A stretch of DNA of 64,000 bases, from contig NZ_JHBV01000049.1 in the NCBI RefSeq assembly GCF_000724545.1, positions 1-64,000 of the forward strand, read 5' to 3'. Positions 1 through 64,000 of the stretch are shown here, in pieces. The notes under the pieces are model-generated. The model had not been told where the DNA came from, ran no database searches, and saw only the letters and a list, made by a program, of their open reading frames with translations. Numbering within the stretch: the stretch's first letter is position 1; each line of letters starts with the position of its first letter. A program made the position numbers and the translations under genes. The DNA comes from Aureispira sp. CCB-QB1 (GTDB taxonomy: Bacteria; Bacteroidota; Bacteroidia; Chitinophagales; Saprospiraceae).

Positions 1-384
1 TTTGTATAGATATTGAACACATCTTACAAATATAGTCTTCATTGTCTTTTTTTCTAACTTATCATACAATCTACATCACTACCTTGTAATTACACCAATT
101 AATGGAAGAAAAACAAAAGTATTACCGCTTGCTTTTAGTTTTTTGTATTGCATTTGTGACATAGCAGTGGGTGTAATTTTGTTTTGAATAGATGTAAAAT
201 GTAATTGATAATCAAGAAAAATGCAAAGGTTTATTTTGTTTTTGAACGGTTTTTTTGTGTAAAATAAAAGTTTAAATTTTAGGCAGATTTAAAGTTTTTT
301 TAACGCAAAAAAAGTTTTTTTTGATGGTAATAAATGACTTTTTTAATTTTTTCGATATAAAATTTGGATAACTAAAGCAGCTAA

Positions 385-420
385 AAATAAAAAAGCTCAA
401 CATCATCTAAGATATTGAGC
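385..420 (-). terminator. Terminator after the 462-944 gene
   Basis: The arms 395-404 and 411-420 pair over 10 positions with one non-Watson-Crick pair around a 6-nt loop. On the minus strand the hairpin is followed by a run of T (plus-strand A run 389-394). It lies about 40 bp past the stop of the minus-strand gene. The rest of 1-384 is very AT-rich and I see no gene in it. Confidence 0.75.
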
Positions 421-461
421 CTTTCAACTTTTATTAATATTTCTAAAGAAAGAAAGATTTT

Positions 462-944
462 TTAAACCATATTAGCGTGCCAAGATGTTCCAAGAGCAAC
501 TTCCCATTTGCTTTCTAAGTCGGCTTTGGTCGTCACCAAATTATTAAAGACAATGGTAGAATCATTAATTTTATTGCTTTGATATAGAACAGAAAAATCT
601 TCTCTATCAGCGGATTCTACCGTAGAGTCATCTACTTTATAAGCAAAATTAAGGCGATCGAACATATTGACCTCCATTGCCTGCTCAATCTCTTTGATAA
701 TGGCAACTGACGAATCAATAGAACAACCGCTTGGTGCTTCGTGAGCTTCATCTACTACGAAAATGACAAAGCGATTGTAACGAATGCCCGCCCAAGCTTT
801 AACGGCGGCGCCGTGGCTTTGCCATTGAGCTACAAATTGATGTAGTTTTTTTTCTATTTCCTGCGTTTGAGCATCTGAAAAAGCACGGTTGGATTGATAA
901 ATCCATACTCTAGATGTTGTTGGTAATTCTTGATAGTCAACCAT
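462..944 (-). CDS. Conserved hypothetical protein of Bacteroidota, 160 aa
   Basis: This is a soluble 160-residue protein without signal peptide or membrane segment. It has alternating short strands and helices (for example FVIFVVDEAHEAPSGCSID and the C-terminal KADLESKWEVALGTSW). I recognise it as a small family common in Bacteroidota, often labelled 'ABC transporter ATPase' in databases, but there is no Walker A motif here and that label is not supported. Its start lies 3 bp after the stop of the Fe-S protein gene, so the two are almost certainly one transcription unit, and a terminator follows at 385-420. The function is unknown; a role linked to the Fe-S protein is inference from context only. 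Confidence 0.8.
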   Translation of the reverse strand: MVDYQELPTTSRVWIYQSNRAFSDAQTQEIEKKLHQFVAQWQSHGAAVKAWAGIRYNRFVIFVVDEAHEAPSGCSIDSSVAIIKEIEQAMEVNMFDRLNFAYKVDDSTVESADREDFSVLYQSNKINDSTIVFNNLVTTKADLESKWEVALGTSWHANMV

Positions 945-947
945 TGT

Positions 948-1742
948 TTACAAATTATTAGATTGAACAATCAATTCCGACAAATCAAGTACCATTACAT
1001 CTTGTTTTTCGCGTTCTTTTAAGCCATCTTGCAACATAGTAATACAGAATGGACAATTGGCAGCTACAATATTAGGATTTGTATCTAAAACTTGGTCGGT
1101 ACGAGCAGAATTAATGCGTCGGTCGCCTTTTTCATCTTCTTTAAACATTTGGGCACCACCAGCACCACAACAAAGACCTTTTGATTTGTTGTCAGCCATT
1201 TCTGCTAAGTTGGCATCCAATTCTTTTAAAACATTTCGAGGCGCTTCGTAAACCTCATTGGCGCGGCCTAAATAACAAGAATCGTGATACGTAATGGTTT
1301 TACCTTGGAAGGCACCGCCATCTACTTTTAATTGACCATTGTCTATCAATTGTTGTAGATATTGGGAATGATGCATTACTTGAGCATCGTACATTCCTAT
1401 TTTAGGATATTCATTTTTCAAAATATTAAAACAGTGTGGGCAAGTGGTTACAATTCTACTCACTTCATAAGTGTTTAGAACCATGATATTTTCTTGTGCC
1501 TTCATTTGAAAGGCAAATTCGTTTCCTGCTCGACGTGCTGGATCGCCCGTGCAAGACTCCTCTTTGCCCAAGATCGCGTAGTTAATATTCAACTCATTTA
1601 AAATTTTACAGAATGCCACGGTAATTTTTTGAGCTCTTTGATCAAAACTTCCTGCACAACCTACCCAAAACAAGACTTCTGGTTTCTTTCCTTCTGCATG
1701 CAAATCTGCCATAATTGGCACATTCAATTTCTTATTATCCAT
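948..1742 (-). CDS. (Fe-S)-binding protein with two CCG domains
   Basis: The 264-aa protein carries the cysteine-rich (CCG) domain found twice in the HdrB subunit of heterodisulfide reductase, GlpC, GlcF and LutA. The first set is GCAGSFDQRA near residue 29 and TTCPHCFNILKNEYP near 99. The second is YHDSCYLGR near 153, LCCGAGGAQMF near 190 and ANCPFCITML near 228. Such domains bind a noncubane [4Fe-4S] cluster or similar and pass electrons to or from partner oxidoreductases. In Bacteroidota this protein usually sits beside a larger ferredoxin/CCG protein, which is not visible here. It is the first gene of a two-gene unit with 462-944. The physiological substrate cannot be read from the sequence. 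Confidence 0.85.
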   Translation of the reverse strand: MDNKKLNVPIMADLHAEGKKPEVLFWVGCAGSFDQRAQKITVAFCKILNELNINYAILGKEESCTGDPARRAGNEFAFQMKAQENIMVLNTYEVSRIVTTCPHCFNILKNEYPKIGMYDAQVMHHSQYLQQLIDNGQLKVDGGAFQGKTITYHDSCYLGRANEVYEAPRNVLKELDANLAEMADNKSKGLCCGAGGAQMFKEDEKGDRRINSARTDQVLDTNPNIVAANCPFCITMLQDGLKEREKQDVMVLDLSELIVQSNNL

Positions 1743-1888
1743 GATTGATTTCTTATGTTTTGTGCAAATAAAATAAACTGCACGATTGATTGATTTTGAA
1801 TTTGGAGGTTAAAATAAGAAAAATACTCGATTTTTCACTTTATAAAGACAGACATCTATCCATCTTTAAATTGATTCTAAATAGAAAG

Positions 1889-4057
1889 TTAATCTACGAT
1901 ACCTAGAATTCTAGGAACATCCCAAATGGACATGAAAAAAGGACCATACTTATTTTGAATAATTTGTTCTTCTTCTCGTTTCCAAAAATGTAGATTACTA
2001 ACAGGGTATAAATAACCAAAGTCATAAGCGGTACTCCCTCCATGGTCTATTGGGCGAGCAATATATTCTAGTGGATAACGGTAATGTTGCTCTTGTTTAT
2101 TGACCAAGGCTTGTGCCTCAAGCCGAATTGTTTGGGCTTGTTCTATATAATCTTGGAGATTAGGAAGGCTCTCTTTATCTAACATTTCTTGGCGTTTACC
2201 CAATAGAAAGGACAAGGTATGAGCTTTGTGTTTTGCTCTAAGACTAGTAATACTTAGTCCATATGTCAATTCTTGTAGCAACTTATTTTGTGCAGGACTT
2301 AATAAGTATTTATTAGAACTTAGGTCTGTGATAATCGCATCACTAAGTGTTGCAAATTCTAATAGTGGATCAATAGCTTTTTTGTGAAGAATGCGAATAT
2401 CATCCTTATTAGCTTTTTTTCGCATCCATCGATAACTTTTTTCGGGGCGTGGATGCAACTCTAATGCTAGGAAATCGGGTAGCTCGTCCGTGACGGTTTG
2501 CGCTACCATGTAGCGAATTAGTTCTTGCTCTTTAATATAGTTTGTTTGTAGTCTATTTAGTGTGTTTAAATGATCTACAATAGCTTGATTTTGAAAAATA
2601 TCCGCTAAAAACTGAGTGGGTCTAGGTTGAATAACTCTTTCATTAAAAGTATGTTCCCAAGACCATCTGGCTATACTCCAATCAATCAACCAATAGCCCC
2701 ATTCCCAGCCAGAACTAAAGGTTAGATGTCCCTCAACATTTAGGGAATCCATCAACAAAATATCTGCTAATCTTGTTTCTAAATAAGGTGTGAGTAGCAT
2801 TGGCACTGAATTGTCAAAAGTAATCCAATATGCAGATTCGGGGTAATACCAAGTTTCACGGACTTTTTGTTCTTCTTGAAGCAAGTCTAGTAAGTGTAGC
2901 AAATTTTCATTTTCATATACAGGAGCTTTTTTGTCAACCAAGCCATAAAACATGACCGTATGAATGAAAGTAGCCCTATTGGCATCAAGTGCTTGTTGCG
3001 TTGGGGTAAGGCTATCTGTAGATGTAGCTTTACTAAGCATCTTATCCTGTTTGACAACATGCTGGCGACCAGCTAAATGTGCGTGGTGTTTGTTTTTGAT
3101 AAGATCGGTTACATACAACTGTAGTTCTTGCACTTTGGAAGCGTTACCTTGGGTGAATTCTGTGGTAGAGGCTTCCATGGCAATCACATCCCACGGACAA
3201 ATAAATAATATTTCCAGATTTTTAGCAATTTGTTGTTTGGCACTTTGGAAAGAAGCTGGAAAGTTCTTGTATAGCATAAAAGCTTTTTGCTGTGTCATGT
3301 GCAAACTTAAATCTAGACCAACTAAAATTCCTCTAGAATGCGCATAGTCCACAGCAGGTTTGATATACTGCACCCAATGTTCTAAATCTTCTTGTTCTAG
3401 TAAATTAAATTCAAAATAGTTTTGTTGGTTGCGTACCAACCAATCAATATATTCTTTAATCTGTTGAATACCATTTGGACAGCTTGGGTTTAGTAAGGGT
3501 TCGGTAAGTTCTAAAGGGTGCATGGTATGTAAGTGAAAACCTTTTTTTCCAAAACGAGGGGTAGCCGTCCAAGAAAAGTTTTCTGTCAAAGGCCAAAACT
3601 TTAAGTCGGGAATAATCGTTTCTTTAGTATGGTAAAACGAAAACCATAATTGTTCTTGCAGCAAACCATATAGTCCAAAACTAACACCTAAAAAACTTGG
3701 TGTGCTCAATTCTAAGTGAATTTGTTGTTGAACACGTTTAGAAGTCCAAGTATATTCATGAACAGGGTAGTCAATCATGGGATACGCTAACCTTTTGTTG
3801 GCATAAGTAGAATAAGAAGCAACATTGTTGGTATCAATATCGGGCAAGAATAAAAGAATTTCTTGAGAGCGATCGTTGATTTTAACTTCACATTGGCATG
3901 CTTTTTTTAATAAAATGACACAATCGTCTACTGATTTTTGAACCAGTCTATTCTCTAAAAGAGAACGACTAGCTAAAATAGAAATGCCATTAATTCCATA
4001 TGTAATGGGCATTCCTAAAAAAGAAATTATAAAAATTAAAAATAATTGTTTTTTCAT
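1889..4057 (-). CDS. Secreted glycosidase-like protein (unassigned family)
   Basis: I placed the start at the ATG at 4057 (MKKQLFLIFIISFLGMP, a clear signal peptide) rather than the TTG seven codons upstream, giving 722 aa. The layout resembles glycosidases of the GH20/GH67 type. Residues about 20-140 look like the small alpha/beta N-terminal domain that precedes the barrel. Then comes TATPRFGKKGFHLHTMHP, a typical entry into a TIM barrel, followed by segments such as HSRGILVGLDLSLHM and an FICPWDVIAMEAS strand end that could hold catalytic acids. The C-terminal 200 residues are helical and charged. I cannot assign catalytic residues or substrate. The gene stands alone between the Fe-S unit and a divergent SPOR gene. 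A non-catalytic polysaccharide-binding role is possible. Confidence 0.5.
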   Translation of the reverse strand: MKKQLFLIFIISFLGMPITYGINGISILASRSLLENRLVQKSVDDCVILLKKACQCEVKINDRSQEILLFLPDIDTNNVASYSTYANKRLAYPMIDYPVHEYTWTSKRVQQQIHLELSTPSFLGVSFGLYGLLQEQLWFSFYHTKETIIPDLKFWPLTENFSWTATPRFGKKGFHLHTMHPLELTEPLLNPSCPNGIQQIKEYIDWLVRNQQNYFEFNLLEQEDLEHWVQYIKPAVDYAHSRGILVGLDLSLHMTQQKAFMLYKNFPASFQSAKQQIAKNLEILFICPWDVIAMEASTTEFTQGNASKVQELQLYVTDLIKNKHHAHLAGRQHVVKQDKMLSKATSTDSLTPTQQALDANRATFIHTVMFYGLVDKKAPVYENENLLHLLDLLQEEQKVRETWYYPESAYWITFDNSVPMLLTPYLETRLADILLMDSLNVEGHLTFSSGWEWGYWLIDWSIARWSWEHTFNERVIQPRPTQFLADIFQNQAIVDHLNTLNRLQTNYIKEQELIRYMVAQTVTDELPDFLALELHPRPEKSYRWMRKKANKDDIRILHKKAIDPLLEFATLSDAIITDLSSNKYLLSPAQNKLLQELTYGLSITSLRAKHKAHTLSFLLGKRQEMLDKESLPNLQDYIEQAQTIRLEAQALVNKQEQHYRYPLEYIARPIDHGGSTAYDFGYLYPVSNLHFWKREEEQIIQNKYGPFFMSIWDVPRILGIVD

Positions 4058-4525
4058 AAAAAAATCCCTTTGGATCAATACTCAAAAATCATTTGTCGAG
4101 GATTTACTAGAGTGTGACCCTTGTTTTTTATCTATTTGAGGTAAATTAACCCTTGATTTGCATGACTTAAAGAGAACAAAAATAGAAAACTTAAAAGGAA
4201 TGCAAGCATGGATGGCTTTTTGTTTGCAAAAAACATAGTCTAGTAAGATTTTATTTATTGGGTAGAGCCCTGTTTTTTGCTTGTTATTTCTGCCTTAACT
4301 GTAAGGTATGATGATAATGTCTAGTGAATTGAAAAAAAAAAATCAATTTTTTAAATACTCCAATCAAATATGTATCTTACCAAGCTAAAAACTCCAAACA
4401 TGTTGTTAGTAATCCACTGAGTTTGCGTTGGTCGTAAAACTATTACTATGTTTTATGCGTAATCAATGGAGTATTAATTTATATTATATAACCTTATCTC
4501 CTGTGTGGAGGCTGAAATTATAACA
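4058..4525. other. Intergenic region between divergent genes, with a degenerate repeat
   Basis: About 470 bp separate the divergent starts at 4057 and 4526, so promoters for both genes should lie here, but I found no good TAnnTTTG box. The 17 bp at 4460-4476 match 41187-41203 at 16 of 17 positions, the end of the intergenic repeat described at 41008-41200. The remainder is AT-rich and I see no gene. Confidence 0.5.
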
Positions 4526-6088
4526 ATGAACATGAGAAAAAAACTTCAAAATTTATTTGTTTTACCTTTCTTTTTATTGTGCTTCTTGTCTGCGCAAGCG
4601 CAAGATTATGTCTACGAAATTCAATTGGCTATTTATGCAACGCCTGAGTACAAGAAATTTAAGCCTTTGCATTCTATAGGATATGTTTATTCTGTGGAAA
4701 TGGACAACAGTTTGTATAGAATTATGATGGGGACGTACACTAGCAAAAGCACAGCAAAAGATAAACTAAGGTTGATTCAAAGAAAAGGATTTAAAGATGC
4801 CTTCTTGGTTAAAAAAGAACTAAAAGAGACAGATGCAGTTTATATTGTTCAGTTGGCAACCTATGACCAACAAGCAGATATCTATTGGCCAGACTGGCAG
4901 CGTCTTTCTCCTCAATTAGTAGCACAGTTAAGTGATAATAAAGTGCGTGTGGCTATCGGACCGTATTATACTAGAGCAGAAGCCGAAGAAGTGCAAGCGA
5001 GAGTCCAAAGACGTGGTCCTAAGGATATTTTTATTAAAAAAGTAAGCGAAAAAGTATTGCACAAAGTAGAAAAATTTGACTTGGAACGCTCTGCCAGTTA
5101 CGGACAGAATTCGGGAGGTGTGCGTCTTTCTGTAAAAGCTTTGCAGGAGTTGTTAATCAAAGAAAAATTATATGATGTTGCCTCTAATGGGGTGTTAACA
5201 CCAACTACAAAATCTGCCATGATTCGATATAAAAAGACCAACAAGCATTATTTGTTGCACCGCAAAATGGCAGAAGAAATGGATTTGAACAATGCTATAG
5301 AGGAATATACATTGCAATATTATATTAATATGATTCCTGAAGATGCAGTTACTGCTGCTGCTGGGTTGGAGCAATTCAAAAATCCAATTTCTAAAGTTTT
5401 TCTAGCCTATATTTATTTGAATGAAGATGTGAGGATTGCTAATAAAACGGCTAAAGTAAATGAATTAATGAACAACTCATTAGAAAGAGTTTTTAAAGGA
5501 TATAGAGGCGAAACACGTTATGATTTTAGCATGAGATACTCTTACGAAGAAATCGGGCAGCTGATTCAACACATGAAGGCGATGTATGAGGTGTTAAAAG
5601 AACGCCCTGATGTCCCTTGTTGGATGTTTGAGCGTCATCCCAAATTAATGAAAGAAGCTTTTCAGCCTTATTGGCAAAATAGGAGAGATGATTATACCGT
5701 TTCGAGCGATTGTGGTAGTTTTATGGATCTTGAAGAATTACGTATTTTGTCTTTAGTTTCTGAAGAATTTTCAGAGAATAAAGGTACTTTAAAAGAGCTA
5801 CATTCTATCAACCAACTGTATGTTTTGCCACAGCCAATCCCACACCAAGAAATTGAAGAATTGGAAAAATGGAACGGAAGATTGTGGAAAAATCTAAAAA
5901 CATTAGAAACGGGCAGTCCATTGCAACAAAATATGTATAGTTTATTGCGTTTTTCTTACTACGATGCCCTTCAAAGCTTAGAAACACACTTTATGTTTAA
6001 AGGAATGCCTGGTATCGAAGCGCGTTCATTGGGGCTAAAAATATTAAAGGAAACAGTAGGAGGAAACTTAGCAGCTTATTTGAAATAA
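4526..6088 (+). CDS. Secreted protein with two SPOR domains and a peptidoglycan-binding-like domain
   Basis: I chose the ATG at 4526 (MNMRKKLQNLFVLPFFLLCF) because the signal peptide begins there; a GTG seven codons upstream is less likely. Two SPOR-like repeats follow: YEIQLAIYATPEYKK... with RIMMGTYTSKSTAKDKL at about 28-98, and YIVQLATYDQQAD... with VRVAIGPYYTRAEAEEV at about 105-175. SPOR domains bind glycan strands lacking stem peptides, so periplasmic peptidoglycan contact is expected. Residues about 195-240 (LSVKALQELLIKEKLYDVAS then TPTTKSAMIRYKK) fit a PG_binding_1 helical domain. The C-terminal 280 residues are helical and not recognised. The gene is monocistronic, with a hairpin at 6118-6157. 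The exact role in the envelope is unknown. Confidence 0.75.
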   Translation: MNMRKKLQNLFVLPFFLLCFLSAQAQDYVYEIQLAIYATPEYKKFKPLHSIGYVYSVEMDNSLYRIMMGTYTSKSTAKDKLRLIQRKGFKDAFLVKKELKETDAVYIVQLATYDQQADIYWPDWQRLSPQLVAQLSDNKVRVAIGPYYTRAEAEEVQARVQRRGPKDIFIKKVSEKVLHKVEKFDLERSASYGQNSGGVRLSVKALQELLIKEKLYDVASNGVLTPTTKSAMIRYKKTNKHYLLHRKMAEEMDLNNAIEEYTLQYYINMIPEDAVTAAAGLEQFKNPISKVFLAYIYLNEDVRIANKTAKVNELMNNSLERVFKGYRGETRYDFSMRYSYEEIGQLIQHMKAMYEVLKERPDVPCWMFERHPKLMKEAFQPYWQNRRDDYTVSSDCGSFMDLEELRILSLVSEEFSENKGTLKELHSINQLYVLPQPIPHQEIEELEKWNGRLWKNLKTLETGSPLQQNMYSLLRFSYYDALQSLETHFMFKGMPGIEARSLGLKILKETVGGNLAAYLK

Positions 6089-6117
6089 GCATTCCTTTCA
6101 TAAAAAATTACAATTTG

Positions 6118-6157
6118 AATTTGGTAATAGACGCTGTAGTCTGTTACCAAATTTTTA
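6118..6157. terminator. Bidirectional terminator between convergent genes
   Basis: Ten-base arms at 6118-6127 and 6144-6153 are perfectly complementary and are followed on the plus strand by a T run. The structure separates the SPOR gene (stop 6088, plus) from the SGNH gene (stop 6155, minus) and overlaps the stop of the latter. Confidence 0.8.
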
Positions 6158-6853
6158 TTTTAAGCAGTCAATTACTTTTTCCACTATCGCATCTACCCAA
6201 AGTTGGTACATCTTGCCACTAGGATGTAATCCATCTTTGGCAATTAATTCTTTCTCTTTTGTTGCTGTTCTAGAAATTGGTGTAATATCAAACCAAGGTA
6301 GTTGATACATAGTGGCAATTTTTTGATAGACAGCATTCCATTCATCAATAGCTTTTCCGATTTGTTTGGCTCTAGGCAACCCATAAGGAGTTGCTCCGTA
6401 GTCTGGGATACTCAACACAAAAACGCCATTTCGTCCTGTTTTGCACTGTGAAATAGCTTGATCAAAAAGAATTTTTAAATCTTGCTCATACTTTTGAATA
6501 GACGTATTTTGAAATTGATTGTTAACCCCAATAAGAATAGACACCAAATCGTATTGTTGAGACGAGGATAATTGTTCTTGCATTGCATTTAGCAAATGAT
6601 CCGTTCGCCAACCTGTTTGTGCTATAATATCAGGAGTTTGAAAGGTGTAACCTTTAGTTTGTAGCGCCTCAGTTAATAAAATAGGCCAACGTTGATTTGA
6701 GGTAATAGACTCACCAATAGTATAAGAGTCTCCTAGTGCTAGATAACTTAATGCTGCTGGTTTATCTTGTGTTCTTTGAAGGGAAGAAGGAGGTATGGTG
6801 CAGCTATTAATTGTAATTACAATAAAACAAAATAAAAGTAGTTGGTGCTTCAT
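6155..6853 (-). CDS. SGNH/GDSL-type hydrolase lipoprotein
   Basis: The 232-aa protein starts with a lipoprotein signal (MKHQLLLFCFIVITINSC, lipobox cysteine at 18). The SGNH blocks are in order: LALGDSYTIGE (block I, nucleophile Ser at about 43), GWR as the block II glycine, GVNNQF (block III Asn), and KDGLHPSGKMYQLW (block V Asp and His of the triad). This is the fold of esterases, lipases and acetylxylan esterases; the substrate cannot be predicted. Length is normal for the family. As a lipoprotein it probably sits in the outer membrane or periplasm. It is a single gene, transcribed toward the SPOR gene. Confidence 0.9.
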   Translation of the reverse strand: MKHQLLLFCFIVITINSCTIPPSSLQRTQDKPAALSYLALGDSYTIGESITSNQRWPILLTEALQTKGYTFQTPDIIAQTGWRTDHLLNAMQEQLSSSQQYDLVSILIGVNNQFQNTSIQKYEQDLKILFDQAISQCKTGRNGVFVLSIPDYGATPYGLPRAKQIGKAIDEWNAVYQKIATMYQLPWFDITPISRTATKEKELIAKDGLHPSGKMYQLWVDAIVEKVIDCLK

Positions 6854-7030
6854 CTTTTTAGTACTTGTTATGATTTCTAGTAATTAGCCATACTGTTACT
6901 AGGAGGTTTCAACGAACTATCGAATTTTAGTAACAACGTTATGATTACATGGAATAACAAAGTACATGAAAGTATTGATTGAAAAAAATTATGCGAATCC
7001 ATTATCAAAATATAGCTTGGTATAAGATAA

Positions 7031-7063
7031 AGAAAAACGCTTGGGTACCCATCCCAAGCGTTT
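7031..7063 (-). terminator. Terminator of the TonB receptor gene
   Basis: Eleven-base arms 7035-7045 and 7053-7063 pair perfectly around a 7-nt loop; on the minus strand the stem runs into a short T tract. It sits 85 bp after the stop of the receptor at 7149. Confidence 0.85.
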
Positions 7064-7148
7064 AAGATCTTCTAAGATCAATGTATATAATTACAATGGT
7101 AATTGCTAAATTCAGAACGTGCAAAGCATTCTACTTTGAGAAAACAGC

Positions 7149-10043
7149 TTATTGTTTTTCAAAATTGTACTTAATTCCTAAAGAAATATTCATACCAGGT
7201 TCGTAGTAAGAAACATCGTATGATTTTCCTTTGAATTCAATGCTTTCACGATAAGGACTCATCAAGATATTATTAACAGCCAACTTGATAGAAAATCCTT
7301 TGACAATTGTTTTGCTAATGTTAAAGTTCAATGATGGACGAGGTTGTACATAAGTATTTGGTGTTCCTCCAATTGAAATAAATGAAATTTTAGGTCCAGA
7401 GACATTAAATACAACGTTAGCCGATAAACCTAAAGAATCGTTTTTGTAAGACAACAAAGCATTTAAAGAGTAAGGAGATTGACCGTACATCTCACGAGTA
7501 TTACCAGCGTTAGGATTCTCTGCGCGAATAGCTTTTAACTCTTGTTCATCAATGGTTGTTTGAGAATAAATGTAGGAAAAGTTAGTCCCAATTTGTAAAT
7601 CTTCTAATGCAGGAGTAATAAAACCTAAGTTTTTGCGAACTTCCAACTCAACACCTGCCAAAAATGCATTGTCAACATTTCTGTACGTCAACTCTGGATT
7701 TAATGCTTTAGGGTTGAAAGTACGTTCAATTGGATTCGTAAAGTTTTTGTAGAAGGCACTAACAGAAATCAATTCTTTATTAGTAGGGTAGAATTCCCAA
7801 CGCAAATCAACATTGTCTGTAATCGTACGCTCTAGGTTTGGGTTTCCAACAAACGCATATCCACCTTCAACATCAAAAGAAGTAAATGGAGCTAGCTCTC
7901 TAAATGATGGACGAGCCAAGGTGCGAGAGTAAGCAGCACGTATTTTCATTTTTTTAGAAGGCTCATAGTTCAAACTAAGGGCTGGTAAGATATCTAAATT
8001 GTTCAAAATATTTTGTTTCCCATCTAGATCAGGATAAGCAGTCAGCACTTTATAGCTGTATGTTTTCAAGCGAACAGAAGTATATTCGATACGAGCACCT
8101 GTAATCAAGTTCAAGCCACTAATCAAAGGCAGTTCAACCATTGCGTATCCAGCATAAAGACTTTGGCTCGCATCATAAATATTGGCAGAATCCAAGGCAT
8201 TTTCAATATAAACACCATTACCATTATTCAAATAACCTCCATTTTCTGTTGTTGCGATTAAGTTAGAAGGAGCAAAGTATGTGTTTAAATCTCCGTTGTA
8301 GTTGATTTGTTGATTTTCAAAGCTATATCTATTTTCTTTGAATGTTCTATCTTTGGCAGCGTGTGCAAAGCCCGCTTTAATTTTAATTTTTTCTTTGACA
8401 TCATTAGACCAGTGAATCAAAGGCATTGTAAAGTCAATTTTGTTGGACCAGTTGCCTTGTGCCATATCTCGGTAGAAACGAGAAGGAGTACGGTCACTAG
8501 AAGGTTTGATTCTATAAATATCGTATTCTTCGTCATAACGGTTGGTAAAGTAACGCAAGTCTGGATCTTTTTGAGTCGAACGAGCATAAGAGCTTTTCCA
8601 GTTGACTTCGATATTATTAAACTTCAAGAAAGTGTGTTTCCCACCTAATTGGAAGGTTGTTAGACCACGTTGTAAAAATCTAGAAGATTGAGTTTGAAAG
8701 ATTTCATCTCTATCATCGTCTTTAATTCCTTCTAAGTATCTTGCTGTCGTAGTAGCACTTTGGTTGTGCATCACCATAAAATTAAAGGTATGCGATGCTT
8801 TAATTTTATAAGCAATATTAACCATTCCTCCCCATAGAACATCGTCTACACCTTTTGTGTCACTCAATGCCAAGTTAGAAGTTAATGTATTGACATTATC
8901 ATACATGCCTGTCAACTGGTAAATACCATAAGTACCATTTTCGTAGAAGCTGTAGTTGCGATTGTAAGACAAGGCTCCAATGATTCCTAATTCGCTTTGG
9001 TTATCAAATTTAAAACGATTACCAATACCAAAAGAAAAGCTATGATTAAAAGGAACAGATTGGCGAACTTGTTGCCATGTATTTTTAAAAGAACCTGTCA
9101 TATCCACTAGTTTTTGAGCGTCATTAGGATCAAAATTAGCAGAATTGTTATTTTGTAGAGCAGGAATTTCAGTTGAGTTAGCAACGATAGAAGGCAAGGC
9201 GCGAGAACCATCGTCAAAGCCCAACCAGTCAGTAGAACCTCTTTGTTGAGTCAAGAAGTTTTTGTTAAAAGTAGTTTGTGTATTGTAAGACATAGAAGCA
9301 CTGGCATCTACGGTAAAACTACTAGGAAAGTTTTTAGTAACAACATCAATGTATCCACCAGTAAAGTCACCCGGAAGATTAGGTGTAAATGTTTTGTAAA
9401 CTAAGATGTTGTCTAATAAATTGGTAGGAAACAAGTCCATTTGGACGGTATTTTTGTTTGGATCTAGACCAGGAATGTCTGCTCCATTTAGAGTTGTTTT
9501 GCTGTAGCGATCTCCAAGACCACGAACATAAACGTATTTGCCACCTTCTACAGTAACACCAGATATACGTTTAACAGCAGCAGCAGCGTCATTGTCACCG
9601 CTTTTAGAAATTTCTTTGGCAGAGACACCATCCAAGACAGATGTCGATTCTTTTTTCATAGAAAGAACAGCTGTTTCAGTATTGGTAATACGTTCTGCAG
9701 ATATGGTTGCACCTAATTCTAGTACAACAGGATCTTCTCCCATTTTTACATCGACAACAGTATTTTCACCTGCTTTTACTTCGATGTTTTCAACTAATTT
9801 GTCTTTTAAGCCAAGGTAGCTAAACTTAATAGAGTAAGTACCTGCTTTTAGATTTTCAAATTTGTATTTACCGTCCATGTCTGTGCTAACACCTTGACCA
9901 GTGCCTTCAATGACAACATTACCAAACATGATTGGCTCTTTCGTTTCTCCATCAATAGCCGTTCCTGAAATAGAACCAGTTTGAGCGATAGAGAATAAGG
10001 GTAGGATTACAAATAAAAATGCAATAGTTGCAATTGTTTTCAT
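7149..10043 (-). CDS. TonB-dependent outer-membrane receptor
   Basis: The 964-aa protein has a signal peptide (cleavage after SIAQ), a carboxypeptidase-regulatory beta-sandwich at about 22-100 (SGTAIDGETKEPIMFGNVVI, TDMDGKYKFENLKAGTY), a plug domain at about 125-245 (VKRISGVTVEGGKYVYVRGL, GDFTGGYIDVVTK) and a long beta-barrel ending in an aromatic strand (MNISLGIKYNFEKQ). There is no SusD partner. The gene upstream on the same strand encodes a beta-helix lipoprotein, 152 bp away with a terminator hairpin between. Such receptors take up substrates that are too large or scarce for porins, powered by TonB. The substrate is unknown. A possible link to phosphate starvation is raised by repeats upstream of the lipoprotein gene. 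Confidence 0.9.
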   Translation of the reverse strand: MKTIATIAFLFVILPLFSIAQTGSISGTAIDGETKEPIMFGNVVIEGTGQGVSTDMDGKYKFENLKAGTYSIKFSYLGLKDKLVENIEVKAGENTVVDVKMGEDPVVLELGATISAERITNTETAVLSMKKESTSVLDGVSAKEISKSGDNDAAAAVKRISGVTVEGGKYVYVRGLGDRYSKTTLNGADIPGLDPNKNTVQMDLFPTNLLDNILVYKTFTPNLPGDFTGGYIDVVTKNFPSSFTVDASASMSYNTQTTFNKNFLTQQRGSTDWLGFDDGSRALPSIVANSTEIPALQNNNSANFDPNDAQKLVDMTGSFKNTWQQVRQSVPFNHSFSFGIGNRFKFDNQSELGIIGALSYNRNYSFYENGTYGIYQLTGMYDNVNTLTSNLALSDTKGVDDVLWGGMVNIAYKIKASHTFNFMVMHNQSATTTARYLEGIKDDDRDEIFQTQSSRFLQRGLTTFQLGGKHTFLKFNNIEVNWKSSYARSTQKDPDLRYFTNRYDEEYDIYRIKPSSDRTPSRFYRDMAQGNWSNKIDFTMPLIHWSNDVKEKIKIKAGFAHAAKDRTFKENRYSFENQQINYNGDLNTYFAPSNLIATTENGGYLNNGNGVYIENALDSANIYDASQSLYAGYAMVELPLISGLNLITGARIEYTSVRLKTYSYKVLTAYPDLDGKQNILNNLDILPALSLNYEPSKKMKIRAAYSRTLARPSFRELAPFTSFDVEGGYAFVGNPNLERTITDNVDLRWEFYPTNKELISVSAFYKNFTNPIERTFNPKALNPELTYRNVDNAFLAGVELEVRKNLGFITPALEDLQIGTNFSYIYSQTTIDEQELKAIRAENPNAGNTREMYGQSPYSLNALLSYKNDSLGLSANVVFNVSGPKISFISIGGTPNTYVQPRPSLNFNISKTIVKGFSIKLAVNNILMSPYRESIEFKGKSYDVSYYEPGMNISLGIKYNFEKQ

Positions 10044-10150
10044 GACTCCGTTGTTAATTATATACGATTGTTAGAATGAAATTTTTATGAGAATTTTTGA
10101 ACAAGCTGTTGGGTGACAGTGGGTATGTTCAAACAATTTTTAGGTATAAG

Positions 10151-10184
10151 AAAACGAGGCAACAAATTTTTATTGCCTCGTTTT
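10151..10184 (-). terminator. Hairpin between lipoprotein and receptor genes
   Basis: Twelve-base arms 10151-10162 and 10173-10184 are perfectly complementary, with a 10-nt loop. It lies 11 bp after the lipoprotein stop. It may end most transcripts or let part of them read into the receptor gene, giving more lipoprotein than receptor mRNA. Confidence 0.75.
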
Positions 10185-10195
10185 GAATATTATTA

Positions 10196-11752
10196 TTAGT
10201 TAGAAACGGTAAACAATTCTTTGCTTGTAGTACCTGCTGCAATGTTAAAGAACACACAGTTAGCAATTTTTAGGTTACCATCAGTAAATTGTTTGTATGA
10301 ATCTTGGTCTTGACCTTCCAAATCTTCAATATCAATTCCTTTTCCGTAGTTTACGAAAATAGAGTTGTGGTATTCTCCACCAGCATTATCACGGAAAGTA
10401 ATCGCTTTGCTAGTAGGATTTCCAGTTGACGTTACATTCCAGAACTGAGGTGTAGCAAATGGAGTTCCTGTTTCAGGAGATGTTCCACCATCGTGCTCAC
10501 CACCACGGTCAGCTGCTGTAGAGCTTGGATCTTGGTGAATGATGATAAATTGATTTTTACCTCTATAACCTTCGTCGTAGTCCAAAGCATCGTCACCACA
10601 GTAAGCAGAAATTAAATACTTAGCATTTGCAGTTCCTCCGAACCACTCAATACCATCGTCTTTGTTGGCAATAATCTCGATATATTCTAATGTAGTACCA
10701 GAACCAACACCACCTAGAGTCAAACCGTTAATTTCGTTATCGTTACCAATGTTAGAACCACCGTGACGGATAGAAACATAACGCAACGTACCAGAGTTGT
10801 CAGCGTTGTCAGAACCACCGTACAAACCACGAGTTTCAGAAGTTGGAATACCTTCGATTTGAGTTTCACCAGGAGTAGAGTTCAAGCCAGCTTTACCCAA
10901 GATGATCAAACCACCCCATTTACCACGGTCAGTAGCAGAAGAGTTTCCGTTGTCACCTTCATAAGTAAATACGATAGGATCGCTAGCAGTACCAGTAGCA
11001 TTGATAACACCACCTCTAGCAACGATAAGAGCAGAAGCATTGGCACCAGTTCCTGCTTTTCCTTGAACGATTGTACCAGCATCAATATTCAATGTTTGAC
11101 CAGCCTCAACAAATACAAATCCGTCTAAAACATAGATGTTATTAGAAGTCCATGTTACTGTATTTCCTTGTGCTTGCATCCATGTATCTGTTACGTTTAC
11201 TACTGTTTTACCACTTGTGTTTAATGCAGCAGAAGTAGTTGTTCCTGCAACGATACGGCTATAAAAAGACCAGTTGTCGTACCAAGGAGAACCAAAAGCA
11301 GAAGCTACAGCTCCTTTGAAGTTTGCTGTTTGAGAAAACCAAGTATCAGAAGATGCTGTTGCACTCAATGTTACACTAGGAACGATAGAGTTAATTGGAA
11401 ACTGAGGATCTGTTACGCTGTTTCCATTTCCAGCAAAAGATGCTACCCATGGGTCTTCTGTCAACGTTACATCAATTGATGTTTGGCTATTAATATCCAT
11501 TGTTTTAGAAGTATAACCAGCAGCTTTGAAAGTAAGTGTACCGTCTTTTGCAGCAGTAATTGTATAGTCACCAGATGTTCCAGTAGTTGCTGTTTCACCA
11601 CTAGAAGCTGTAACCATAACACCGTCTAGTCCATTTGTACCGTCCGTAACTTTTCCACTGATATTTACAGTAGTTGCTTCGGGCGTACAAGCCGTAAAAC
11701 TAACGGCGATTGCTAAAGTTAAAAACGCAAATAGATTTTTAAGATTTCCCAT
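10196..11752 (-). CDS. Lipoprotein with CnaB-like domain and beta-helix region
   Basis: The 518-aa protein has a lipoprotein signal ending SFTAC (Cys at 22). Residues about 28-92 form a carboxypeptidase-regulatory/CnaB-like sandwich (VNISGKVTDGTNGLDGVMV, SGDYTITAAKDGTLTFKAAG). From about 200 on the protein is rich in short strands with Gly, Asn and Asp turns (IDAGTIVQGKAGTGANASAL, GKWGGLIILGKAGLNS, DGIEWFGGTANAKYLISAY), as in right-handed parallel beta-helix proteins of Bacteroidota. It is encoded just upstream of the TonB receptor and is probably its surface-exposed partner, in the way SusD serves SusC, although it is not a SusD homologue. Ligand unknown. Confidence 0.8.
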   Translation of the reverse strand: MGNLKNLFAFLTLAIAVSFTACTPEATTVNISGKVTDGTNGLDGVMVTASSGETATTGTSGDYTITAAKDGTLTFKAAGYTSKTMDINSQTSIDVTLTEDPWVASFAGNGNSVTDPQFPINSIVPSVTLSATASSDTWFSQTANFKGAVASAFGSPWYDNWSFYSRIVAGTTTSAALNTSGKTVVNVTDTWMQAQGNTVTWTSNNIYVLDGFVFVEAGQTLNIDAGTIVQGKAGTGANASALIVARGGVINATGTASDPIVFTYEGDNGNSSATDRGKWGGLIILGKAGLNSTPGETQIEGIPTSETRGLYGGSDNADNSGTLRYVSIRHGGSNIGNDNEINGLTLGGVGSGTTLEYIEIIANKDDGIEWFGGTANAKYLISAYCGDDALDYDEGYRGKNQFIIIHQDPSSTAADRGGEHDGGTSPETGTPFATPQFWNVTSTGNPTSKAITFRDNAGGEYHNSIFVNYGKGIDIEDLEGQDQDSYKQFTDGNLKIANCVFFNIAAGTTSKELFTVSN

Positions 11753-11909
11753 TTTGTTTTGTTTGAATAATTAATAACTTGTTGACTAATAGTATATTTT
11801 GTTTAAAAAGGGGCTCGTGTTGTATTTACCTCAAGCCTTAATTTGGTGCAAAGAAACAGTTTGATTATAAACTCAAAATGAAAACTATATTTTTAATTTG
11901 TTAAATGAA

Positions 11910-11927
11910 GTTTACAATTCCTTAACA
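11910..11927 (-). promoter_or_regulatory. Possible PHO-box-like direct repeat upstream of the lipoprotein gene
   Basis: Two 7-mers, GTTTACA (11910-11916) and CTTAACA (11921-11927), share 5 of 7 bases and are spaced by 4 bp, an 11-bp period as in PhoB boxes. They lie about 160 bp upstream of the lipoprotein start. A minus-strand promoter-like TTTCTTTG is at 11856-11849. The similarity is weak and this is a hypothesis. Confidence 0.25.
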
Positions 11928-11974
11928 AAGTATTTGAGATGCTTTATTTAGAGCGATTGTAGAAATATGTAAAA

Positions 11975-12018
11975 AAATAAAGCAATTATTTTGAATGAAT
12001 CCAAAATAATTGCTTTTC
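11975..12018 (-). terminator. Terminator of the 12134-12832 gene
   Basis: Thirteen-base perfect arms 11981-11993 and 12002-12014 flank an 8-nt loop, and the minus strand continues into a T-rich tail. It lies about 120 bp past the stop of the membrane-protein gene. Between them, 12045-12130 contains fragments that resemble the GC-richer intergenic repeats of this window. Confidence 0.75.
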
Positions 12019-12133
12019 TAAAAATGCTCTGTTTTCTTCAAGTACTAACCTGCTATCCTACTACGCTCGTAATTTATGACTTTTGTATTACTAGGGCTAA
12101 CTAGTTCACTATTGAGCGATCTCAACGAGCTGT

Positions 12134-12832
12134 TTATAAGAGTTGTCGCAAAGAAAAAACATGCATATAATAGGCAATAGGAACTAAAATAGTCGGTAAC
12201 AGAGGCATTGGAAAAGTACCTATGATTGTATTATCTTCTTGGAATACTTGTAAAGGAGTTGGCATTGTCATTAAGGCAATGGATACAATATTGATTAGGA
12301 ATAACAAGCCTAGAATATTCCAAATAATGGCTAGTTGTTGTTTTTGTCGTTGGTTGGCAAAACACCAATAGGCAAAAATAGGTCCAGTTACACCAGCTAT
12401 GATATCGAAGTTATATCCTTCAAATGTCATTCGTTGCGGCAACGTTTCTGCTAAGAATAAAAACCACAATAGAATTTCTACAAAAAATCGAAAGAACTGA
12501 ATGTTTAGAAACCATTCAGGAGGCGTATGTTTTAGAACGCTATCTAGATGCTCGAAGCGCATTAGCAAATATATAAGAACTAATATAGGAAATGCTAGAG
12601 CAAAAGGAAGTCGAGGGGGAAGAGTCGAAAAATCAGAAAAAACACCTAGGATAGATAATGTGGATATGAAGAGGAACCATACGCTAATGCCGATACTATA
12701 TTTTCTTAAAATGCTTTGCTGTATTTCTGTTCCCAAATGGGCGCTGCTTTTTTTTAGTTGAATATAAATTAAAATTAGCCAAATAATAGTTAGTGCTATA
12801 AAGCCTAGTTGTGCTGCAAAAAGATAAGTCAT
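12134..12832 (-). CDS. Multi-pass inner-membrane protein, unknown function
   Basis: The 232-aa protein has about seven hydrophobic segments (for example LGFIALTIIWLILIYI, IGISVWFLFISTLSILGVF, LPFALAFPILVLIYLLM, FFVEILLWFLFLAE, IIWNILGLLFLINIVSIALM, LLPTILVPIAYYMHVF) and short loops. There is no enzymatic motif that I can name. Proteins of this size and layout are common next to AraC-type regulators in Bacteroidota, and here the AraC gene 13028-13966 lies 195 bp upstream on the same strand. Regulation of or by that protein is a plausible inference. A terminator follows at 11975-12018. Confidence 0.7.
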   Translation of the reverse strand: MTYLFAAQLGFIALTIIWLILIYIQLKKSSAHLGTEIQQSILRKYSIGISVWFLFISTLSILGVFSDFSTLPPRLPFALAFPILVLIYLLMRFEHLDSVLKHTPPEWFLNIQFFRFFVEILLWFLFLAETLPQRMTFEGYNFDIIAGVTGPIFAYWCFANQRQKQQLAIIWNILGLLFLINIVSIALMTMPTPLQVFQEDNTIIGTFPMPLLPTILVPIAYYMHVFSLRQLL

Positions 12833-13027
12833 CGCGTATTTGTTTTTTTATAAAAAAAATGATTAACAATACTAAGTGCCCTGTAACGTAAATTTTTTTC
12901 ATTATTACAGAGTACTAAGTTAATACTACAAATATCGACCAATTGGCAGAAAGAGACCATGACCAAAATTGCTGTTTTTGATGAATGGATTAAAACTAAG
13001 AAAGCTCTAAGGCAGGGGATTAGGCTA

Positions 13028-13966
13028 CTATTTTCTGTGCGTACTGGGGTAAGAACCACTTATCTTATAAACCATCCTACTTAGGGAACTAGCATTTTCT
13101 AAACCAATTGCAAAGGCAATTTCTTGGAGGTTAGCAGAACTGTTTTGTAATAAATACAATGCTTTTTGAAATCTAATTTGTTGAATAAATTGGTGAGGTG
13201 CCACTCCAAAAGCTTGTTTGAACGAACGCAAAAAATGATATTTGGATAAGCAACTAATTTGAGCAAGTTCTTCTAATTGAAGAGGAGCGTTATAATAAGC
13301 ATAAATGTAATCAACAGCCAGATACAATCGCCTTAGAAGTTCGACCTTAGTACTTTTTTTAGTGTTTTTTAGGAATTGAATGGACTTATCCTGCTGTTGT
13401 TGGTTTAAAACAATGTATTCAAAAAGTGCCAACAATGCCACTTCCTTTGCTTCAGTGGGTGTTGTGTCAATTAGATATAGTTTTTGCAGTTGAGTTACCA
13501 ATCGATTAAATGTTGAGCTACGCCAAGTCGCTTTTAATTGGAAAGAAGGAAGAGGAGTATTAGAGTCAAAAGGATCATCTAGTAATCTGCCTGAAGTGTG
13601 ATACAACCAAGAACTAGCATCTTTTAGGAATTGAGTTCCAAAATGGATGTTAAAAACCTCCGTCGCATTCCTATTAGGAAGAATCAAATCGTAGCGTGCT
13701 TTGTTATTGGTCAGAACGTAGGCATTGTCCTTAATCAAAACTTGATGTTTCTCAACGCCAATAATAGATTGCCCTTGTACATTCATGAAAATTGAAAGAG
13801 GACCTTCAATATCTTCACGAATTGTTTTTGAGGCTGTTGTATGCAACAAAACGGTTGGCCATCCTGCCGTCGGGAGGTGAACACCATTGGGACCTTTTTG
13901 GTTTTGGAATTGATGTTTGATTTGACGTTTGAGCCAATTTATATTGGGAAATTGAGAAATAAGCAT
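13028..13966 (-). CDS. AraC-family transcriptional regulator
   Basis: The C-terminal 100 residues form the two helix-turn-helix AraC DNA-binding domain. The first HTH is at about 224-245 (PLQLEELAQISCLSKYHFLR), with the family signature SFKQAFGVAPHQFIQQIRF following, and the second HTH is LQEIAFAIGLENASSLSRM. The N-terminal 200 residues are an unrecognised sensor-like domain (strands with YVLTNNKARYDLILPN). Length 312 aa is typical. The gene precedes the 12134-12832 membrane-protein gene on the same strand and follows rpoN, from which it is separated by the strong hairpin at 14023-14061. Target genes are unknown. Confidence 0.9.
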   Translation of the reverse strand: MLISQFPNINWLKRQIKHQFQNQKGPNGVHLPTAGWPTVLLHTTASKTIREDIEGPLSIFMNVQGQSIIGVEKHQVLIKDNAYVLTNNKARYDLILPNRNATEVFNIHFGTQFLKDASSWLYHTSGRLLDDPFDSNTPLPSFQLKATWRSSTFNRLVTQLQKLYLIDTTPTEAKEVALLALFEYIVLNQQQQDKSIQFLKNTKKSTKVELLRRLYLAVDYIYAYYNAPLQLEELAQISCLSKYHFLRSFKQAFGVAPHQFIQQIRFQKALYLLQNSSANLQEIAFAIGLENASSLSRMVYKISGSYPSTHRK

Positions 13967-14022
13967 TGGCTAAAATAGAGTACTTATATTAAAGTAGTTT
14001 GCCAAAATCAAGCAAGGAACGT

Positions 14023-14061
14023 ATATTGTCCGCTAAAGGATAACATTTTAGCGGACAATAT
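14023..14061. other. Long perfect hairpin between rpoN and the AraC gene
   Basis: Fifteen-base arms 14023-14037 and 14047-14061 pair perfectly around a 9-nt loop and contain the GC-rich core TTGTCCGCTAAA. No T run follows on either strand, so it is not a textbook terminator. It sits 26 bp after the rpoN stop and 57 bp before the AraC start, so it could end the rpoN transcript or act on AraC expression. Confidence 0.6.
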
Positions 14062-14087
14062 TAATTAACTAGTATTGGAAAGGAGGG

Positions 14088-15632
14088 TTAAATTTCTTTG
14101 CGCAAACGGGCAACAGGGATGCCTAGTTGTTCTCTATATTTAGCAACAGTACGGCGAGCTATATTGTAACCCTTTGCTTGCAGCATATTTTTTAATTTCT
14201 CGTCAGAAAATGGTTTGCGCTTGTTTTCTGTAGAAATAATTTCTGTCAAAATCTTTTTAACTTCTCTTGTAGAAACCTCTTCTCCTGACGTTGTTTGCAG
14301 TGATTCTGAGAAAAACTCTTTTAAGCTTTTTGTTCCAAATTCTGTTTGAACATATTTGCTATTCGCAACACGAGAAACCGTAGAAATATCTAAACCTGTA
14401 ATTTCTGCAATGTCTTTTAAAATCATTGGACGAAGACGCTTTTCATCACCAGTCAGAAAGAAATCATATTGATATTGCATGATGGTGTACATCGTTTTCA
14501 TCATGGTATTCTGACGTTGTTTAATGGCATCAATGAACCATCGGGCGGCATCGATTTTTTGTTTGACAAACATGGCTGCTTCCCGTTGAACTTTATTTTT
14601 CTTGTCAGCGCTATAAGCGCTTAACATTTCTTTGTACTGATTGTTAACACGTAATTCAGGAGCATTTCTATTATTTAGAGACAATTCTAGTTCTCCGTTT
14701 TTGGTCTCAATGATAAAATCAGGAACAATGTATTGTTTTTTTAGATTAGAAGACGGCGCATAGACAGCCCCAGGTTTGGGATTTAATTTTAGAATTTCTT
14801 CTGTTGCCAATCTAAGATCATCTCGATAGAGAGAAAGTTGACGCAATAATTTATTATAATGTTTTTTAGAAAACTCTTCAAAGTATTTGTCAATAATAGT
14901 GTGCGCTAATTGCAGATATTTTACATCCTCTTCACTATAGTTTTCGGTAACATCTCTAGACAAGATCTTGCGTTCTAATTGAAGCATTAAGCATTCTTGT
15001 AAATTTTGTGCTCCAATTCCAGCAGGTTCAAATGTTTGAACTTTTTTTAGCACTTTTAAAACATCCTCTTCAGAGACGATAAGATTGTGAGCAAATGCCA
15101 AATCGTCTGTAATCGCAATCGGTTCCCTTCTCAAGTAGCCATCTTCATCAATACTCCCAATAATTTGATCGGCAATTTTTTCCTCTTCTTCATCCAAGTC
15201 TAGCAACCCCAATTGGCGTTCCATGTGTTCGTGAAAAGAACTTTCAATAGCAATAGGAATGGTTTTTTCCTCATCATCTGCCGAATGATTGTTAATTTCA
15301 TATTTATAAGAGGGCTCATCGTCGTTCATATAATCCTCTAAATATTCCTCTAGAGAGTTATCTTCTTGACGTTCTGCTTCCTCGTTGATGTCTTCGTCTT
15401 TATCGTTTTTGTCAGTACCATAAGCTTCATCATCAATAAAATCATCAGTTAGTGCTTCTTCTTCCTCTTTGTTCAAATCATCTTTTGAATCTTCCAAGGC
15501 AGGATTAGCCTCCAACTCTTCTTGAATTCTTTGTTCAAGCATGACGGTTGGTACCTGAAGTAACTTCATCAACTGTATTTGTTGAGGAGATAACTTTTGT
15601 ATCTGTTTTTGTGAAAGATTTTGCTTTAACAT
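14088..15632 (-). CDS. rpoN: RNA polymerase sigma-54 factor
   Basis: The 514-aa protein has all parts of sigma-54. Region I is Gln- and Leu-rich (residues 1-48, LKQNLSQKQIQKLSPQQIQL). An acidic linker follows at about 50-120. The core-binding region has the paired helical repeats (DEEEEKIADQIIGSIDEDGY). The DNA-binding region includes ADITGLDISTVSRV-like text (DIAEITGLDISTVSRVANSK). The RpoN box ARRTVAKYREQLGIP is near residue 492 and is intact. Sigma-54 recognises -24/-12 promoters and needs AAA+ activators; none is encoded in this window. It ends with a hairpin at 14023-14061. Confidence 0.98.
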   Translation of the reverse strand: MLKQNLSQKQIQKLSPQQIQLMKLLQVPTVMLEQRIQEELEANPALEDSKDDLNKEEEEALTDDFIDDEAYGTDKNDKDEDINEEAERQEDNSLEEYLEDYMNDDEPSYKYEINNHSADDEEKTIPIAIESSFHEHMERQLGLLDLDEEEEKIADQIIGSIDEDGYLRREPIAITDDLAFAHNLIVSEEDVLKVLKKVQTFEPAGIGAQNLQECLMLQLERKILSRDVTENYSEEDVKYLQLAHTIIDKYFEEFSKKHYNKLLRQLSLYRDDLRLATEEILKLNPKPGAVYAPSSNLKKQYIVPDFIIETKNGELELSLNNRNAPELRVNNQYKEMLSAYSADKKNKVQREAAMFVKQKIDAARWFIDAIKQRQNTMMKTMYTIMQYQYDFFLTGDEKRLRPMILKDIAEITGLDISTVSRVANSKYVQTEFGTKSLKEFFSESLQTTSGEEVSTREVKKILTEIISTENKRKPFSDEKLKNMLQAKGYNIARRTVAKYREQLGIPVARLRKEI

Positions 15633-15985
15633 AAAACTGTAGTTTTTAATTGAGTAGGACTTGTTATCTGAGTTTTTTTTAGCGTGGTGTTATTTGTTAA
15701 ACGCAGAATAGCATTTAAAAGTTACCATTATAAGCCTAAAAATACATTTTTTTTTGACTTTATTGTCCTACTTGGTAAGGTTTTTGATAAAGACAAGAAC
15801 TTAAAAATAAAGTGTATCTGATACAGTTTGTTTATTGTCAGTAGATTAAATGCCGCAAAGATTAAACAATTATTATTTTTGAGGAAGTGTTCTTAGGATT
15901 TAGATTTCTATTATAGTTACCTAATCTACAAGGATTGCAACTACTAAGATAGCTTTAGGATGAAGGATAGAAAGGGAAGTTCTTA
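15633..15985. other. Intergenic region upstream of rpoN
   Basis: These 353 bp are AT-rich. They hold the promoter region of rpoN and the 3' side of the 15986-16771 gene. I see no reading frame, hairpin terminator or clear promoter box. Confidence 0.4.
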
Positions 15986-16771
15986 TCAATCAATTTCAGG
16001 GATAAGAAAATCAATTTGAATGGCTTCGTCTACTTCTAGTCCAAACAAAGTCGCTGCTTTATCCATATTCACAGCAATTTCCAGTAAGCCTGACGAGTTA
16101 AACAAGCAAAGGACTTCACCAACAGGAACATCTGCATAATTTTTGCTAATCGTGGTAATTGGATCGTATCGCTTAAAGTAAATCTCAAAATCACGCTTTT
16201 GTCGAATTCGGTCAAAAAGTGGTCGATCTATATTCAGGATAACATTTTTGTAATTATCAATATGGATGACCGAGCCTCTAATTTGATCTTTTCCTGTAAT
16301 TGGGCGCAAGGATAAACGTTCTAAGATATCTTTGGCTGGTTTGCCAATGTCTTTGAATGGCTTGCCTTTTAAAATAAAACCAATGGCTTTAGCAAAAATT
16401 TCTTTCACTCCAAAAACAGCGTTACCAATAGAGTAATCTAACTCATAAACCTGTTGAAGAGGGGTTGAAAACATAAGTGAGAAAATGCCATTATCAGGTC
16501 CTATGAAATAATGACCATCGTGTAAGATAGCTAAAAATCGAGGGTGTTTTTTATAAAAATTGTTGACCGAAATCAAATGAATTGTACCTTTAGGAAAGCT
16601 TTTATAGGCATTTTTTAGAATATAGGATGCCTGCACGATATTGTAGTTTTCAATATCATGTGTAATATCTGCGAAAATAACAGGTATGCCTTGTGATAGG
16701 ATGTTACCCTTTATAACTCCCACGCAGTAGTCCCGCCATCCAAAATCCGTTGTTAGGGTTACAACATTCAT
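15986..16771 (-). CDS. SAM hydroxide adenosyltransferase (DUF62/SAM hydrolase family)
   Basis: The 261-aa protein matches the DUF62 family throughout. It starts MNVVTLTTDFGWRDYCVGV, where TDFG-x2-D is the N-terminal signature, followed by ADITHDIENYNIVQASYIL and HYFIGPDNGIFSLMF. The C-terminal beta domain has VNMDKAATLFGLEVDEAIQI. Family members split S-adenosylmethionine into adenosine and methionine with hydroxide and are related to the fluorinase and chlorinase; nothing here points to halide use. The enzyme is cytoplasmic. The gene stands alone between rpoN and trmD on the same strand, with about 290-350 bp on each side. Confidence 0.9.
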   Translation of the reverse strand: MNVVTLTTDFGWRDYCVGVIKGNILSQGIPVIFADITHDIENYNIVQASYILKNAYKSFPKGTIHLISVNNFYKKHPRFLAILHDGHYFIGPDNGIFSLMFSTPLQQVYELDYSIGNAVFGVKEIFAKAIGFILKGKPFKDIGKPAKDILERLSLRPITGKDQIRGSVIHIDNYKNVILNIDRPLFDRIRQKRDFEIYFKRYDPITTISKNYADVPVGEVLCLFNSSGLLEIAVNMDKAATLFGLEVDEAIQIDFLIPEID

Positions 16772-17063
16772 TTATTCTTCTAAGAAAGTGTCTTTGTGAT
16801 TAAGTGTTATTAACAATGATATAGCTTATTGTCTGAATTAATCTTATCTGGAAAGGCAAATTACATGAATTTTGTTGAAATGAAGAATTAAAAAGAAAAA
16901 TTGTTAAAAGTTACCCCTTGACTTCTTTCTAATAATGCCTCAGATAAATATCAAAAATTAAATACTGTCATACCATAAATAATGTACTTTTGTATGCTGT
17001 ATGGAATGTTTTGTTGTGGATAAATTATTATAAAATAGTTGTTTGTATTCTTGTCTTAATCTA

Positions 17064-17738
17064 TTAGTCTAATAGGTCAGGACGTAGCTTTTGAGTTCTT
17101 AAATAAGCTTGTTCGTCTCGCCAGTCTTCAATCTTTCGTTTGTGACCAGACAATAAAATATCTGGAATTTTATGTCCTTTATAATCCGCAGGGCGTGTGT
17201 AAACAGGTGGCGCTAACAAATTGTCTTGAAAAGAATCAAACAAAGCCGACGATTCATCATTAAGTACGCCAGGCAAGAGACGACCTATAGAATCAACCAA
17301 GACAGCTGCGGGCAATTCTCCTCCCGATAGCACAAAATCACCGATGGAGATTTCTTTGGTAATATACAAGTCTCTAACCCTTTGATCTACTCCTTTGTAA
17401 TGACCACATAAAATGATTAAATTCTCTTTGAGAGACAATTGATTACAATGTTTTTGCTCCAAGCGTTCTCCATCAGGTGTCATATAGATAATTTCGTCAT
17501 AATCTCGCTCTGCTTTTAGCGATTCAATGACATTGGCGATTGGTTCTACCATCATAACCATGCCTGCTCCGCCTCCAAATTGATAATCATCAATTTGCTT
17601 GTGCTTGCCAATTCCATACGTTCTTAAGTCATGTAAAACAATTTCTAGCAAGCCTTTATCCTGTGCGCGTTGCATGATTGAGTGAGCAAATGGACTTTCC
17701 ATTAGACTAGGAACGGCAGAAATGATATCTATACGCAT
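17064..17738 (-). CDS. trmD: tRNA (guanine-37-N1)-methyltransferase
   Basis: TrmD methylates N1 of G37 next to the anticodon, using SAM, and prevents +1 frameshifting. The 224-aa protein shows the family motifs: [17 protein letters not shown] at the start, [16 protein letters not shown] at about 52-67, [12 protein letters not shown] in the trefoil-knot SAM site, [15 protein letters not shown], and the C-terminal domain with [11 protein letters not shown] and [17 protein letters not shown]. Length is normal. In many bacteria trmD lies with rimM, rplS and rpsP; here it is alone, which is common in Bacteroidota. Confidence 0.97.
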
Positions 17739-18038
17739 GATGTTTTGTTTTGATGAAAATTGTCTGGTGTTGTTAATGCTAGGAATATATTGTACTCAAT
17801 TACTTATTGGGCACAGATACTACTAACATGGATGGTTGTAGCAAATTATTGTTTGAGAAACCAACCACAAAATTATAGAAAAAAGATAAGATGTGAAAGA
17901 ATAGGGAATTTTAAAGTAATATTTTGGGTTTTAAATGAACTATTCATAATCTATTTGGTAACTTTAAACGTATAAAAGCGATATTAAACAGCCTATCAGG
18001 CAAAACACCTATAAACAAAGAAAGTCACAGATATATAC
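17739..18038. other. Intergenic region between divergent trmD and GNAT genes
   Basis: This 300-bp stretch holds the divergent promoters of trmD and the acetyltransferase gene. I see no recognisable promoter box, hairpin or convincing small gene. Confidence 0.4.
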
Positions 18039-18617
18039 ATGACTAAAAAAATTAACGAAGCCCCTTTTGTCGAGTTCCCCATTTTAAAAAGCAAACGACT
18101 AACAATGCGCCCAATTGAAATGGGCGATGCACCACAGATTTTTGATATGCAAACCGATGATTTGGTATTGCGATATATTGCCAAGAAAAAGCCAACTTCG
18201 TTGGAAGAAGTTGAAAGTTTGATTCAACACATTGAGGATGCCTATAAAAAACAAGAAATGCTATGTTGGGCAGCGGTTATTCGAGATGGTGACAAAATCA
18301 TAGGAACCTGTGGTTTTAATCGAATAGAAAAGGATAATTTAAGAGCTGAAATTGGAGGTGCTTTGAGTCCTAGATATTGGGGAGTAGGAGTTGCCTATGA
18401 AGCTGTTAAACAGATTATTGATTATGGATTCAAGGAACTTGGATTGCATACTATTGAAGCAAAGGTAGATTCTAACAATCGTAGCGCTGTATTTTTATTA
18501 GAACAATTGGGCTTTGTACGAGAAGGTCATTTTAAGGATAGAATGTATTTTGAAGGTGTTTTTTACGATATGGATATTTATACCAAGTTTAGAGAATCTA
18601 AAAATGGATTGTATTAG
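18039..18617 (+). CDS. GNAT N-acetyltransferase, RimJ/RimL type
   Basis: The 192-aa protein follows the RimJ/RimL layout. A substrate-recognition start (FPILKSKRLTMRPIEMGDAP) is followed by VIRDGDKIIGTCGFNRIEKD, the acetyl-CoA-binding region LSPRYWGVGVAYEAVKQIID (the usual R/Q-x2-G-x-G/A pyrophosphate loop is RYWGVGVA), and IEAKVDSNNRSAVFLLEQLG with the family Asn and Ser. Members acetylate the N termini of ribosomal proteins or small amines and antibiotics; the substrate here cannot be told. It is a single-gene unit reading away from trmD. Confidence 0.9.
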   Translation: MTKKINEAPFVEFPILKSKRLTMRPIEMGDAPQIFDMQTDDLVLRYIAKKKPTSLEEVESLIQHIEDAYKKQEMLCWAAVIRDGDKIIGTCGFNRIEKDNLRAEIGGALSPRYWGVGVAYEAVKQIIDYGFKELGLHTIEAKVDSNNRSAVFLLEQLGFVREGHFKDRMYFEGVFYDMDIYTKFRESKNGLY

Positions 18618-18660
18618 CCTTGATACTTTTGTGGGGCTTTGTACTTAATTCTTAACTTCT

Positions 18661-18835
18661 TAAAAGTCAATAGTTCGTTGCGCTGCTACTATGTGGTATT
18701 TTGTGAGTGCTACATAGTTGATAATTAATAAATTGTACTTCTGTTGTGTTTTGTTTTAAGTTTTGGTTATCAGTTGAATATGAATGTATTTTTATCTTTT
18801 GGGTAACTAAGCGATAGCGATTTTAGGAACGCAAG
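18661..18835. repeat. Degenerate copy of the intergenic repeat family
   Basis: The 17 bp at 18805-18821 (AACTAAGCGATAGCGAT) match exactly part of the 36-bp module at 41152-41187 and, inverted, at 51898-51933. Upstream, 18670-18720 has the looser motif of TGCGCTGCTACT and GTGAGTGCTAC, echoing TCGCTGCTACTTCG and CGTGAGCGC at 52019-52050. It is non-coding and GC-richer than its surroundings. Confidence 0.6.
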
Positions 18836-18877
18836 TATTAGTTAGACTATTATAATAACAAAAAAAAAAGAATTATT

Positions 18878-19138
18878 ATGAGTTTGTTGTATACATTGAT
18901 TATTGGTGGCTTGGCAGGATGGATTGCTAGCAGCTTAATGAAAGGTCGTGGTATGGGAATTTTGATGAATATTATTTTAGGAATTATCGGCGCTTTTGTT
19001 GGTACTTTTTTGTTTAAGGTATTGCAAGTAGATGGAGGTGTTTTGGGAATTCGAAGTGGTTCTATTTTAATGGATATCGTTAGCTCTACTTTTGGTGCTG
19101 TTGTAGTACTTTTTATAGCTAAAGTTTTGGCTAAATAA
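18878..19138 (+). CDS. GlsB/YeaQ/YmgE-type small membrane protein
   Basis: The 86-aa protein has three hydrophobic segments with many glycines (LIIGGLAGWIASSLM, IILGIIGAFVGTFLF, STFGAVVVLFIAKVLA) and the family's GRGMG turn between helices one and two. The family (also called transglycosylase-associated proteins) is induced by stress in several bacteria, but the molecular role is not known. The stop codon coincides with the first three bases of the 163-bp element at 19136-19298, so the element is placed exactly at the end of the gene. Confidence 0.88.
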   Translation: MSLLYTLIIGGLAGWIASSLMKGRGMGILMNIILGIIGAFVGTFLFKVLQVDGGVLGIRSGSILMDIVSSTFGAVVVLFIAKVLAK

Positions 19139-19298
19139 GTAAGTGGACAGAAAAAAGTATAGTTAAAAATGTAATTGTTTTTAGTGCTGTTCAAAGAAAA
19201 AAATTGAAGTTTTAGCGGGCTAAAACGAGATTTTTTGATGAAGAACAGTGCAAAAAGAATTCTATTTTGCCTATAAATTTTTATGAACGATTACTTAA
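19136..19298 (+). repeat. 163-bp MITE-like element, copy A
   Basis: These 163 bp recur in inverted orientation at 33712-33874 with a single mismatch. The ends form a short terminal inverted repeat (TAAGTAA...TTACTTA). In the middle, GTTTTAG (19209-19215) and CTAAAAC (19220-19226) make a 7-bp stem with loop CGGG, and CTGTTC / GAACAG segments could pair outside it. It encodes no protein of useful length. It overlaps the stop codon of the GlsB-like gene. Confidence 0.85.
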
Positions 19299-19697
19299 AT
19301 AAGGAACTTTGTTCCTAAGCGTCGTGAACGACTATATAGTGTCTACAAAAGACAATTGTCATTTAGACAATCGTTTGTTGAAAACACGCAGCACAGTTCG
19401 CTACTGTTATTCAGAAAGGCTAAAAAGAGATTGGAGTTGGAATAAATTGATTAATAGATGTTTGATTGTTTTTTTTGCATTATTTTTGCAAAAGAATAAA
19501 TCAGCAATAACTATCAACTACTACATCAAGTAGTCAGTATACTTCAAATATAATGGCTTATAACGTATAGCCAAATAGAGGAGAATTGTATGGAATACAG
19601 CACCCTATGTTCACCAAGGAATGCAATTAGTGAACGACTGTATTTTGAGGTTAGTTATTGAACTTTAAATCGAATCCCAAACTATTAAATAATTACG
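19299..19697. other. Intergenic region after the 163-bp element
   Basis: About 400 bp without a supported gene. A small inverted repeat (ATTGTC ... GACAAT) lies near 19352-19368. The reading frame at 19309-19533 starts with TTG, has no family features and I do not accept it. Confidence 0.4.
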
Positions 19698-21794
19698 ATG
19701 CAAGTATCCATTTATCCAAAATTATTGGCAACTAGTTTGCTGCTCATGAGCCAAGTTCTTTTATTGGCTCAAAAAAAGGTCAGAACACCAGCCGCCGCAG
19801 AAAAAGAATACAAATCCAAAGATTATTACGAAGCAGCAGATATTTATAAAGCCGTTTTCTCTGCTAAAGATTTAAAATTGTCAGGCAGCAAGTTAGCCAT
19901 GCATCAATTTTATTATGCAGAAAGTTGTCGAAGAAGTTACAACTATGCTAGAGCACAGGAGTACTATGGCTTGGTGGCAACAGGAGAATATGCTGACAAA
20001 TACCCTGAGATAGATTATTATTACGCTTATTGTTTGAAACACAACGGAAAGTATGAAGAGGCTATAAAGTATTTCAAAGAGTTTTTGGCAATGGAGGTGA
20101 AGGGGATAGAGTTAACGTATTTGCAATTGGAAGCAGACCATGAATTAAAAGGGTGTTATTTAGCCCTAGAATTGGTAGAAAACCCAGACCGAACCTCTAA
20201 AATTATTCATCTGAGTGGAGATGTTAATACAAAATATTCTGATTTTTCGCCTCATTTGGTAGGAGAGACACTGTATTATTCTTCTTTGAGGTTTGAACGT
20301 GAATTGACACGAGGAAAAGTAGTTGGAAAAGGGCAAACACTAGTGGGCAAAATTATGACTGCTGATAATAGAGGACAAAGCCGTTTTGAACAATCCAAAA
20401 ACAAAAATCTTAACTTAAAATATGAAAATTCAGGAAATTCCAACTTGAATTCGGATGGTACGAAGTTATATCTGACTAAGTGCGACTACGATGAACGGAA
20501 GGAAAAAATGATTTGCCAAATATATTATTGCCCCAAAAAAGGGAAAAATGATTGGGGAGAAGCCGTTAAGTTACCTGAAAATATCAATGTAGAAGGGGTG
20601 ACGTGTACACATCCTGCTATTGGTTTTGATAGCGTGCGCAACAAAGAGGTTTTGTATTTTGTATCTGAACGAAAAGGAGGAGTCGGCAAAAAAGATATTT
20701 GGATGGCTGAAGTTTTGGGCGAAAATGAATACGGAGAAGCTCGAAACTTAGGAGAAAATATCAATACAATAGGGGATGAAGTATCTCCATTCTTTCACAA
20801 TACAACACAATCCCTTTATTTTAGCTCTTCGCATCGCCCAGGTTTAGGAGGCTTCGATGTTTTTCATGCTAATATAATTGACGGAGAGTTTGATGAACCA
20901 ATTAACATCGGTATTCCTCTGAATAGTGCCGCCAATGATATTTATTTTATTATTAATCCTGATGATTCTACAGGGTATTTTGCTAGTAACCGCCCTGGAT
21001 CGCAGATACTGACAGGCGAGTCTTGTTGCAATGATATTTACGAATTGAAATTGCCAGAGTTTCCTCCTGTTCGTCCAAAGCCAGAACCTGAACCACCTTT
21101 GGTCTTATCTGACCCAACGCCAGAGCCAGAACCAGTGTCTATTGTAGAGCCAGAGCCGATCCCAACCCCAGTACCAACACCAGAGCCAGTAGAGACGGTT
21201 ATAGAAGAAACGGTTCAAGTTACTTTGGATGAATTGAATAAGCTATTGCCTTTGGCTTTGTATTTTCATAATAACGAACCAAGAGATTTAGAAACGTCTT
21301 ATTCTAGTACGTATACCAAGTATGCAGGAATGCGAAGTAAGTATAAAAAAGAACACGTACCTCAATACAACAAATCAATTCAAGAACAAATTGCAGATAA
21401 TATTGACGATTTCTTTGATAATAAGGTACAAGGAAACTATAAAAAAATGCACTTGTTTTTTGATGAGTTAATTACTGCAATGGAAAATGATTTTAAATTA
21501 GAAATTGCCATTCAAGGCTATACCTCTCCTCGTGCCTCTGCTGCTTATAACAAAGCACTAGCAAATCGTCGCATCGTGAGTGTTATGAAGGATATGCTGG
21601 CATACAAAGAGGGGGTGCTCAAAAAATACTTGGATAATGGACAGCTTTCTTTGAAGGAACTTCCTTTGGGGGAAGGAAAAGCTCCTGCGGGAATTAGTGA
21701 CGATATTGATGATCCACGAAATTCTATTTATAGTGTAGAGGCGGCAAGCCAACGACGAGTTAATTTTATTGTTGTTGAATTACAACAAGAGTAG
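19698..21794 (+). CDS. PorE-like TPR/PD40/OmpA-family protein
   Basis: The 698-aa protein has a signal peptide (cut after LLLAQ), TPR-like helices at about 28-170 (YYEAADIYKAVFSA, YAYCLKHNGKYEEAIKYFKE), a PD40/WD40-type beta-propeller at about 180-450 with blades such as HLVGETLYYSSLRFE, YLTKCDYDERKEK, KKDIWMAEVLGENEYGEARN and GYFASNRPGS, and a Pro/Glu-rich linker (about 455-505). The C-terminal OmpA-like domain (about 560-698) includes AIQGYTSPRASAAYNKALA and SQRRVNFIVVE. This order is that of PorE and related T9SS envelope proteins, which bind peptidoglycan through the OmpA domain. I cannot say whether it is PorE itself; Bacteroidota carry several paralogues. A strong terminator follows. 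Confidence 0.82.
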   Translation: MQVSIYPKLLATSLLLMSQVLLLAQKKVRTPAAAEKEYKSKDYYEAADIYKAVFSAKDLKLSGSKLAMHQFYYAESCRRSYNYARAQEYYGLVATGEYADKYPEIDYYYAYCLKHNGKYEEAIKYFKEFLAMEVKGIELTYLQLEADHELKGCYLALELVENPDRTSKIIHLSGDVNTKYSDFSPHLVGETLYYSSLRFERELTRGKVVGKGQTLVGKIMTADNRGQSRFEQSKNKNLNLKYENSGNSNLNSDGTKLYLTKCDYDERKEKMICQIYYCPKKGKNDWGEAVKLPENINVEGVTCTHPAIGFDSVRNKEVLYFVSERKGGVGKKDIWMAEVLGENEYGEARNLGENINTIGDEVSPFFHNTTQSLYFSSSHRPGLGGFDVFHANIIDGEFDEPINIGIPLNSAANDIYFIINPDDSTGYFASNRPGSQILTGESCCNDIYELKLPEFPPVRPKPEPEPPLVLSDPTPEPEPVSIVEPEPIPTPVPTPEPVETVIEETVQVTLDELNKLLPLALYFHNNEPRDLETSYSSTYTKYAGMRSKYKKEHVPQYNKSIQEQIADNIDDFFDNKVQGNYKKMHLFFDELITAMENDFKLEIAIQGYTSPRASAAYNKALANRRIVSVMKDMLAYKEGVLKKYLDNGQLSLKELPLGEGKAPAGISDDIDDPRNSIYSVEAASQRRVNFIVVELQQE

Positions 21795-21820
21795 GTGTTT
21801 TACAAGTTATCGATATACTT

Positions 21821-21857
21821 AGATCATTCCGATTAATTCGAGAATGATCTTTTTTTG
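21821..21857 (+). terminator. Terminator of the PorE-like gene
   Basis: Nine-base perfect arms (AGATCATTC at 21821-21829, GAATGATCT at 21842-21850) are followed at once by seven or more T. It lies 27 bp after the stop. Confidence 0.92.
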
Positions 21858-21974
21858 TGTATATACTTGGAGGGATGTGGATGGATATTTTGCGGAGAGC
21901 AAATATAATTTTATAATTATAATATGATATAGTATCTTGTTGGGGTTCTTATGCTCAAATTAAATGAACTATTG

Positions 21975-21982
21975 TATATTTG
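21975..21982 (+). promoter_or_regulatory. Bacteroidota -7 promoter box for the M42 peptidase gene
   Basis: TATATTTG is a perfect TAnnTTTG. Transcription should start near 21985, inside the longest open frame, which supports the ATG at 22032 as the true start and a leader of about 47 nt. The -33 element is not clear. Confidence 0.6.
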
Positions 21983-22031
21983 CGGCGGGAAGATATATTA
22001 TACTAATTTATACGAATCAAAATTATCAACA

Positions 22032-23054
22032 ATGAAAGATTACTCTACACTACAAGCATTAGTAGCTATAGACTCGCCAAGTGGATTTACAGAAAGAGCA
22101 AGTCAATATATACATCACTTGTTAACAGAATATGGTTGGAGTCCCGACTATACTAATAAAGGAGCTGTGCGTTGCACGTTGGGAAGTCAAGCTCCAACTT
22201 TGGCAATTGCAGCCCATGTAGATACCTTAGGAGCTGTTATTTCTGACATTGCTAAAAATGGAACACTAAGAATTTCTAAAGTAGGTGGTTTGTCTCTAAA
22301 TGGTTTTGAAGGGGGATATTGTAGAATACATACCTTGGAGGGGAAGGTATACACAGGTACTTTGTTATTAGATAACCCCGCAGCTCATGTCAACAAGGAT
22401 TTGAATAGTGCACAACGAAGCTTATACAATATGCACATTCGTTTGGATGAAGAAGTTGAATCAAAAAAAGACATAGAAGCCTTGGGGATAAATGTAGGTG
22501 ACTTTATTTGTTTTGAAACAAATTACCAAGAATTGCCAAGTGGTTACATCAAATCTCGATTTATGGATAATAAGGCAGGATGTTTTGTGTTGTTTGAACT
22601 TGCCCGCCAAATAAAAGCAAAGGGATGGGATGTGCCAGTACAAATCTTCTTCTCTAACTATGAAGAGGTCGGACATGGTGGTACTTGTGGTTATGCGCCT
22701 TCCGTTAAAGAGTTATTAGTCATTGATATGGGGGTTGTTGGAGATGGTACGGCTGGTGAAGAAACCGCCTGTTCTATTTGTGCCAAGGATAGTTCTGGTC
22801 CATACGATTATGGTATGCGTAAACAATTGGTTCAATTAGCTCAAAAATACGCAATTCCTTATCGTTTAGATGTCTATCCATTCTATGGTTCGGATGGCTC
22901 GGCTGCATTAAGAGCTGGCAATGATTATCGAGTAGGTTTGATTGGTCCAGGAGTCTCTGCATCACATGGAGTAGAACGAACACATCAAAAAGGCATTCAA
23001 GCTACGATTGATTTGTGTATGGCTTATATCGAATCTAAGTTCAAAGCATTATAA
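22032..23054 (+). CDS. M42-family metallo-aminopeptidase
   Basis: The start at ATG 22032 (MKDYSTLQALVAIDSPSGFT) is chosen because the family N terminus begins there and a promoter box lies upstream, giving 340 aa. Metal and catalytic residues of the M42/M28 fold are present: AHVDTLGAVI (first His and Asp), SRFMDNKAGC (bridging Asp), YEEVGHGGT (catalytic Glu and metal Glu), VIDMGVVGDG (Asp), and SHGVERTHQKGI (last His). M42 enzymes are tetrahedral dodecameric aminopeptidases or endoglucanase-like peptidases with two Zn or Co ions, in the cytoplasm. It is a single-gene unit after a strong terminator. Confidence 0.92.
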   Translation: MKDYSTLQALVAIDSPSGFTERASQYIHHLLTEYGWSPDYTNKGAVRCTLGSQAPTLAIAAHVDTLGAVISDIAKNGTLRISKVGGLSLNGFEGGYCRIHTLEGKVYTGTLLLDNPAAHVNKDLNSAQRSLYNMHIRLDEEVESKKDIEALGINVGDFICFETNYQELPSGYIKSRFMDNKAGCFVLFELARQIKAKGWDVPVQIFFSNYEEVGHGGTCGYAPSVKELLVIDMGVVGDGTAGEETACSICAKDSSGPYDYGMRKQLVQLAQKYAIPYRLDVYPFYGSDGSAALRAGNDYRVGLIGPGVSASHGVERTHQKGIQATIDLCMAYIESKFKAL

Positions 23055-23449
23055 TCCTTAAATGAGCATAGGGTTGGGAGCAGAATGTATTATTAGAACT
23101 ATACTTTTAGTTAATTAATGTTAGAATGCGTTAAGGTACTGGTAAGGGTTTGCTTTTTGACACTCAAAACTCTATATTGAATTATTTTTAAGAGTAAATA
23201 GCTGATTTTAGAAGGGTAATTTAGTACAAGAGAACATTTTTTAGTAAAAAAGTAAGAAATGAAAAGAGGTCTAATACTAAATAAGTCTATTATTTTTACG
23301 ACTTTTACCCTAATATGTGACTTGAAGTATTTTTGTGTGTTAAGATAGCTTTCTAAGCTGCAAAATAGTTATAGAATATGAAGTGCACCCAAAATCAAGT
23401 TAGTCAAAATTAAAAATTACTCTATACCACCACTAAAGCAGTCAGAGTT
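23055..23449 (+). promoter_or_regulatory. Leader region of the glycosyltransferase gene with a -7 box
   Basis: In this 395-bp gap the only signal I see is TATTTTTG at 23328-23335, a perfect TAnnTTTG, with a weak TTTT in place of TTTG at 23303-23306. It would give a leader of about 110 nt before the start at 23450. No terminator or small gene is visible. Confidence 0.35.
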
Positions 23450-24181
23450 TTGTCAGAACGTTTAGTTATTATACCTACCTATAACGAAAAGGAAAACATA
23501 GAAAATATTATCCGAGCTGTAATGGCTTTGGAGCCTAGCTTTCATTTGCTTATTGTAGATGATGGTTCGCCTGATGGTACCGCAGGTCTTGTCAAAAATT
23601 TGCAAAATGAATTTGCAGGTCGTTTGTTTGTTGAGGAACGGCAAAGCAAACAAGGTCTCGGAACGGCCTATATACATGGTTTTAAATGGGCCTTAGAGTC
23701 CACTTACCAGTATGTATTTGAGATGGATGCCGACTTTTCACACAACCCTAACGATTTGCCTCGTTTATTTGAAGCCTGCCAGAAAGATCAGGTAGGGGTT
23801 TCGGTAGGGTCTCGCTATACCAAAGGGGGGAAAGTAGTCAATTGGCCATTCAATCGTTTGTTGATGTCAAGAGGTGCTTCAATTTATGTTCGTTTGATTA
23901 CTTGGATGCCTGTAGCAGATGCTACCGCAGGTTTTGTCTGTTACAAACGTTCGTTTTTAGAGCAGCTAGATTTTGATAAAATTGAATTCAAAGGCTATGC
24001 ATTTCAAATTGAAATGAAGTTTGCTGTATGGCAGCTTGGATATAAAATAGAAGAAGTACCAATTATTTTCAAAGATAGAGAAAAGGGATCTTCAAAAATG
24101 AGTTCTGATATTTTTAACGAAGCATTTTTTGGAGTGCTAAAGATGCGTTGGAAGGGTTGGACAATGAGTTATAAACGATAA
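23450..24181 (+). CDS. Polyprenol-phosphate mannosyltransferase-like GT2 glycosyltransferase
   Basis: The 243-aa protein is a GT2 enzyme of the dolichol/polyprenol monophosphomannose synthase group. It shows VIIPTYNEKENIENII, LLIVDDGSPDGTAGLV (nucleotide-binding DDGSxDGT), FEMDADFSHNPNDLP (DAD metal site with the family DxSH), SRYTKGGKVVNWP and EVPIIFKDREKGSSKMSS. There is no C-terminal membrane domain, as in the short class of these enzymes. It would transfer mannose or a similar sugar from the GDP-sugar to a polyprenyl phosphate at the inner membrane face. The start is TTG: no in-frame ATG precedes the conserved beta strand, and the sequence right after TTG (SERLVIIPTYNE) fits the family. 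It lies 66 bp before lepB, on the same strand. Confidence 0.9.
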   Translation: MSERLVIIPTYNEKENIENIIRAVMALEPSFHLLIVDDGSPDGTAGLVKNLQNEFAGRLFVEERQSKQGLGTAYIHGFKWALESTYQYVFEMDADFSHNPNDLPRLFEACQKDQVGVSVGSRYTKGGKVVNWPFNRLLMSRGASIYVRLITWMPVADATAGFVCYKRSFLEQLDFDKIEFKGYAFQIEMKFAVWQLGYKIEEVPIIFKDREKGSSKMSSDIFNEAFFGVLKMRWKGWTMSYKR

Positions 24182-24247
24182 TTATTTACAATTTCAACTT
24201 TTAAATGGATAAAAAACAGTTGAAACGTTACGTTAAAGTATAAAAAA

Positions 24248-25894
24248 ATGAATTGGTTACTATATATTATTTGTTTTTATTGGCTGCCATTTGTAGGAAT
24301 GTATAAGCTTTTTGAAAAGGCAGGAGAGCCAGGATGGGCTGCTTTGGTTCCTTTTTACAATGCTTTTGTTGTGGTAAAAATTGTGGGTGCTCCCAAATGG
24401 TGGGTTGCTGCTATGTTGATCCCTGTCGTACATTTCTTTATTATTGCAGGGATGTTGATTGAATTTAACAAATCGTTTGGGCAGTACAAATTTATTGATA
24501 ATGCAGCAGCAATTATTCTACCTTATATTTATTACCCTTATTTGATGACTAAAAATCCAGAATACGTTCATCAAGCATGGGCAGTTCAAAATGATCTTCG
24601 CAAACGTTTTAAAGCAGCTGCAAAATCTGATAGCAAATCAGAAATGCGTCGTTTGGAAAAAGAAAACCCATTCCCAAAGAAATCAAAGGTAAGAGAATGG
24701 TCGGAATCTATTATTTTTGCTGTGTTTGCAGCGCATTTTATTCGAATGTTTTTAATCGAAGCATATACCATTCCGACACCTTCTATGGAAGGCTCTTTAT
24801 TGGTTGGTGATTTTTTGTTTGTAAGCAAAGTACATTATGGTTCTAGAATGCCTATGACACCATTGGCTTTTCCTTTAATTCATAATATGTTGCCTTTCTC
24901 TGGTGGCGAATCGTACAGTAAGGCGGTAAAATGGGGTTATAGTCGAGCACCTAGAATTCAAAATGTAGAACGTTATGACCCTGTGGTGTTTAATTATCCA
25001 GAAGATGATACGGCTGTTGGAGGCTTGGAGGCAGATGGTTCTTTGTTTCCGTATGAATTACAATACCACAATCAGTTAAAAGCAGTACCACCTAAAGATA
25101 GAAAAGCCCTTCGCCAAAAACTATTGGTACGGTTTGCAGATCGAATGGTTTATCGCCCTGTTGATAAACGAACACACTATATCAAGCGTTGTGTTGGAAT
25201 TCCTGGAGATAAGATTGAGGTGAAAAATGGTGTCTTGTATGTCAATGATAAAGAGGCAGAAGATATCAAGGGGGTACAATATGAGTACCAGTTGATTGGT
25301 CAGAAAGTGAATACACTAGAAGTACCTACTTTGGAAGAGAACTATCGAGTTACTTTTTATAAAGATCCTAGAAATCCTAATAATGTAGTCCGTTCCATTG
25401 CTTATATGCACCCAGATGTTGCTGCTCAAATGGTAAAAGATTTGCCAGGAGTAGATCAAATAGAACGTCGGTTAAAACCCAAGGGATACACACCTGGAAC
25501 GTTCCCTTATAATGGAGAAAAATATCCTTGGAATATTGACCATTATGGTCCTATTACAATCCCTAAAAAAGGAACAACAATCAACTTATCTATGGATAAT
25601 ATAGAGTTATACACTCGTTTGATTGCGGCTTATGAAGGGAATGATTTGAAGATTGAAAATGGAAAAATCTATATTAATGGAGAAGCAACGACTACTTATA
25701 CGCCGAAGTTAGATTATTATTGGATGATGGGAGATAACCGCAATAATTCGGCAGATTCTCGATCTTGGGGCTTTGTGCCTGAGGATCATATTGTAGGAAA
25801 ACCATTGTTTGTTTGGTTGTCTCTGAAAAACGGTAGCCTCAAGAATGGTGGTGTTAGATGGGATCGTTTATTTATGGGGGCTTCAGGAAGATAA
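24248..25894 (+). CDS. lepB: Signal peptidase I with N-terminal membrane domain
   Basis: The 548-aa protein is longer than typical signal peptidase I because it has an extra N-terminal part with several membrane segments (residues about 1-110, LYIICFYWLPFVGMYKLF, WWVAAMLIPVVHFFIIAGML), followed by the usual anchor near 150-170. The S26 motifs are IPTPSMEGSLLVGDFLFVSK (catalytic Ser), YIKRCVGIPGDKIEV (general-base Lys) and YWMMGDNRNNSADSRSWG. Between the Lys box and the last box is an insertion of about 150 residues, usual in Bacteroidota. It removes signal peptides of exported proteins such as the many Sec substrates here. A strong terminator follows at 25935-25973. Confidence 0.95.
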   Translation: MNWLLYIICFYWLPFVGMYKLFEKAGEPGWAALVPFYNAFVVVKIVGAPKWWVAAMLIPVVHFFIIAGMLIEFNKSFGQYKFIDNAAAIILPYIYYPYLMTKNPEYVHQAWAVQNDLRKRFKAAAKSDSKSEMRRLEKENPFPKKSKVREWSESIIFAVFAAHFIRMFLIEAYTIPTPSMEGSLLVGDFLFVSKVHYGSRMPMTPLAFPLIHNMLPFSGGESYSKAVKWGYSRAPRIQNVERYDPVVFNYPEDDTAVGGLEADGSLFPYELQYHNQLKAVPPKDRKALRQKLLVRFADRMVYRPVDKRTHYIKRCVGIPGDKIEVKNGVLYVNDKEAEDIKGVQYEYQLIGQKVNTLEVPTLEENYRVTFYKDPRNPNNVVRSIAYMHPDVAAQMVKDLPGVDQIERRLKPKGYTPGTFPYNGEKYPWNIDHYGPITIPKKGTTINLSMDNIELYTRLIAAYEGNDLKIENGKIYINGEATTTYTPKLDYYWMMGDNRNNSADSRSWGFVPEDHIVGKPLFVWLSLKNGSLKNGGVRWDRLFMGASGR

Positions 25895-25934
25895 ATAATC
25901 AAAAAATAACGGTTGTTGAGAACAACTTCTTGCT

Positions 25935-25973
25935 AAAAAAGTTAATAAGGGCGAACCTTATTAACTTTTTTTC
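25935..25973. terminator. Terminator of lepB
   Basis: Sixteen-base perfect arms 25935-25950 and 25956-25971 enclose a 5-nt loop; the arms begin with A6 and end with T6, so it can work in both directions. It lies 40 bp after the lepB stop. Confidence 0.93.
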
Positions 25974-26158
25974 TTTTATGGCAAGAAAGGGTTCTTCTAT
26001 GGCAAATAATTTTCCTTTGAATATTATTTCATACTGTAAATTTGTGGGCGAATTTCAAGAAACAGCTTCTAGTGATGCGGTTGCAATAGGAGAGGTTATG
26101 CTCATATTAGTAAAAAAAATCCTAATCAATCGCCATCTGAATTTGAAACAATTTAAAA

Positions 26159-26833
26159 ATGAGATTATTTATTTTATTACTTTTATTATCATGTTCTTAT
26201 CAGAACACTTTATTAGGACAGCTCAGCTCTTTGAATAAGGAAGGACATAAACGTATCCAAGATTTTATCAAAAAAGCATCTGGTGTATACAACAATAAAG
26301 CACAAGCAGACACAACTCAAAACCCCTTACTTCGATTGTCTGAAATTAGGGCTTTTCGAATATGGACACATAAAAAAAATGATTACTGGATGTCGATAGG
26401 ATGGTATCAACCCAATTTCCCAGAACAACCAATGGGGGAGAAAATTTTTCATATCAAGTCTTTTGAGAATGATACCTTGTGGGTGGATTGTTATTCGTGG
26501 AAAGAACCGAATAATAAAAAGTTGTTGCTACAATGGAAAGAAAAACATCCGTACAAAAAACAACAACTAGACGACTTAATGAATGATGGTTGTGGAAACT
26601 ACATTGTTAAAAACAAAGATGGTAGTTATGAATTAAAAACTATAGAAAATCAAATCTGTGCTTTCGACAACCCTATGGCACCATTTGACGGCTTGTTTTT
26701 TCATTTTGTGTTTGATGCTAAGGGAACCCAAATGGATATTTATGATAAAAACTATAAGGGGAAGAACGTGATTTTTCATTATATGGATGCTCCTATGTTG
26801 ATGCGACAAACAGCTAGCATCAATAAGTTCTAA
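26159..26833 (+). CDS. Secreted CpeT/CpcT-like protein
   Basis: The 224-aa protein starts with a hydrophobic export signal (MRLFILLLLLSCSYQNTLLGQ). The body resembles the CpcT/CpeT (DUF1001) fold: an N-terminal helix with FIKKASGVYNNKAQA, then LRLSEIRAFRIWTHKKNDYW, MGEKIFHIKSFENDTL, LDDLMNDGCGNYIVKNKDG with the family GC pair, IENQICAFDNP, and a paired-strand end. In cyanobacteria these proteins attach bilins to phycobiliproteins; non-phototrophic relatives exist and their role is unknown. No phycobiliprotein gene is seen here. The gene stands alone after the lepB terminator and before cdaA. The family assignment is by eye and moderate. Confidence 0.5.
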   Translation: MRLFILLLLLSCSYQNTLLGQLSSLNKEGHKRIQDFIKKASGVYNNKAQADTTQNPLLRLSEIRAFRIWTHKKNDYWMSIGWYQPNFPEQPMGEKIFHIKSFENDTLWVDCYSWKEPNNKKLLLQWKEKHPYKKQQLDDLMNDGCGNYIVKNKDGSYELKTIENQICAFDNPMAPFDGLFFHFVFDAKGTQMDIYDKNYKGKNVIFHYMDAPMLMRQTASINKF

Positions 26834-27023
26834 CTTTGCCTATCAAAAACTATTTTGTTAATCATAAGTTGTTCCTTTAAAAGTTGTATTTTGCAAGCTA
26901 CTTTTATAGCTATTACTTGCTCACAAAGTATTAATAACAATAGTCTGTTATTTATTGCTTAATAGTTTTTGTTGAGAATGTATACCAATAAGAAATTAGC
27001 AGACTCCTAACTAAATACACGGC

Positions 27024-27836
27024 ATGCTATATCTAATACAAATAGGCTTTTTTACCATTACGATCTGGGATGCCCTAGATATTTTTATTGTTGGATTTAT
27101 CCTTTTTCAGATTTACAAATTATTAAAAGGAAGCCTAGGATTTAACATATTTATAGGGCTTGTACTCGTGTATATTGCCTGGAGGTTGGTTTCTGTTCTA
27201 GAGATGCCCCTTTTATCTTCTATTTTGGGGCAGTTTGTAAGTGTTGGGATGATTGCTCTTTTGATTTTATTTCAGCCCGAAGTACGTCGATTTTTATTAT
27301 TTGTGGGACAAGGTTCTCTACAAACAAGGTTTAAATTCTTGCAACGATTTTTTAAGCAAAATCAATTGTCTGAAAATAAAAAAATATTAAAAGAAAAAAC
27401 CATACAAGCCATTATTAAAGCTTCGGAAGCTATGTCTAAGAGAAAAACAGGGGCATTAATGGTGTTTTCTAGTGCCCCTAATTTAGAAGGTCTATATAGT
27501 TCTGGAGTAATGGTTAATGCGGATATTTCTTCACAGTTGATTTTAAGTATTTTTAATAAAGAAAGCCCGCTTCATGATGGGGCGATGATTTTGAAAGACC
27601 AAAAAATAATAGCGGCTAGTTGTGTATTACCTGTCTCAGATCGTCCTAACATTCCTCAACGTTTGGGACTGAGACATCGTGCAGCGGTCGGGATTAGTGA
27701 GAATACCAATATTATGGTTTTTGTAATATCTGAAGAAACGGGCAATATCTCTTATGCGAGGGGGGGGGAAATTATAGAACGAATTACGCCAAATAAAATG
27801 AGGCAATTGCTAGAGCGTATGTTGTTTATTGTATAA
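27024..27836 (+). CDS. cdaA: Diadenylate cyclase, CdaA type
   Basis: The 270-aa protein has three N-terminal membrane helices (about 5-90, including IWDALDIFIVGFILFQIYKL and LSSILGQFVSVGMIALLILF, then PEVRRFL as in CdaA) and a C-terminal DAC domain. The catalytic motifs are complete: SPLHDGAMIL (DGA) and LRHRAAVGISE (RHR). It joins two ATP into c-di-AMP, a messenger for potassium, turgor and cell-wall balance, at the inner membrane. The gene is monocistronic; no CdaR or GlmM gene accompanies it, unlike in Firmicutes. Confidence 0.96.
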   Translation: MLYLIQIGFFTITIWDALDIFIVGFILFQIYKLLKGSLGFNIFIGLVLVYIAWRLVSVLEMPLLSSILGQFVSVGMIALLILFQPEVRRFLLFVGQGSLQTRFKFLQRFFKQNQLSENKKILKEKTIQAIIKASEAMSKRKTGALMVFSSAPNLEGLYSSGVMVNADISSQLILSIFNKESPLHDGAMILKDQKIIAASCVLPVSDRPNIPQRLGLRHRAAVGISENTNIMVFVISEETGNISYARGGEIIERITPNKMRQLLERMLFIV

Positions 27837-27960
27837 ATAGGTTGAAGTCCTAATGGCTGAGGGGAGTTACTTTCTTTTTAGAACTATTTGGGCACATAAT
27901 TGTTAGACCAACAGAATCGCTGGGAATTAGTACCATAAATAAGCCAATAAACGATCACTT

Positions 27961-28617
27961 ATGTTATTTATACCAAAACTAAAAGAACATTTATTAAATC
28001 CTTTGCCAGGCATAGACGCACAGCTAAAAATGATGAGTAGTGGACTTCGAAAGAATGATCCAGACATGTATGTGAAGGCAGCTAAGGATGCAAGAAAAGC
28101 TTGTGTATTATTGCTTTTATTCCAAAAGGAAGGAATTTGGCATACTGCATTGATGGAACGCCCTGAAACGCCCTATGCTCATAGCAAACAAATTAGCTTT
28201 CCTGGTGGAGGATTGGAAGCGTCAGATGCTACTTTAGAAGCAGCAGCACTGCGAGAAACAGAAGAGGAATTTGGAATTCCTAGAGAAGATGTTACTATAA
28301 TCGGTCGTTTGAGCCAATTGTATATTCCAGTCAGCCGATACTTAGTACATCCTTTTGTTGGTTACTTAAAAGAGGCTCCTGTTTATACGCCCGACCCCAA
28401 AGAAGTCGCTGAAGTAATTGAGGTTAGAATCGAAGATTTGATTGACCCCACATTAAGAAAGTTAACCAAAATAAAAACATCTAGTGGGCTGATCTTGAGG
28501 GATGTCCCTTATTTTGATTTAAAAGAAAAAATCGTTTGGGGAGCTACGGCTATGATGCTGAATGAGTTTTCTGAAATATTGGAAACGTTACAGAAAGAAG
28601 GTTATCTTGCTGTGTAA
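27961..28617 (+). CDS. NUDIX hydrolase, CoA pyrophosphatase type
   Basis: The 218-aa protein contains a Nudix box GGLEASDATLEAAALRETEE in which the REtEEE helix is intact (RETEEEFG), preceded by the sequence QISFPGGG typical of the CoA-pyrophosphatase subgroup (NudL/YeaB, Nudt7/8). The UPF0035-type motif is represented by TALMERPETPYAHSKQ. Such enzymes cleave CoA or acyl-CoA to phosphopantetheine and 3',5'-ADP. Residues 1-45 form a helical extension. The start at ATG 27961 gives a normal length. It is convergent with the long TraB-family gene. Confidence 0.88.
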   Translation: MLFIPKLKEHLLNPLPGIDAQLKMMSSGLRKNDPDMYVKAAKDARKACVLLLLFQKEGIWHTALMERPETPYAHSKQISFPGGGLEASDATLEAAALRETEEEFGIPREDVTIIGRLSQLYIPVSRYLVHPFVGYLKEAPVYTPDPKEVAEVIEVRIEDLIDPTLRKLTKIKTSSGLILRDVPYFDLKEKIVWGATAMMLNEFSEILETLQKEGYLAV

Positions 28618-28691
28618 GTAAGGTTTACGAAACTTAGTGTCTTCATTTCAATAGACAATGAATTTATTAAAATAAAATGATGAATAATTGA

Positions 28692-31600
28692 TCAATCCCA
28701 ATAAGCAGCATTATAGGATTCAAAATCCTTAATTAATTGGAGACCATCTTTTTTCCAGTCCTTGGATAATGGCGTTTGATTGGTGTAGGTCGTATTATAA
28801 TAATTATATGTTTCAATGGGTTTTCCTATAACAAAGGGACCCGCAATGCCCACAAAAGAAGTTTCTTCTTCTAAGAAACGATACTCATAAACGTAAAAAA
28901 TACCTTTTGCGGTTTTGATTTTACCCAATTCTTTTACAAAATCAATGGCATCTTCATCTCGTATATAATCATAAAAAAGGTATTTAGCTACTTTAGGCGC
29001 ATACTTGTATACTCTAGGAATTAGATTTAGTGCTTCGTGTTGAAATAAGACTGGCAACAAATAAGGGCGATAAGATGGCTTTTTTAAAAGTTGGCGAATC
29101 ATACTTTTTGACCAATAAGGGCTCAATCCTTTTTCTAGGCGGATAGACAAAGCTTTTGCCTTGATACGAGGATTGATCGTTTGTCGAAGCACTTGTTCGG
29201 TTATATTTTCTATAAACGGTTTGTCATTTGAAATGGAAAAGAAATTTAGATACTTGTAAATGAGTGGACTATTATCTTGCCAAAATTCCTTTGTAGGCGT
29301 TTCATAGTTCTCCAAATCAACATTAAAATAAGGCAACCAATTAGAAAAATAGCTTTGCATTTGTTGTGCAAATAAAGAATCTTTTTGAGCCATAGCATTG
29401 CTAAAATCAATGATATAGTACCGATAAGGTTCATACTTAGCTAAGGCTAAAATACGCTCATACTTAGAGCTAAATTGACGAGGATATTGATGCAGTAAAC
29501 CAAAAACATGGTAGTCATAGGCAGAAGAAATAAATGTTGGATCTTGTAATAAATCAATATAGGTAGCAATGCCTTTTATGGTATCAAGTTTAGGAATTGT
29601 TTTTAGAATAGCAACTCTAGCAGCTGTATTCGTATTTTTTTGATAATATAATTCAGTCAAGTTTTTGATAACACTAGAATCGGCAACTTCTTGCAAAGCT
29701 TGTACTAGCAAAGCAGTCGTTAAGCTATCTTGGGGGTAGGTAATGTCAAGGGCAAGAAGAAGGGGATTTACATCAGAAGTATCAAAGTCATAAAAATCCA
29801 AAGCTCTATTGGCTTGGTAGCGAATGAGGCTATCAGGAGACTGCAAATCTTTTAACAACTGCTTGGCTTTAGATTGAAATGGATTAAAGAAGGGAAGGGC
29901 TTGGTTAGATTGAAACGAATTGATGCAATGATTGGCATAAGAACTATAGGTACTATCGTCATCAATGTAAATTTGAGAAATATATACTCGTTGTTGATCT
30001 AACCAAACACACTGTCGGATAATTCTATCTTGATAGCGTTGATAAAAAACAGTTTCTTTGCCTAGTATTGTATCTATCGTAATTGTTTGGGTACTTATTA
30101 GGGAATCACCATAACTTAGGGTAGTCAACATATTGTAAAAGCTATCTAAGTGATCAATAGAAAGATAGTTACTAATTTTTGCTACTTGAAAATGATGTAA
30201 CATCCCCGAATTAGGATTGTCACTATAGTAATTGGTAACATGCGTATAATAGCCATTTAATGTATCTTTTTCAATGTGGGGCTTTCCAAAAAAATCAATT
30301 GAAAAGCTACTATCTTGAGATACAAAGGTCTCAAAGCGGGGCGATTGGTAGGCTTTGAACGAAAACGATTGAAAGAAGGCATCATCTTGAATGATACTGT
30401 CTCCTTCCGTTAAGTTTTGATGAAACAAATAATATGCTCGGGCACCTCTTAGGTAAACTTTGCAACGTACATAATGTTTATTGTTAATTGCTAAGTCATA
30501 TGTTCTTCCTTCAATGCCTTCTAAAAAGATTGTATCCGTTTTTCTGATTGTAATATTGCGATTTCGAAAATTCTGGGCAATATAATTGAAAACTTGCGAC
30601 TTGCTAGTTGTACGGGTATATCCGATTGGCTGATCAAAATACCGCAGTGTATAAGAACTCATGGAACTATAATCATTGGCGGTATAGTTGTGATAAGTAT
30701 AAGCGGGTATATTCGATTTGGAATCACTTTTTTCTATTTGATAAGATGGAGTATACGGAAAGGCTATAGATACCGCAGCTTGAGATAAGTGACTTACAGT
30801 CCAGCCTGTATCAACTTTAGGTCTAGGTTCAAACAATTGCAACGATTCGTAATAGCGTTGCGCATAAGAACTTTTAATTTGCTGCGCATCGTTGCCAATC
30901 ATAAAATAATACAAGATATTGTTGGCATATATAAACTGCATACGGAGTTGTTTACTAGAATCTTGAGCTACAATAACTTCTGTACGATCAATTCCATTCA
31001 TCGAAATATCTTTTCTTTCCAACAGCTCATGATTGCTTTGTTGAAGGTAACGATTGACTGTATTGTTGATTAATTCTTCTTTGTCTTGAGCTGTTCGACC
31101 ACGCAAATCAATATTGTAGGAAGCCAGAAAAATCTCATTGGTCAAATCAACATATAATAAAGTATTCAATCCTTCAAACAAATCAAGTGGTGTCGGTTGA
31201 CCAGGAAAATCAATAGAAAAACCTAGATTGCTGTCTACTTGAGTATACCATTGCATTTGATCATAATCAATAGCATATTGTTGAGCGATACCCGTAAAAG
31301 TAGCCGATACAGGAACAACTTGATAACCTTTTTGGATCAAAATATTAATAATACCGTCTTGACCTGGCAGATGAGCCGTTCCAACAGCGGCGAATAAGGA
31401 GTGCTGCGCCATCAAGGTTTCCATGCTTTGAGCCATGATGAAATTCCTTCGAATTAATTGAGAATCTGTAGCAGCAAAGACATTGGCCATAGTGCCTATT
31501 TTAGTAATGTTTCCTTCTTTATAAACCTCAACAAATTGATCCAACATTTCTTGATATTCCTTCTCGTAGTTTTCATCAATTAGTCCCAATAAAAATTCAC

Positions 31601-32162
31601 GTTGTTGCTCTTTGTTATAATTGGAAAAGGCATCAGTATGATCTTTCATGCTTTCCAAACCCCAAATAGACTTATTTAAAGTACGTGCGATGCCAAATAA
31701 ATAGGCATCAACAAAGGTTGCTTTATCATCAGCTTTATCCTCGTCGGGTTCCATCATAGAGCTTAACATAGAAGGACTTTGAATGTTAATTTCGTCCAAG
31801 TTTAAGGTGCTGTGTTCCTCAAATTTCTGTTTGAGTTGTTGATACTCTTCTTCTGTCAAAGCATCCATTAGGGTATTGCCTTTGGAGCCATTAAAAAGTT
31901 CCTGAAACATACTGCGCATCATTGTATCGGGGTGCACTTCTAGAGCAAAAGCCTCACAACGTTCTAGTGCAAGCATAACAGAATCGCTGAAATTAAAGGC
32001 TCTAGCATCGTTAACATGCATGGTTCCGAACAAATAAGATGGATGCTTTAGATGCTTACCTTCTATTCTCCATAATAAATTGTACTGCACACTATCTTGC
32101 GCCAAAGTGAATAAGGGCAGCATAAATAATAAAAAAAGCAGTTGTTGTTTTAAAATCGTCAT
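28692..32162 (-). CDS. Very long TraB/GumN-family protein with PsbP-like and HEAT-like regions
   Basis: The 1156-aa protein starts with a signal peptide (cut after FTLAQ). Residues about 25-290 are a TraB/GumN (Tiki-like) domain: HPSYLFGTMHVNDARAFNF, ERCEAFALEVHPDT, and the closing AVGTAHLPGQDGIINILIQK. The two GT-x-H motifs and the Glu are the proposed metal site of this protease-like fold. Three related beta-rich modules follow at about 300-435, 450-605 and 610-750, each opening with a phrase like SNLGFSIDFPGQP, AAVSIAFPYTP or SSFSIDFFGKP, as in PsbP/DUF1795-like proteins. The last 400 residues are helical repeats (for example LLLALDITYPQDS, VLRQTINPRIKAKALSI), HEAT-like. Usual family length is about 300 aa, so this is a large fusion. 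It is a single gene and the function is unknown. Confidence 0.8.
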   Translation of the reverse strand: MTILKQQLLFLLFMLPLFTLAQDSVQYNLLWRIEGKHLKHPSYLFGTMHVNDARAFNFSDSVMLALERCEAFALEVHPDTMMRSMFQELFNGSKGNTLMDALTEEEYQQLKQKFEEHSTLNLDEINIQSPSMLSSMMEPDEDKADDKATFVDAYLFGIARTLNKSIWGLESMKDHTDAFSNYNKEQQREFLLGLIDENYEKEYQEMLDQFVEVYKEGNITKIGTMANVFAATDSQLIRRNFIMAQSMETLMAQHSLFAAVGTAHLPGQDGIINILIQKGYQVVPVSATFTGIAQQYAIDYDQMQWYTQVDSNLGFSIDFPGQPTPLDLFEGLNTLLYVDLTNEIFLASYNIDLRGRTAQDKEELINNTVNRYLQQSNHELLERKDISMNGIDRTEVIVAQDSSKQLRMQFIYANNILYYFMIGNDAQQIKSSYAQRYYESLQLFEPRPKVDTGWTVSHLSQAAVSIAFPYTPSYQIEKSDSKSNIPAYTYHNYTANDYSSMSSYTLRYFDQPIGYTRTTSKSQVFNYIAQNFRNRNITIRKTDTIFLEGIEGRTYDLAINNKHYVRCKVYLRGARAYYLFHQNLTEGDSIIQDDAFFQSFSFKAYQSPRFETFVSQDSSFSIDFFGKPHIEKDTLNGYYTHVTNYYSDNPNSGMLHHFQVAKISNYLSIDHLDSFYNMLTTLSYGDSLISTQTITIDTILGKETVFYQRYQDRIIRQCVWLDQQRVYISQIYIDDDSTYSSYANHCINSFQSNQALPFFNPFQSKAKQLLKDLQSPDSLIRYQANRALDFYDFDTSDVNPLLLALDITYPQDSLTTALLVQALQEVADSSVIKNLTELYYQKNTNTAARVAILKTIPKLDTIKGIATYIDLLQDPTFISSAYDYHVFGLLHQYPRQFSSKYERILALAKYEPYRYYIIDFSNAMAQKDSLFAQQMQSYFSNWLPYFNVDLENYETPTKEFWQDNSPLIYKYLNFFSISNDKPFIENITEQVLRQTINPRIKAKALSIRLEKGLSPYWSKSMIRQLLKKPSYRPYLLPVLFQHEALNLIPRVYKYAPKVAKYLFYDYIRDEDAIDFVKELGKIKTAKGIFYVYEYRFLEEETSFVGIAGPFVIGKPIETYNYYNTTYTNQTPLSKDWKKDGLQLIKDFESYNAAYWD

Positions 32163-32527
32163 GTATTCAAGGGCTTATAATTTGATTAGCGGACCACTAA
32201 AATTATATAGATGAGAATAAAAGGAATATTGTATAGCTAAGAAATTTGGATGGGGATATTACAGTCAATATAAAGTTAGTGTTTTTTGACCACTGTAAAT
32301 ATAAGTTTTTCTTAATGATAGCTTATGCCTTTTATGAATGTAAATTTAGTGAAGACGCATATTTTATATATTTTTTGATTATTTATCAGCGAAGGATGAA
32401 TTATTTTATACCAGTAAAGGTTAGATAAGGTGATACTTTAATAATGTAAATTAAATAACTTCAATAGTTTGTTGAAACCACGCAGTAACAGCGAAATTAT
32501 CAGCAAATTATCAAAACCCCTATTACT
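32163..32527. other. Intergenic region between divergent TraB-like and DUF4291 genes
   Basis: These 365 bp are AT-rich and should hold two divergent promoters, none of which I can identify. At 32470-32500 there is GTTGAAACCACGCAGTAACA, loosely like GTTGAAAACACGCAGCACA near 19377. I see no gene; the frame 32246-32428 starts with TTG and looks spurious. Confidence 0.4.
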
Positions 32528-33175
32528 ATGAATTTAAAAACTATACCTTATAGAGAGTATGAGAAAGACTTGCCACAAAAAGGGCAACATATTTTAGCGC
32601 AATATTCCAATGATAATATTATTGTTTATCAGGCATTCAATCCTAATATTGCTCGTTATGCCGTTGCCAATCAAGCATTTGGTGGGGCACATTATCGCTT
32701 TTCGAGAATGAGTTGGATTAAGCCCAACTTTTTGTGGATGATGTATCGTTGTGGATGGGCAACCAAAGAAGCACAGAAACGGGTATTAGCCATTGAAATT
32801 TCTAAAGCTAATTTTGAATCCATTTTAGAGGAAGCAGTTTTTTCTTCTTATAAGCCAACTATTTACCAAGCCCAAGAAAACTGGAAAAGGGCTTTAGAAA
32901 CTTCTTCCGTGCGCTTGCAATGGGATCCTGACCATGATCCTTATGGCGCAAAACTGGATCGTCGAGCAGTACAACTTGGGTTGCGTGGCGAAATTTTACG
33001 TGCTTTTGCAACAGATTGGATAATTTCCATTCAAGATATTACACCATTTGTACTAGAACAAGGGGCAAAGGTAAAGGCAGGAGAATTGAATGCCTTACAG
33101 GTTATGGATGAAGCGGTATATCATGTTAAAAGTTCCAAAGCACGAGAAATGATTGCTTTATCGCCTCTTGAATAG
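32528..33175 (+). CDS. DUF4291 family protein
   Basis: The 215-aa protein agrees with DUF4291 over its whole length: GQHILAQYSNDNIIVYQAFN near the start, IARYAVANQAFGGAHYRFSR, MSWIKPNFLWMMYRCGWATK, VLAIEISKANFE, VRLQWDPDHDP and RRAVQLGLRGEILRAF. The density of conserved Arg, Tyr, Trp and His residues suggests an enzyme or nucleotide binder, but no activity is established to my knowledge. It has no signal peptide and is probably cytoplasmic. A secreted-protein gene follows 43 bp downstream, so the two may be co-transcribed. Confidence 0.88.
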   Translation: MNLKTIPYREYEKDLPQKGQHILAQYSNDNIIVYQAFNPNIARYAVANQAFGGAHYRFSRMSWIKPNFLWMMYRCGWATKEAQKRVLAIEISKANFESILEEAVFSSYKPTIYQAQENWKRALETSSVRLQWDPDHDPYGAKLDRRAVQLGLRGEILRAFATDWIISIQDITPFVLEQGAKVKAGELNALQVMDEAVYHVKSSKAREMIALSPLE

Positions 33176-33218
33176 AGCATAAATTGGCTGCAATTATAAA
33201 TTCAATCAATAATATCTT

Positions 33219-33707
33219 ATGAACCTCGTAATAAGAGCTACAACCTTTATTTTATTATTATTTATCATCTCCCAAAATAGCAAGGCTGATTTTAAGGTCT
33301 TATCTCCATCCAATCCCGCATCTTTAGAATGTGGCGATTTATTGGCTAGATATGGAGAAAAACAACCAATATTCAACTTTGTTGATTGTTCGGTAGGAGA
33401 AAGGCAAGTCGTATTGAAAGCTACATACAAAGTCCGAGGAGAAGACTCAGAAGTTGCAGAAGCATTTTTAGTCGAAAAGTATGGATTAGGAACGTTAACA
33501 TTCACTTGTTGTGGTTGGGAACCAAAAAATGGAAAAGCAGGGCAAATTAAAAACAGTTCATTGCAACAGAAACATCCCAATTATACCCTTTCCATCACTA
33601 TGTTTGCAAATGCAGAGCAGAAGAGAGAGAATGGGGATGCTTACCTTGAAAAAGATAGAAATAAAATAGCGTATTTCACTGTATTAGTTAAGGTACTGAA
33701 TATTTAA
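33219..33707 (+). CDS. Small secreted protein, possibly DUF4952
   Basis: The 162-aa protein has a signal peptide (RATTFILLLFIISQNSKA). The mature part holds six cysteines (ASLECGDLLARYG, NFVDCSVGERQVVLK, LTFTCCGWEPKNGKAG and others) and mixed alpha/beta text such as YKVRGEDSEVAEAFLVEKYG. The spacing of C...C...CCGWE reminds me of DUF4952, an uncharacterised family; this is a tentative recall. It probably acts in the periplasm or outside. Copy B of the 163-bp element starts 5 bp after its stop codon. Confidence 0.65.
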   Translation: MNLVIRATTFILLLFIISQNSKADFKVLSPSNPASLECGDLLARYGEKQPIFNFVDCSVGERQVVLKATYKVRGEDSEVAEAFLVEKYGLGTLTFTCCGWEPKNGKAGQIKNSSLQQKHPNYTLSITMFANAEQKRENGDAYLEKDRNKIAYFTVLVKVLNI

Positions 33708-33711
33708 ACTA

Positions 33712-33874
33712 TTAAGTAATCGTTCATAAAAATTTATAGGCAAAATAGAATTCTTTTTGCACTGTTCTTCATCAAAAAATCTCGTTTTAGCCCGCTAAAA
33801 CTTCAATTCTTTTCTTTGAACAGCACTAAAAACAATTACATTTTTAACTATACTTTTTTCTGTCCACTTACTTA
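33712..33874 (-). repeat. 163-bp MITE-like element, copy B (inverted)
   Basis: This is the reverse complement of 19136-19298 with 162 of 163 identical bases. It starts 5 bp after the stop of the 33219-33707 gene, whereas copy A overlaps a stop codon. Flanking sequences of the two copies differ immediately outside these borders, so the borders are sharp. Confidence 0.85.
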
Positions 33875-33995
33875 ACATCAATTAAATTTAGAATAAGGAA
33901 AGGGTTGAGATGCCTTTAAAATATTGCAAAAATAACAATGTGTAGAATTTTTTTGGGTTAATTTAGTGATATACAGTTTTTAATAACTTGTTTTT

Positions 33996-34026
33996 TTTGT
34001 TATTACTAATTATAGTTTTATCTTGC
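33996..34026 (+). promoter_or_regulatory. Possible promoter of the candidate RNA
   Basis: TTTG at 33996-33999 is followed after exactly 19 bp by TATCTTGC at 34019-34026, close to the consensus TTTG-N19-TAnnTTTG but with two mismatches at the end of the -7 box. It would start transcription near 34030, toward the terminator at 34303-34336. Confidence 0.3.
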
Positions 34027-34149
34027 AAGTACAACAATGTAAATACCCCATAGAAGTCCTTCTTCATTGTGTATATTATTATATAGTAATCAAGCTGCTA
34101 AGTATTCTGATAAAACAACTATAAAAATCTATTTAGTAGATTTTTTATA

Positions 34150-34336
34150 CACAATAACCCTACTACCCCAAACAAAGCAACCCCCATTAAATTAGAAGCT
34201 AGTTGTCCTCCTTTTGCTTTTCCAAAAAGTAGAAAGGACAGGCATTAATATACCGACCTTCGAGGTCAACACGCGGATTAACTTCGTCCCTGAGTTAACC
34301 GTAGCTCTACAGCAAATTTGTTGTAGGGCTTTTTTT
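34150..34336 (+). ncRNA. Candidate structured non-coding RNA
   Basis: On the plus strand four hairpins follow one another: TGTCCT/AGGACA (34204-34209 with 34235-34240, with a further CTTTTG/CAAAAAG pairing inside), GACCT-TCG-AGGTC (34255-34267), GG(A)TTAACT/AGTTAACC (34275-34283 with 34293-34300), and the terminator at 34303-34336. The segment is GC-richer than its surroundings and no plus-strand CDS precedes it within 440 bp. I do not recognise it as tmRNA, RNase P, SRP or 6S RNA. The 5' end is uncertain and may be near 34030. Confidence 0.45.
34303..34336 (+). terminator. Plus-strand terminator at the end of the candidate RNA
   Basis: AGCTCTACA (34303-34311) pairs with TGTAGGGCT (34322-34330) with one mismatch or wobble, then T7. 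The T run is on the plus strand only and overlaps the stop codon of the convergent minus-strand gene at 34335, so a plus-strand transcript must reach this point. Confidence 0.85.
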
Positions 34337-35309
34337 ATCGAAGTTTTCGAAAAATATTCTTAAAAGGAATAAATAAATTCTGCCACAAACTCCGAAATCG
34401 TGTTTGTTCTTCTTTTTCAATCCCAAAAGCAAGCTTTTTGTTGGGTTGGCTGATGAACAAAGAACCAAATAAACCGTCCCAAATAGAAAAAATACTACCA
34501 AAGTTTTTATCATAATGTTGTTCTTCTACACTGTGATGAATTTGGTGTTGCGAAGGCGAAATAAAGATTCGTTCCATTGTGCTGCCAAACGATATTGGGA
34601 TATGAGAATGTCGAAGGTTGGCACCAATTAGATTGAAAAGAAAAATGCCTGCATGTATTTTTAAAATACTTAGTGGCTCAATTCCTGTTCGAAACCAAAA
34701 GAAAAACGATCCTGTGATGCTACCAAAAACAAGCAAACTCCTTAAGCGAAACAAGAAAAACTCAATAGGGTGAACTCGATAGAGAGTGATGGGGGTTAAA
34801 ACCTCTGCAGCATGGTGTACCTTGTGAAACTCCCATAAAAAAGGGATTTTGTGCAGTGCATAATGTAATATAAAGCGACTAAAATCAGAGATAATTAAAA
34901 AACTAATTGTGTAGCTAATATTAATGGCTGTACTATTCCACAAAATAGTATCTTGAATGCCTATGCTGGCTTCCCACGCCTGTACAACGATATAAGCGAA
35001 GGCAGTATGGGCTAATAAATAGGGCGTTATAAATAAAATTTTAATCAGATGATTAAAAAATAGAAGTTTATAATCAACTATGGCAGAAGGATGTCTCCAT
35101 ATTTTTGGGGAAAATAAATATTTTATATACTGTGCCAAAGATAGAGAACGAGTCTTTGGATTGATGAATTTCAGATAAATCAAACTTAGCAGAAGGGCTG
35201 ACAAAAGGTAGGGAAAATAAATGCGTTTTTTAGGATCTAAAAAAGAACCTAATCCCGTTGTTATGGCCTCACAAAAAGGAGATAACCATTCTATATAGCC
35301 CTCCATCAT
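34335..35309 (-). CDS. Sterol desaturase/fatty-acid hydroxylase superfamily membrane protein
   Basis: The 324-aa protein has several membrane helices and the eight-histidine di-iron signature of the superfamily: HYALH (HX3H) near residue 149, FHKVHHA (HX2HH) near 162, LRHSHIP in the middle, and HQIHHSVEE (HX2HH) near 258. Enzymes of this type hydroxylate or desaturate fatty acids, sterols or carotenoids with O2 in the inner membrane. The substrate is not evident. The gene is alone, reading toward the candidate RNA and sharing the terminator region with it. Confidence 0.9.
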   Translation of the reverse strand: MMEGYIEWLSPFCEAITTGLGSFLDPKKRIYFPYLLSALLLSLIYLKFINPKTRSLSLAQYIKYLFSPKIWRHPSAIVDYKLLFFNHLIKILFITPYLLAHTAFAYIVVQAWEASIGIQDTILWNSTAINISYTISFLIISDFSRFILHYALHKIPFLWEFHKVHHAAEVLTPITLYRVHPIEFFLFRLRSLLVFGSITGSFFFWFRTGIEPLSILKIHAGIFLFNLIGANLRHSHIPISFGSTMERIFISPSQHQIHHSVEEQHYDKNFGSIFSIWDGLFGSLFISQPNKKLAFGIEKEEQTRFRSLWQNLFIPFKNIFRKLR

Positions 35310-35617
35310 CTTACTTTTATTTAAAAGGGTTGCCTATAAAAATGCTTGAAAACAAAATAGTAAGAAAGAACTCGTAAATTAGCTTTTTGATACACTAAAA
35401 CGCTAAACTTGTGCTCTCACGAACGTAATGAATAACAATTTTTGATAGATTATGAATGTCAAAATTACAATATTTTATGAGAAAGTTCAAAGGAATGAAA
35501 AACTAGATTAAAGCCCCAATAGAGGTGAAATGCATAATTTAGCTTTAGCTGCCAACAGTCTATTCTGTTGATAGTGATACTGTTTTTAAAGGAGTGGTGA
35601 ATTGTAAAAAATCATTT
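35310..35617. other. Intergenic region
   Basis: About 308 bp between the hydroxylase start and the LRR gene stop. The last part (from about 35605) is shared with 36974-36983, marking the downstream edge of the LRR duplication. I see no gene or clear signal in the rest. Confidence 0.4.
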
Positions 35618-36898
35618 TTAGTTAACAAAAATCAATTGACAGTTGGGCATTTGTTCTTGAAAACGTTTTAACTCCTTCTCTGGAAAATTGTGCTGTTTAG
35701 AAATATACAACTCCTGTAACTGCTGCCACCCACTTAAATCTTTGGGAAATCTTGAGATTTTGGTATTTTCTATATTCAATTTCTTAAGTGCCGTTAACTG
35801 TTGAATTGATTTGGGAAGTTTCCTTATTTTATTTCCCTCCAAATAAAGTTCTTCTAAATGTTTCAATTCTTGAAGTACATCTAAGGAAGGAAATTTTCTA
35901 TGCCCTCCTCTTCCTAAATCTAAAACACGAAGTGCTTTCAACGCTACTAAGCTATCCATAAAGCACTTGCGGCTACTCTTTTGATTAATCAGATACAACT
36001 CTTCTAGTTTTTTCAATTCAAAAACCCAAAGAGGGGGCTTGGGTAAAGCGTATGGGGGAGATACATTTAAATTTAAATAGCGAAGTTTTTTTAAGTTCCC
36101 AAGTCCCTCTGGCAAGGAATTATAATCATTAAATTTTAAATTTAAGTGTTCTAATTCAATCAATTTATTAATAGATTTAGGAATTGACTTAAGATCATTG
36201 TGTCCTAAATCTAAAAACTTTAATTTGGACAAGTTCCCAATGGACCCAGGAAGACTTTCTAATCTGTTCATGCTTAAATCTAGGTATTCCAAAGATCTGA
36301 GCTTTCCAATCGAGTTTGGTAGGGATTTGAAATAATTAAAATAACTTAATTTAAGCTCCTTTAAAGCACTTAAATTCCCTATAGATTCAGGAAGTGAATC
36401 CAGACCAATTCTTGTTAAATTTAGCTTTTCCAATGAAGTCAAGTCTCCTATACTTGATGGTAAAACATCTAAATAATTAAAAGCCAAATTCAACTCTTTC
36501 AGGTTTTTTAACTTTCCTATCGTTTTAGGTAATTTACAAAGACCATTATCAGACAAATCCAATCTTGTCAACTGACTCAATTCTCCAATACTAGTAGGTA
36601 ATGTAAATAAGTTATTTTCATCAACGTATAACCATTCTAACTCCTTTAGGTTTTTAATAGAAGAAGGCAATCTTCTTAGTTTGTTGGCAGATAAGAGGAG
36701 ATGCTTCAAGCTAGTCATTTCTCCAATACATGAAGGTAAAACATCAACTTTAGTATCTACCAAAACTAAAATTTTGGTATTGGTTAATTCACAGATGGAA
36801 TCAGGAAAACTTAGCCACTCCTCGCCACTTAATCTAACTTTTTGGGCAGTAGAAAGAATTGGAATAAAGAAACAAAATAGATAGAGGATAGTTTTCAT
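35618..36898 (-). CDS. Secreted leucine-rich-repeat protein, copy 1
   Basis: The 426-aa protein has a signal peptide (MKTILYLFCFFIPILSTAQ) and about fifteen leucine-rich repeats of the 23-residue type LxxLxxLxLxxNxLxxLPxxI, for example LTSLEKLNLTRIGLDSLPES and LRSLEYLDLSMNRLESLPGS. It is a near-duplicate of 36984-38264: the first 86 and about the last 125 residues are identical or nearly so, while most differences lie in about 87-290. LRRs mediate protein binding; there is no T9SS sorting domain, so it may stay in the periplasm. The gene is downstream of its twin on the same strand, separated by 85 bp that include a remnant of a calpain-like gene. Confidence 0.92.
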   Translation of the reverse strand: MKTILYLFCFFIPILSTAQKVRLSGEEWLSFPDSICELTNTKILVLVDTKVDVLPSCIGEMTSLKHLLLSANKLRRLPSSIKNLKELEWLYVDENNLFTLPTSIGELSQLTRLDLSDNGLCKLPKTIGKLKNLKELNLAFNYLDVLPSSIGDLTSLEKLNLTRIGLDSLPESIGNLSALKELKLSYFNYFKSLPNSIGKLRSLEYLDLSMNRLESLPGSIGNLSKLKFLDLGHNDLKSIPKSINKLIELEHLNLKFNDYNSLPEGLGNLKKLRYLNLNVSPPYALPKPPLWVFELKKLEELYLINQKSSRKCFMDSLVALKALRVLDLGRGGHRKFPSLDVLQELKHLEELYLEGNKIRKLPKSIQQLTALKKLNIENTKISRFPKDLSGWQQLQELYISKQHNFPEKELKRFQEQMPNCQLIFVN

Positions 36899-36901
36899 GA
36901 A

Positions 36902-36966
36902 TTAGCCAATGATAATCTTTTTAAAATACTGTTGAAGTTCTGCTCTTGTTACTATGATTTTCTCAC
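36902..36966 (-). pseudogene. 65-bp remnant of the calpain-like gene's 3' end
   Basis: These bases repeat 38268-38332, the last 20 codons and the stop of the calpain-like gene, with three changes. They sit just upstream of LRR copy 1 exactly as the full gene sits upstream of copy 2. The duplicated unit was therefore the LRR gene plus this tail. Confidence 0.85.
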
Positions 36967-36983
36967 TATTTTCTTAATCATTT

Positions 36984-38264
36984 TTAGTTAACAAAAATCA
37001 ATTGACAGTTGGGCATTTGTTCTTGAAAACGTTTTAACTCCTTCTCTGGAAAATTGTGCTGTTTAGAAATATACAACTCCTGTAACTGCTGCCACCCACT
37101 TAAATCTTTGGGAAATCTTGAGATTTTGGTATTTTCTATATTCAATTTCTTAAGTGCCGTTAACTGTTGAATTGATTTTGGAAGTTTCCTTATTTTATTT
37201 CCCTCCAAATAGAGTTCTTCTAAATGTTTCAATTCTTGAAGCACATCTAAGGAAGGGAATTTTCTATGCCCTCCTCTTCCTAAATCTAAAACACGAAGTG
37301 CTTTCAACGCTACTAAGCCATCCATAAAACATTTGCGGCTACTCTTTTGATTAATCAGATACAACTCTTCTAGTTTTTTCAATTCAAAAACCCAAAGGGG
37401 GGGCTTGAGCAAGGCATATTGAGGATATGCATTTAAATTTAAATAGCGAAGTTTTTTTAGTCTGCCAAGTCCTTCTGGTAAAGAGTTATTATAATTAAAT
37501 TTTAAATTTAAGTGTTCTAGTTCACTTAATTCATTAATAGAATAAGGGATCGATTTCAGCTCGTTGTGTGCTAAATTTAAAAACCTCAGTTTGGATAAAT
37601 TCTTTATTGAATTTGGTAAGGAATTTAAGTCATTGAAACTTAAATCTAAATATTCCAAAGACTTGAGCTTTCCAAAGGAGTTTGGTAGGGACTTGAGCTT
37701 ATTAAAGAAATTTAATTTGAGTTCCTTTAAAGCACTTAAATTTCCAATAGATTCAGGAAGTACCTCTAGACCATTTCTTGCGAAATTCAACTTTTCCAAT
37801 GAAGTTAAATTTCCTATACTTGAAGGCAAAACATCCAAATAATTAAAAGCCAAATTCAACTCTTTTAAGTTTTTTAATTGCCAAATCGTTTCAGGTAGTT
37901 CACGAAGGCTATTGTCATACAAATCCAATCTTGTCAACTGACTTAATTCTCCAATATCATTAGGTAGTTTTGATAATTTATTTTCATCAACGTATAACCA
38001 TTCTAACTTCTTTAAGTTTTTAATAGAAGAAGGCAATCTTCTTAGTTTATTGGCAGATAAGAGGAGATGCTTCAAGCTGGTCATTTCTCCAATGCATGAA
38101 GGTAAAACATCAACTTTAGTATCTACCAAAACTAAAATTTTGGTATTGGTTAATTCACAGATGGAATCAGGAAAACTTAGCCACTCCTCGCCACTTAATC
38201 TAACTTTTTGGGCAGTAGAAAGAATTGGAATAAAGAAACAAAATAGATAGAGGATAGTTTTCAT
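36984..38264 (-). CDS. Secreted leucine-rich-repeat protein, copy 2
   Basis: This 426-aa protein is the upstream twin of 35618-36898, with the same signal peptide and repeat number. Differences in the middle hit mainly the variable, likely exposed positions of the repeats (for example DENKLSKLPNDIGELSQ against DENNLFTLPTSIGELSQ, and FARNGLEVLPESIG against LTRIGLDSLPESIG), while Leu and Pro framework positions are kept. The start is 3 bp after the stop of the calpain-like gene, which argues that the two were made as one unit. The partner is unknown. Copy 2 is probably the parent, as it keeps the fuller upstream context. Confidence 0.92.
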   Translation of the reverse strand: MKTILYLFCFFIPILSTAQKVRLSGEEWLSFPDSICELTNTKILVLVDTKVDVLPSCIGEMTSLKHLLLSANKLRRLPSSIKNLKKLEWLYVDENKLSKLPNDIGELSQLTRLDLYDNSLRELPETIWQLKNLKELNLAFNYLDVLPSSIGNLTSLEKLNFARNGLEVLPESIGNLSALKELKLNFFNKLKSLPNSFGKLKSLEYLDLSFNDLNSLPNSIKNLSKLRFLNLAHNELKSIPYSINELSELEHLNLKFNYNNSLPEGLGRLKKLRYLNLNAYPQYALLKPPLWVFELKKLEELYLINQKSSRKCFMDGLVALKALRVLDLGRGGHRKFPSLDVLQELKHLEELYLEGNKIRKLPKSIQQLTALKKLNIENTKISRFPKDLSGWQQLQELYISKQHNFPEKELKRFQEQMPNCQLIFVN

Positions 38265-38267
38265 GAA

Positions 38268-39062
38268 TTAGCCAATGATAATCTTTTTAAAATACTGTTG
38301 AAGTTCTGCTCTTGTTACTACAATTTTCTCACCACCTTGATAATCTGAGCTGTGTGGGTTTTGCAGTTCAAAAGACTCTTTTCCTAATTGCTCAATATTT
38401 TCTATGCCTCCTAAAGAATACTCGTGATTGGCATATAAATAACCTCTTTTTTTAAGATGGATACTTTTTTCGCCCGATTCAGAAACGGCAAGCTCCTCAT
38501 TGTTTCCAAAATCTTTCCTTGTCACAAAACGAGCCTTTGGTAATTTATTATTCCCATTATTGTATACTTGAAAGAGTGTTGCTAAGGCTGTATTTAATTC
38601 CGAAGGCAAATCAAAAGAAGAAATCTTTTTTCCTGTTAATAGTTGAAAAGCGTCTTCTTGTTTAGCCAAATTCAAATCCTCACTCCCTGAATCAAGTTCA
38701 GCAAAAGAGCCTTCCAACTGAGCTAAAGCTTTCTCTAGCAACTGTACCCAAATCTCTTCTGTTGCTGTTCCTGCTTTTGCAAAGTATGTTTCATCTTTTA
38801 TATCTTTGTCATCAACTCCTGTACTTTGTGCTTTCTTTTTTACTACTTTTTTTCGGACAAATGTAGGTTTTACTTTGATAGGTATTCTTTTGTTTCCTGT
38901 TTCTGAACGCTCGTCTGGTACATATAATTTTACAATATAATGAAGCTTATCCCCTGTATCAAAAGAACCTGTAATGATAGAATCCTTTCCTCCAAAAAAT
39001 TGTTCTGGACTAAATTTTGCCAAAGCTTCAACCCCTGACAAGAAATAACAATGGTTATTTGC
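38268..39062 (-). pseudogene. 5'-truncated calpain-like (C2) cysteine protease
   Basis: The readable frame contains the C-terminal part of a calpain-type catalytic domain: HYIVKLYVPDE, EIWVQLLEKALAQLEGSFAE (the family W-x2-LLEKA-x-A), ANHEYSLGGI (catalytic His) and ELQNPHSS (Asn). The first in-frame start is TTG at 39041, but the frame stays open to 39062 and reads HCYFLSGVEALAKF, which looks like the catalytic Cys box (GDCYFLS type). A TAA at 39063-39065 ends it, and no sequence like the usual region before the Cys follows upstream. So the breakpoint is just before the active-site Cys, and protein made from 39041 (257 aa) would lack it. It may survive as a non-enzymatic domain because it lies 3 bp before an LRR gene. 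Confidence 0.7.
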
Positions 39063-39209
39063 TTAGTAGTTAATCATTTATAATTTTAGTTTTCAAGGAA
39101 ATGATTAATATTACATCTTTTTAGGAAACAATTTCGTTCAAAAAGTTTCTTAGTTATCGTTTTTAAGGAGTTTAAAATGAGTGTTGGTGCCACTTTAAAC
39201 CCCTTACTC

Positions 39210-39953
39210 TTATAAATTATGCACTTTGTCATCTTCAATCAAGGGCATCCCTTTGTAAGCCATGAGTAGGCGAGCAGTAGCCAAAACATCTTTTTTGCAA
39301 TATACCTCAATACGATCTAAATCGTTGGTTTCCCAATAGGTTTTGCCAACTTCACTACCATCAATATCATCTTTTGGTGTAGGAATGTTAAAGACACCAC
39401 ACAGCAATTTTAATGCCGTATAGCTCTTAAAGTCTCCAAACTTCCAAACAGTCATGGTATCGAGTAGATGCGTCAACTCCCATGGTTTTTTGCCTGGTAA
39501 GTTTAGCATTTCGGGAAATTCTAAGCCTTGTATAACCATTCTTCGGCAGGTATAAGGAACATCGAATTCTTTGATATTATGCCCACAAATAAAATGTTTT
39601 CGTGGATTGTTGTAATGCTTGGTTAATAACTCTGAAAATTCCTCTAGTAATTTCTTTTCATCGTGATCGTAGTACGATTTTAGATGAAAGTTCAAAGCGC
39701 CTTGTGCATCGGGGCGAAAAACGCCAACAGATATACAAACAATCTTTCCAAACTCTGCATAAATCCCCGCAAATTCTGTGTAAGACTCTGCTGGTTCTAA
39801 ACGTTCTTCTTCTGGTTTTCGTGCCTGTATTTGTGTTGATTTGATATCCCATAGTTTTTGCATGGTAGGATTTAAATCAGCATAACTTTTGTGTCCAGAT
39901 ACAGTTTCTATGTCCAAAACAAGGACATTGGTTAAATCAATATTGTTGAGCAT
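39210..39953 (-). CDS. DnaQ-like 3'-5' exonuclease of the PolB-like type
   Basis: The 247-aa protein shows exonuclease motifs of the DEDDy class: VLVLDIETVSGH (ExoI, Asp14 and Glu16), ICGHNIKEFDVPYTCRRM (ExoII) and YCKKDVLATARLL (ExoIII, Y-x3-D). It matches the stand-alone 'Rnase_H_PolB_like' group, which is the proofreading domain of family-B polymerase without the polymerase. Activity on DNA or RNA 3' ends with two metal ions is expected. It has no signal peptide. The gene is alone, upstream of the calpain-like remnant and divergent from the ADP-ribosylglycohydrolase gene. Confidence 0.9.
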   Translation of the reverse strand: MLNNIDLTNVLVLDIETVSGHKSYADLNPTMQKLWDIKSTQIQARKPEEERLEPAESYTEFAGIYAEFGKIVCISVGVFRPDAQGALNFHLKSYYDHDEKKLLEEFSELLTKHYNNPRKHFICGHNIKEFDVPYTCRRMVIQGLEFPEMLNLPGKKPWELTHLLDTMTVWKFGDFKSYTALKLLCGVFNIPTPKDDIDGSEVGKTYWETNDLDRIEVYCKKDVLATARLLMAYKGMPLIEDDKVHNL

Positions 39954-40186
39954 AAATAGTAGTATGGTTGATTAAATGTTTCTTAGCATTTATACGATGT
40001 AGTTATAATAATGTTCTCAAAAAAGTTATCTTATTTGGTTTTGTAATTATTTAGTTTATTTGTTTAAAATAAACTACTCATAAGAAATACTTAAAGAAAT
40101 ACATCAAGTGAAAGTAATTAAAAATAGGGAACTTTTTAAGAAACACTCCTGTTAAAGGACTTTGTTTAATAATAAAATGAAGTAGG

Positions 40187-41002
40187 ATGATTGGTATAAT
40201 AGCTGGTGATATCATAGGTTCGGTTTACGAATACCCTTTTTACAAAGGAACATGGACAAAAGAAAAGCCTTATAAGAATTTTGAACTTTTTCAGCCTAAG
40301 AGTCGCTTTACAGATGATACAACAATGTCATTAGCAATTGCGGATGCTTTATTGAAGGGGCAAAACTATGGAAGGTGTTTGCATGATTATGGAAACCAAT
40401 ATTGGGGAGTAGGATATGGTGGAAATTTTAAAAAATGGTTGCAAACGCCTTTTGAAAAATGTGTTCCTTATGGGAGTTTTGGAAATGGATCGGCTATGAG
40501 AGTAGGGGCGATTGGGTGGGCTTTTGATACAGAACAAAAGGTCTTGGAAGAAGCCCAAAAAACGGCCTTACCTACGCACAATCATTCAGAGGGAATAAAA
40601 GGAGCACAAGCAGTTGCATTAGCTATATTTTTAGCTAGAAACGGAGCTTCTAAAGAAGTTATTAAGCAGCGAATTCAAGAAAAAATGATGTATAATTTGG
40701 AGCAAGATATTGAAACCATACGAACTAGTTATACATTTGATGTCACTTGTCAAGGATCAGTACCTCAATCTATTTGTTGTTTTTTAGCATCTGATAATGT
40801 AGAGGATGCTATTCGTCTTGCCATTTCGTTAGGAGGAGATACCGATACGATGGCCGCAATATCGGGAGGAATTGCATTGGCTTATTATCAAGCAATACCA
40901 ATATATATTTACGATAATACCAAAAAATATTTAGATGAACATTTGTGGCATGTTTTACAGACCTTTGAAGATAAATATAATATAAATTATAACCTTATTT
41001 AA
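40187..41002 (+). CDS. ADP-ribosylglycohydrolase family protein
   Basis: The 271-aa protein has the signatures of the ADP-ribosylhydrolase (DraG/ARH) fold: GIIAGDIIGSVYEYP at the start, SRFTDDTTMSLAIADALL (metal-binding T-D-D near 45-50), NGSAMRVGAIGW, THNHSEGIKGAQAVALAIFL, and SLGGDTDTMAAISGGIALAYY (the second metal site, near 215-235). These enzymes remove ADP-ribose from proteins, nucleic acids or small molecules with two Mg ions. No ADP-ribosyltransferase is recognised next to it, so this is not an obvious DraT/DraG or toxin-antitoxin pair. It is cytoplasmic and a single gene. Confidence 0.93.
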   Translation: MIGIIAGDIIGSVYEYPFYKGTWTKEKPYKNFELFQPKSRFTDDTTMSLAIADALLKGQNYGRCLHDYGNQYWGVGYGGNFKKWLQTPFEKCVPYGSFGNGSAMRVGAIGWAFDTEQKVLEEAQKTALPTHNHSEGIKGAQAVALAIFLARNGASKEVIKQRIQEKMMYNLEQDIETIRTSYTFDVTCQGSVPQSICCFLASDNVEDAIRLAISLGGDTDTMAAISGGIALAYYQAIPIYIYDNTKKYLDEHLWHVLQTFEDKYNINYNLI

Positions 41003-41007
41003 AACAT

Positions 41008-41200
41008 TACTCCGTTGAAAAATTGTATTAGTTTGATTATCAGTAAGATGTTCTTTGTTAACCTTTATGCTAAAAGTGGTAATCAAACTAATGCAAGATG
41101 CTTTTTTACGTTTTTACTTCGTGAGCCTACGGGTTCGTAGGAAAACTAAAAAACTAAGCGATAGCGATCTCACGACCGCAGGGAGCTAATCAACGGAGTA
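41008..41200. repeat. 193-bp intergenic element with 11-bp terminal inverted repeats
   Basis: The arms TACTCCGTTGA (41008-41018) and TCAACGGAGTA (41190-41200) are perfectly inverted. Inside is a second inverted pair around 41029-41041 and 41083-41095 (ATTAGTTTGATTA and TAATCAAACTAAT). The 36 bp at 41152-41187 recur exactly, inverted, at 51898-51933. It begins 6 bp after the ADP-ribosylglycohydrolase stop. It does not encode a protein. Confidence 0.75.
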
Positions 41201-41346
41201 TTATTAAAATAGAATGAAGCCCTTTTGTAGGCTTGTTTGAGCTGAAAACGAAGTTATTACTTAAAAAATACTTTGAATTTTCAAAAAAAAGCATAAAATT
41301 TTGTGGTACTCTTTAAAAGTTCTGAAAAATATGTTTATCTTCGTTA

Positions 41347-41414
41347 TATCTTTGTGTTTATTTGTTTGGGTTTTTAGGACTCTTCCTTCTAGTGATAGTT
41401 GGAAGAGTTTTTTG
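41347..41414 (+). terminator. Terminator with a nearby -7 box upstream of the GH3 gene
   Basis: ACTCTTCC (41379-41386) pairs perfectly with GGAAGAGT (41401-41408), followed by T6. At 41347-41354 TATCTTTG matches the -7 box, though no -33 element is visible. A very short transcript could be made, or the hairpin may end transcripts from upstream. The 350 bp between the repeat and the GH3 gene contain nothing else I recognise. Confidence 0.6.
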
Positions 41415-41557
41415 TTTTTAGCTAGATGAGATTGATTTTGGGATTAAGAATTGTTGCAAGTAATATCTTATTTGAAACGAAATTAGAATCCATAAAATAG
41501 TACAATTTATGACTTTAAGCTTATTTTTGTGCTCATCAAATTCTAAGATTAAGACCA

Positions 41558-43063
41558 ATGTCATTAAAAACAAAGATCGTTTATCCAATAGCCAAGTTTA
41601 TCTCTAAAAAAGTGGAGCGAGATGCTTCTAATGCACTTCGTTATCAGGCAAAAATACGAGAACAATTAATACAGGTAGGGCGAAGGACATTTTTTGGTAA
41701 GGAGCATAATATGGACAAAATTAAGTCTTATCAAGATTTTAAAATGCAAATTCCTTTAGCTGATTATGAGGATTTAAAACCTTATATCTACCGAATTAAT
41801 GCGGGGCAATCTAATGTTTTGTGGAAGGGCAAACCTCAATATTATGCCAAAACATCTGGAACAACTTCGGGCGCCAAATATATTCCTTTGACTAAAGAAA
41901 GCATTCCCAATCATTTTGGAACAGCTAGAAATGCTATTTTTCATTATATGGCAACAACAGGAAGAACCGATTTTATGGATGGTAAAATGATGTTTCTTTC
42001 AGGAAGCCCAACTCTAGAAGAGCATTACAATATACCAACAGGACGCCTGTCAGGAATTTCCAATCACTTGATTCCTGCTTGGCTAAAAAAAAGCCAAATG
42101 CCAACTTATACAACAAATTGTATAGAGGATTGGGAACAAAAACTAGATAAAATTGTCTTAGAAACAGCAAAGGAAGATATGCGTTTAATTAGCGGCATTC
42201 CTCCTTGGGTGCAAATGTATTATGAGCGATTGTTAGAATATACGGGCAAAAAAACAGTATTGGATGTCTTTCCCAATTTTTCTATGTTTGTATATGGTGG
42301 GGTAAACTTTGAACCTTATCGTGCTAAACTAGAGGCTTTGGTTGGTGCAAAAATTCCAAGTGTAGAAACATATCCTGCATCAGAAGGTTTTTTGGCGTTT
42401 CAAGATCAACAAGAGGATGATGGTTTGTTGTTGAATGTTAATTCTGGGATTTTCTTTGAATTTGTTCCATTGAGCGAAATGGGAAAAGAGGTTCCTAAAC
42501 GATTATCTTTGGAAGAAGTTGAACTAGGAGTACAGTATGCTGTTGTACTGAATACCAATGCAGGACTGTGGGGATATAAAATAGGAGATACGGTAGAATT
42601 TGTATCAACAAATCCTTATCGAATCAAGGTTACAGGACGTGTTAAACATTTTATCTCTGCTTTTGGCGAGCATGTCATTGCCAAAGAGGTAGAAACTGCC
42701 ATCTTGGAAGCCGCAGCTTTGTATGGTGCAAAAATCATAGAGTTTACGGTTGCGCCTCAAGTGCAACCACCTCATCAAGCTTTGCCTTATCATGAGTGGT
42801 TGGTGGCATTTGATGTTGTGCCTGATAATTTAGAGGCTTTTGCTCAAACAGTAGACAAAAAAATGCAGGCACAAAACATTTATTACAAGGATTTAATTGA
42901 GGGGAAAGTGTTGCAAACGTTAAAAATTCGACCGCTGCATAGAGATGCTTTTAGGAATTATATGAAATCAATTGGCAAACTTGGAGGACAAAATAAAGTA
43001 CCTCGGTTGTCTGACAATAGAAACATCGCTTCTCAATTGGAAAAATATATTATAAAACAATGA
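41558..43063 (+). CDS. GH3 auxin-responsive-promoter family protein
   Basis: The 501-aa protein matches the GH3 branch of acyl-adenylate enzymes over its length: TFFGKEHNMDKIKSYQDF, YYAKTSGTTSGAKYIPLTKE (ATP-binding S-GTTSG loop), VYGGVNFEPYRAKLEA, VETYPASEGFLAFQDQ (second nucleotide motif), and the C-terminal YRIKVTGRVKHFISAFGEHV. Plant GH3 enzymes conjugate jasmonate or auxin to amino acids; bacterial members are common in Bacteroidota but their substrates are unknown. It is cytoplasmic with no signal peptide. The riboflavin synthase gene follows 133 bp downstream. Confidence 0.93.
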   Translation: MSLKTKIVYPIAKFISKKVERDASNALRYQAKIREQLIQVGRRTFFGKEHNMDKIKSYQDFKMQIPLADYEDLKPYIYRINAGQSNVLWKGKPQYYAKTSGTTSGAKYIPLTKESIPNHFGTARNAIFHYMATTGRTDFMDGKMMFLSGSPTLEEHYNIPTGRLSGISNHLIPAWLKKSQMPTYTTNCIEDWEQKLDKIVLETAKEDMRLISGIPPWVQMYYERLLEYTGKKTVLDVFPNFSMFVYGGVNFEPYRAKLEALVGAKIPSVETYPASEGFLAFQDQQEDDGLLLNVNSGIFFEFVPLSEMGKEVPKRLSLEEVELGVQYAVVLNTNAGLWGYKIGDTVEFVSTNPYRIKVTGRVKHFISAFGEHVIAKEVETAILEAAALYGAKIIEFTVAPQVQPPHQALPYHEWLVAFDVVPDNLEAFAQTVDKKMQAQNIYYKDLIEGKVLQTLKIRPLHRDAFRNYMKSIGKLGGQNKVPRLSDNRNIASQLEKYIIKQ

Positions 43064-43196
43064 TTACAAAGATACGATTAACCATATTGCTAGTACTTTA
43101 GTGTATGTGTTTGGCTTGTTAAAAGGCAAATCACAAATTATTATTAGTTGGTGCAAAATGGTTGGTAATAATCTAAGAAACAATACAATATAAAAT

Positions 43197-43796
43197 ATGT
43201 TTACAGGAATTATCAAAGAATTAGGAGTTGTTCAAAAAATAGAAAAAGAAGGTAGCAACATTCACATTACAATCGAGGCTGAAATGACCAAAGAGCTAAA
43301 AATTGATGAAAGTGTGGCACATAATGGGGTTTGTTTGACAGTTGTTGCTATTGATGGCAATCAATATACGGTTACGGCTATTGAAGAGACGATGTTAAAG
43401 ACGAATTTGGGCGATTGGATCGTTGGAACAGAAGTTAATTTGGAGCGCGCTATGGTTTTTAATGCTCGTTTGGATGGTCACATTATACAAGGTCATGTCG
43501 ATAAAACGGGAACGTGTACCCATATCAAAGAAGTAGACGGTAGTTGGTATTTTACATTTGAATACGAAGAAACAGAAGAGCATTTGGTAGTCGATAAGGG
43601 GTCGATTTGTGTAAATGGTACCAGTCTTACTGTTGTAGATCCTGCACCCAATAGTTTTTCAGTCGCTATTATTCCCTATACGTTCGAAGAAACGGTGTTT
43701 AGGAATATGAAAGTTGGAGATGCTGTTAATTTAGAATTTGATATTTTAGGAAAATACATTGCTAAATATGCAAAGTTATATGCGGGGAAACTATAA
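43197..43796 (+). CDS. ribE: Riboflavin synthase
   Basis: Riboflavin synthase dismutates two 6,7-dimethyl-8-ribityllumazine to riboflavin. The 199-aa protein has the two lumazine-binding repeats. The first starts MFTGIIKELGVVQKIEKEG and includes HNGVCLTVVAI; the second starts near residue 97 (HIIQGHVDKTGTCTHIKEVD) and includes GSICVNGTSLTVVDP. The C terminus GDAVNLEFDILGKYIAKYA forms the trimerisation helix. All are intact and the length is normal. Other rib genes are not in the window. A terminator follows. Confidence 0.97.
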   Translation: MFTGIIKELGVVQKIEKEGSNIHITIEAEMTKELKIDESVAHNGVCLTVVAIDGNQYTVTAIEETMLKTNLGDWIVGTEVNLERAMVFNARLDGHIIQGHVDKTGTCTHIKEVDGSWYFTFEYEETEEHLVVDKGSICVNGTSLTVVDPAPNSFSVAIIPYTFEETVFRNMKVGDAVNLEFDILGKYIAKYAKLYAGKL

Positions 43797-43857
43797 GTTT
43801 TGACTATTTAGAAAGTAGCATAGTAAGATATAATTAATCAGAGAGTATCTATTAGGG

Positions 43858-43896
43858 AGAGGGTATTGGCTTGCTTGAGTCAATGCCCTCTTTTTT
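43858..43896 (+). terminator. Terminator of ribE
   Basis: The arms AGAGGGTATTGG (43858-43869) and TCAATGCCCTCT (43880-43891) pair with one mismatch-like wobble region, followed by T6. It lies 60 bp after the ribE stop. Confidence 0.9.
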
Positions 43897-44051
43897 GTGC
43901 TATCCCCTAAATAAGAGTAGGGAAATCCCGCAAAAGTATCGTTGTTGCACGGATTGTATCTGGAGGTAGATTAAATGATATTTGTGTATATATTTTTTAA
44001 TGCATTGGAAAAAGAAAATTATTATACTCAAACAATTTAAAAATCAAATTT

Positions 44052-45086
44052 ATGAACAATCCAAGATTATTCCCCGTGGCTGTTATGGCTTTTTTTATGT
44101 ATGTTTTTTTGCCAAGCACTTTTTCTCAAATAGAAGTTCGGTCAGATGGTAGAGTGGCTGTGGGAAATTCTACCGTTTCGTCTGCTCAATTGAATATTTT
44201 TCAATCCAATCAAGGAGCTAGCTTGATGTTAGCCAATAGTAGGAATGCGACAGGCTCAAAATATGGGTTGCGAAACCAAGTGTTTAGTGGAGGAAATGGC
44301 TTAAAGTACGGAATCCATAACTTTGTTCAACAAAATGCAAGTGCTTCTTCTTCGCAGCATGCCTATGGGGCATATAGTTATGTGTTGGGAAATGGAAGCA
44401 GTAAAGCTTATGGACTTTATAATAAAATAAAGCACGATGGCAGTGGTGCTCGTTATGGTGTTTATAATGAAATAACTAATGATGGGACAGGAATGGCATA
44501 TGGTATTAACAACAGCGTTTCTAGTGAAGGAAGCGGTCGAGGTATTTACAATTATTATAATGGTGGAGCAGGAAGTTCTAATTATGGCATCTATAATTTT
44601 ATGTACAATAGCAATAATGGAACAGGGAAAGGCATTTATTCTTTTACCGCTTCATCCATAGGAGAGGCAGGATATTTTGCAGGGGATGTCTATGTTTCTG
44701 GTGTTGTCACTCAGTCTTCGGATTTGGCAACAAAAGAAAACATTAAAGAGGTAGATGGCGCATTGGCTATGATTGATAAATTAACGCCTAAGTCCTATAG
44801 TTATAAAACGATTCCAAGTTTGAATTTGCCTACAGGGGAGCAGTATGGATTTATTGCACAAGATTTAGAACAAGTATTCCCAACATTAGTCAAAAATGTA
44901 GAAGTAGTGCATCCCAAAGAACTGAAAGAGGAAGGAGAACAGCTACAGTCAATCAAAAGTGTCAACTACATAGGATTAACTCCAATTTTGGTAAAAGCAG
45001 TTCAAGAGCAACAGGAGTTAATTGAGCAACAGCAACAACTAATTAAACAGCTCCACCAACGTTTAGAGCGTCTAGAGCAAAAGTAA
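44052..45086 (+). CDS. Secreted protein with C-terminal S74 chaperone/peptidase domain
   Basis: The 344-aa protein has a signal peptide and then a low-complexity Gly/Asn/Ser-rich part (about 55-215) built of short repeats with the theme YG-I/L/V-Y/H-N (for example SKAYGLYNKIKHDGSGARYG). The C-terminal part from about 220 is an S74 intramolecular chaperone: SSDLATKENIKEVDGALAMI (catalytic Ser and Lys dyad region), YGFIAQDLEQVFPTLV, NYIGLTPILVKAVQEQQ, and a long Gln-rich coiled coil to the end. In phage tail fibres and some bacterial surface proteins this domain drives trimerisation and then cuts itself off. The M43 protease gene starts 33 bp downstream. Confidence 0.88.
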   Translation: MNNPRLFPVAVMAFFMYVFLPSTFSQIEVRSDGRVAVGNSTVSSAQLNIFQSNQGASLMLANSRNATGSKYGLRNQVFSGGNGLKYGIHNFVQQNASASSSQHAYGAYSYVLGNGSSKAYGLYNKIKHDGSGARYGVYNEITNDGTGMAYGINNSVSSEGSGRGIYNYYNGGAGSSNYGIYNFMYNSNNGTGKGIYSFTASSIGEAGYFAGDVYVSGVVTQSSDLATKENIKEVDGALAMIDKLTPKSYSYKTIPSLNLPTGEQYGFIAQDLEQVFPTLVKNVEVVHPKELKEEGEQLQSIKSVNYIGLTPILVKAVQEQQELIEQQQQLIKQLHQRLERLEQK

Positions 45087-45119
45087 TTGATTCGTTCACT
45101 GACAAAAAATCTAAATGTT

Positions 45120-46646
45120 ATGAAAATATTATTAAGTAGCTTACTATTTTGTTTCTTTATCATTGGAGAACATTATGGGCAAAGCTGTGGAACAAAATAT
45201 ACCACTCCACCAAGAGGATGGCTGCAACAAGTTCAGCAAAAACAACTTTATACACGCTCCTCCAATCAAGCCATAGAAATTTTATTAAAAATACATATTG
45301 TACGGCGTTCTGATGGTTCGGGAGGAATCTCAGCAGAAGAAATATTGGCTGGCGTAGAAAATGCAAATACGCATTATCAACAAGCAATGGATTTGACATT
45401 CAAAATTTGTCCCGATATCCATTATATTGACAATACAACATTGTATACGAATGAGGTGGATTCAATTGTATTAAATGACTTCTTTTTTCCTAGTAGAGTT
45501 TCTTATGCCATTGATGTTTTTTATGCACCGATAACCAATCCAACGACAGATGGTTTTATTGCGTCTTGGGCTTATTTTCCTTGGATGACAGGGGATTGTA
45601 TTATCATGCATAACGCAATGTCTACTGGGAATACATTAGCGCATGAAATTGGGCATTATTTGGGGTTGCTGCATACACACGAACGAACCTATCTGTTGGC
45701 AGATGGAATTCCTAATAACCACGATGCAAATGCAGTGGAATATGTAGATGGTACAGGGTGTACAACAAGAGGAGATGGGATGTGTGATACTCCCGCAGAT
45801 CATGGTTTAGGAGGGCGTGTGTCTAGCGATGGGCAAGGTAATAATTGTACCTATTCAGGAAATCCTTTTTACGACTTAAATGGAGATTTATTTGTTCCCA
45901 ATATATTTAATGTCATGTCGTATACTAACGATGATTGTCGAAATGTCTTCTCGGAGGATCAAGCACAGCGAATGCTGACCGTGTTGCAAAATGATAGGGC
46001 CGCAATTTATGCCCATAGAAATCAGCCTTGCCCTTGCGAGAATGAACCCAATAGCTGGATTTTTGAGGAAGTAGATTATTTGGGATGCAAAGAAAATATA
46101 TCTATATGGGCTACTATAACCAATCTATCTACGGTTGCTGCGAATCAAGTTATTAATGCTAAGAACATAGTATCTAGCAATGCGAATGTAAGCTACCAAG
46201 CTGGTCAATCCATTCATTTGGAACCAGGATTTAAGATAGAATTAGGAGGTATTTTTAAGACTCAAATGCAAGGTTGTTCCTTTGCTTCTTGTACAAGTTC
46301 TAGTGCTACTTATGTGTCGCCAATGCATGGTCATAGTGGAATGCCTACGGTAGAATTGTCCACCGAAATAGATGCAGAACCTTCGACTACCAATAAGCTA
46401 CAATGTTTTCCTAATCCAGCCAACCATCGTTTGGATGTCCTATTTGATTTAGAAAACTTAGGCGATGTAACGATACAATTGGTAGATGTCAATGGAAGAA
46501 TAATAGTGCAATTGGAAGAGCAAGACCTTTCAAGCGGGCAGCAATATTATCAATTGAATACACAAGATTTAACCTCAGGAGTGTATATGATGGTTGTTCA
46601 AATGCAGGATAGAATAGCAACAAAGAAAGTACTGATACAGCATTAA
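45120..46646 (+). CDS. Secreted M43 (pappalysin/cytophagalysin) metalloprotease, T9SS substrate
   Basis: I placed the start at ATG 45120 (MKILLSSLLFCFFIIG, signal peptide), giving 508 aa. The zinc site is TLAHEIGHYLGLLHTHER (HExxHxxGxxH), with the Met-turn at FNVMSYTNDDC. After the protease domain comes an adhesion-like segment near 340-380 (AGQSIHLEPGFKIELGG), common in T9SS cargo. The last 80 residues form a type A T9SS sorting domain: LQCFPNPANHRLDVLF, IQLVDVNGRI, LTSGVYMMVVQ and a basic end. It should be exported across the outer membrane. It follows the S74 gene by 33 bp, so the two probably share a transcript. Confidence 0.92.
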   Translation: MKILLSSLLFCFFIIGEHYGQSCGTKYTTPPRGWLQQVQQKQLYTRSSNQAIEILLKIHIVRRSDGSGGISAEEILAGVENANTHYQQAMDLTFKICPDIHYIDNTTLYTNEVDSIVLNDFFFPSRVSYAIDVFYAPITNPTTDGFIASWAYFPWMTGDCIIMHNAMSTGNTLAHEIGHYLGLLHTHERTYLLADGIPNNHDANAVEYVDGTGCTTRGDGMCDTPADHGLGGRVSSDGQGNNCTYSGNPFYDLNGDLFVPNIFNVMSYTNDDCRNVFSEDQAQRMLTVLQNDRAAIYAHRNQPCPCENEPNSWIFEEVDYLGCKENISIWATITNLSTVAANQVINAKNIVSSNANVSYQAGQSIHLEPGFKIELGGIFKTQMQGCSFASCTSSSATYVSPMHGHSGMPTVELSTEIDAEPSTTNKLQCFPNPANHRLDVLFDLENLGDVTIQLVDVNGRIIVQLEEQDLSSGQQYYQLNTQDLTSGVYMMVVQMQDRIATKKVLIQH

Positions 46647-46673
46647 TAGTGCAGTAGTTTGTTAATAGAAAAA

Positions 46674-46705
46674 GGGAATGTGCCAGTGTACATTCCCTCT
46701 ATTCT
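46674..46705. terminator. Terminator between convergent M43 and tyrS genes
   Basis: GGGAATGT (46674-46681) pairs with ACATTCCC (46690-46697) around an 8-nt loop, followed by a T/C-rich stretch. It lies 28 bp after the protease stop and 83 bp before the tyrS stop on the other strand. Confidence 0.75.
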
Positions 46706-46779
46706 TTGAAAACAGTGCTTGCGTAATAGTAACACTGCTACTTATTGTATAAATAAAGTATTTCTACCTTATCTTTTAT

Positions 46780-48285
46780 TTAAGCCCCAAATTTTGTTTT
46801 AGAAAACAATAGTCCTTTTACTGTTAGAACTGTATCGTTGCCATTGTGTTCTAGGTACCCCTTTTCAATCAAATTGGCAACCACCTCTTTTAAGTTAGCA
46901 TCCAAAACAACGCTAGGAACTTCAGTATCTTCTGCTGCTTGTTCTACTGTTAAATGATGTTCGTAGTATGTCTTTAATACGATTTCATCCTGTTCGCTTG
47001 TCGCATAAGGAATTCCTAAGAATTTATTTTTCTTACCATTTTGAACAAACAAAACAGTTCCATGGATCAAATCACTAGCCGTAATCATATCTGAATGACT
47101 TTTAGCTTTTACAGCATTAATAGCTAGGGCATTGCCTTTGATGGCACTACGAATTTTTCCTTTAGATGGCAATGTTTCATTACTATTGACCAACAAGTCA
47201 TCAATCTGAATGCCATTGTTTAGCAAAAATAAGTCAATGTAGAATGTTGGAAGTTCTTCTCTCAAAATATCAAAATCATCAGGAGAAAGGCTTTTCAAAA
47301 AATCAGGCTTAATTTTACTATTAAACGTAATTTCTGTTGCTCTTTTTACAGCATCACAAGCTTCTTTGGAATGTACACGAATGGTTAATTCCTCAGCAAG
47401 TGTTTGCAACAAAAATCTAGGATTGCTTTCCAAGTGTTCTTCCAATAAAGCCTCAATCTCTGCTCTAGATTTTAAAGAGAAAATTTTAAATACTTTGGCA
47501 ATATCTTCGTCACTAATTTTGTCAATCCAGTATTGGTAGAACTTATAAGGACTTGTCATGTCAGCTGCCAACCAAAGTGTGCCTCCTGCCGATTTTCCAA
47601 TCTTCGAACCATCTGAATTGGTTAATAGAGGGCAGGTTAAACCATAGGCTTTTCCACCTGCTTTACCAACAAAGTGCGTACCTGTTGTAATATTCCCCCA
47701 TTGGTCAGACCCCCCCATTTCTAAGACACAACCATAGTTTTTGTATAGGTATTGGAAGTCGTACCCTTGAATTAGTTGGTACGAAAATTCCGTGAAAGAG
47801 AGACCTTGTTCTCTATCATTAATACGATTTTTGACCGAATCTTTGGCCATCATATAATTGACCGTAATGTTTTTTCCAATATCTCTTAAAAAAGTAAAGA
47901 CATCCATGCCGTCATAAAAATCGGCATTGTTGAGCACAATGGCTGCATTGTCTCCTTCAAAATCCAAGTGGTTGCGAAATTGCTTTTTAAAACGCGCTAT
48001 GTTTGAATTGATAACATCATAACTAAGTAATTGACGCTCGGCATCTTTTCCCGATGGGTCACCAATTTTTCCGGTAGCACCTCCCATCAAAACAATGGGC
48101 TGATGGCCATGCAACTGCAAGTGTTTCAACAACATCATAGTTACTAAGTTTCCAATAGTAAGCGATGGGGCTGTAGGGTCGTACCCTATATAGGCTTTTA
48201 TAGGACCTTTTTGCAATGCTTCTTCTAATCCTTCAGACTTGTTTTTTAACAGTCCTCTCCAAGTAAGTTCTTCTATAAAGTTCAT
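46780..48285 (-). CDS. tyrS: Tyrosyl-tRNA synthetase with atypical HIGH motif and C-terminal extension
   Basis: The 501-aa protein is a class I TyrRS: YIGYDPTAPSLTIGNLVTMM at about 32-51, GGATGKIGDPSGKDAERQLL, YQLIQGYDFQYLYKNYG (Tyr pocket), QWGNITTGTHFV, and SDGSKIGKSAGG for KMSKS. An S4-like part is at about 345-420. The usual HIGH box reads TIGN: Asn for the last His is common, but Thr at the first His (His45 in the Bacillus enzyme, an ATP phosphate ligand) is unusual. Typical length is about 420-430; the last 70 residues (LTVEQAAEDTEVPSVVLDAN, LIEKGYLEHNGNDTVLTVKG) look like an added winged-helix-like domain. No other tRNA gene or synthetase is nearby. It charges tRNA-Tyr, or could be a divergent second copy. 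Confidence 0.93.
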   Translation of the reverse strand: MNFIEELTWRGLLKNKSEGLEEALQKGPIKAYIGYDPTAPSLTIGNLVTMMLLKHLQLHGHQPIVLMGGATGKIGDPSGKDAERQLLSYDVINSNIARFKKQFRNHLDFEGDNAAIVLNNADFYDGMDVFTFLRDIGKNITVNYMMAKDSVKNRINDREQGLSFTEFSYQLIQGYDFQYLYKNYGCVLEMGGSDQWGNITTGTHFVGKAGGKAYGLTCPLLTNSDGSKIGKSAGGTLWLAADMTSPYKFYQYWIDKISDEDIAKVFKIFSLKSRAEIEALLEEHLESNPRFLLQTLAEELTIRVHSKEACDAVKRATEITFNSKIKPDFLKSLSPDDFDILREELPTFYIDLFLLNNGIQIDDLLVNSNETLPSKGKIRSAIKGNALAINAVKAKSHSDMITASDLIHGTVLFVQNGKKNKFLGIPYATSEQDEIVLKTYYEHHLTVEQAAEDTEVPSVVLDANLKEVVANLIEKGYLEHNGNDTVLTVKGLLFSKTKFGA

Positions 48286-48836
48286 AATCTAGTTTTTTAG
48301 TGTTCGGACTTATTGACGGTTTAAGCTTATTTTAGAATTGTCAAGTAAAATAGAGTCGAACAACTGTTTTTTACGAGGCCACAAAATACACAATCCAATG
48401 TATGTATGAAATAAAATGCGATGAAAATAGTAAGGTTGCCTGTAATATCACCAAGAAGATTTAATAGGGACAAGAAATATTGTTTAGAACTACTAGATCT
48501 ATGGAGTATATATTGTGTTTTCGTATGTTTTTCTCTTAAAAATCTTGCTTACACAACTATTCCTTAACAAAGGAAGTTCCACAAAGCCGAAAAAAAATAA
48601 AAAACATGGATAGGAAACTTCCACAAGTTGCGAAAAGGCTATAAAACTAGAAACCTTATTTATGAAAATTTTCTTCTTTAGAAAAGAATAATTCTATGTT
48701 TTATAATGGATTAAAATTATTATTATTGTAATTCGCCTCATAGCCAAATATAATTATCCCCCAGCTAGAGAACGCAATGTTTAGCTAAAACTATTGTAAA
48801 CGTTGAAAAAAATATCTAACTGTTAAAAAAAAGGTT
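48286..48836. other. Intergenic region between divergent tyrS and M43 genes
   Basis: These 551 bp hold two divergent promoters that I cannot pin down. An imperfect direct repeat of about 24 bp (48571-48594 and 48612-48636, both with TTCCACAA followed by CGAAAA) lies 200 bp before the protease gene. No small gene is supported. Confidence 0.45.
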
Positions 48837-51800
48837 ATGCAACAAATCTACTTGAGTTTACTGATTATTTTTATGTTTAGTGCAACAATTAGTGCACAAA
48901 AAACACCGCTCCATATCCACGATACTCGATGTGCTACTATGGAGATAGATGCTTACCACAGGCAACACCATCCTGAAGAAGGAACTTTAGAAGAGTTTGA
49001 ACGTTGGCTTGCACCTTTGGTAGATGCCTATAAAGCGAATGTCAGTGCAGGGTATCGAGCCCCTGTTTTAACTATTCCTGTCGTTTTTCATGTGATTACA
49101 GACGGTGCAGGAATTGACAATGTTTCAGCTGCATTGATACAAGCACAATTAGATCAATTAAATCTTGATTTTAGAAATTTGTCAGGAAGTACAGATCCTG
49201 CTGCTGCCGATGTAGAAGTGCAATTTTGTCTAGCAACTTTAGATCCTTCTGATAATCTTATGGCAGAACCTGGCATCAATAGAATAACAACCTATGGAGA
49301 TGGTCCTTTTACAAGTAATTTTGTAGATGGAACAATTAAGCCCGCTACGCAGTGGGATCCTAATGATTATATGAATATATGGAGTGCCAACTTATCTGGG
49401 GGCTTGTTGGGTTGGGCACAATTCCCAAGTAACTCTGGTTTGGCAGGCTTAAACGCTAATGGCGGTGCTGCCAATACAGACGGGGTTGTTGTTGGAGCTG
49501 GAACAATTGGTTCTGTTGCCAATCCAGGTCCTTCTGCTCCTTATAACTTGGGAAGAACATTAACACATGAAGTTGGGCATTGGGTTGGATTAAGGCATAT
49601 TTGGGGAGATGGCGGTTGCGGTGTAGACGATTTTTGTGCCGATACTCCTGAATCCGATGCTTCTAATGGAGGATGTCCGAATCACAACTCTTGTGGGACT
49701 CGAGATATGGTAGAAAATTATATGGATTATACCAACGATGCTTGCATGGATGTTTTTACAGCAGACCAAAAAGCGCGAGTTCGTGCTGTGATGGCGGCTT
49801 CTCCTAGGCGAGTAAGTTTGCCCAATTCAACAAAATGTGGTGTTCCTGTCCCAACAATAGGTTTTGTTAGTGGAGGTGGTACAATTGTTAATGAAGGAAC
49901 AGGGTGTAATTTTCAAGATGTATTGTTAGATGTCAATATTACAATGGCTCCTTCTGCGGCTGCAACAGTGACATTTACAACCTCTGGAACAGCTGCTAAT
50001 GGCATTGATTATGATATTAGCCCTGCAACAATGACATTTCCAGCAGGAGCTACTCCAACTCAACAGGTTCGAGTTCGCATTTATGATGATGGAGTCGTAG
50101 AAAGTGTAGAAACTTTGTTGCTTGCTTTTAATGTAGCAACAACAGGAGATGCTGTTGCTGCTAGTGGAGATTTAGCAGATCATGATTTAACGATTAATGA
50201 CGATGATATTCCCCCAACAGGAGGGGGAACCGTAACGTTGTTAAATCAAGATTTTGAAACTGGTTTGGCGCCATTTACTGCACAAGGTAACAATGGATCA
50301 GATCGTTTTTTAGTAGCCAATGCCGCTAATGCCAGTAGTCCTTATTGGACGATTGCCAACACCAATAATACACAATTTGCCTATTCTAACGATGACAATT
50401 GTAATTGTGATAAGGCAAACGATCGTTTAAGGTCGCCTGTATTTAGTTTGGCAGGTGCTTATACTTCGGCAACTTTAACGTTTGACCACGCTTTTGCTGA
50501 TTTGCAACGGGAAACAGCAGAAGTGCAAATTTCGACAGGTGGAGGATATACGACCATTGCGACATTAACCAATACAAGTACTGTAAACGGTGGAGTAGGA
50601 TCAACTCCATGGGTGAATGGAACAACAGTCGATTTGACACCATATATTGGTCAAGCAAACATTCAAATTCGCTTTAGATATGATGATGATGGAGGATGGT
50701 TTTATGGCTTAGCTGTGGACAATATAGTGGTTACAGCAGATGCACCAGCGAACATTCAAGTTACTGATAATACGGCTTCTCCTCAAAATATTCCAGTCAG
50801 AGGCATGGAAATCGTTCATTATTACGATCGAACAAGTGGCGATATAATGGGAACAATTGAAAACTTATCCAATTGGAACTATCAATGTACTCGTGTAGAG
50901 GTCGATCGAGATGCAACCGCAGCAGGAGGAACAACGGCTCCATTTTGGAATGCTAATCCAGCGAATGCCTTAGCGGCTAAAACTTTTTTTGTGGCTCCAA
51001 CAAACAACACTCCAACAGGTGCTTACACGATTACGTTATACTATACAGAAGCTGAAATTTCTGCTTGGGAAACGGCAACAGGTAAAAATCGTAGTGTTTT
51101 AAAAATTGTTAAGGTCTCCAATACGCCTATCTCAGCAGTAAATAGCGGAAATTATACAGCTTATACAATTGAGCAAGAGCCAGCAACAATAGGAAGTTTT
51201 GGAACGGATGTAACCTTAACGGCAACCTTCAATACAGGATTTTCTGGATTTGGAATTGGAGATTTGGGACCGCCGCCATCTACTTTGTTGCCTGTAGATT
51301 TGCTGAGTTTTGAAGCCAATCGTTTGGATAAACATGTTCAGTTAGACTGGAAAACTCAAAATGAAGTTGGTGTGGATTATTATACCCTAGAAAAATCGTC
51401 GGACGGGGTTGTATTTGAATCTATTAACACCCAGCAAGCACAGGGTAATGGGCGTTCGAATAGAAATCAGTACAAGTATTTAGATACAAAACCTCATCTT
51501 GGAGTAAATTATTATCGACTTGGACAAGTCGATGTGGATGGAACACAGACGTATTCTAAAGTGGTGGCTATTAATTTTGAAACAAAACCACAGCCTGTTG
51601 TTACCTTAGCTCCAAATCCTGTATCTAGCAATTTAACAGTCGATTATGTAACAACAGAAGAAGGCGCAATCCGTATTGAAGTATACGATGTTATTGGGCA
51701 ACAAATGTCTAATGCTACAGATTTACCAGTCGAAAAAGGGGCAAACAGCATCTTGTTAAACGTTAAGGAGTATCCTAATGGTGTTTACATTTTGCGTGTG

Positions 51801-51848
51801 CAACAGGGAGGGCAAGCAGTAACCCGCCGTTTTATAAAAAAACAATAA
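48837..51848 (+). CDS. Large secreted M43 metalloprotease with Calx-beta and T9SS sorting domains
   Basis: The 1003-aa protein has a signal peptide (cut after TISAQ), an M43 catalytic domain at about 70-330 with TLTHEVGHWVGLRHIWG (HExxHxxGxxH) and Met-turn VENYMDYTNDAC, and a Calx-beta-like domain at about 340-465 (TFTTSGTAANGIDYDISPAT). A MAM/jelly-roll-like part follows at about 475-640 (YSNDDNCNCDKANDRLRSP, LTFDHAFADLQ), then an Fn3-like segment typical of Bacteroidota cargo (PVDLLSFEANRLDKHVQLDW). It ends with a T9SS sorting domain (VTLAPNPVSSNLTVDY, IRIEVYDVIGQ, YPNGVYILRVQ). It is probably a secreted or surface-bound protease. It is monocistronic, with a terminator 250 bp downstream beyond a repeat. 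Confidence 0.93.
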   Translation: MQQIYLSLLIIFMFSATISAQKTPLHIHDTRCATMEIDAYHRQHHPEEGTLEEFERWLAPLVDAYKANVSAGYRAPVLTIPVVFHVITDGAGIDNVSAALIQAQLDQLNLDFRNLSGSTDPAAADVEVQFCLATLDPSDNLMAEPGINRITTYGDGPFTSNFVDGTIKPATQWDPNDYMNIWSANLSGGLLGWAQFPSNSGLAGLNANGGAANTDGVVVGAGTIGSVANPGPSAPYNLGRTLTHEVGHWVGLRHIWGDGGCGVDDFCADTPESDASNGGCPNHNSCGTRDMVENYMDYTNDACMDVFTADQKARVRAVMAASPRRVSLPNSTKCGVPVPTIGFVSGGGTIVNEGTGCNFQDVLLDVNITMAPSAAATVTFTTSGTAANGIDYDISPATMTFPAGATPTQQVRVRIYDDGVVESVETLLLAFNVATTGDAVAASGDLADHDLTINDDDIPPTGGGTVTLLNQDFETGLAPFTAQGNNGSDRFLVANAANASSPYWTIANTNNTQFAYSNDDNCNCDKANDRLRSPVFSLAGAYTSATLTFDHAFADLQRETAEVQISTGGGYTTIATLTNTSTVNGGVGSTPWVNGTTVDLTPYIGQANIQIRFRYDDDGGWFYGLAVDNIVVTADAPANIQVTDNTASPQNIPVRGMEIVHYYDRTSGDIMGTIENLSNWNYQCTRVEVDRDATAAGGTTAPFWNANPANALAAKTFFVAPTNNTPTGAYTITLYYTEAEISAWETATGKNRSVLKIVKVSNTPISAVNSGNYTAYTIEQEPATIGSFGTDVTLTATFNTGFSGFGIGDLGPPPSTLLPVDLLSFEANRLDKHVQLDWKTQNEVGVDYYTLEKSSDGVVFESINTQQAQGNGRSNRNQYKYLDTKPHLGVNYYRLGQVDVDGTQTYSKVVAINFETKPQPVVTLAPNPVSSNLTVDYVTTEEGAIRIEVYDVIGQQMSNATDLPVEKGANSILLNVKEYPNGVYILRVQQGGQAVTRRFIKKQ

Positions 51849-51860
51849 GTGTTATAGTTT

Positions 51861-52066
51861 AGTAGTTCGTTGATTACCTACGGTGCTACTTCGTGGTAGC
51901 TCCCTGCGGTCGTGAGATCGCTATCGCTTAGTTGTTTACTTTTTTAGCTCGCTGCGCTCGTGAGATCGCAAGCTTAGTTACCAAAAAGATAAAAAAGCAC
52001 ATTTATATTAGTTTAGCTTCGCTGCTACTTCGTGGTACTTCGTGAGCGCAGCTAACTATTGATAGC
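51861..52066. repeat. Intergenic repeat cluster
   Basis: This non-coding stretch is GC-richer than its surroundings and is made of short modules. The 36 bp at 51898-51933 match 41152-41187 exactly (inverted); CGTTGATTAC at 51868-51877 matches the neighbouring module there. GTGAGATCGC occurs at 51912-51921 and 51960-51969, and CTACTTCGTGGTA at 51887-51899 and 52025-52037. It has no reading frame. Confidence 0.8.
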
Positions 52067-52098
52067 TACTTATCAAAGATAGAAGTTTGTTATGGTTA

Positions 52099-52142
52099 AG
52101 AAATGGGCGTTCTGGTTGATGCAGAATGCCGTTTCTTTTTTT
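52099..52142 (+). terminator. Terminator of the large M43 protease transcript
   Basis: GGCGTTCTG (52106-52114) pairs with CAGAATGCC (52122-52130) with one G-U pair, extended by AAA/TTT pairs, followed by a T run (52132-52142). The convergent gene ends at 52150. Confidence 0.88.
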
Positions 52143-52149
52143 AGAATCA

Positions 52150-53331
52150 TCAATCTTCTTGAAGTAGCTCTTGGCAAGAGACAACGGATTGTCGATCTTC
52201 ATCTTTCCAGCGTTCAGGATAGTAAAATTCTGCATAGCCTTGGTAGGAGTGAGAGCATTGGCAAAATTCTTTGGCTACAGCTCTATAAACTCGCTCAGAA
52301 GCAAAAGGTGGGATGTTCAAATCCTCGACACCCCAGTCGTCTAAAGATAGGATAGATTGAGTGTCTGATTGGTACAGCAATTTTTCGTGTAATTTGGGAG
52401 GAACACAGTTTGCCCGACCATTATCATCAAGAATTAAATCACATTCCATTGAGGTGCCAGAGTACATGCCTAGTGCTAGGCAGTGGGGGATGAGTTGAAA
52501 GAAATCAAAAAATGGAAGTACTCCAAATAAAATAATAATTCCTAAGTTGGGGCGCATAGGGAGTGATTCTGAGGAGGGAAGGTCGTCGTTTTCTTTTTTC
52601 CAAAACAAGGTAAAAAGCAATGCAATCATGGCAACATTCCAAGGATAAACAACGCTGTTCCATTCGTCACTTATAAGCAAAATCAAGATTCCTAGATGTA
52701 ATCCTGTTCCAAGTAACACTCCGATTTTTTGAGTTTTGGGAATTAATAAAGTTATTCCAAGTAAAATTTCAAACAAGCCAACTCCATAGCCCAAGTTAGG
52801 GTACTCTGCTAGCCATTTTGTAGCTTCAAAGACTTTGACAAGCCAAGGATAGACATCTGTGATAAATTGAATGTTTAATTTTTGGGCACCTGTCCAAAAA
52901 TAAACCATTGCCATTGTAAATTGTAAGCTAAGACGCAATTGTTGAGGTTGTTTTTTCCGCCAATTCCAACCAACAATACTCAACAAAGTAGTATAAATAT
53001 AGACCCAAGCTTGAAAGCGATTGATATCCTCCAGAATTAACAAGAATAGACTAATGATACCTATCCAAAGTGCTTGTTCTCTCCATTTTGGAGAACAACT
53101 AGCCCAACTAAAACACCCCAAAAATAAACCACTGAGCAGGGGCGTCAGTGTTGCACCAAAACTAAAACTAAGAAAAGGGAGTAGCGGAATTGTTGGATAA
53201 GAACGATCATAGGGAAACCATAGATTTGTTGACAGGAGCATTTGAGCAAAAAATGCCAGTGTAATAATGCGAATGGTCCAAATACTTATTGGTGTGTGTG
53301 TGGTTGTTTCAGAAGGCAAAACAGTGGTCAT
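52150..53331 (-). CDS. Multi-pass membrane protein, HTTM/DoxX-like
   Basis: The 393-aa protein has about eight membrane helices over residues 15-300 (IWTIRIITLAFFAQMLLS, FSFGATLTPLLSGLFLGCF, WIGIISLFLLILEDI, FTMAMVYFWTGAQKLNI, GYGVGLFEILLGITLLIP, GVLLGTGLHLGILILLI). The phrase FWTGAQKLN and the following helix are like those in HTTM, MauE and DoxX-type proteins. The C-terminal 90 residues are soluble and Cys-rich (FASERVYRAVAKEFCQCSHS, SVVSCQELL). I do not know the function. It lies 39 bp after the mcrC stop on the same strand and could be co-transcribed with it. Confidence 0.7.
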   Translation of the reverse strand: MTTVLPSETTTHTPISIWTIRIITLAFFAQMLLSTNLWFPYDRSYPTIPLLPFLSFSFGATLTPLLSGLFLGCFSWASCSPKWREQALWIGIISLFLLILEDINRFQAWVYIYTTLLSIVGWNWRKKQPQQLRLSLQFTMAMVYFWTGAQKLNIQFITDVYPWLVKVFEATKWLAEYPNLGYGVGLFEILLGITLLIPKTQKIGVLLGTGLHLGILILLISDEWNSVVYPWNVAMIALLFTLFWKKENDDLPSSESLPMRPNLGIIILFGVLPFFDFFQLIPHCLALGMYSGTSMECDLILDDNGRANCVPPKLHEKLLYQSDTQSILSLDDWGVEDLNIPPFASERVYRAVAKEFCQCSHSYQGYAEFYYPERWKDEDRQSVVSCQELLQED

Positions 53332-53370
53332 AAGCAGTCTTAAAAATAATTTATCTATTTAAAGAGTTTC

Positions 53371-54606
53371 CTAGTCGAGGTCTAAATGTTGGATAATATC
53401 TTGAGCAATATAGGTGTTTAAGGTACCTTTTTTATTCAAAACATTAACAAAAATAACCTTACAATAATGCTCAACGGCTTTGCCTTGTACTAAAATGGGT
53501 TGTGCATAAGCGGCACTGCGTTGAGACAAATCAAAAACATTGGGGTAAATCAATAAGCTTTTGCTAGCTTTGAAATTGTGATTATAGGCATACATTTGTC
53601 GCAGATCTTCGTCAGAAGGAGAGGGGCGTTTTAAAATCTTCCATTTGGTATCCAAAATATAATTATTGCCCTCGTGACTCAACCAAATATCTGGGCGAAG
53701 GTTCCGATTTGCCCAAAAACGCTTGGAAGCCTGCGCCTTGACTTGCCAACTGTTGTCTAGTGTTTTCTTTAGTTGTTGTTGGATGTATTGTTCGAATAGT
53801 TGATTCATATCAAATAAAATCGCCAAAACAGGGCAATTACCCAATCTTATATCAGGACTGTATTGTAAGGTGATCATTCGAGCTAAATCCAAAGCAGCGT
53901 GGTATTTTCTAAATTTGGGAGCAGCGTATAATTGGTTGTATAGAGTTTCTGTGACAACAATTTCTTGTTGTTTGGGAAACGCCTTGATGAGATACTGGAT
54001 TTTCTTTTTTAAGTTATGGTCAATCCAGAATTGTGCGATAATGTTTAACGCTTTATACAGTACTTGATGGATGGGATGTTGGTAATCATAAGTTTGATGA
54101 CTGATGTAAATTTGATGTGGTTGTGTGAGGTTTTTTTGCAATTGTTTGGCAAAGTTAACTTGTCCTTTCCAGTGGTGGGCATTTTGGCTCTGTTTGCGAT
54201 AATTTTTTTGCAAACCTTGTGATAATAATTGTTCTATTTCCTGAACAAAAAGCTCAATATAAAGCCAAAGTAATGGACTTGTTTTTAGCTGCAAAGGGGC
54301 TTTGGTCAAAGCATCAACTTTGAGAAATTCGCAAGCATGCAGCAAATCTAACAGCACCTTCTGCCAATTTTGGGGACGGTGGCTATGTTGATCTGTTTTG
54401 GGTAAAATTTCAATGGTTAATTCTCCAACTTGCAACACTCCAACATATTGGCGAAAGCGAACACCTTTGTGTAGCAGACTAAAGTATTTTTGATCGTGTT
54501 GCTCATTAAAATAAGCCAATGCATCAAACTGCTGTACGGTCAATTGTTGTTGATCAACTCGCAATACTTGGTGTTCAAATACTTGTATGTAGTTACTGGT
54601 TTTCAT
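53371..54606 (-). CDS. mcrC: McrC-family restriction endonuclease subunit
   Basis: The start is taken at ATG 54606 (a GTG lies one codon upstream), giving 411 aa. The McrC family features are the N-terminal domain ending in VGELTIEILPKTDQ, then VQEIEQLLSQGLQKNYRKQ, WKGQVNFAKQLQKNL, and the PD-(D/E)xK nuclease core NLRPDIWLSHEGN with YILDTKWKIL (Asp, then D-x-K) followed by LRQMYAYNHNF. McrC is the nuclease that cuts when McrB, a GTPase ring, translocates on modified DNA. Its partner mcrB lies at 59310-61526 on the same strand, unusually 4.7 kb upstream with three genes between. No sign of frameshift or truncation. Confidence 0.93.
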   Translation of the reverse strand: MKTSNYIQVFEHQVLRVDQQQLTVQQFDALAYFNEQHDQKYFSLLHKGVRFRQYVGVLQVGELTIEILPKTDQHSHRPQNWQKVLLDLLHACEFLKVDALTKAPLQLKTSPLLWLYIELFVQEIEQLLSQGLQKNYRKQSQNAHHWKGQVNFAKQLQKNLTQPHQIYISHQTYDYQHPIHQVLYKALNIIAQFWIDHNLKKKIQYLIKAFPKQQEIVVTETLYNQLYAAPKFRKYHAALDLARMITLQYSPDIRLGNCPVLAILFDMNQLFEQYIQQQLKKTLDNSWQVKAQASKRFWANRNLRPDIWLSHEGNNYILDTKWKILKRPSPSDEDLRQMYAYNHNFKASKSLLIYPNVFDLSQRSAAYAQPILVQGKAVEHYCKVIFVNVLNKKGTLNTYIAQDIIQHLDLD

Positions 54607-54674
54607 CACAAATGGTGTCTTTATGCGACCAAGATAACAAGTAATTTAATGGTATCAAAGATTTATTTTTAAAC

Positions 54675-54725
54675 GCAACTTTGTTGCATTATTTTTGCAA
54701 CACTGTTGCAAATGGATTATCTTTG
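54675..54725 (+). promoter_or_regulatory. Promoter with two zinc-regulator-like operators for the TonB receptor gene
   Basis: Two copies of GCAAC-N3-GTTGC lie at 54675-54687 and 54697-54709, centres 22 bp apart. The second extends to the perfect dyad TTTGCAACACTGTTGCAAA (54694-54712). The promoter is TTG at 54695-54697, 20 bp, then TATCTTTG at 54718-54725, so site 2 fills the -33 box and half the spacer. A bound Fur-family repressor (Zur by context) would block polymerase. The start codon at 54730 is only 4 bp after the -7 box, so the mRNA should be leaderless or nearly so. Confidence 0.7.
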
Positions 54726-54729
54726 TATT

Positions 54730-57075
54730 ATGAAATTAATAACTACCATATTCCTCCTATTTTTTTGCTTTGGTTTGGTTGCTGCTCAAAATAGTCGCAT
54801 ACATGGACAGGTTACAACAGAGGACAATCAAATACTTGCTAATGTTTTTGTTGAGTTGATGGAGTTGTCATTAACAACATTAACAGATGCCCAAGGCTAT
54901 TATGAATTTGAGGTAAAAGAAGGTGCATATACATTACAATATAGCTATGTGGGGTTTGAAAGCATTCAAGAAAAAATACTAGTAGAAAAAGGGGCTTCTG
55001 TGTTGGTAAATATTGAGTTTGCAGCAACTAATTACAAAGATGTTGCTATTGTGGTCAACGAAGAAGCTGCGTTGAGTATAGACCAAAAGACTAGTCTTGA
55101 TGGGCAGTTTTTTGAAGAGAATGCACAGGGAACTTTTGCGAAATCATTAGAAAAAGTAACTGGAGTAAATGCTATCAATGTTGGGGTGGGAATCGCCAAA
55201 CCTGTTATTCGTGGATTGTCATTTAATCGAATTGTTGTCAACAATAATGGTATCAAACAAGAAGGACAACAATGGGGTGCTGACCATGGGCTAGAAATTG
55301 ATCAATTTGGAGTAGATCGAATTGAGATTATTAAGGGGGCAGCTTCTTTGCGCTATGGTTCAGATGCATTAGGGGGCGCTGTGAATATTTTGCCAAATAA
55401 GATTATTCCCAAAAATAGAATTAAAGCCAGTTTATTGGGAATTTATAAAACCAATAACCAGCATGCTGGAATGTCTGCTAGTGTAGCAGGGCGAATATCT
55501 GATTTTTTCTTTGATGCTCGTTTTAGTTATCAGGATTTTGGAGATTATAGAGTTCCTGCGGAAGTTTTTGTATATAATGAGTTTGTTTTGCCAATATACA
55601 ATCAACAGCTCAAAAATACAGCTGGCAAAGAGCGAAATATAAGAGCTAGTTTGGGGCTGATAAAAGATTGGGGCGTAAGCAGGTTGACTTTTAGTCATTA
55701 TTATTTGAATGCAGGTATTTTTTCAGGAGCCGTAGGAATTCCTAGATCCTATGCTTTGGATATAGATGGCAACGACCGAGATATTGATGTGCCAAGTCAA
55801 CAAGTGAATCATTTTAGTTTGGTTTGGAACAATGATTTGACTATCAAACAACATCGTTTGCAATTGAATATCGGTTATCAAAATAATTTACGACAAGAAT
55901 ACTCCTTCCCGCATTATCATCAATTGCCCCCAACAGATAATTCTGATGTCGCCTTGCAGTTGAACCTGCAAACGGTTAGTGGTGATTTGATCTTTACTCA
56001 AAATGTCAATAAGAAATGGAAACATGTGTATGGAGGAAGCTTTCAATATCAAATCAATCAACGGGCAGGTTTTGAGTTTTTATTGCCCAACTTTCAGACC
56101 GTCCGTACTGGGGGATATTGGTTTGGTACATTCAAACCGAACAAACGATGGGTACTTAGTGCGGGACTTCGACTAGATTATGCTTATAATTATAATGACA
56201 AGTATGCACAAGCAGTCTACGGCGAACGCCAAACCATACAATACCTACCCAAGGTAGCGATGAATCAGCAACATTTTTTTAACTATGCGGCAGCTTTGGG
56301 AATGAATTATGTCTTACGGAAAGATGTTTGGAATTTTCAAGTAAATTTGGGGAAAAGTTATCGAGTGCCTTACCCTTCTGAAACCGCAGCGAATGGGATT
56401 CATCACGGTACGTTTCGACATGAAATGGGAACGCCTGACTTAAAGCCAGAACATGGTTACCAATTAGAATTATCTAGTCATATAAAGTGGAAGACAGTCC
56501 AAGCAACTATAACGGGATTTGGAAATTATTTTCAGCAGTATATTTATTTGAGTCCGACAGGAAAGTTTTCAACACTGCCAGAAGCAGGGCAATTGTATCA
56601 ATACGTGCAAACAGATGCGATTTATGCCGGAGGTGAATTAGATTGGTCTTGGCAACCTGTACCTGAGTTAACCCTTAGGCAAGGGTATGAATATGTTTGG
56701 AATGTTAATTTACAAACTCAATTAGGATTGCCTTTTACGCCGCCAGCTAGCATTTTGTCAGAAGTGCGATACGAGTGGAAAAAACTGGGATTTTTAGAAA
56801 ATATTTATGCTCAAATTACGCATCGTTATTCTTTTGCTCAAAATCGGACGGATCGAAACGAGCCTAAAACACCAGCTTATCATCTGTTAGATGCAGGGCT
56901 AGGGTTTAAAATTCGCATTCGGAAGCAGGTGATACAAATTGGTGTGCAAGCTCAAAACTTGTTGAACACAGCTTATTTGAACCACCTTAGTCGTTATCGC
57001 ATTCTAGAAATTCCAGAACAAGGTAGAAATTTTGTTGTGACCTTAAAGGTGCCTTTGGAGTTTGCTTTGAAATAA
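54730..57075 (+). CDS. ZnuD-like TonB-dependent receptor (probable zinc uptake)
   Basis: The start is ATG 54730 (MKLITTIFLLFFCFGLVAAQ, signal peptide), giving 781 aa; the longer frame starting at 54706 would run through the promoter. A carboxypeptidase-regulatory domain (about 22-105) is followed by a plug at about 110-215 (VNAINVGVGIAKPVIRGLS, WGADHGLEIDQFGVDRIEII, GSDALGGAVNILPNK) and a barrel. The loop NGIHHGTFRHEMGTPDLKPE resembles the His-containing motif of ZnuD-type zinc receptors (ANG-x-H...E-x-G-x-x-DLK-x-E). With the operators upstream, zinc import under zinc limitation is the best guess; cobalt or heme are alternatives. The gene lies between mcrC and a GNAT gene, reading against both. 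Confidence 0.85.
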   Translation: MKLITTIFLLFFCFGLVAAQNSRIHGQVTTEDNQILANVFVELMELSLTTLTDAQGYYEFEVKEGAYTLQYSYVGFESIQEKILVEKGASVLVNIEFAATNYKDVAIVVNEEAALSIDQKTSLDGQFFEENAQGTFAKSLEKVTGVNAINVGVGIAKPVIRGLSFNRIVVNNNGIKQEGQQWGADHGLEIDQFGVDRIEIIKGAASLRYGSDALGGAVNILPNKIIPKNRIKASLLGIYKTNNQHAGMSASVAGRISDFFFDARFSYQDFGDYRVPAEVFVYNEFVLPIYNQQLKNTAGKERNIRASLGLIKDWGVSRLTFSHYYLNAGIFSGAVGIPRSYALDIDGNDRDIDVPSQQVNHFSLVWNNDLTIKQHRLQLNIGYQNNLRQEYSFPHYHQLPPTDNSDVALQLNLQTVSGDLIFTQNVNKKWKHVYGGSFQYQINQRAGFEFLLPNFQTVRTGGYWFGTFKPNKRWVLSAGLRLDYAYNYNDKYAQAVYGERQTIQYLPKVAMNQQHFFNYAAALGMNYVLRKDVWNFQVNLGKSYRVPYPSETAANGIHHGTFRHEMGTPDLKPEHGYQLELSSHIKWKTVQATITGFGNYFQQYIYLSPTGKFSTLPEAGQLYQYVQTDAIYAGGELDWSWQPVPELTLRQGYEYVWNVNLQTQLGLPFTPPASILSEVRYEWKKLGFLENIYAQITHRYSFAQNRTDRNEPKTPAYHLLDAGLGFKIRIRKQVIQIGVQAQNLLNTAYLNHLSRYRILEIPEQGRNFVVTLKVPLEFALK

Positions 57076-57098
57076 AATTAAACTAAGTAAGGAGTATG

Positions 57099-57638
57099 TT
57101 ACTCCAAAAACTCTTTGGGATACTCAACCATACCAAATACATTCGAAAGACTTCCTTTTTCTAGCTCAATTGCCATCACATTTTCTTTGGGAACATCAAA
57201 AGGATATGTTATAGAAAAGGTGTGTAATGCTTGATAGCCAAATTTAGGATAGTACTCCGCATGGCCTAGTAAAATAATTGATTTAAACCCTAATTCTTGA
57301 GCAATAATATGTGCTTTTCTAATGAGTTGCCCCCCAATGCCTTTGTGTTGGAACTCGGGCAAAACAGCTACGGGAGCTAACGCTAATGATTCCACACTAG
57401 ACGTCTGGTTTTTGATGCTCAATTTGGAAACTAAAATATACCCTACAATCGCCCCATCTACTTCAGCAACCAAAGAAAGTTCTGGAACGAAAGCTTCTGA
57501 CTTTCTTAATCGTTCTACCAAAAAATGTTCTTTGTGATCGCTGTATTCAATATTGGCAAATGCTTGTTCTATTAGTTCAAATACAGCTGCATGATCTAGT
57601 GGGGTCTCTTGTCGAATGTTTATTGTGAATGTGGACAT
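57099..57638 (-). CDS. GNAT N-acetyltransferase, YhbS-like
   Basis: The start is ATG 57638 (MSTFTINIRQETPLDHAAVF), giving 179 aa; a longer frame upstream runs into the preceding gene. It has FVVERL-type text (FLVERLRKSEAF), VAEVDGAIVGYILVSKL, and the acetyl-CoA loop LPEFQHKGIGGQLIRKAH (Q-x2-G-I-G). The tail is YYPKFGYQALHTFSITYPFD, as in the YhbS/predicted acetyltransferase COG3153 group. The substrate is unknown. It starts 29 bp after the stop of the erythromycin-esterase-like gene, so the two form a unit, and both names recall drug modification, but this is only suggestive. Confidence 0.88.
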   Translation of the reverse strand: MSTFTINIRQETPLDHAAVFELIEQAFANIEYSDHKEHFLVERLRKSEAFVPELSLVAEVDGAIVGYILVSKLSIKNQTSSVESLALAPVAVLPEFQHKGIGGQLIRKAHIIAQELGFKSIILLGHAEYYPKFGYQALHTFSITYPFDVPKENVMAIELEKGSLSNVFGMVEYPKEFLE

Positions 57639-57667
57639 GATGCAATTATTATTTTTTGAACGATTAC

Positions 57668-59041
57668 TTATTCCACAGGCTTGGCTGGATGAACCTCGTG
57701 TAGATAAAAGCAGGCATCCCACTCAGAGGGTCTGATTGTTATCTCATAATCATTTTCTTTTATCATTGTATTGGCATTGAACCAACTATAGGTAGAAGAT
57801 GGCACCTTTTTGAAATTGAGGTAATAGTTCTTTGTTGCAATTGCTTTCATCACGTGCTCCATACTTTCTATAGGTGGTGCGGGGATGGTATCCACAAAAC
57901 GTTTGTCGGGCACTTGCCATTTGTTCCAGAAAAGTCCTTTCCCATAAACCATACCTATGACATACAAACTATCCTTGAGTTGCTGTTGCAGCAGTTGTCC
58001 CATTGGTGTAAAATTGCCATACATTTCGCCTTGGTACTGAGAGGCTGTTTTAGTATGAACAACGTGATTGACAACAATAATTTTAGCCTCTTTTTTATAT
58101 GATAACGCCCATTGAATATTCTTAGCCATGGCAATTTCTCGACCATTTAACCCCGCATATTTTGAATGGCTATTGACGCTATCAGTGGCATCTTGGTAAT
58201 TTCGATAATAATTTTCAGCCATTCGCATCGAGCGAATACACTGCAAAATCCATTGATAATCTTTGAGACTGCTTCTGCTAATATAGGTCGCTTTGTTAGA
58301 TTGGAATGAGTCAATTAAATCTTCCAAAATAACCATCAAGTTATTTTTCTGTTTGTCCGTTAATTTAATCATATAATGATAAGCTGCCCATTTAGTCATC
58401 ACTTTGAAGTAAGGAGCCATGTCTCGCCTAAGTTGTTTGGAAAGAGGAGCATCTACTGAATCTATATAAGAGAAGATTTGCTCAAATGGAAATCGCCAAT
58501 TATTATAAAAACCGCCAATATCTGCTCCGATGTAATCCACTTGGTTGGCATGTTGTTGATTATATGTGCGAAGTGATTCGATGGTTTTTCGACCTGTTTT
58601 CCATTGGGTGTACATGCTTCCGACACTTCGTTCCCATAAATTAGAGATGGAGTCTTTGCCATGGATATAATCGTTCATATATTTGGATTCAGGCAAGCCA
58701 CTTTCTGTAATGACTGTATTAAACCCTTTGTGTTCTATTAAGTAGGGGATGAGTTGTTGTTGCAAGCGTAACATCTCTTCACAATTGTGAAATCCCTCGC
58801 TGAGTAGAACAACTTTAGCGTTGGCAATATCCGCTGCAATTTTTTCGAGCAAACTATCAGAAAGCAACTTTGCTTCGTTCTCAAAAGAGATCAAGTTTTT
58901 TTGACCCCATTCTATGAATAATTCTTTGCCGCTAAGGACATTTTTTAAATCTGTTTGTTGAGGAGAGGACTGTGTATTGGTGCATCCTGTAAGTATTGAA
59001 AATAGGAGGGGGAAAATAAAAACTACTTTTAACAAATGCAT
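57668..59041 (-). CDS. Erythromycin-esterase family lipoprotein
   Basis: The 457-aa protein starts with a lipoprotein signal (MHLLKVVFIFPLLFSILTGC, Cys20). The EreA/SuccA-like fold is shown by AKVVLLSEGFHNCEEMLRLQ (the GE-x-H region with the family catalytic His and Glu; here SEGFH), FNTVITESGLPESKYMNDYI, and LSYKKEAKIIVVNHVVHTKT, followed by the C-terminal AAY-type helices. Ere enzymes open the macrolide lactone ring, but most relatives in Bacteroidota have other, unknown substrates. Being secreted and lipid-anchored argues against a cytoplasmic drug esterase. It lies 268 bp downstream of mcrB with a terminator between. Confidence 0.82.
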   Translation of the reverse strand: MHLLKVVFIFPLLFSILTGCTNTQSSPQQTDLKNVLSGKELFIEWGQKNLISFENEAKLLSDSLLEKIAADIANAKVVLLSEGFHNCEEMLRLQQQLIPYLIEHKGFNTVITESGLPESKYMNDYIHGKDSISNLWERSVGSMYTQWKTGRKTIESLRTYNQQHANQVDYIGADIGGFYNNWRFPFEQIFSYIDSVDAPLSKQLRRDMAPYFKVMTKWAAYHYMIKLTDKQKNNLMVILEDLIDSFQSNKATYISRSSLKDYQWILQCIRSMRMAENYYRNYQDATDSVNSHSKYAGLNGREIAMAKNIQWALSYKKEAKIIVVNHVVHTKTASQYQGEMYGNFTPMGQLLQQQLKDSLYVIGMVYGKGLFWNKWQVPDKRFVDTIPAPPIESMEHVMKAIATKNYYLNFKKVPSSTYSWFNANTMIKENDYEITIRPSEWDACFYLHEVHPAKPVE

Positions 59042-59089
59042 TAATGGTTTTAAATTTTTTGTGATAGATATTATAGATTGCCACAGAGC

Positions 59090-59117
59090 AAAAAAAACAC
59101 CAAGCGGGAATGGCTTG
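59090..59117 (-). terminator. Terminator of mcrB
   Basis: CAAGC (59101-59105, extended by neighbouring bases) pairs with GCTTG (59113-59117), and the minus strand continues into a T run (plus-strand A run 59090-59097). It lies between the mcrB stop at 59310 and the start of the esterase-like gene at 59041, so mcrB probably is not co-transcribed with what follows. Confidence 0.6.
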
Positions 59118-59309
59118 ATGTTCCTTTGGTGATTTGGTGGGAATTGTTAAATCTTAATATCCTCGGGTTGTTGATAGATAGATAGTGATAGTATTATTGA
59201 ATAAATGACCCTTTAAATTTAATAATTAAATCACCTTTTTGAAGAGTATATTTATTTAACTACTGCAAGTTAAATATATATAACGACATGACCAAGAAAG
59301 TACAACAAA

Positions 59310-61526
59310 TTATTGATAAATATTTTGATAAGCATCTTTGGGTAATGGGAAGTCTTTTATGCTGTACATTGGTTTGTCCCAAGCACGATCTAAGCCCTCG
59401 TAATCAAAATTAGCAAAACGATTGTATTCTATTTTTTTTAGATCCAAAAAATCTTTGCCGAGTACCAAGCCAATTTTACCAAAATCACCATAAAAGTATT
59501 CTAACAAAAGAGGAATAATTTGTGTTTTAAAAATTTCTTGCAACTCATTGAGACTACTAATATTCATGAAATAAGAATGCCCAATTAAGTGATGATCGTC
59601 TAGCAAAATACCAATGCGTTCATTCATCTTTTGGTGCATCAGTCGAAGGTTTACGCCTTCAATATTTTCACTCAATAAGATAGAATCAGGCAACATTTCT
59701 ATAAAAGAAAATCGGCGCCGCAAGGCCATATCCAACTGCTCAATACTTCGATCGGTTGTATTCATTGTAGCAATCAAATATAAATTGGGTGGCAATGAAA
59801 AAAGCGTTTTGGAGTAGGGAAGTTGTACTTTTAAGGCATTGAGCATTTGAAGGCGTTTGTCTTCTTCCAATAAGGTAATCAATTCCCCAAAAATATTGGC
59901 AACGTTTCCTCGGTTTAGCTCATCTATAATTAGTACAAAGGTTTTGTCTGGATCTTGTAACGCATGGTGGCAAAGGTTTTTAAGAATACCATTTTGTAGA
60001 TTGTAATGGACTTGATTGTCAACAACAACAGGCTTGATACCCTCGACAAAGTCCTCATACGACATCGCTTGATGAAAAGTAGTAAAAACAACTTGCCCAT
60101 TACTTACGTAAGCATCAAAGCGTTTTTGAATGGTGTTGGCATCCATCTGTTGCACCAGTGTCCACGACTTATTTTCGACAATCGCAATGGCTCTGCGAAT
60201 ACTTTCAAACGTTTTTCCCGTACCTGGTGGACCATAGAGGATTTGATTGAGAGGAAATTTAGTATTAGCCGCTATTTTATAACCATTACTTGGCTCTGTA
60301 ACTTGTTGGTGCGTGATTTCATCATAATAAATATCCTCATCGGTGTATTTCCACAAATTTTGTATGCTAGGAGCATACAACAATAGTTTGATTAGATAGG
60401 TATAATTACTGAAGCTTGTTGCCGATAAATCAAACTTGTTAAAATAGCTGACCAGTTGCAAGGTAAATAAATCGGCTTGATAAGTACTATCTAATAAGTG
60501 GTTGGCAATTTGGCGTTGATTTTTAGTCGACAGAATAGGCGTATGCTCCTCTGGATGAATTAAGTAGAGTAAGGCGTCTTTGATATTTGTAGTGCGAATC
60601 GCATCTAAGTCATTGCCAGCCTGTTTGTATTGTGTTAATTGTTGAATCCACAAGTTTTGTCGAATACCAGTATAGGCAACACAGCGTTTGTCTGAATAAT
60701 CATTCCACTCTTGTTTGGCCGCTGCTTTTTCATCTATATAAGCAATTAGTTTTCCTATTAATAAAGCAAAATCAGCATAAGGCTTTTTATTTTGAACAGA
60801 TTGAACAAAGCTGTCGTAACGTCCTTCAAATAGTTGATAGTCTTCTAAAAATTGTTGGTAAATACTGGGCGATAATTCAATATCTTGGAATGCTTTTAAA
60901 ACTTCTTGAGCTTTCTGAAACCAAAAAACATTAGCTTGTTGGACCTTTATAATATCCAAATCTTCTTTTAGCAACTGTTGAATGGCCTTGGGAAGAATGG
61001 TCAAGTACTTATCCTTATTGTCTACATCTTTAAGTAGCTCATTGTAAACAAACATATTCATAGCAGCTCGATAAATCCATAGATTATTAGACTTTTGATG
61101 GGTTGTTTTTTTGCGAGGTTGCTGCGCCAAAAGCTGAAGTGCTTGTAACCAAATTGCAATAATTACTTGATTGGTCAAAACAGGTTTGGATAACTGAAAA
61201 CGAGCCATTCCCGTACGCATTTTACCAATTTTCTGTTTGCTAGCTTGAAAATTTTGGCTATTGGGTAAAGAGTCTTGATCTTTGGCTAGACAAAGCAGTT
61301 CTATGTAGTGTTTTCTATCTCTTACTTTGTGAATAAGAATAGGGCAGTTGTTGAGTTGTACATAAAGCGCAGTATTGTCACTGTGAATAGAACACAATAA
61401 ATTAGAGGCATCTTCCTTGATCTGAAGCTGTTCAAAGGCAAATCGTAGCAATTTTAAAAAATGCCCAACTAGTTGGGTGTTAGGGAACTGCCTGAAGTAT
61501 TGTATGAGTTGTGTTTTTGAATGCAC
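59310..61526 (-). CDS. mcrB: McrB-like AAA+ GTPase with long N-terminal region
   Basis: The 738-aa protein has an AAA+ domain of the McrB type from about residue 425: NQILYGPPGTGKTFESIRRA (Walker A), VVFTTFHQAMSYEDFVEGIK, TFVLIIDELNRGNVANIFGE (Walker B and the McrB-specific NRGN), YLIATMNTTDRSIEQLDMAL (sensor and NTAD-like MNTTDRS) and RRRFSFIEM (Arg finger region). The first 420 residues are helical and I do not recognise a DUF3578, EVE or ADAM-type reader domain in them, so the target DNA modification is unclear. The start is GTG at 61526; no in-frame ATG occurs earlier and TAA lies three codons upstream. The nuclease partner is mcrC at 53371-54606. Confidence 0.9.
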   Translation of the reverse strand: MHSKTQLIQYFRQFPNTQLVGHFLKLLRFAFEQLQIKEDASNLLCSIHSDNTALYVQLNNCPILIHKVRDRKHYIELLCLAKDQDSLPNSQNFQASKQKIGKMRTGMARFQLSKPVLTNQVIIAIWLQALQLLAQQPRKKTTHQKSNNLWIYRAAMNMFVYNELLKDVDNKDKYLTILPKAIQQLLKEDLDIIKVQQANVFWFQKAQEVLKAFQDIELSPSIYQQFLEDYQLFEGRYDSFVQSVQNKKPYADFALLIGKLIAYIDEKAAAKQEWNDYSDKRCVAYTGIRQNLWIQQLTQYKQAGNDLDAIRTTNIKDALLYLIHPEEHTPILSTKNQRQIANHLLDSTYQADLFTLQLVSYFNKFDLSATSFSNYTYLIKLLLYAPSIQNLWKYTDEDIYYDEITHQQVTEPSNGYKIAANTKFPLNQILYGPPGTGKTFESIRRAIAIVENKSWTLVQQMDANTIQKRFDAYVSNGQVVFTTFHQAMSYEDFVEGIKPVVVDNQVHYNLQNGILKNLCHHALQDPDKTFVLIIDELNRGNVANIFGELITLLEEDKRLQMLNALKVQLPYSKTLFSLPPNLYLIATMNTTDRSIEQLDMALRRRFSFIEMLPDSILLSENIEGVNLRLMHQKMNERIGILLDDHHLIGHSYFMNISSLNELQEIFKTQIIPLLLEYFYGDFGKIGLVLGKDFLDLKKIEYNRFANFDYEGLDRAWDKPMYSIKDFPLPKDAYQNIYQ

Positions 61527-61707
61527 GATTTGTTAGTGTGTTTATAATGACCCGTGATTTGCTAAACAGTGTCCTTTTTATGAAATGGTAAACTTGATAT
61601 TGCTATAACAAAAAACAACATACAACAATTTTAGAAAGCTTGCAAAATTGTCTTGGAATAAAGTCGGGGAAGCTATCATTCTATGGAAAATAAGCATGGA
61701 TTAGAGA

Positions 61708-61742
61708 CAAAAAAAGACAGCTTGCCATCGTGTAGCAAGCTG
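61708..61742 (-). terminator. Terminator of the adhesin gene
   Basis: CAGCTTGC (61718-61725) and GCAAGCTG (61735-61742) pair perfectly around a 9-nt loop, and the minus strand continues with a T run (plus A run 61710-61715). It lies 75 bp after the stop at 61817. Confidence 0.92.
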
Positions 61743-61816
61743 CCGTAAGAGTTTAACAATAGTTGGTGTTTTAACAAGCACATAGTAGCTGTATCGCTAA
61801 CTATTGTGACAAGACA

Positions 61817-64000
61817 TTACTCTTTTATTACCTTTAATATGGCTGTAGAAGCATCCATCTTAATAGAAACCAAATACAAACCAGAAGGGTATCCCTCCAA
61901 AGATAAATCTAAGTATTGTTGTTGTGTTACCTTTAAAGTGTGCAATATTTGCCCATGAACACTTGTAATTTGAATGGTTGCTTCCGTTGGAATGTGCCCC
62001 AAATCTAAAGATACATTTCCTGTTGTTGGATTAGGATAAACAGAAATATTGGCTTTATTTTGAATGTTAGAAACAGCAACGCCACAAGAAGAGAAGGCGG
62101 TTACATTGATGTAGTCAACGCTAGTCTTGCTATCAAAGGCAAACCCAAATTGATCTCTATATTCTAAGGTAACGGTTTTTAGACCAGGGGTAGCATAAGT
62201 AACCGAATGAGGACCATTACCAGTTGCTGTTGCAGGAGATGCTCCTGCTCCAAAGTCCCAAAATGGACTCAAGCCAAAACCTAAATTGGAACTACTGTGA
62301 TTGGTGAACACAACAGGATCGCCTTCACAAGGATTGGTTACATCGGCAGCGAAAGCAACATCAGGACAACCAAAGCCATTGCTTAAATCAATGTTTTTAT
62401 TAGAAGCTGTACCCGCACCACAATAGTTCGTAGGAACTACGGTAAGTTGAAAATCAACATGGGTACTGTTGAGAGTAATGGTATTGGTACCTTGACCTTG
62501 ACTAATTGTTGCAGCACCAGCAGGGCTAATGGTCCATACGTAATAAGTGGCACCATTTACATTGTTAATAGAATACGTTTCACTTTCTCCAAAACACAAA
62601 TTACTATATCCTGATATCGTACCAGCCGCAGCAGGTACAGCAACACTAGTTAGGTTGATCGCATTTGATGTATTGATGCAGCCATCGTTGATTTCAAGGG
62701 TATAATTACCAGAGCTGCTAGCAGTCCATGTCGTGTCTCCAATTGTAGCTGCGCCTAGAGAGTTGCCATTTAAAAACCATTCGTACGTAGCTCCTGCAAT
62801 GTAGTTGGCAGAAATTTCTGTAGAACCTCCGACGCAGAAGCTAGTAGATGCAGCGTTGATTGTTGCAGTCGGCAGCGGTGCTTCTGTAATGGTTAAGGCA
62901 TTAGACGTTGCGGTACAGCCCAAAGCATTCGTTACTTCAACAGTATAAATACCACTATTATTAATGCTAATTGTATTGTCTTCTAGCGTTGGAGTAGTAA
63001 TATTATTACCATCTAATATCCAAGTATAGGTCGCTCCTGGATCTAAGTTAGCGTTTAGTGTTAAGTTAGAACCAGCACAATAACTATTACTAGGGGCTGT
63101 AAGATTGATTTGTGGATAAGCAGCGTTGATTGGCGAAAATACGGCTGAAGTATCTAAACATCCATTTGAACTAGTGATAACCAATTGATAATTACCAACA
63201 GTTGTAATGTCTAAAGTAGCTTGCGTTTGTCCCGAAATAGGACTGTTGTTGTTAAGCCAAGTATAACTGCCACCAGCAATAGTATTGGCAGTTAAGGTAA
63301 TGGTGCCCGTTCCTCCACAGAAATTAGCGGCAGAAGTAGCAAAAATAGCTTGCTCTTGAGGGAAGAAAGTAATGCTTTCTGTTGATGATTGCGTAGTACA
63401 ACCATCAGTATTGGTAACCACATTATAATAGTCTCCTGCTTGATGAGCTGCATAGGTACTGCTATTAGCTCCAGGTATTAGTGTATTGTTGTAATACCAA
63501 GCAATTGTTTCTCCATTGGCACTATTCACCGTTCCTGTAAGAAGGGTATTGGTTCCTTGACAGATTTGATTGGAGTTGGCGCTATTGGTGGCAACGGGTG
63601 GAGCAGTGTTGACAAAATTAACAGTTACTTGATCTGTATTAGCACAACCATTATTATCGGTTCCTGTTACAGAATAAGTGGCATTACTAGTAGGAGTAAA
63701 AGAAACCCCATCAACAACACCATTGTCCCAAACATAGTTAGCGGCACCAGAGCCTGTTAAGGTTAATGCTTCTCCTTGACAGATAACGGTAGAGGAGGCA
63801 TTGGCAACTACTGTTGGTAATGGATTGACAACGACTGTTAATTGGCTCGTATTGCTGCACCCATTACTAGCAGTACCTGTAACGCTATAATTATCAGTTG
63901 CACTAGGCGAAAAGGCAACGCCGTCAGAAATATTATTGTTCCAACTGTAACTGATGGCACCTGTGCCAGAAAGCGTGACAGAATCTCCTTGGCAGAGTGT
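61817..64000 (-). CDS. Ig/PKD-repeat surface protein with T9SS sorting domain (5' end outside window)
   Basis: The frame is open from 64000 to the stop at 61817 (727 codons and stop), so the start lies beyond the window edge. It contains at least seven modules of about 70-85 residues, each opening with a Cys phrase such as TVICQGEALTLTGSG, FCGGTGTITLTAN, SYCAGSNLTLNANLD or SFCVGGSTEISAN and closing with a second Cys such as SSNGCLDTS. A PKD-like domain follows near the end (FWDFGAGASPATATGNG, HSVTYATPGLKTVTLEYRD). The C terminus is a T9SS sorting domain (ISVYPNPTTGNVSLDLG, IQITSVHGQIL, YPSGLYLVSIK). It is a secreted adhesin or matrix protein of a kind common in gliding Bacteroidota; ligand unknown. 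Confidence 0.9.
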   Translation of the reverse strand, partial: TLCQGDSVTLSGTGAISYSWNNNISDGVAFSPSATDNYSVTGTASNGCSNTSQLTVVVNPLPTVVANASSTVICQGEALTLTGSGAANYVWDNGVVDGVSFTPTSNATYSVTGTDNNGCANTDQVTVNFVNTAPPVATNSANSNQICQGTNTLLTGTVNSANGETIAWYYNNTLIPGANSSTYAAHQAGDYYNVVTNTDGCTTQSSTESITFFPQEQAIFATSAANFCGGTGTITLTANTIAGGSYTWLNNNSPISGQTQATLDITTVGNYQLVITSSNGCLDTSAVFSPINAAYPQINLTAPSNSYCAGSNLTLNANLDPGATYTWILDGNNITTPTLEDNTISINNSGIYTVEVTNALGCTATSNALTITEAPLPTATINAASTSFCVGGSTEISANYIAGATYEWFLNGNSLGAATIGDTTWTASSSGNYTLEINDGCINTSNAINLTSVAVPAAAGTISGYSNLCFGESETYSINNVNGATYYVWTISPAGAATISQGQGTNTITLNSTHVDFQLTVVPTNYCGAGTASNKNIDLSNGFGCPDVAFAADVTNPCEGDPVVFTNHSSSNLGFGLSPFWDFGAGASPATATGNGPHSVTYATPGLKTVTLEYRDQFGFAFDSKTSVDYINVTAFSSCGVAVSNIQNKANISVYPNPTTGNVSLDLGHIPTEATIQITSVHGQILHTLKVTQQQYLDLSLEGYPSGLYLVSIKMDASTAILKVIKE

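Follow-up and report, generated by a model that had tools for sequence, protein, structure and literature searches.

A putative tandem Zur operator at the promoter of a ZnuD-like receptor gene in Aureispira

In the window analyzed here (a 64-kb stretch of DNA from Aureispira sp. CCB-QB1), a gene for a TonB-dependent receptor is preceded by two short dyads that lie close to its start codon. This arrangement raises two questions: which regulator, if any, reads the dyads, and where does the transcript begin relative to them? A preliminary description of the window had proposed that the dyads are operators of a zinc-responsive member of the Fur family (Zur) and that the mRNA is leaderless, or nearly so. 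On the sequence comparisons that follow, the two dyads very probably form a tandem Zur operator; the point at which transcription starts is predicted with less confidence.

Dyads and promoter of the receptor gene

Both dyads, O1 and O2, lie where they had been described (Table 1). O2 is its own reverse complement except for the central base (a 9-1-9 palindrome), and the cores of O1 and O2 are 22 bp apart. Both had been said to occupy the −33 box and the spacer; this is true of O2, which alone overlaps these elements, and not of O1, which ends 6 nt before the −33 TTTG. The 64-kb window contains only these two exact cores. With up to 2 mismatches, the core has 32 matches in the window, compared with a mean of 21.2 and a largest value of 31 in shuffled sequence; because this enrichment is mild, the signal resides in the exact cores and the palindrome. 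The 19-mer of O2, allowing up to 3 mismatches, occurs at a single place in the window, with one match on each strand, and none of 100 shuffles gave two matches (mean 0.07).

Table 1. Features of the receptor locus and genes associated with the dyad in the genome
Feature	Location	Strand	Remarks
O1 (dyad 1), GCAACTTTGTTGC	54675–54687	.	Upstream of the −33 element
O2 (dyad 2), TTTGCAACACTGTTGCAAA	54694–54712	.	Spans the −33 TTTG and the greater part of the spacer
−33 element, TTTG	54694–54697	+	Part of the left half-site of O2; separated from the −7 box by 20 nt
−7 box, TATCTTTG (TAnnTTTG)	54718–54725	+	4-nt gap, then ATG 54730
Predicted transcription start	54730	+	A of the start codon; from placement of the box at −12 to −5
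Alternative −7-like box, TATTTTTG	54690–54697	+	TAnnTTTG match; in G151, not in L131
ZnuD-like TonB-dependent receptor, 781 aa	54730–57075	+	CarboxypepD_reg-like, plug and barrel domains
Zur-like (Fur superfamily) protein	G000:C41:95871–96266		FUR domain PF01475, 33.2 bits against a cut-off of 23.1
Receptor gene	Window		Two sites upstream (O1, O2)
DUF1826-zigA	C8		Two sites upstream, 39 bp apart
Lipoprotein-like gene pair	C41		Two sites upstream, 42 bp apart
zupT	C33		One site upstream
Pyr_redox_2 oxidoreductase	G000:C37:22589 (L034 4590)		One site upstream; thioredoxin-reductase-like
zur-like gene	C41		One site 54 bp upstream, mismatch in core
ORF without evident zinc role	C39		Intergenic site 68 bp upstream

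Sigma-A promoters of Bacteroidota combine a −7 box, TAnnTTTG, with an upstream TTG near −33, at a spacing of ~20 nt. The receptor promoter has this pattern, with TATCTTTG as the −7 box and TTTG at N20 upstream. Passages of a paper on Flavobacterium psychrophilum (PMC9723704) place TAnnTTTG at −12 to −5 and put leaderless mRNAs at 5.5% of the mRNAs mapped. Applied to the window, this placement predicts that transcription begins at the A of the AUG.

The genus offers a first comparison. Among nine genomes, the receptor was found in three (our own, G182 from the same species, and the congener G151, whose receptor is 67% identical), and not in the other six at E 1e-60. G182 is identical to the window across the compared stretch. 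G151 keeps both dyads, their 22-bp spacing, TTTG-N20-TACCTTTG and a 5-nt gap before the ATG, and the bases between O2 and the box have changed. Of the named matches, the one closest in receptor identity (56%) is L131, an Aureispira MAG. Its dyads are 39 bp apart, and it has a TATTTTTG that ends 4 nt before the ATG; no TTG was found 17–23 nt upstream of this near-ATG box, so that the −33 TTTG of the window is unmatched there. The O2 core is kept in G182, G151 and L131, and a near-ATG TAnnTTTG is kept in all four aligned sequences (window, same-species G182, G151 and L131), with 4, 5 and 4 nt between box and ATG in the window, G151 and L131, respectively. The box had been described as ending 4 bp before the start codon, which is so, and the near-leaderless geometry persists in both the congener and the MAG. 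Together, these promoters support a start at or adjoining the AUG, and we consider it somewhat probable that transcription of the receptor gene begins there.

The promoter also offers a second −7-like box, TATTTTTG, and a second in-frame ATG, at 54712. Transcription from TATTTTTG (54690–54697) would leave a leader of 28 nt to ATG 54730, or ~10 nt to ATG 54712. This is a variant of the Zur explanation, not an alternative to Zur, and we regard it as unlikely, though worth keeping in mind. The box matches TAnnTTTG and is kept in G151. At L048, L049 and L052, and at the DUF1826 promoter of the Aureispira genome, the last letter of a −7 box is the dyad's first G, and this register is the commonest in the survey described below (21 of 112 sites). 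Against such a start, no TTG was found 18–22 nt upstream of the box, though L048, L049 and L052 also lack one; the box is missing at that place in L131, where the near-ATG box alone remains; and ATG 54712 has no counterpart in G151, whereas the near-ATG box is present in every aligned sequence. As a start codon, ATG 54712 is disfavored by its absence from G151 and by a signal-peptide-like stretch that begins at 54730.

Divergent from the receptor gene is a gene for an McrBC-component protein (PF10117; 53371–54609, minus strand), and an AAA_5 protein, McrB-like by eye, is encoded at 59310–61526 (minus strand). The receptor, a GNAT acetyltransferase and an esterase are encoded between the two. 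An erythromycin-esterase family protein (PF05139, 141 bits) with a lipoprotein-like N-terminus is encoded at 57668–59041 (minus strand). A similar McrC-like ORF is also divergent to the receptor gene in G151 (L231).

The receptor, its companion genes and the candidate regulator

The nearest solved chain to the receptor is ZnuD (PDB 4rdr; E 1e-18). D185, H186 and H558 of the receptor align with D99, H100 and H499 of ZnuD, i.e., with three of the four residues of its high-affinity zinc site; the fourth, E340, falls outside both aligned stretches. From the alignment, we take D99, rather than D90, to be the zinc-site residue. D90 is the residue printed, with H100, E340 and H499, in a passage on this site (PMC4557270). 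The receptor scores 111 bits against the NCBIfam ZnuD model, NF038289 (cut-off 950), and 133.7 bits against a heme/hemoglobin subfamily model (cut-off 316.85). Because the ZnuD cut-off is missed and the heme model scores higher, we call the receptor ZnuD-like, the term under which it had first been described and with which its nearest solved relative agrees. It is probably an outer-membrane zinc receptor.

A search of the whole genome (7.37 Mb in 184 contigs) for TGCAACNNNGTTGCA, allowing up to 1 mismatch in its 12 bases, returned 21 places, compared with 12 for the reversed pattern. Nine of the 21 are upstream of candidate regulon genes, three are elsewhere in intergenic DNA, and nine are inside ORFs. 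The exact ten-base core occurs at nine of the 21, eight of them in the candidate-regulon group and one inside an ORF. Such a search had been expected to turn up zinc uptake genes and zinc-free ribosomal protein paralogues. The genes behind the dyads are zinc-linked and include DUF1826-zigA, zupT and two lipoprotein-like genes; the zur-like gene itself is also among them, its dyad having one mismatch. No zinc-free ribosomal protein paralogue was recognized at the 21 sites. The ZupT family assignment is above its cut-off; the gene called zigA matches the ZigA model best, yet falls just short of the cut-off (547.7 of 600 bits). The two proteins of the lipoprotein-like pair, assigned as such by eye from their N-termini, both have HxH motifs, and the second is a DUF4625 protein. 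Taken as a set, these genes suggest that the box probably controls a small zinc-starvation regulon that includes zur.

A leaderless mRNA is not a trait of the regulon as a whole, a possibility that we rejected: the boxes of four other targets in this genome predict starts at −72, −46, −68 and −41, and thus leaders of 41–72 nt. No matching −7 box was found in the promoter of the oxidoreductase gene.

Two proteins in this genome have a PF01475 domain, one encoded on C41 and one on C16. The nearest solved chain to the C41 protein is E. coli Zur (E 7e-6), and four of its five structure-chain matches are named Zur or metal-uptake regulator; the nearest solved chains to the C16 protein are Fur and PerR. 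NCBIfam names neither protein above a cut-off, and the C41 protein scores 37.2 bits for PerR, 35.6 for Fur and 32.4 for Zur (cut-off 167 for Zur), all under the cut-offs. The assignment as Zur therefore leans on genomic context. The C41 protein has a putative regulatory Cys/His site, its YAACH being aligned with the YVLCH of E. coli Zur, and two CxxC motifs, SCTKC and ICPNC.

The dyads could instead bind the C16 Fur protein or another metal sensor, with the receptor importing heme or a siderophore. The heme/hemoglobin model is the receptor's top model, though under its cut-off; according to a passage in PMC4557270, ZnuD was at first wrongly annotated as a transporter of heme; and PerR and Fur score slightly above Zur for the C41 protein. 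On the other side are zupT, zigA, DUF1826 and zur, all behind the same dyads, the ZnuD chain with its aligned D99, H100 and H499, and the co-occurrence of the motif with zur across the order, the one regulator gene compared in this way (see below). The gene set and the nearest solved relatives of the C41 and C16 proteins make Fur in place of Zur very improbable. The reading of the dyads as marks of a Zur regulon is strongly supported in silico by the zinc-linked genes behind them, the ZnuD-like receptor and the conserved geometry.

The motif across the order and its overlap with promoter words

In a sample of 149 genomes of the order, our own included, the exact 12-base motif occurs 149 times and the reversed pattern 5 times, a ~30-fold excess. 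This bears on the possibility that palindromes such as these arose by chance in AT-rich intergenic DNA. Chance would fit the mild enrichment of the core at 2 mismatches in the window (32 matches, shuffled mean 21.2) and the nine of 21 genomic places that fall inside ORFs; it does not fit the excess across the order, nor the presence in G151 of both dyads at 22 bp despite the changed bases between O2 and the −7 box, nor the conservation in L131. Conservation and counts lead us to reject it, and we give it almost no credence.

The motif is associated with zur. A protein like that of C41 was found in 79 of the 149 genomes at E ≤1e-5; the exact motif is present in 61 of these 79 and missing from 18, and it is present in 13 of the 70 genomes without a hit (Fisher p 3e-13), with the reservation that sites from related genomes are not independent. 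Sixty loci were scanned for exact cores, 30 fetched by motif (L070–L099) and 30 by zur (L100–L129). Among the 30 zur loci, eight have an exact core at a distance of no more than 1.5 kb, and in six of these eight it is no further than 120 bp from the start of zur; no exact core was found over that distance at the remaining 22, our own zur locus among them. In L081 and L082, zur and a divergent TonB receptor gene have dyads between them, and so do zur and a MerC-like gene in L098 and L099 (MerC was assigned by Pfam in L131 only, and by eye elsewhere). In G034 (L101), two dyads lie between zur and a divergently oriented oxidoreductase gene, which supports the C37 oxidoreductase as a target.

Other arrangements were seen in passing. 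In L087, L088, L090, L093 and L117, a dyad lies between MerC-like and SCO-like genes (both by eye), and the contig also carries a zur-like gene not far away. In L131 (1–6355), zigA, a DUF1826-like gene, MerC and two lipoprotein-like genes form one run that is divergent from the receptor gene, with two dyads between the run and the receptor; much of the regulon is thus in one cluster.

Receptor loci were compared over the order, using 30 loci that include our own and leave out weaker matches; an ortholog (L055) and a distant paralog (L066) were cut off and are not counted. A dyad with up to 1 mismatch lies within ~220 nt upstream of 12 of the 14 assessable orthologs, which are 39–49% identical, where start codons, as in the tandem-pair and register counts below, were picked by script and are in some cases wrong. 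Three of the 12 (L043, L044 and L045) have 1-mismatch cores only. No dyad was found at the other two orthologs, L042 and L050, the latter being partly masked with ~135 nt readable upstream, nor at any of the 13 distant paralogs in the set that could be assessed. Two receptors outside this set, 28% identical (G019:C12 and G059:C1), have tandem dyads just upstream, so dyads occur beyond the ortholog clade as well. In named genomes, a dyad with up to 1 mismatch precedes 25 of 76 assessable receptor relatives (10 exactly) and the control pattern precedes none, the control being CpG-rich, the choice of starts heuristic, 4 of 80 relatives cut off, and the loci in part repeating contigs of the order receptor loci (e.g., L130 and L193). 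The layout of a dyad before a receptor gene is common in close orthologs and patchy beyond. In three MAGs (L172, L178 and L184), a variant, GCAAC-N3-ATTGC, in tandem and 17 bp apart, replaces the canonical pair upstream of receptor relatives.

The spacing of 22 bp, described initially as two turns of the helix, does not generalize. Tandem pairs elsewhere are 28, 37–40 or 42 bp apart, and we rejected a 22-bp rule upon finding spacings of 22, 28, 37, 38, 39, 40 and 42 bp among 17 pairs.

A different regularity concerns the position of the dyad relative to the −7 box. Among 112 oriented intergenic sites, collapsed from 121, three registers recur: (i) the last letter of TAnnTTTG is the dyad's first G (21 sites, the commonest); (ii) TAnnTTTG follows 30–32 nt downstream, and the right half-site supplies its TTG as the −33 element (17 sites); (iii) TAnnTTTG follows 20–21 nt downstream, and it is the left half-site whose TTG acts as the −33 element (10 sites). 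At least one register is found at 45 of the 112 sites and none at 67. The receptor promoter in the window has the third register; the DUF1826 and lipoprotein-like promoters of the same genome have the second, with N20, and the DUF1826 promoter also has the first. For boxes within 60 nt of all 112 sites, 48 of 77 are in register in the sense direction compared with 21 of 50 antisense, divergent promoters included; when only the 56 sites that lack a divergent partner are counted, the numbers are 30 of 39 and 3 of 10. TTTG stands at the left end of the dyad in 24 of these 56 sites, with TA correctly placed in 15, compared with 0–8 at nine neighboring positions. Because the sites are related and the starts heuristic, we take the register pattern as strong, not yet as a law.

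These sites, gene set, conservation and registers suggest a mechanism in which we infer the protein-DNA contact, the response to zinc and the start site. When zinc is plentiful, the zinc-loaded C41 protein would bind O2, and probably O1. On O2, it would mask the −33 TTTG and the spacer, blocking sigma-A RNA polymerase and keeping the receptor gene off. When zinc falls, Zur would leave the DNA and transcription would start within about one nucleotide of the AUG; the leaderless or near-leaderless mRNA would then serve zinc uptake across the outer membrane. In this lineage, TTTGC/GTTGC half-sites would double as the −33 TTG or as the TTTG of the −7 box.

A broader proposal follows the registers: the Zur operator of Bacteroidota may often be one and the same object as the sigma-A promoter, with TTTGCAAC/GTTGCAAA half-sites that hold TTTG/TTG in three fixed −7 registers, and in the window this fused element would stand against the receptor start codon and yield a zinc-controlled leaderless mRNA. 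We hold this proposal in even balance between acceptance and doubt. If true, loss of the operator would also cost the promoter, which could lock zinc genes to Zur, and an mRNA of this kind would exist in a phylum without Shine-Dalgarno initiation. The fused layout would also allow regulated start sites to be predicted by a concrete rule.

Relation to known Zur systems

Zur-type control in Bacteroidota appears little described. Among the literature matches listed, no Zur box for Bacteroidota was found in titles or abstract openings, and no fused operator-promoter registers were found; the passages of papers on Bacteroidota species that were available contain no Zur box. The defined box, the candidate regulator and the gene list make the regulon directly testable, and the regulon suggests roles for DUF1826 and DUF4625-type proteins and for a redox enzyme. 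Part of this association has a precedent in a figure legend on Zur-regulated COG0523 clusters, which names DUF1826 together with an outer-membrane protein, OMR (Haas et al. 2009, PMC2770081). The co-localization figure of that paper covers gamma- and beta-proteobacteria, and the text, as seen, has no match to “bacteroid” (PMC2770081).

Besides missing the ZnuD cut-off, the receptor departs from Neisseria ZnuD in other ways. Neisseria ZnuD has a long His cluster in loop 3, whereas the receptor has only PHYH and an IHHGTFRH stretch; and the receptor, unlike Neisseria ZnuD, has an N-terminal CarboxypepD_reg-like domain. In F. psychrophilum, leaderless mRNAs have been mapped; here, the leaderless mRNA is predicted, and tied to a zinc operator.

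The box itself is already known from a prediction in Desulfovibrio. As given in the part of the paper available, the predicted Zur box, ATGCAACNNNGTTGCAT, lies upstream of znuABC-zur in two genomes (Rodionov et al. 2004, PMC545781). The likeness extends to the words of the palindrome, TGCAAC-N3-GTTGCA, to the zinc genes and to zur among the targets; in Aureispira, too, TGCAAC-N3-GTTGCA precedes zinc genes and zur, the latter with one mismatch. The differences are the phylum, the targets found here (a TonB receptor gene, zigA, zupT and lipoprotein-like genes), and the tandem sites with shared promoter words.

Tandem Zur boxes over −35 and −10 are reported for S. coelicolor znuA and B. subtilis yciC in a passage of a review (PMC6103462). 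As in the receptor promoter, two boxes occur in one promoter and overlap both promoter elements. The Zur box sequences and the sigma-factor consensus of S. coelicolor and B. subtilis differ from those of the window, where, unlike at znuA and yciC, the half-sites match the TTG/TTTG promoter words letter for letter.
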